Shown piece by piece: positions 1 to 10,443 of a stretch of DNA of 10,443 bases. Within the stretch, counting starts at the first letter, position 1, and each line of letters opens with the position of its first letter. Source of the stretch: Muribaculaceae bacterium (GTDB lineage Bacteria; Bacteroidota; Bacteroidia; Bacteroidales; Muribaculaceae). A program made the translations under genes and the position numbers. Under the pieces are notes generated by a model. The model had not been told where the DNA came from, did not search any database, and saw nothing but the letters and a program-made list of their open reading frames with translations. The stretch covers positions 1 through 10,443 of the forward strand of contig JAKSMA010000066.1 in assembly GCA_024400895.1 (NCBI GenBank). Reading direction: 5' to 3'.

Positions 1-61
1 ATTCGAACCAACGACCCCGAGATTACAAATCACGTGCTCTGGCCAACTGAGCTACAGAGGC
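1..61 (-). tRNA. tRNA-Thr (anticodon TGT), 3' end cut by window edge
   Basis: Read on the minus strand, the acceptor 5' strand GCCTCTG begins at 61. It is followed by TAGCTCAG, a D-stem closed by GAGC, an anticodon loop TTTGTAA with anticodon TGT (decodes ACA, threonine), and a normal T-arm start (GTTGG, loop TTCGAAT). The window ends inside the T-stem, so the acceptor 3' strand and any CCA are not visible. The anticodon stem has a T-T mismatch at its middle pair (29-41). The gene lies 6 bases downstream of tRNA-Asn and is probably co-transcribed with it from the promoter at 185-215. Confidence 0.93.
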
Positions 62-67
62 GAGATG

Positions 68-141
68 CGCCTCAAGATGTGCTGGAACCAACGTCCCCCT
101 GATTAACAGTCAGGTGCTCTAACCACCTGAGCTATTGAAGC
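68..141 (-). tRNA. tRNA-Asn (anticodon GTT) with irregular T-arm
   Basis: On the minus strand the acceptor strands GCTTCAA (from 141) and TTGAGGC (ending at 69) pair fully, with one G-T pair, followed by discriminator G at 68. The D-arm and the anticodon stem CCTGA/TCAGG are perfect, with loop CTGTTAA and anticodon GTT (asparagine). CCA is not encoded. The T-arm is odd. The loop reads TTCCAGC, so position 57, normally a purine, is C. The stem GTTGG faces ACATC, which leaves a G-A mismatch at the usually invariant 53-61 pair and a T-T mismatch at 50-64. Total length is normal. It may be a working divergent tRNA, a decaying copy, or a sequencing error. Confidence 0.88.
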
Positions 142-326
142 AGTTGCAAAACCCACAAAACCGGCCTCTCCGAGAATTGCGATGCAAAAGTAGTCGCAAT
201 TTTTGAATTATGCAATATTTTTCGAAAAAAACTTACTAAAAAAACGCAATTTATAGTTTTTTCGCCATGAATAGCCCTAATAATTCGGCAATATGTAGTA
301 CTTTAGCAGAATAATTCACAAAACAC
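142..326. other. Intergenic region between the divergent tRNA unit and the S41 protease gene
   Basis: This 185-base AT-rich spacer holds the leftward tRNA promoter (185-215) and must also contain the rightward protease promoter. The best rightward candidate is TACTTTAG at 299-306, which matches seven of eight positions of TAnnTTTG but has no TTG at the right distance upstream. It is therefore only a weak call. No small gene is visible. Confidence 0.4.
185..215 (-). promoter_or_regulatory. Primary-sigma promoter of the tRNA-Asn/tRNA-Thr unit
   Basis: On the minus strand a TTG (-33 element, 213-215) is followed after 20 bases by TACTTTTG (185-192), a full match to the Bacteroidota -7 element TAnnTTTG. 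Transcription would start near 178 and reach tRNA-Asn about 37 bases later. Just upstream (218-229) is a perfect 12-base palindrome of T5-CG-A5, whose A/T tracts could act like an UP element. Confidence 0.72.
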
Positions 327-2045
327 ATGATAAGAAAAAAAATCAGAAATCTCGCGATATGTGCTTTGGCGGCAACATTGTTTGCTCCGATGGCTTTTAG
401 CGAAGGGAAAAACGACAAAGAGGCTGTTAAGGACAACAGCGAAGCGGCAGTTATCCGAAATCTTGATATCTTCAACTCTTTATATAAGGAATTGAACACT
501 TTCTATGTCGACACTCTCGACGCCAAAAAGCACATCGAAACGGCTATCAATGCCATGCTCGACGAAATCGACCCCTACACTGAATATATCACCGACGATG
601 GTCAGGACGACTTCATGGTCATCAGCACGGGGGAATACGGTGGTATCGGCTCATACATTATGCAGCGCAAAACTGGCGGCGTGTTCATTTCTGGCCCATA
701 TGCCGGCAGTCCAGCAGCACGTGCCGGCCTGAAGTGCGGCGACCAAATCATCATGATTGACAACGACAGCGTGGCCACTTGGAAGAGCGACCAGGTGAGC
801 AAGCGACTGAAGGGCCAAGCCAACACACAGATTAAGGTGACAGTGATGCGTCCCTATGTGGCCGACAGCATCTTGTCGTTCACTTTCACGCGCGAGAAAA
901 TCAAACTCAATCCCGTCACCTATTACGGTGTGACCAAAGACAACTTGGGCTACATCGCACTCAACACCTATAACGAGCATTCGGCAGAGGGCGTGAAGAA
1001 GGCGTTGCTCGAATTCAAGGCCAACCCAGCCGTGAAAGGCGTGGTGCTCGACCTCTGCGGCAATGGCGGCGGTCTGGTCGACGAAGCCATCAAAATCCTC
1101 GGTTTCTTCTTGCCGAAAGGCACTGAAGTGCTCACCACTAAAGGCCGTACAACCAAGGACTTCCGCGTGTACAAGACCCCAGAGCAACCCATTATGCCTG
1201 ATATGCCGCTGGCAGTGCTCATCGATGGCGGATCGGCTTCGGCAAGCGAAATCACCGCTGGCGCGCTCCAAGACCTCGACCGTGCTGTGATTATCGGCAG
1301 CCGTTCGTTTGGCAAGGGTCTCGTGCAAACCACTCGTCCACTTCCATTCAACAGTCTGCTGAAACTCACCATCGCAAAATACTATATCCCCAGCGGTCGA
1401 CTCATCCAGGAAATCGACTACAGCCAGCGCAACCCCGACGGCACAGCGAAGCATAAGCCCGACAGCCTGTGCAATGTGTTCTACACGGCACACGGCCGCG
1501 AAGTGCGCGATGGTGGTGGCATCACCCCTGATATAAAGGTCACTTACCCCGATGTCAACCGACTGGTTTACAATATCGTGCGCGACCAGTGGGCGTTCGA
1601 CTATGCCACAAAGTACGCTGCCGAGCACCCTACTATCGTGCCCGCTGGCGAATTTGAAATCACCGACGAAATTTTCGAGGATTTCAAGAAATTCATCGAC
1701 CCAAGCAAATTCGAATACGACAAGGTGTGCGAAACCGGTGTTTCGCTTTTGCGTAAAACCGCCGAAACAGAAGGCTATATGACCGACTCGGTGAAGACAG
1801 AATTCGAGAAGTTGGAAAAGATGCTGAAGCATGACTTAAACCACGACCTCGACCGCAACCGCAAAGAAATTAGCCGCCAACTCTCTGCTGAAATCATTAA
1901 GCGTTACTACTCCGATGCTGGTGAATGTGAAAACGAGCTGAAGTTCCACAAGGCAATGGAAGATGCCGTGGCTATGTTCAACAAACCCGGTGAATACGAA
2001 CGCATTCTTCACTTGAACGAAAAGAAAGCAAAAAAGAAGAAATAG
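327..2045 (+). CDS. S41-family C-terminal processing peptidase (CtpA/Prc type) with PDZ domain
   Basis: This is a 572-residue secreted serine protease that would cut extracytoplasmic proteins, usually near their C-termini. Residues 1-25 form a Sec signal peptide (basic MIRKKIRN, hydrophobic core, likely cleavage after AFS). There is no lipobox, so it is probably periplasmic. A PDZ domain spans roughly 100-178, with the GEYGGIG loop and the AARAGLKCGDQI segment typical of this family. The S41 core lies at about 200-405 and carries the Ser/Lys dyad: Ser305 in GGSASASE and Lys330 in SFGKG, with the family's usual 25-residue spacing. The DGGGITPDI segment (395-403) closes the core. A helical, charged tail follows and ends in KKAKKKK. 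The start has no Shine-Dalgarno, as expected for Bacteroidota, and the signal peptide directly after the ATG supports it. The natural substrate is unknown. Confidence 0.95.
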   Translation: MIRKKIRNLAICALAATLFAPMAFSEGKNDKEAVKDNSEAAVIRNLDIFNSLYKELNTFYVDTLDAKKHIETAINAMLDEIDPYTEYITDDGQDDFMVISTGEYGGIGSYIMQRKTGGVFISGPYAGSPAARAGLKCGDQIIMIDNDSVATWKSDQVSKRLKGQANTQIKVTVMRPYVADSILSFTFTREKIKLNPVTYYGVTKDNLGYIALNTYNEHSAEGVKKALLEFKANPAVKGVVLDLCGNGGGLVDEAIKILGFFLPKGTEVLTTKGRTTKDFRVYKTPEQPIMPDMPLAVLIDGGSASASEITAGALQDLDRAVIIGSRSFGKGLVQTTRPLPFNSLLKLTIAKYYIPSGRLIQEIDYSQRNPDGTAKHKPDSLCNVFYTAHGREVRDGGGITPDIKVTYPDVNRLVYNIVRDQWAFDYATKYAAEHPTIVPAGEFEITDEIFEDFKKFIDPSKFEYDKVCETGVSLLRKTAETEGYMTDSVKTEFEKLEKMLKHDLNHDLDRNRKEISRQLSAEIIKRYYSDAGECENELKFHKAMEDAVAMFNKPGEYERILHLNEKKAKKKK

Positions 2046-2114
2046 AATTTAGATGTTAGAAAAAAGAAGTCAGTGTGCTCTAAAATCTAATTTCTAAAAT
2101 CTAACTTCTAATAA
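2043..2114 (+). repeat. Heptamer repeats forming a long AT-rich inverted repeat
   Basis: Positions 2080-2114 are five consecutive 7-base units: CTAAAAT, CTAATTT, CTAAAAT, CTAACTT and CTAATAA. Positions 2043-2062, starting at the protease stop codon, carry the same heptad pattern in reverse complement. The segments 2043-2062 and 2091-2110 are complementary at 18 of 20 positions, with a 28-base loop. The RNA could therefore form a long, AT-only hairpin between the protease and mfd. It might serve as a 3' end or processing signal, but it lacks the GC stem of a classical terminator. It could also be a dispersed genomic repeat. Confidence 0.75.
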
Positions 2115-2125
2115 AACATACTGTT

Positions 2126-5100
2126 GTGGAAATAAGAGAATTATGTAATATTTTCAACAACAAGACTCGCCTCGCAGCTATCATGAAATTGTTAACTGCG
2201 AAGCGTAATCGTGTTGTTTCGGTTGATGGACTTGCCGGTTCGTCGGCCGCCATGCTATTTGCACGCCTCCCAAAACTCGATGCGCCATATCTGATTATTG
2301 CCAACGACCTTGATGAGGCGGGCTACATCTACAACGACCTTTGCCAAATCAATGGCGAGGACTCTACACTCATCTTCCCATCGGGCTACAAACGCGACAT
2401 CAAATATGGGCAGATTGACGCACCGAGCGAGATTCTCCGCACCGAGGTGCTCAACCAATGGTATGGCAATCCCAACCTTCAGTGCGTGGTCACCTATCCT
2501 GAAGCACTTGCCGAGAAAGTGGCTGCCAAGGAGGTAATCGACGATAGCACCATCTCGCTCACTGTGGGTGCGGAAGTGGACTTGATCAACACCAGCGCAC
2601 GACTACGCGACTTTGGTTTCCAGATGGTGGACTATGTCTACGAGCCTGGTCAGTTCTCCATTCGCGGCTCCATTCTCGATGTGTTCTCCTACAGCAACGA
2701 GTTGCCCTACCGTATCGACTTTTTCGGCGATGAAATCGACAGTATTCGCACTTTCAATGTGGAAACGCAACTCAGTGCAGAGAAACTGCAAAGCATTTCC
2801 ATTCTCAACAACAATGCCGAGGCGGCAAGCGTGGGCACCTCGCTCTTAGGTTACATCCAACCCGAAACATGGCTCATTTGCCGCAACTCGGAATGGCTCA
2901 TTACACGCATCAAAGCCATCGGTGAAGAGAGCATGTCGTCGAGTGCTTTAGTGTCGGAAAACTGCGATTCCAACGCATTGGATAAAATCGTTGATTTCGC
3001 CCAATTCATCGCAGATTTTGGCAATTTTCGCCGTCTTGAATTTCACGCATCAGAAAACCAGGATGCATGCGACGCACGCATTGCGTTTTCTTTCACCCCT
3101 CAAGGCATCTACCACAAGAATTTTGACCTCATCAGTGGCTCGTTCAAAGATTTCATCGCCAAAGGCTACAAAATCTATATCCTCAGCGACAGCGAGAAGC
3201 AAACCGCGCGCCTTCGCGTGATTTTCGACGACCGCAACGACGACATCCCGTTCATCCCGGTAAATAGCACCATACACGAGGGCTTCGTCGACGACGAGCA
3301 GAAGATTTGTGTGTTCACCGACCACCAAATTTTCGACCGATTCCACCGCTATAGCCTCAAGAGCGAACGCGCCCGCTCGGGAAAGCTCGCCTTGTCGCTT
3401 AAGGAACTGAATCAAATCGAAGTGGGCGACTACATCGTGCACGAAGACCATGGCATTGGCAAGTTTGGCGGACTTGTACGCAACCGTGCCAATGGCACAC
3501 TGCAAGAGATGATTAAACTCATTTATCAGAATGGCGACATCATTTTCTGCTCTATCCATGCCCTGCACAAACTCTCAAAATACCGCGGCAAGGAGGGCGT
3601 TGAACCCAAATTGAGCAAACTTGGCGGTGGTGCTTGGAACAAGATTAAAAATCGCACAAAGAGCAAGCTCAAAGACATTGCCCGCGATTTGATTAAACTC
3701 TACGCAAAACGCCGAGAATCGGTAGGATTCGCCTATTCACCCGACGGCTATCTGCAACAGGAATTGGAGGCTTCGTTCATCTATGAAGACACCCCCGACC
3801 AACTCAAAGCCACACAGGCCGTGAAGGCTGACATGGAGCGCAACCGTCCTATGGACCGCCTGGTGTGTGGCGATGTGGGCTTCGGGAAAACCGAAGTTGC
3901 CATTCGCGCGGCATTCAAGGCTGCCACAGATGGCAAGCAAGTGGCTGTACTTGTGCCTACCACAGTGCTTGCCTTTCAACATTACAACACCTTCAGCGAG
4001 CGACTGAAAGATTTCCCTGTGAGGGTCGACTACCTTACACGTGCACGCAAACCGAAAGAGGTGAAAGAATTGTTGGCCGACTTGGCCGACGGCAAAATCG
4101 ACATTCTCATAGGCACACACAAACTCATCGGAAAATCCGTAAAATTCCGCGATCTCGGCCTATTGGTCGTGGACGAAGAACAGAAGTTTGGCGTGAGCGT
4201 GAAAGAAAAGTTGAAGGAAATGAAGACCAATGTGGACACGCTCACAATGAGCGCAACTCCTATCCCTCGCACCCTGCAGTTCTCTCTGATGGGCGCACGC
4301 GATTTGAGTGCCATCACCACCCCACCAGCCAACCGCTACCCTATTCTCACATCGGTCAAACCGCTTGACGACGACATTGTGATGGAGGCCATCAACTTCG
4401 AACTTTCGCGCAACGGTCAGGTATTTTTCGTGAACAACCGCATTGACCAACTCCCCATTCTCGAAAATATGATTCACCGCCTTGTGCCTGATGCTCGCGT
4501 GGTGGTTGGCCACGGACAGATGAGCCCGGAAGAGTTGGAGAGGCGCATCATCGACTTCACCAACCACGACTACGATGTGCTCCTTGCCACCACCATCATA
4601 GAAAGTGGCATCGACATGCCGAATGTGAACACCATCATCATCAACAACGCACAGAACTATGGTCTGAGCGACTTGCACCAGTTGCGCGGCCGCGTTGGGC
4701 GCAGCAACCGCAAGGCTTTCTGCTATCTGACCATTCCACCCGAGCGCCCTCTCACCCCTGTGGCGATGCGCCGCCTCAATGCCATTGAAAGTTTCAGCGA
4801 CTTGGGCTCGGGCATTCAAATTGCGATGCAAGACCTCGACATTCGCGGTGCCGGCAACCTACTCGGAGCGGAGCAAAGTGGCTTCATTGCCGACCTCGGT
4901 TACGAAACCTATCAGAAGATTTTGAAGGAGGCTGTGCTTGAACTGAAAACGCAGGAATTCGCCGATACTTTCGAAGCACAAGAGTCGGAAGAATCGCAGA
5001 TTTCCGGATACGAGGTCACTTATGTAAACGACTGCAACATCGACACCGACCTCGAACTTTTCTTCCCTCCAAGTTATGTACCGCAGGAGAGTGAACGCAT

Positions 5101-5488
5101 CACGCTATATCGCGAACTCGACAACATGGAAACCGAAAAAGAGGTGGATGAATTCGAAGCAAGAATGCGCGACCGCTTCGGCCCGATTCCCGACATCGCC
5201 GCCGAGCTCATTCGCATCGTGCCTATGCGCCGCATAGCCCGCACACTCGGTGTGGAGAAAGTGGCACTCAAGCAAGGCAAGCTCTTCCTCTACTTCGTGG
5301 GCAAGGAAAATGCTGCCTACTACCACTCCAATGCCTTCGGACGATGCTTGGCTTATTTGCAGAGCGACCCAATTCGCTGCAAAATGCGAGAAGTGAACGA
5401 CCGTTGCAGTTTTGTGATTTCCAACATCAAAACTGTGAGCGAGGCATTGGCCATCTTCAAACAAATAGCCGCCATGCCTTCCGTATAA
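2126..5488 (+). CDS. mfd: Transcription-repair coupling factor Mfd
   Basis: Mfd is an ATP-driven DNA translocase that removes RNA polymerase stalled at DNA damage and recruits UvrA for nucleotide excision repair. The protein has 1120 residues, the usual full length. The N-terminal UvrB-like module covers about 1-350 and includes YVYEPGQFSIRGSILDVFS near 169-187. The RNA-polymerase-interacting (CarD-like) domain begins at EVGDYIVHEDHGIGKF, about 432. The helicase motor has Walker A GDVGFGKT (582-589), Walker B DEEQ (683-686), SATPIPRT, TTIIESGIDMPNVN, and motif VI QLRGRVGR (852-859). The TRG translocation motif (RGAGNLLG) lies near 907, and the Mfd C-terminal domain at about 975-1090. Translation probably starts at GTG 2126, because the preceding residues EIRELCNIF fit the family; an in-frame ATG follows 19 codons later. 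It could be transcribed with the protease, though the hairpin-forming gap argues for partial separation. Confidence 0.97.
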   Translation: MEIRELCNIFNNKTRLAAIMKLLTAKRNRVVSVDGLAGSSAAMLFARLPKLDAPYLIIANDLDEAGYIYNDLCQINGEDSTLIFPSGYKRDIKYGQIDAPSEILRTEVLNQWYGNPNLQCVVTYPEALAEKVAAKEVIDDSTISLTVGAEVDLINTSARLRDFGFQMVDYVYEPGQFSIRGSILDVFSYSNELPYRIDFFGDEIDSIRTFNVETQLSAEKLQSISILNNNAEAASVGTSLLGYIQPETWLICRNSEWLITRIKAIGEESMSSSALVSENCDSNALDKIVDFAQFIADFGNFRRLEFHASENQDACDARIAFSFTPQGIYHKNFDLISGSFKDFIAKGYKIYILSDSEKQTARLRVIFDDRNDDIPFIPVNSTIHEGFVDDEQKICVFTDHQIFDRFHRYSLKSERARSGKLALSLKELNQIEVGDYIVHEDHGIGKFGGLVRNRANGTLQEMIKLIYQNGDIIFCSIHALHKLSKYRGKEGVEPKLSKLGGGAWNKIKNRTKSKLKDIARDLIKLYAKRRESVGFAYSPDGYLQQELEASFIYEDTPDQLKATQAVKADMERNRPMDRLVCGDVGFGKTEVAIRAAFKAATDGKQVAVLVPTTVLAFQHYNTFSERLKDFPVRVDYLTRARKPKEVKELLADLADGKIDILIGTHKLIGKSVKFRDLGLLVVDEEQKFGVSVKEKLKEMKTNVDTLTMSATPIPRTLQFSLMGARDLSAITTPPANRYPILTSVKPLDDDIVMEAINFELSRNGQVFFVNNRIDQLPILENMIHRLVPDARVVVGHGQMSPEELERRIIDFTNHDYDVLLATTIIESGIDMPNVNTIIINNAQNYGLSDLHQLRGRVGRSNRKAFCYLTIPPERPLTPVAMRRLNAIESFSDLGSGIQIAMQDLDIRGAGNLLGAEQSGFIADLGYETYQKILKEAVLELKTQEFADTFEAQESEESQISGYEVTYVNDCNIDTDLELFFPPSYVPQESERITLYRELDNMETEKEVDEFEARMRDRFGPIPDIAAELIRIVPMRRIARTLGVEKVALKQGKLFLYFVGKENAAYYHSNAFGRCLAYLQSDPIRCKMREVNDRCSFVISNIKTVSEALAIFKQIAAMPSV

Positions 5489-5512
5489 CAGCACAATCAC
5501 AACACCAACAAC

Positions 5513-5529
5513 CGCCCTAAAAACGGGCG
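5513..5529 (+). terminator. Short GC hairpin after mfd, possible 3' end
   Basis: CGCCC at 5513-5517 pairs perfectly with GGGCG at 5525-5529 around a 7-base loop (TAAAAAC), 24 bases past the mfd stop codon. The stem is short and has no T-tract after it, so termination here is only a suggestion. It could instead be part of the GGGC-containing repeat cluster that follows. Confidence 0.25.
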
Positions 5530-5534
5530 AACAT

Positions 5535-5572
5535 GGGCATTTCGCACAAGAAAACGGGCACTTCATACAAGA
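5535..5572 (+). repeat. 17-base direct repeat with 21-base period, possible activator sites
   Basis: GGGCATTTCGCACAAGA (5535-5551) and GGGCACTTCATACAAGA (5556-5572) agree at 14 of 17 positions and start 21 bases apart, two helical turns. A further GGGC lies 10 bases earlier (5525). Together these put three GGGC elements on one face of the helix. The repeats end 14 bases before the -33 element of the primary-sigma promoter and lie about 160-195 bases before the predicted sigma-54 start. Either position suits an activator binding site. The regulator is unknown. Confidence 0.55.
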
Positions 5573-5586
5573 TGCCCAAAAACCTA

Positions 5587-5616
5587 TTGCCATGAAAAGA
5601 AACGGCACTATCTTTG
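5587..5616 (+). promoter_or_regulatory. Primary-sigma (Bacteroidota type) promoter upstream of the tubulin-like operon
   Basis: TTG at 5587-5589 is followed after 19 bases by TATCTTTG (5609-5616), a full match to the -33/-7 pattern. Transcription would start near 5623, giving a leader of about 140 bases before the lipoprotein gene. That leader contains a small hairpin (GGCAA 5644-5648 with TTGCC 5654-5658) and the AT inverted repeat at 5666-5689. A short TGCC/GGCA inverted repeat (5588-5591, 5604-5607) lies between the two boxes and could be an operator, but it is too short to assert. Confidence 0.7.
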
Positions 5617-5665
5617 CACCGTCGGAACAACTCAACGACAAGGGGCAACCAATTTGCCGATTTCT

Positions 5666-5689
5666 TAATTAATAATGTGTTATTAATTA
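5666..5689 (+). repeat. Perfect AT-only inverted repeat between the two operon promoters
   Basis: Ten-base arms TAATTAATAA (5666-5675) and TTATTAATTA (5680-5689) flank TGTG and are followed by a T-rich stretch. As RNA from the upstream promoter it would form a weak hairpin with a short U run, possibly an attenuator. As DNA it sits 13 bases before the sigma-54 site, where a bending protein or an activator could bind. The sequence does not decide between these. Confidence 0.6.
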
Positions 5690-5702
5690 TTTTTAACTAC
5701 AG

Positions 5703-5720
5703 TTGGCACGAGAATTGCTA
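5703..5720 (+). promoter_or_regulatory. Sigma-54 (RpoN) -24/-12 promoter
   Basis: The sequence TTGGCACGAGAATTGCTA matches the sigma-54 core consensus YTGGCACGrNNNTTGCW at every defined position. The -24 GG is at 5705-5706 and the -12 GC at 5717-5718, with the required 10 bases between them. Transcription would start near 5730, giving a leader of about 34 bases before the ATG at 5764. Sigma-54 promoters need an AAA+ activator bound upstream, and the direct repeats at 5535-5572 are candidate sites. Neither rpoN nor an activator gene is in the window. Confidence 0.72.
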
Positions 5721-5763
5721 CATTGTCGTTAACTTTGTTAGTTAATTATGCAAACTCGGAAAA

Positions 5764-7221
5764 ATGAAAAAAATATTTAATTTCTCTCCTCTGTTTGTGG
5801 CGGGCATGCTCGCCATTGGCCTGTTACTTTCCAGTTGTGGCAAAGACGCGCTGCAAAAGGCTGTGAAAGACGCGTTTATCAAAGGTGACACCACCGAAGT
5901 TGCTTACGAAGCGATATGCGATATCATCACAAGCAACGCTGAAAAATACAGCGACTATGTCGACACCAACGGCAACATCAATGTCGACGCCCTCGACCAG
6001 ATGATCAACGAGGTGGGCCAAAACTTGCGTCCACCAATGACATGGAACACCAAGCGCTATGGCCAGAAATCACTCTCGCTCAGCATCTATTTCGAGCGTA
6101 GCGGCTCGATGGTGCCTTACGACCAGGCTTCGGGTGGCGGACAACTCAAAAAGGCGGTGAACGACCTTATCAATTTCTTCCCTGGTGGAGAAAATGCAAG
6201 CATCAACATCGTGAACGACAACATCTATCCCTATAACGGCACGGTGGAATCGTTTTTGCAAGACCGCGACATCTACGCATCCACCAAAGGTGTGGGCGAT
6301 GCTTCGTACACCGATTTCAAGGTGATTTTCGACAAGATTTTCCAAGCGCAGAAACCCGGAAATGTGGCTGTGCTCATCACCGACCTCATCTATTCGCCCA
6401 AGAACACCGCAGGTGTGAGCGTGGACAAGATTTTCAACGAAGAAAACAGCCTTGCCACCTCCATCTTCACCAAGTATAAGGGCAAATCCATCATCGTGAA
6501 TCAGCTCCGTGGCGACTACGACGGTCAATACTACCCCTACAATGGGCAGCCTTTCCAATATAAAGGACAGCGCCCTTTCTACGCCATCATTATCGCCGAC
6601 GCTTCAACCATCGACCGCATGGCTAAAGACAACCGATTCGCCAACTTCCTGAATCTTTCGGGCACAATCAACAGTTACCGATTCAATCAAGCCAACACCA
6701 CGCTCGACTATAAATTGGTGCCCGTGTGGAACAACAACGCTGGTCGTTGCCGCGAAAGTCGCGACCAGAAGGGCCTGATTACCAATTGTGAAGCCGACCG
6801 CGAAACTGGCATCCTCGCATTCAGCGTAGCAGTCAACTTCAACGGCCTGCAGAAAGATGACGCATTCCTCAGCAACCCTTCCAACTTCACCCTTCAGTCG
6901 CAAAACGGCTTCACCGTGAAAGTTGAGAAAATCGACCCTTCTGCCATCACAGGCAACAACAAGGCATATCTTGAAGGAATGACCCACGTGCTCACCTTCA
7001 CAGGTAAACTCGGCACAGCAAAAGACGAAATCACCGTGAATTTGCGCAACGATTTCCCTGCATGGATTGAGCAATCCACCAGCCGCGACGATTCAAGCGC
7101 CTCTGCAACAGGATTCGCCACCACCACTTTCGGCCTCGAGCGATTCCTCCGCGGCATTTACGACGCTTTCTCTGCATCGCAATCCAACTACACCACTATG
7201 ACTATCAAACTCGAAAAATAA
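5764..7221 (+). CDS. Lipoprotein with von Willebrand A-like domain
   Basis: This 485-residue predicted lipoprotein has a hydrophobic signal followed by lipobox LLSSC with the lipidated Cys at 25. The next residues, GKDA, form no strong surface-export signal, so it may face the periplasm. A vWA-like domain spans about 104-280. The metal-site motif appears as ERSGS (111-115), with SYTDF (Thr183) and LITDLIY (Asp207) at the usual later positions. The first residue, normally Asp, is Glu. A Cys329/Cys342 pair might form a disulfide. The C-terminal part (about 350-485) looks rich in beta strands and ends in a FGLERFLRGIYDAF segment. It starts a closely spaced operon with a membrane protein and an FtsZ/tubulin-like protein. 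This suggests a role at the envelope, perhaps as a metal-dependent adhesion or scaffold partner. The exact function is unknown. Confidence 0.85.
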   Translation: MKKIFNFSPLFVAGMLAIGLLLSSCGKDALQKAVKDAFIKGDTTEVAYEAICDIITSNAEKYSDYVDTNGNINVDALDQMINEVGQNLRPPMTWNTKRYGQKSLSLSIYFERSGSMVPYDQASGGGQLKKAVNDLINFFPGGENASINIVNDNIYPYNGTVESFLQDRDIYASTKGVGDASYTDFKVIFDKIFQAQKPGNVAVLITDLIYSPKNTAGVSVDKIFNEENSLATSIFTKYKGKSIIVNQLRGDYDGQYYPYNGQPFQYKGQRPFYAIIIADASTIDRMAKDNRFANFLNLSGTINSYRFNQANTTLDYKLVPVWNNNAGRCRESRDQKGLITNCEADRETGILAFSVAVNFNGLQKDDAFLSNPSNFTLQSQNGFTVKVEKIDPSAITGNNKAYLEGMTHVLTFTGKLGTAKDEITVNLRNDFPAWIEQSTSRDDSSASATGFATTTFGLERFLRGIYDAFSASQSNYTTMTIKLEK

Positions 7222-7233
7222 CGACAAAACAAT

Positions 7234-7680
7234 ATGGACAAAAAAGGTATTTATCTCATCACGGGCATCGTGGCCACAGTGCTTTTCTGGGTTTTCCGTG
7301 TAGAAGTGTACGAAGGGCTCTTCCAAGCACCTGGCTTTAGCGATGCCATGTACAACACCGGCATCTACGGCATCGTGGGCCTCATTACCGCCGCCATGGC
7401 ATGGGGCGCAGCAGCCATTTTCTACTATGCCATCAACTCAGTGCAATTCTGCCGCTGGTGGCACTGGCTTTGCATTCTCGCCATCGTCACCATCATGGCG
7501 CCCATCGTGTGCTACTTCGTGAACTCCAGTATTTTCGATTCAGAGAACTATTCCTACGCAGCCGAAATGGTTTCGTTTGAAGGTGTAAACATGATTTTCA
7601 CTGCAGTTCTCTATGTGGTGGCATCGTTCTCCATCCGCTGGTGGAGCACCAACTGCCGTCACACTCCATTCCCACAGTAA
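7234..7680 (+). CDS. Small four-helix inner-membrane protein, unknown function
   Basis: This 148-residue protein has four predicted membrane helices, at about 6-22, 43-67, 76-96 and 115-134. Basic residues at the N-terminus (DKK), after helix 2 (CRWWHW) and after helix 4 (RWWSTNCRH) place both ends in the cytoplasm. The repeated RWW after helices 2 and 4 hints at an internal duplication or a shared membrane-interface motif. I recognise no named family. It begins 12 bases after the lipoprotein gene and ends 28 bases before the tubulin-like gene, so it is almost certainly co-transcribed. By position it could link the periplasmic vWA lipoprotein to the cytoplasmic tubulin-like protein, but that is inference. 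The ATG at 7234 is the natural start, and no Shine-Dalgarno is present. Confidence 0.82.
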   Translation: MDKKGIYLITGIVATVLFWVFRVEVYEGLFQAPGFSDAMYNTGIYGIVGLITAAMAWGAAAIFYYAINSVQFCRWWHWLCILAIVTIMAPIVCYFVNSSIFDSENYSYAAEMVSFEGVNMIFTAVLYVVASFSIRWWSTNCRHTPFPQ

Positions 7681-7708
7681 CTAACCTCTATTAATCACAC
7701 ATATCATC

Positions 7709-9229
7709 ATGAGATTATTCATTTTCGCTATCGGCGGCACGGGCTCCAGAGTGCTCAAGTCGCTCATCATGCTCTCGGCGGCAGGCGTCAAGCCTCTCGA
7801 CGAAGACGGGCGTCCTATCCAAAACCTGGAACTGGTGCCTATCATCATCGACCCTCACAAGAGCAACGAAGATCTCAAACGCACCGAGCAGATGCTCACA
7901 GAATACTGCACCATTCGCGAGAAACTCTACGGACGCGAAGTGAATGGCGACGGATTCTTTGCAACAAAAATCAGCACGCTCCGCTCTATCATGGGCATGA
8001 CGGCAACGCCTATCAACGACACCTTCATCTTCAACATGGAGGCTGTGGGGCAGACCAAGTTCCGCCCGCTTATCAACTACGACACCATGAACGAGCCCAA
8101 CCAGGCGCTCACTTCGCTCCTTTTTGCCGACTACCAACTTGAAAACAAGATGAACATCGGCTTTGTGGGGTCGCCTAACATCGGTTCGGTGGCGCTCAAC
8201 ATGATTAAGGACAGCGAGGAATTCAAGGCTTTTGCCAATGTGTTTGGCGAGGGCGACCGCATATTTTTCATCAGCAGTATTTTCGGTGGCACCGGCGCTG
8301 CAGGCTTCCCTATTTTGGTGAAAAATATCCGCCAAGCCCACAACCTTGATGTGAGCAACAAGAATTTCTTGCGACAAGCGCCCATCGGCGGCCTTACCGT
8401 GCTCCCCTATTTCAACCTCAACAACAGTCAGGGCAAGAGTATCGACAAGGCCGACTTCGTGGTGAAAACGCAAAGCGCACTACAATACTACAACGAAACG
8501 CTCACCGGTGAAGCCGACCGTAGCGTGAACGCCATTTTCTACCTTGGCGACCAAACCTCATCGATTCCTTACGACTACGACCCTGGCAACATCCGCGACC
8601 AGCACAACCCTGCCCACTTGGTGGAAATGGTTGGCGCGATGGCAGTGCTGAAGTTTGCCGGCATGGACGAGAAGCAATTCCTCGATGGCATGGGCGGTTT
8701 CCACCCCACCAAGGCATTTGAATACGGACTCGACAAGGATTTGCTCGACGTAGACTTCACCACCTTCGGCCAGGAGACTCGTCGCCTCATCTATCGCCCG
8801 ATGGTGAAATTCCACATGCTGTTCATCTACATGCGCACCGCCCTGAAGGCTATTATCGGCCAAGGCTACACGCAAGATGAGCCCAAGATTCGCAGCGAGT
8901 TCACCACCACGCAGTTCTACCGCACCCTCGTGGACCAGTTCTTCGATTTCTACACCGAATGGCTCACCGAGATGCACGGCAACCTGCGCCATGTGGAACT
9001 CTTCAACGTGGGCGAAAACAACTTGGCGAACATCATCCACAATGTGGTTACCAAAAAGGGCTTCTTCGGTCGTAAGAACGTGGATGCCAATTCATTTAAC
9101 GCCGAGCTCAACAAATTGAGTCGCGACAACAAGAAGTACAGCGACCGCACGGTGGAATACAAGTTGCTCGACCTCTTCAACCAGGCCGCTGGCAACATTC
9201 TTGACGACAAATACGAAAACATCAATTAA
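7709..9229 (+). CDS. FtsZ/tubulin-superfamily protein (divergent tubulin-like, FtsZl type)
   Basis: This 506-residue cytoplasmic protein has the hallmarks of a tubulin-fold GTPase. It opens with a strand and glycine loop, LFIFAIGGTGSRVLKSL (GGTG at 9-12). A strand ending in Asp48 follows (VPIIIDPHKSN). The tubulin signature region is IFFISSIFGGTGAAGFPIL, with GGTGAAG at 193-199, the counterpart of the GGGTGSG phosphate loop. Strands such as LTVLPYF (229-235) and AIFYLGDQ (275-282) fit the rest of the fold. It is longer than FtsZ and has no recognisable FtsZ C-terminal peptide, so it is not the division FtsZ. Divergent families of this kind have been linked by genome context to vWA proteins and proposed to act in membrane remodelling. 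The neighbours here agree. GTP binding and polymerisation are predicted, not shown. Confidence 0.82.
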   Translation: MRLFIFAIGGTGSRVLKSLIMLSAAGVKPLDEDGRPIQNLELVPIIIDPHKSNEDLKRTEQMLTEYCTIREKLYGREVNGDGFFATKISTLRSIMGMTATPINDTFIFNMEAVGQTKFRPLINYDTMNEPNQALTSLLFADYQLENKMNIGFVGSPNIGSVALNMIKDSEEFKAFANVFGEGDRIFFISSIFGGTGAAGFPILVKNIRQAHNLDVSNKNFLRQAPIGGLTVLPYFNLNNSQGKSIDKADFVVKTQSALQYYNETLTGEADRSVNAIFYLGDQTSSIPYDYDPGNIRDQHNPAHLVEMVGAMAVLKFAGMDEKQFLDGMGGFHPTKAFEYGLDKDLLDVDFTTFGQETRRLIYRPMVKFHMLFIYMRTALKAIIGQGYTQDEPKIRSEFTTTQFYRTLVDQFFDFYTEWLTEMHGNLRHVELFNVGENNLANIIHNVVTKKGFFGRKNVDANSFNAELNKLSRDNKKYSDRTVEYKLLDLFNQAAGNILDDKYENIN

Positions 9230-9241
9230 GCCTCACACACC

Positions 9242-10443
9242 ATGAGCAAGATTCTTTCATACAACAACAAGACCACCAAAACCAGTTCGGAAGACTGGAT
9301 TGCAGTGGAACCATATAGCGACGACGACATCCGTCAAATCAAAGACCCTAATGGTGGGCTTTCTCGCAACCCTCGCACGGCTATCCCCAGCCCGTTTGCA
9401 CAACTCGACCTCGTGAAAAACGCGTTCGAGCACTTGCAACCCACGCCTCAAGGCATGGCGGGTATCGCCAGCGAGCAAATCATGGTGAGCAATGCGCTCG
9501 ACGTGGCTCAACTTTTCTTTGAATACGAAAACCACCGCGACCAGTTACACATCGTGCGCTGGAACAAGACTGCCGAACTCGAGCGACTGAAGGCTTCGCC
9601 CGAGCACCGCCTGTTTGGCGAAACGCTTGAGCTCTTCCTCCAGGCCGACCGTGTCTACAATTTTGCGCAGCTCCAAGACTGGTACATCCTGTTGCTTAAC
9701 AATCAGGTGATTGGCGCCACAAGTCCGTCGTCGTTCACGATGGCAGCACCCAATGTGGGCACCATCGACACGGTGAATGTGGAGCCTAACGTGAAACTTT
9801 TCGGCCAAATCCGCGACCTCTGGCAACGCGACGATGAATTCATCTATCATCTGTTCCTCTTGTTCAACGCGCACACGTCACTGCGCCGCTCGCTGGGCAA
9901 CGTTTACCAATATATGGTCAACAATCTGATGCTCATCCAGCGCCACAAGCCCGAACTCTACAACCGCATCATCGGCGTGATTCCTAACCCCACAGCGCTC
10001 CAAGCCGACCGCGAGCCGGTAGTTCGCCAGATGCTCGACATGCAGTTCTCGCCATTTGCTGGCGAAAATGCTGTGAGTGTGCTCAGCGCCCCTCTCTATC
10101 GCAAGAAGATGGTGGATGTGACTTCAAGCGCCGCTACCAGCGACTTCGTGATTGCGCCTACACGCGAACAGGCCGAGGGCGAATTGCTGCCGTTGGTGCT
10201 TCGCAACAATTTCAACGGCTCGGTGGACCATTACACCTACATCAACCGCGAATGGGATAGCGCTACCGAAGTGTATGCCGATGGCGTGCCTATGGACGAA
10301 CGACACTTGCCCGACACGAGCATTCTCTATCCATTCCTCACCACAGCCGACTTCTTCACCGAAAACATTATCCGACTGGGTGGCACTAGCGACGACAACC
10401 ACTACTTCGACGGCAACATTGAGCGCGCCACCGGTGCAAGCAC
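9242..10443 (+). CDS. Unrecognised protein of the tubulin-like operon, 3' end beyond window
   Basis: An uninterrupted reading frame runs from ATG 9242 to the window edge (400 codons, no stop), so only the N-terminal part is seen. It begins 12 bases after the tubulin-like gene and is surely in the same operon. There is no signal peptide or membrane helix, so it is probably cytoplasmic. It starts MSKILSYNNKTTKTSSEDW. Around 40-61 is a proline-containing stretch (RNPRTAIPSPFAQLDLVKNAF) that looks like a conserved motif. Helical, hydrophobic segments follow, such as LQDWYILLLNNQVIG and FIYHLFLLFNAHTSLRRSLGN. I do not recognise the family. Given the context, it could be an adaptor or regulator of the tubulin-like protein. 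Base composition and codon use match the neighbours. Confidence 0.85.
   Translation, partial: MSKILSYNNKTTKTSSEDWIAVEPYSDDDIRQIKDPNGGLSRNPRTAIPSPFAQLDLVKNAFEHLQPTPQGMAGIASEQIMVSNALDVAQLFFEYENHRDQLHIVRWNKTAELERLKASPEHRLFGETLELFLQADRVYNFAQLQDWYILLLNNQVIGATSPSSFTMAAPNVGTIDTVNVEPNVKLFGQIRDLWQRDDEFIYHLFLLFNAHTSLRRSLGNVYQYMVNNLMLIQRHKPELYNRIIGVIPNPTALQADREPVVRQMLDMQFSPFAGENAVSVLSAPLYRKKMVDVTSSAATSDFVIAPTREQAEGELLPLVLRNNFNGSVDHYTYINREWDSATEVYADGVPMDERHLPDTSILYPFLTTADFFTENIIRLGGTSDDNHYFDGNIERATGAS

Follow-up and report, generated by a model that had tools for sequence, protein, structure and literature searches.

Bacterial tubulin-type and actin-type proteins have mostly been studied apart from one another, the FtsZ-FtsA pair of cell division being the familiar exception. 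The closest described systems come from genome-context work. Makarova and Koonin (2010, PMC2875224) described FtsZl1, a diverged protein of the FtsZ superfamily whose partners include vWA proteins, GTPases, kinases and OmpA, most of the other genes of its operons being lineage-specific and without recognisable domains. Bacteroides caccae and cyanobacteria appear in the legend to their alignment of the superfamily, the family of each not being named there, and in the main text no actin- or Hsp70-like operon partner was found, judging from the places where 'actin' occurs and a count of zero for 'hsp70'. Kaur et al. (2020, PMC7159879) presented a class of GTPase-centred conflict systems that combines TRAFAC GTPases, tubulin homologs and an HSP70 protein, with vWA proteins beside the tubulins; the detailed section of that paper treats the tubulin and Hsp70 themes as non-overlapping, set around DO-GTPase, GAP1-N2 and FNIII. 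Passages of two further papers are relevant: Tubulin_2 proteins are set aside as diverged in one (PMC9871819), and vWA proteins coupled to TolQ-like motors provide a useful parallel in the other (PMC12204202). A paper on a tubulin-actin-vWA gene set was not found in an open-licence library, subscription papers being outside that scope.

Layout of the operon

The window, by which we mean the whole 10,443-nucleotide stretch of DNA analysed, is an entire contig (C225) from the 2.18-Mb, 67% complete genome of an uncultured Bacteroidales bacterium, and it contains the following features.

5730 to 5737, plus strand: TAACTTTG, candidate operon promoter, read by eye as a match to the Bacteroidota -7 promoter element
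5764 to 7221, plus strand: LP, 485 aa, probable lipoprotein with a vWA-like domain (segments ERSGSM, ASYTDF and LITD)
7234 to 7680, plus strand: TM4, 148 aa, small membrane protein with four hydrophobic segments
7709 to 9229, plus strand: TUB, 506 aa, tubulin/FtsZ-superfamily GTPase-like protein (glycine loops IGGTGSR and SIFGGTGA)
9242 to 10443, plus strand: ACT, N-terminal 400 residues, an open reading frame that reaches the contig end

No convincing -33 element was seen by eye at the usual spacing from TAACTTTG. The four co-directional genes separated by 12, 28 and 12 bases, as read in the preliminary description, are confirmed by the open reading frames of the window. Open reading frames were called by our own script, which may have missed small genes. 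Judging from their substitution patterns, the four behave as real genes, with dN/dS of 0.10–0.27 against three relatives in the 11 of 12 comparisons with a defined dS, these ratios being rough at dS > 1. In the annotation of relatives every name shown is 'hypothetical protein', apart from one cyanobacterial TUB called tubulin-like.

The contig ends inside the fourth gene, and the operon continues beyond it. Extension downstream, which had been proposed as a check, was possible through a close relative (locus L005) with a TUB 100% identical to that of the window after rounding and an ACT start 89% identical at the DNA level. In L005, the genes after TUB are ACT, with a full length of 1149 aa, then G5, ZR1 and ZR2, beyond which lies a gene in convergent orientation. 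Another contig from the window's own genome (C61, locus L133) begins with 724 residues of ACT and proceeds through G5, ZR1 and ZR2 to the convergent gene; when C225 and C61 are aligned on L005, the alignments end 32 bases apart. Because of the gene order in L005 and the continuation of ACT on C61, we consider the operon to consist of seven genes, LP-TM4-TUB-ACT-G5-ZR1-ZR2. G5 (266 aa in L005) is a coiled-coil-like membrane protein with two hydrophobic segments, and ZR1 and ZR2 are zinc-ribbon proteins that have a hydrophobic segment at the C-terminus.

The tubulin-type and actin-type proteins

Sequence and structural model together give good support to TUB being a tubulin/FtsZ-superfamily GTPase-like protein, as had been proposed for 7709–9229 from the letters alone; the refuting outcome named there, a prediction lacking this fold, did not occur. 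The GTPase domain is predicted by both to have the superfamily fold, and the nucleotide loops T1 and T4 (GG.G and SxFGGTG) are invariant in 80/80 sequences. A VDF-like stretch around residues 344–350 resembles the T7 of FtsZ by eye only. The helical C-terminal part is barely covered by matches and had none among those tested. The best match in a BFVD search was a phage tubulin (E 1.6e-3). Against the Pfam family Tubulin_2, 33 of 36 TUB relatives gave matches with E no higher than 0.1, and a PF13809 (Tubulin_2) assignment is precomputed for one close relative (P0009); the window protein scores 14.2 bits, below the curated cut-off of 27, and one known TUB carrier in our draw of phylum genomes scores 25.7. 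Of 13 congeners examined, 12 have a separate FtsZ_C protein and the single miss is the incomplete genome of the window itself; TUB is therefore not the divisome FtsZ.

The link to FtsZl1 that the preliminary description drew thus stands in part. The gene set shares with the published FtsZl1 operons, as far as their main text describes them, a diverged FtsZ-superfamily protein next to a vWA protein, here a putative one, and at times OmpA-like proteins. However, the Tubulin_2 score points to only a distant relation, and the 506-aa TUB is without the long coiled-coil layout usual in that text; moreover, the window operon has the actin-fold ACT, and a P-loop GTPase was not seen in it.

The product of the fourth gene, described earlier as an unknown cytoplasmic protein, can now be assigned by fold and motifs to the ATPases of the actin/Hsp70 superfamily. 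The domain concerned lies beyond the end of the window and is read from C61 and L005. Its predicted fold is well supported by sequence and model: Asp and Gly of phosphate-1 are conserved in 75/75 sequences, as are Asp, two Gly and the final Asp of phosphate-2, and in the adenosine motif the first Gly is found in 75/75 and the second in 74/75. The N-terminal 575 residues had no match among those tested. A resemblance to SrfB (PF07520) was detected in 4/37 ACT members, with a best E of 0.011.

The lipoprotein and the small membrane protein

LP starts with a signal segment with a terminal cysteine, and among the 54 LP relatives whose start is complete, 40 fit a strict lipobox expression. The vWA-like domain inferred in the preliminary description is likely, on sequence grounds, to be a genuine one. 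Three segments are placed along the protein as the parts of a vWA metal site would be, and when the LP profile was compared by hhalign with that of 20 Bat-type vWA proteins from relatives all three aligned (probability 45.6%, P 2e-4), a moderate match. In the LP set, VW2 proteins (a vWA-like subtype) included, the first Ser of the DxSxS motif and the last Asp are present in 64/64 and the second Ser in 58/64; the first position, however, canonically Asp, is Glu in 48/64, the window protein among them, and Asp in 16/64. Pfam gave weak matches to vWA-TerF-like in 2/34 relatives and to VWA_2 in 1/34, no vWA match for the window LP itself, and a profile search of this protein against PDB returned a signal-peptide match only. 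TM4, which shows four hydrophobic segments in its hydropathy, is a putative four-helix membrane protein, as the preliminary description had it.

Conservation of the gene set

We mapped 97 loci, chosen for spread and not as a random sample; after removal of 13 duplicates or short copies and of 5 without TUB, 79 remained. ACT directly follows TUB in 66 of these and TM4 directly precedes it in 55; LP belongs to the same run in 53, VW2 in 5 more, and ACT in 72. Where ACT is not the next gene (13/79), another gene takes its place in 11, several of these being insertions, and the remaining two cases are a contig edge and a broken TUB. The arrangement is conserved beyond chance. A mirror-tree correlation of 0.977 (58 loci) mostly reflects shared descent, the shuffles testing random pairing only. 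Upstream, a further actin/Hsp70-like protein is encoded at six loci (HSP70 E 0.0026, below the cut-off), and a recombinase-like gene was identified by eye in L108–L110 and L114.

The conserved neighbourhood foreseen in the preliminary description is therefore present, and its restriction of the system to Bacteroidota proved too narrow. A translated search of 72,556 plasmid records found TUB in 6, of which five are plasmids of cyanobacteria and one is a Prevotella replicon with a full-length match at 49% identity; the same search of 50,697 phage records found none. On the three cyanobacterial plasmids examined (L170–L172), LP (E 4e-13 to 7e-24), TUB (3e-61 to 3e-64) and ACT (2e-46 to 2e-56) lie side by side, with weaker G5 matches beside them and with LP on the other strand in one. 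Many relatives, and some plasmids of cyanobacteria, thus have similar gene sets.

Distribution and inheritance

With the window's own genome counted, TUB is found in 83 of the 84 sampled congeners and in 9 of the 296 genomes of the phylum draw; in the rest of the family it occurs in 55 of 313 genomes and in the order in 23 of 393, a patchy distribution outside the genus. Among the order genomes, 22 have both TUB, at an E of 1e-3 or lower, and ACT, at E below 1e-50; one has TUB only (E 9.8e-4), and in one, where it lies at a contig end, ACT alone was found. With the limit for ACT relaxed to 1e-3, its profile hits 356/393, mostly in short matches to other actin-fold proteins. TUB and ACT need not be neighbours, because in three of the 22 (G035, G036 and G326) they were found on different contigs.

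In this genus the operon looks vertically inherited yet relocating, since TUB distances follow those of the housekeeping gene Mfd (r 0.90; 45 pairs from 10 genomes, five of the 15 having been lost to a motif filter) and few flanking proteins are held in common. In flanks of up to 5 kb from 15 congeners, a protein was common to 7/105 genome pairs as compared with 38/105 for Mfd, the sole control gene, several flanks being incomplete.

Exchangeable downstream partners

The genes downstream are exchanged among lineages, ZorAB, TerD, protease, nuclease and zinc-ribbon genes all being found. Of the 79 runs, 17 include a ZorA-like gene and 25 zinc-ribbon genes, and none includes both; in a set of 69 loci, ZorA-like genes were counted in 15 and ZorB-like genes in 13. 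Against PADLOC one ZorA-like protein matched ZorA2 (E 8e-8) and one ZorB-like protein ZorB1 (E 9e-14), both kinds being missing from the seven-gene operon of the window. LP, TM4, TUB and the ACT part in the window had no PADLOC match with E of 1 or lower, and full-length ACT gave only E 0.017.

The ends of ZorA-containing operons bear a trypsin-like protease family, so named from one member scanned, of which 6 of 16 proteins satisfy the strict lipobox expression. Ten proteins scanned from such ends included aspartyl-protease-like proteins (L065, L072) and a staphylococcal-nuclease-like protein (L074), all three with a lipobox-like N-terminus, the rest giving DnaJ, DUF4349, DUF4357 or nothing clear. 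None of these proteases or nucleases is found in the operon of this genus. In a divergent VW2 subtype (L123, L124 and L139), 2–3 TerD genes follow ACT, TerD being limited to these three loci, and L139 has an additional OmpA protein. Among 38 ZR proteins, 14 have an FtsK_gamma winged helix, that of L005 ZR2 matching at E 1.1e-11.

Discussion

Our tentative preference, to which we would assign a probability of about 0.43, is that the four genes of the window are the front of a seven-gene trans-envelope NTPase module for envelope surveillance or conflict, perhaps responding to phage entry or envelope breach. LP would be on the periplasmic side and sense something in the envelope, TM4 and G5 would span the inner membrane and pass the signal, and TUB with GTP and ACT with ATP might switch or polymerise with nucleotide on the cytoplasmic side. 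The output would then be set by the exchangeable downstream genes: ZorA/ZorB-like proton-channel proteins in many relatives, often accompanied by a nuclease or lipoprotein-like proteases, TerD proteins at a few loci, and in this genus zinc ribbons with membrane segments, some with FtsK-gamma. We infer that the proteins form a physical assembly across the envelope, as was proposed earlier. The module might work like Zorya, whose ZorA- and ZorB-like genes occur in relatives' loci, or like the Ter systems, with which the divergent VW2 subtype shares TerD beside a vWA-like protein, being a member of neither; the window operon has no ZorAB and no TerD.

It is because ZorAB, TerD, proteases and nuclease are swapped downstream that we read the locus in terms of conflict. 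The near-universal presence of TUB in the genus, its Mfd-like distances and the hydrolase-free operon there stand against this reading and fit a core role, and the blank PADLOC result for the window proteins, the weak one for full ACT, the three order genomes with TUB and ACT on different contigs and the prevalent Glu of LP also count against it. Doubtful, though deserving serious attention, is the possibility that TUB and ACT shape the membrane or envelope and that the genus uses them as core machinery of a cytoskeletal or envelope-remodelling kind, in line with the FtsZl1 idea of Makarova and Koonin, LP being a structural partner and the hydrolase-bearing relatives side branches. Such a housekeeping role is suggested because TUB is near-universal in one genus and the operon there is without hydrolases; the correlation with Mfd, the purifying selection and the separate FtsZ_C protein are in its favour as well. 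Patchiness outside the genus, the apparent relocation, the swapping of downstream genes, proteases and a nuclease among them, and the plasmid-borne copies of cyanobacteria are all harder to accommodate in a core machine.

Actin and tubulin folds both serve plasmid segregation, as in ParM and TubZ. We consider it improbable, however, that the system is a DNA-anchoring or segregation machine in which a zinc-ribbon protein, anchored in the membrane, would hold DNA there through its FtsK-gamma winged helix: the winged helix in the ZR proteins and the cyanobacterial plasmid location agree with it, but a non-exhaustive scan of genes from ZorAB- and TerD-type operons showed no FtsK_gamma, LP and G5 point to the envelope, and plasmid copies of TUB are very few and phage copies were not found. 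Equally improbable is a branch of the conflict systems described by Kaur et al. (2020, PMC7159879), whose text names tubulin homologs, vWA proteins and Hsp70 as components of one class but, in its detailed section, keeps the tubulin and Hsp70 themes apart around a DO-GTPase and GAP1, whereas here the tubulin-fold and actin-fold proteins are direct neighbours and Pfam scans found no DO-GTPase-type GTPase in the seven operon genes.

Hence the idea of pairing a tubulin with an Hsp70 is not wholly new, being already in that paper; a GTPase-free tubulin-actin pair with LP is absent from the part of its text examined. Going further than the surveillance module favoured above, tubulin- and actin-type proteins acting jointly across the envelope might constitute an unnamed, widespread machine and a new envelope-located class of immune or stress system, coupled in some lineages to a proton-driven Zor-like motor and to nucleases or envelope proteases, an extension that we judge unlikely as matters stand.

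Irrespective of which reading holds, the finding is real and larger than first described. A compact operon that brings both folds together with a sensor-like lipoprotein offers a small, testable system for action across a membrane, and with partners exchanged among ZorAB, TerD, proteases, nuclease and zinc ribbons, conflict and housekeeping can be tested against each other directly.

Gene content around and within the operon

Two genes, assigned by eye, lie upstream of the operon and outside it in the window:
327-2045, S41-type protease
2126-5488, Mfd, with a GTG start

Among the mapped relatives, the lipoprotein gene (LP) is directly preceded in L115 and L118-L122 by genes for a second actin/Hsp70-like protein (~1100 aa) and a coiled-coil-like protein. 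Additional genes, some GxxExxY-like and one ATPase-like as judged by eye, interrupt the operon in L088, L094, L096, L097, L100 and L102, entering at the junction of the tubulin-like (TUB) and actin-like (ACT) genes or, in L094, at that of the membrane protein gene TM4 and TUB.

At the other end, the last genes in L074, L065 and L072 encode lipoprotein-like hydrolases that differ in kind (SNase-like; retropepsin-like aspartyl protease). L123, L124 and L139 form a divergent subtype in which the vWA-like VW2 comes first, followed by a membrane protein of 111-113 aa, TUB, an ACT of 1300 aa, one further protein and, at the far end, two to three TerD genes. In L171 the cyanobacterial operon has a protein annotated as TM2-domain just after it (16307-17554), and TM2 is matched by three of the 38 Bacteroidales zinc-ribbon (ZR) proteins.

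The Prevotella replicon L169 (NC_022111.1; 1.77 Mb), which is deposited as a plasmid and has a single annotated feature, contains LP, TM4, TUB, ACT and the membrane protein gene G5, with a weak ZR1 match. In L108, L109, L110 and L114 a tyrosine-recombinase-like gene, recognized by eye, adjoins the operon just upstream, which suggests a mobile island.
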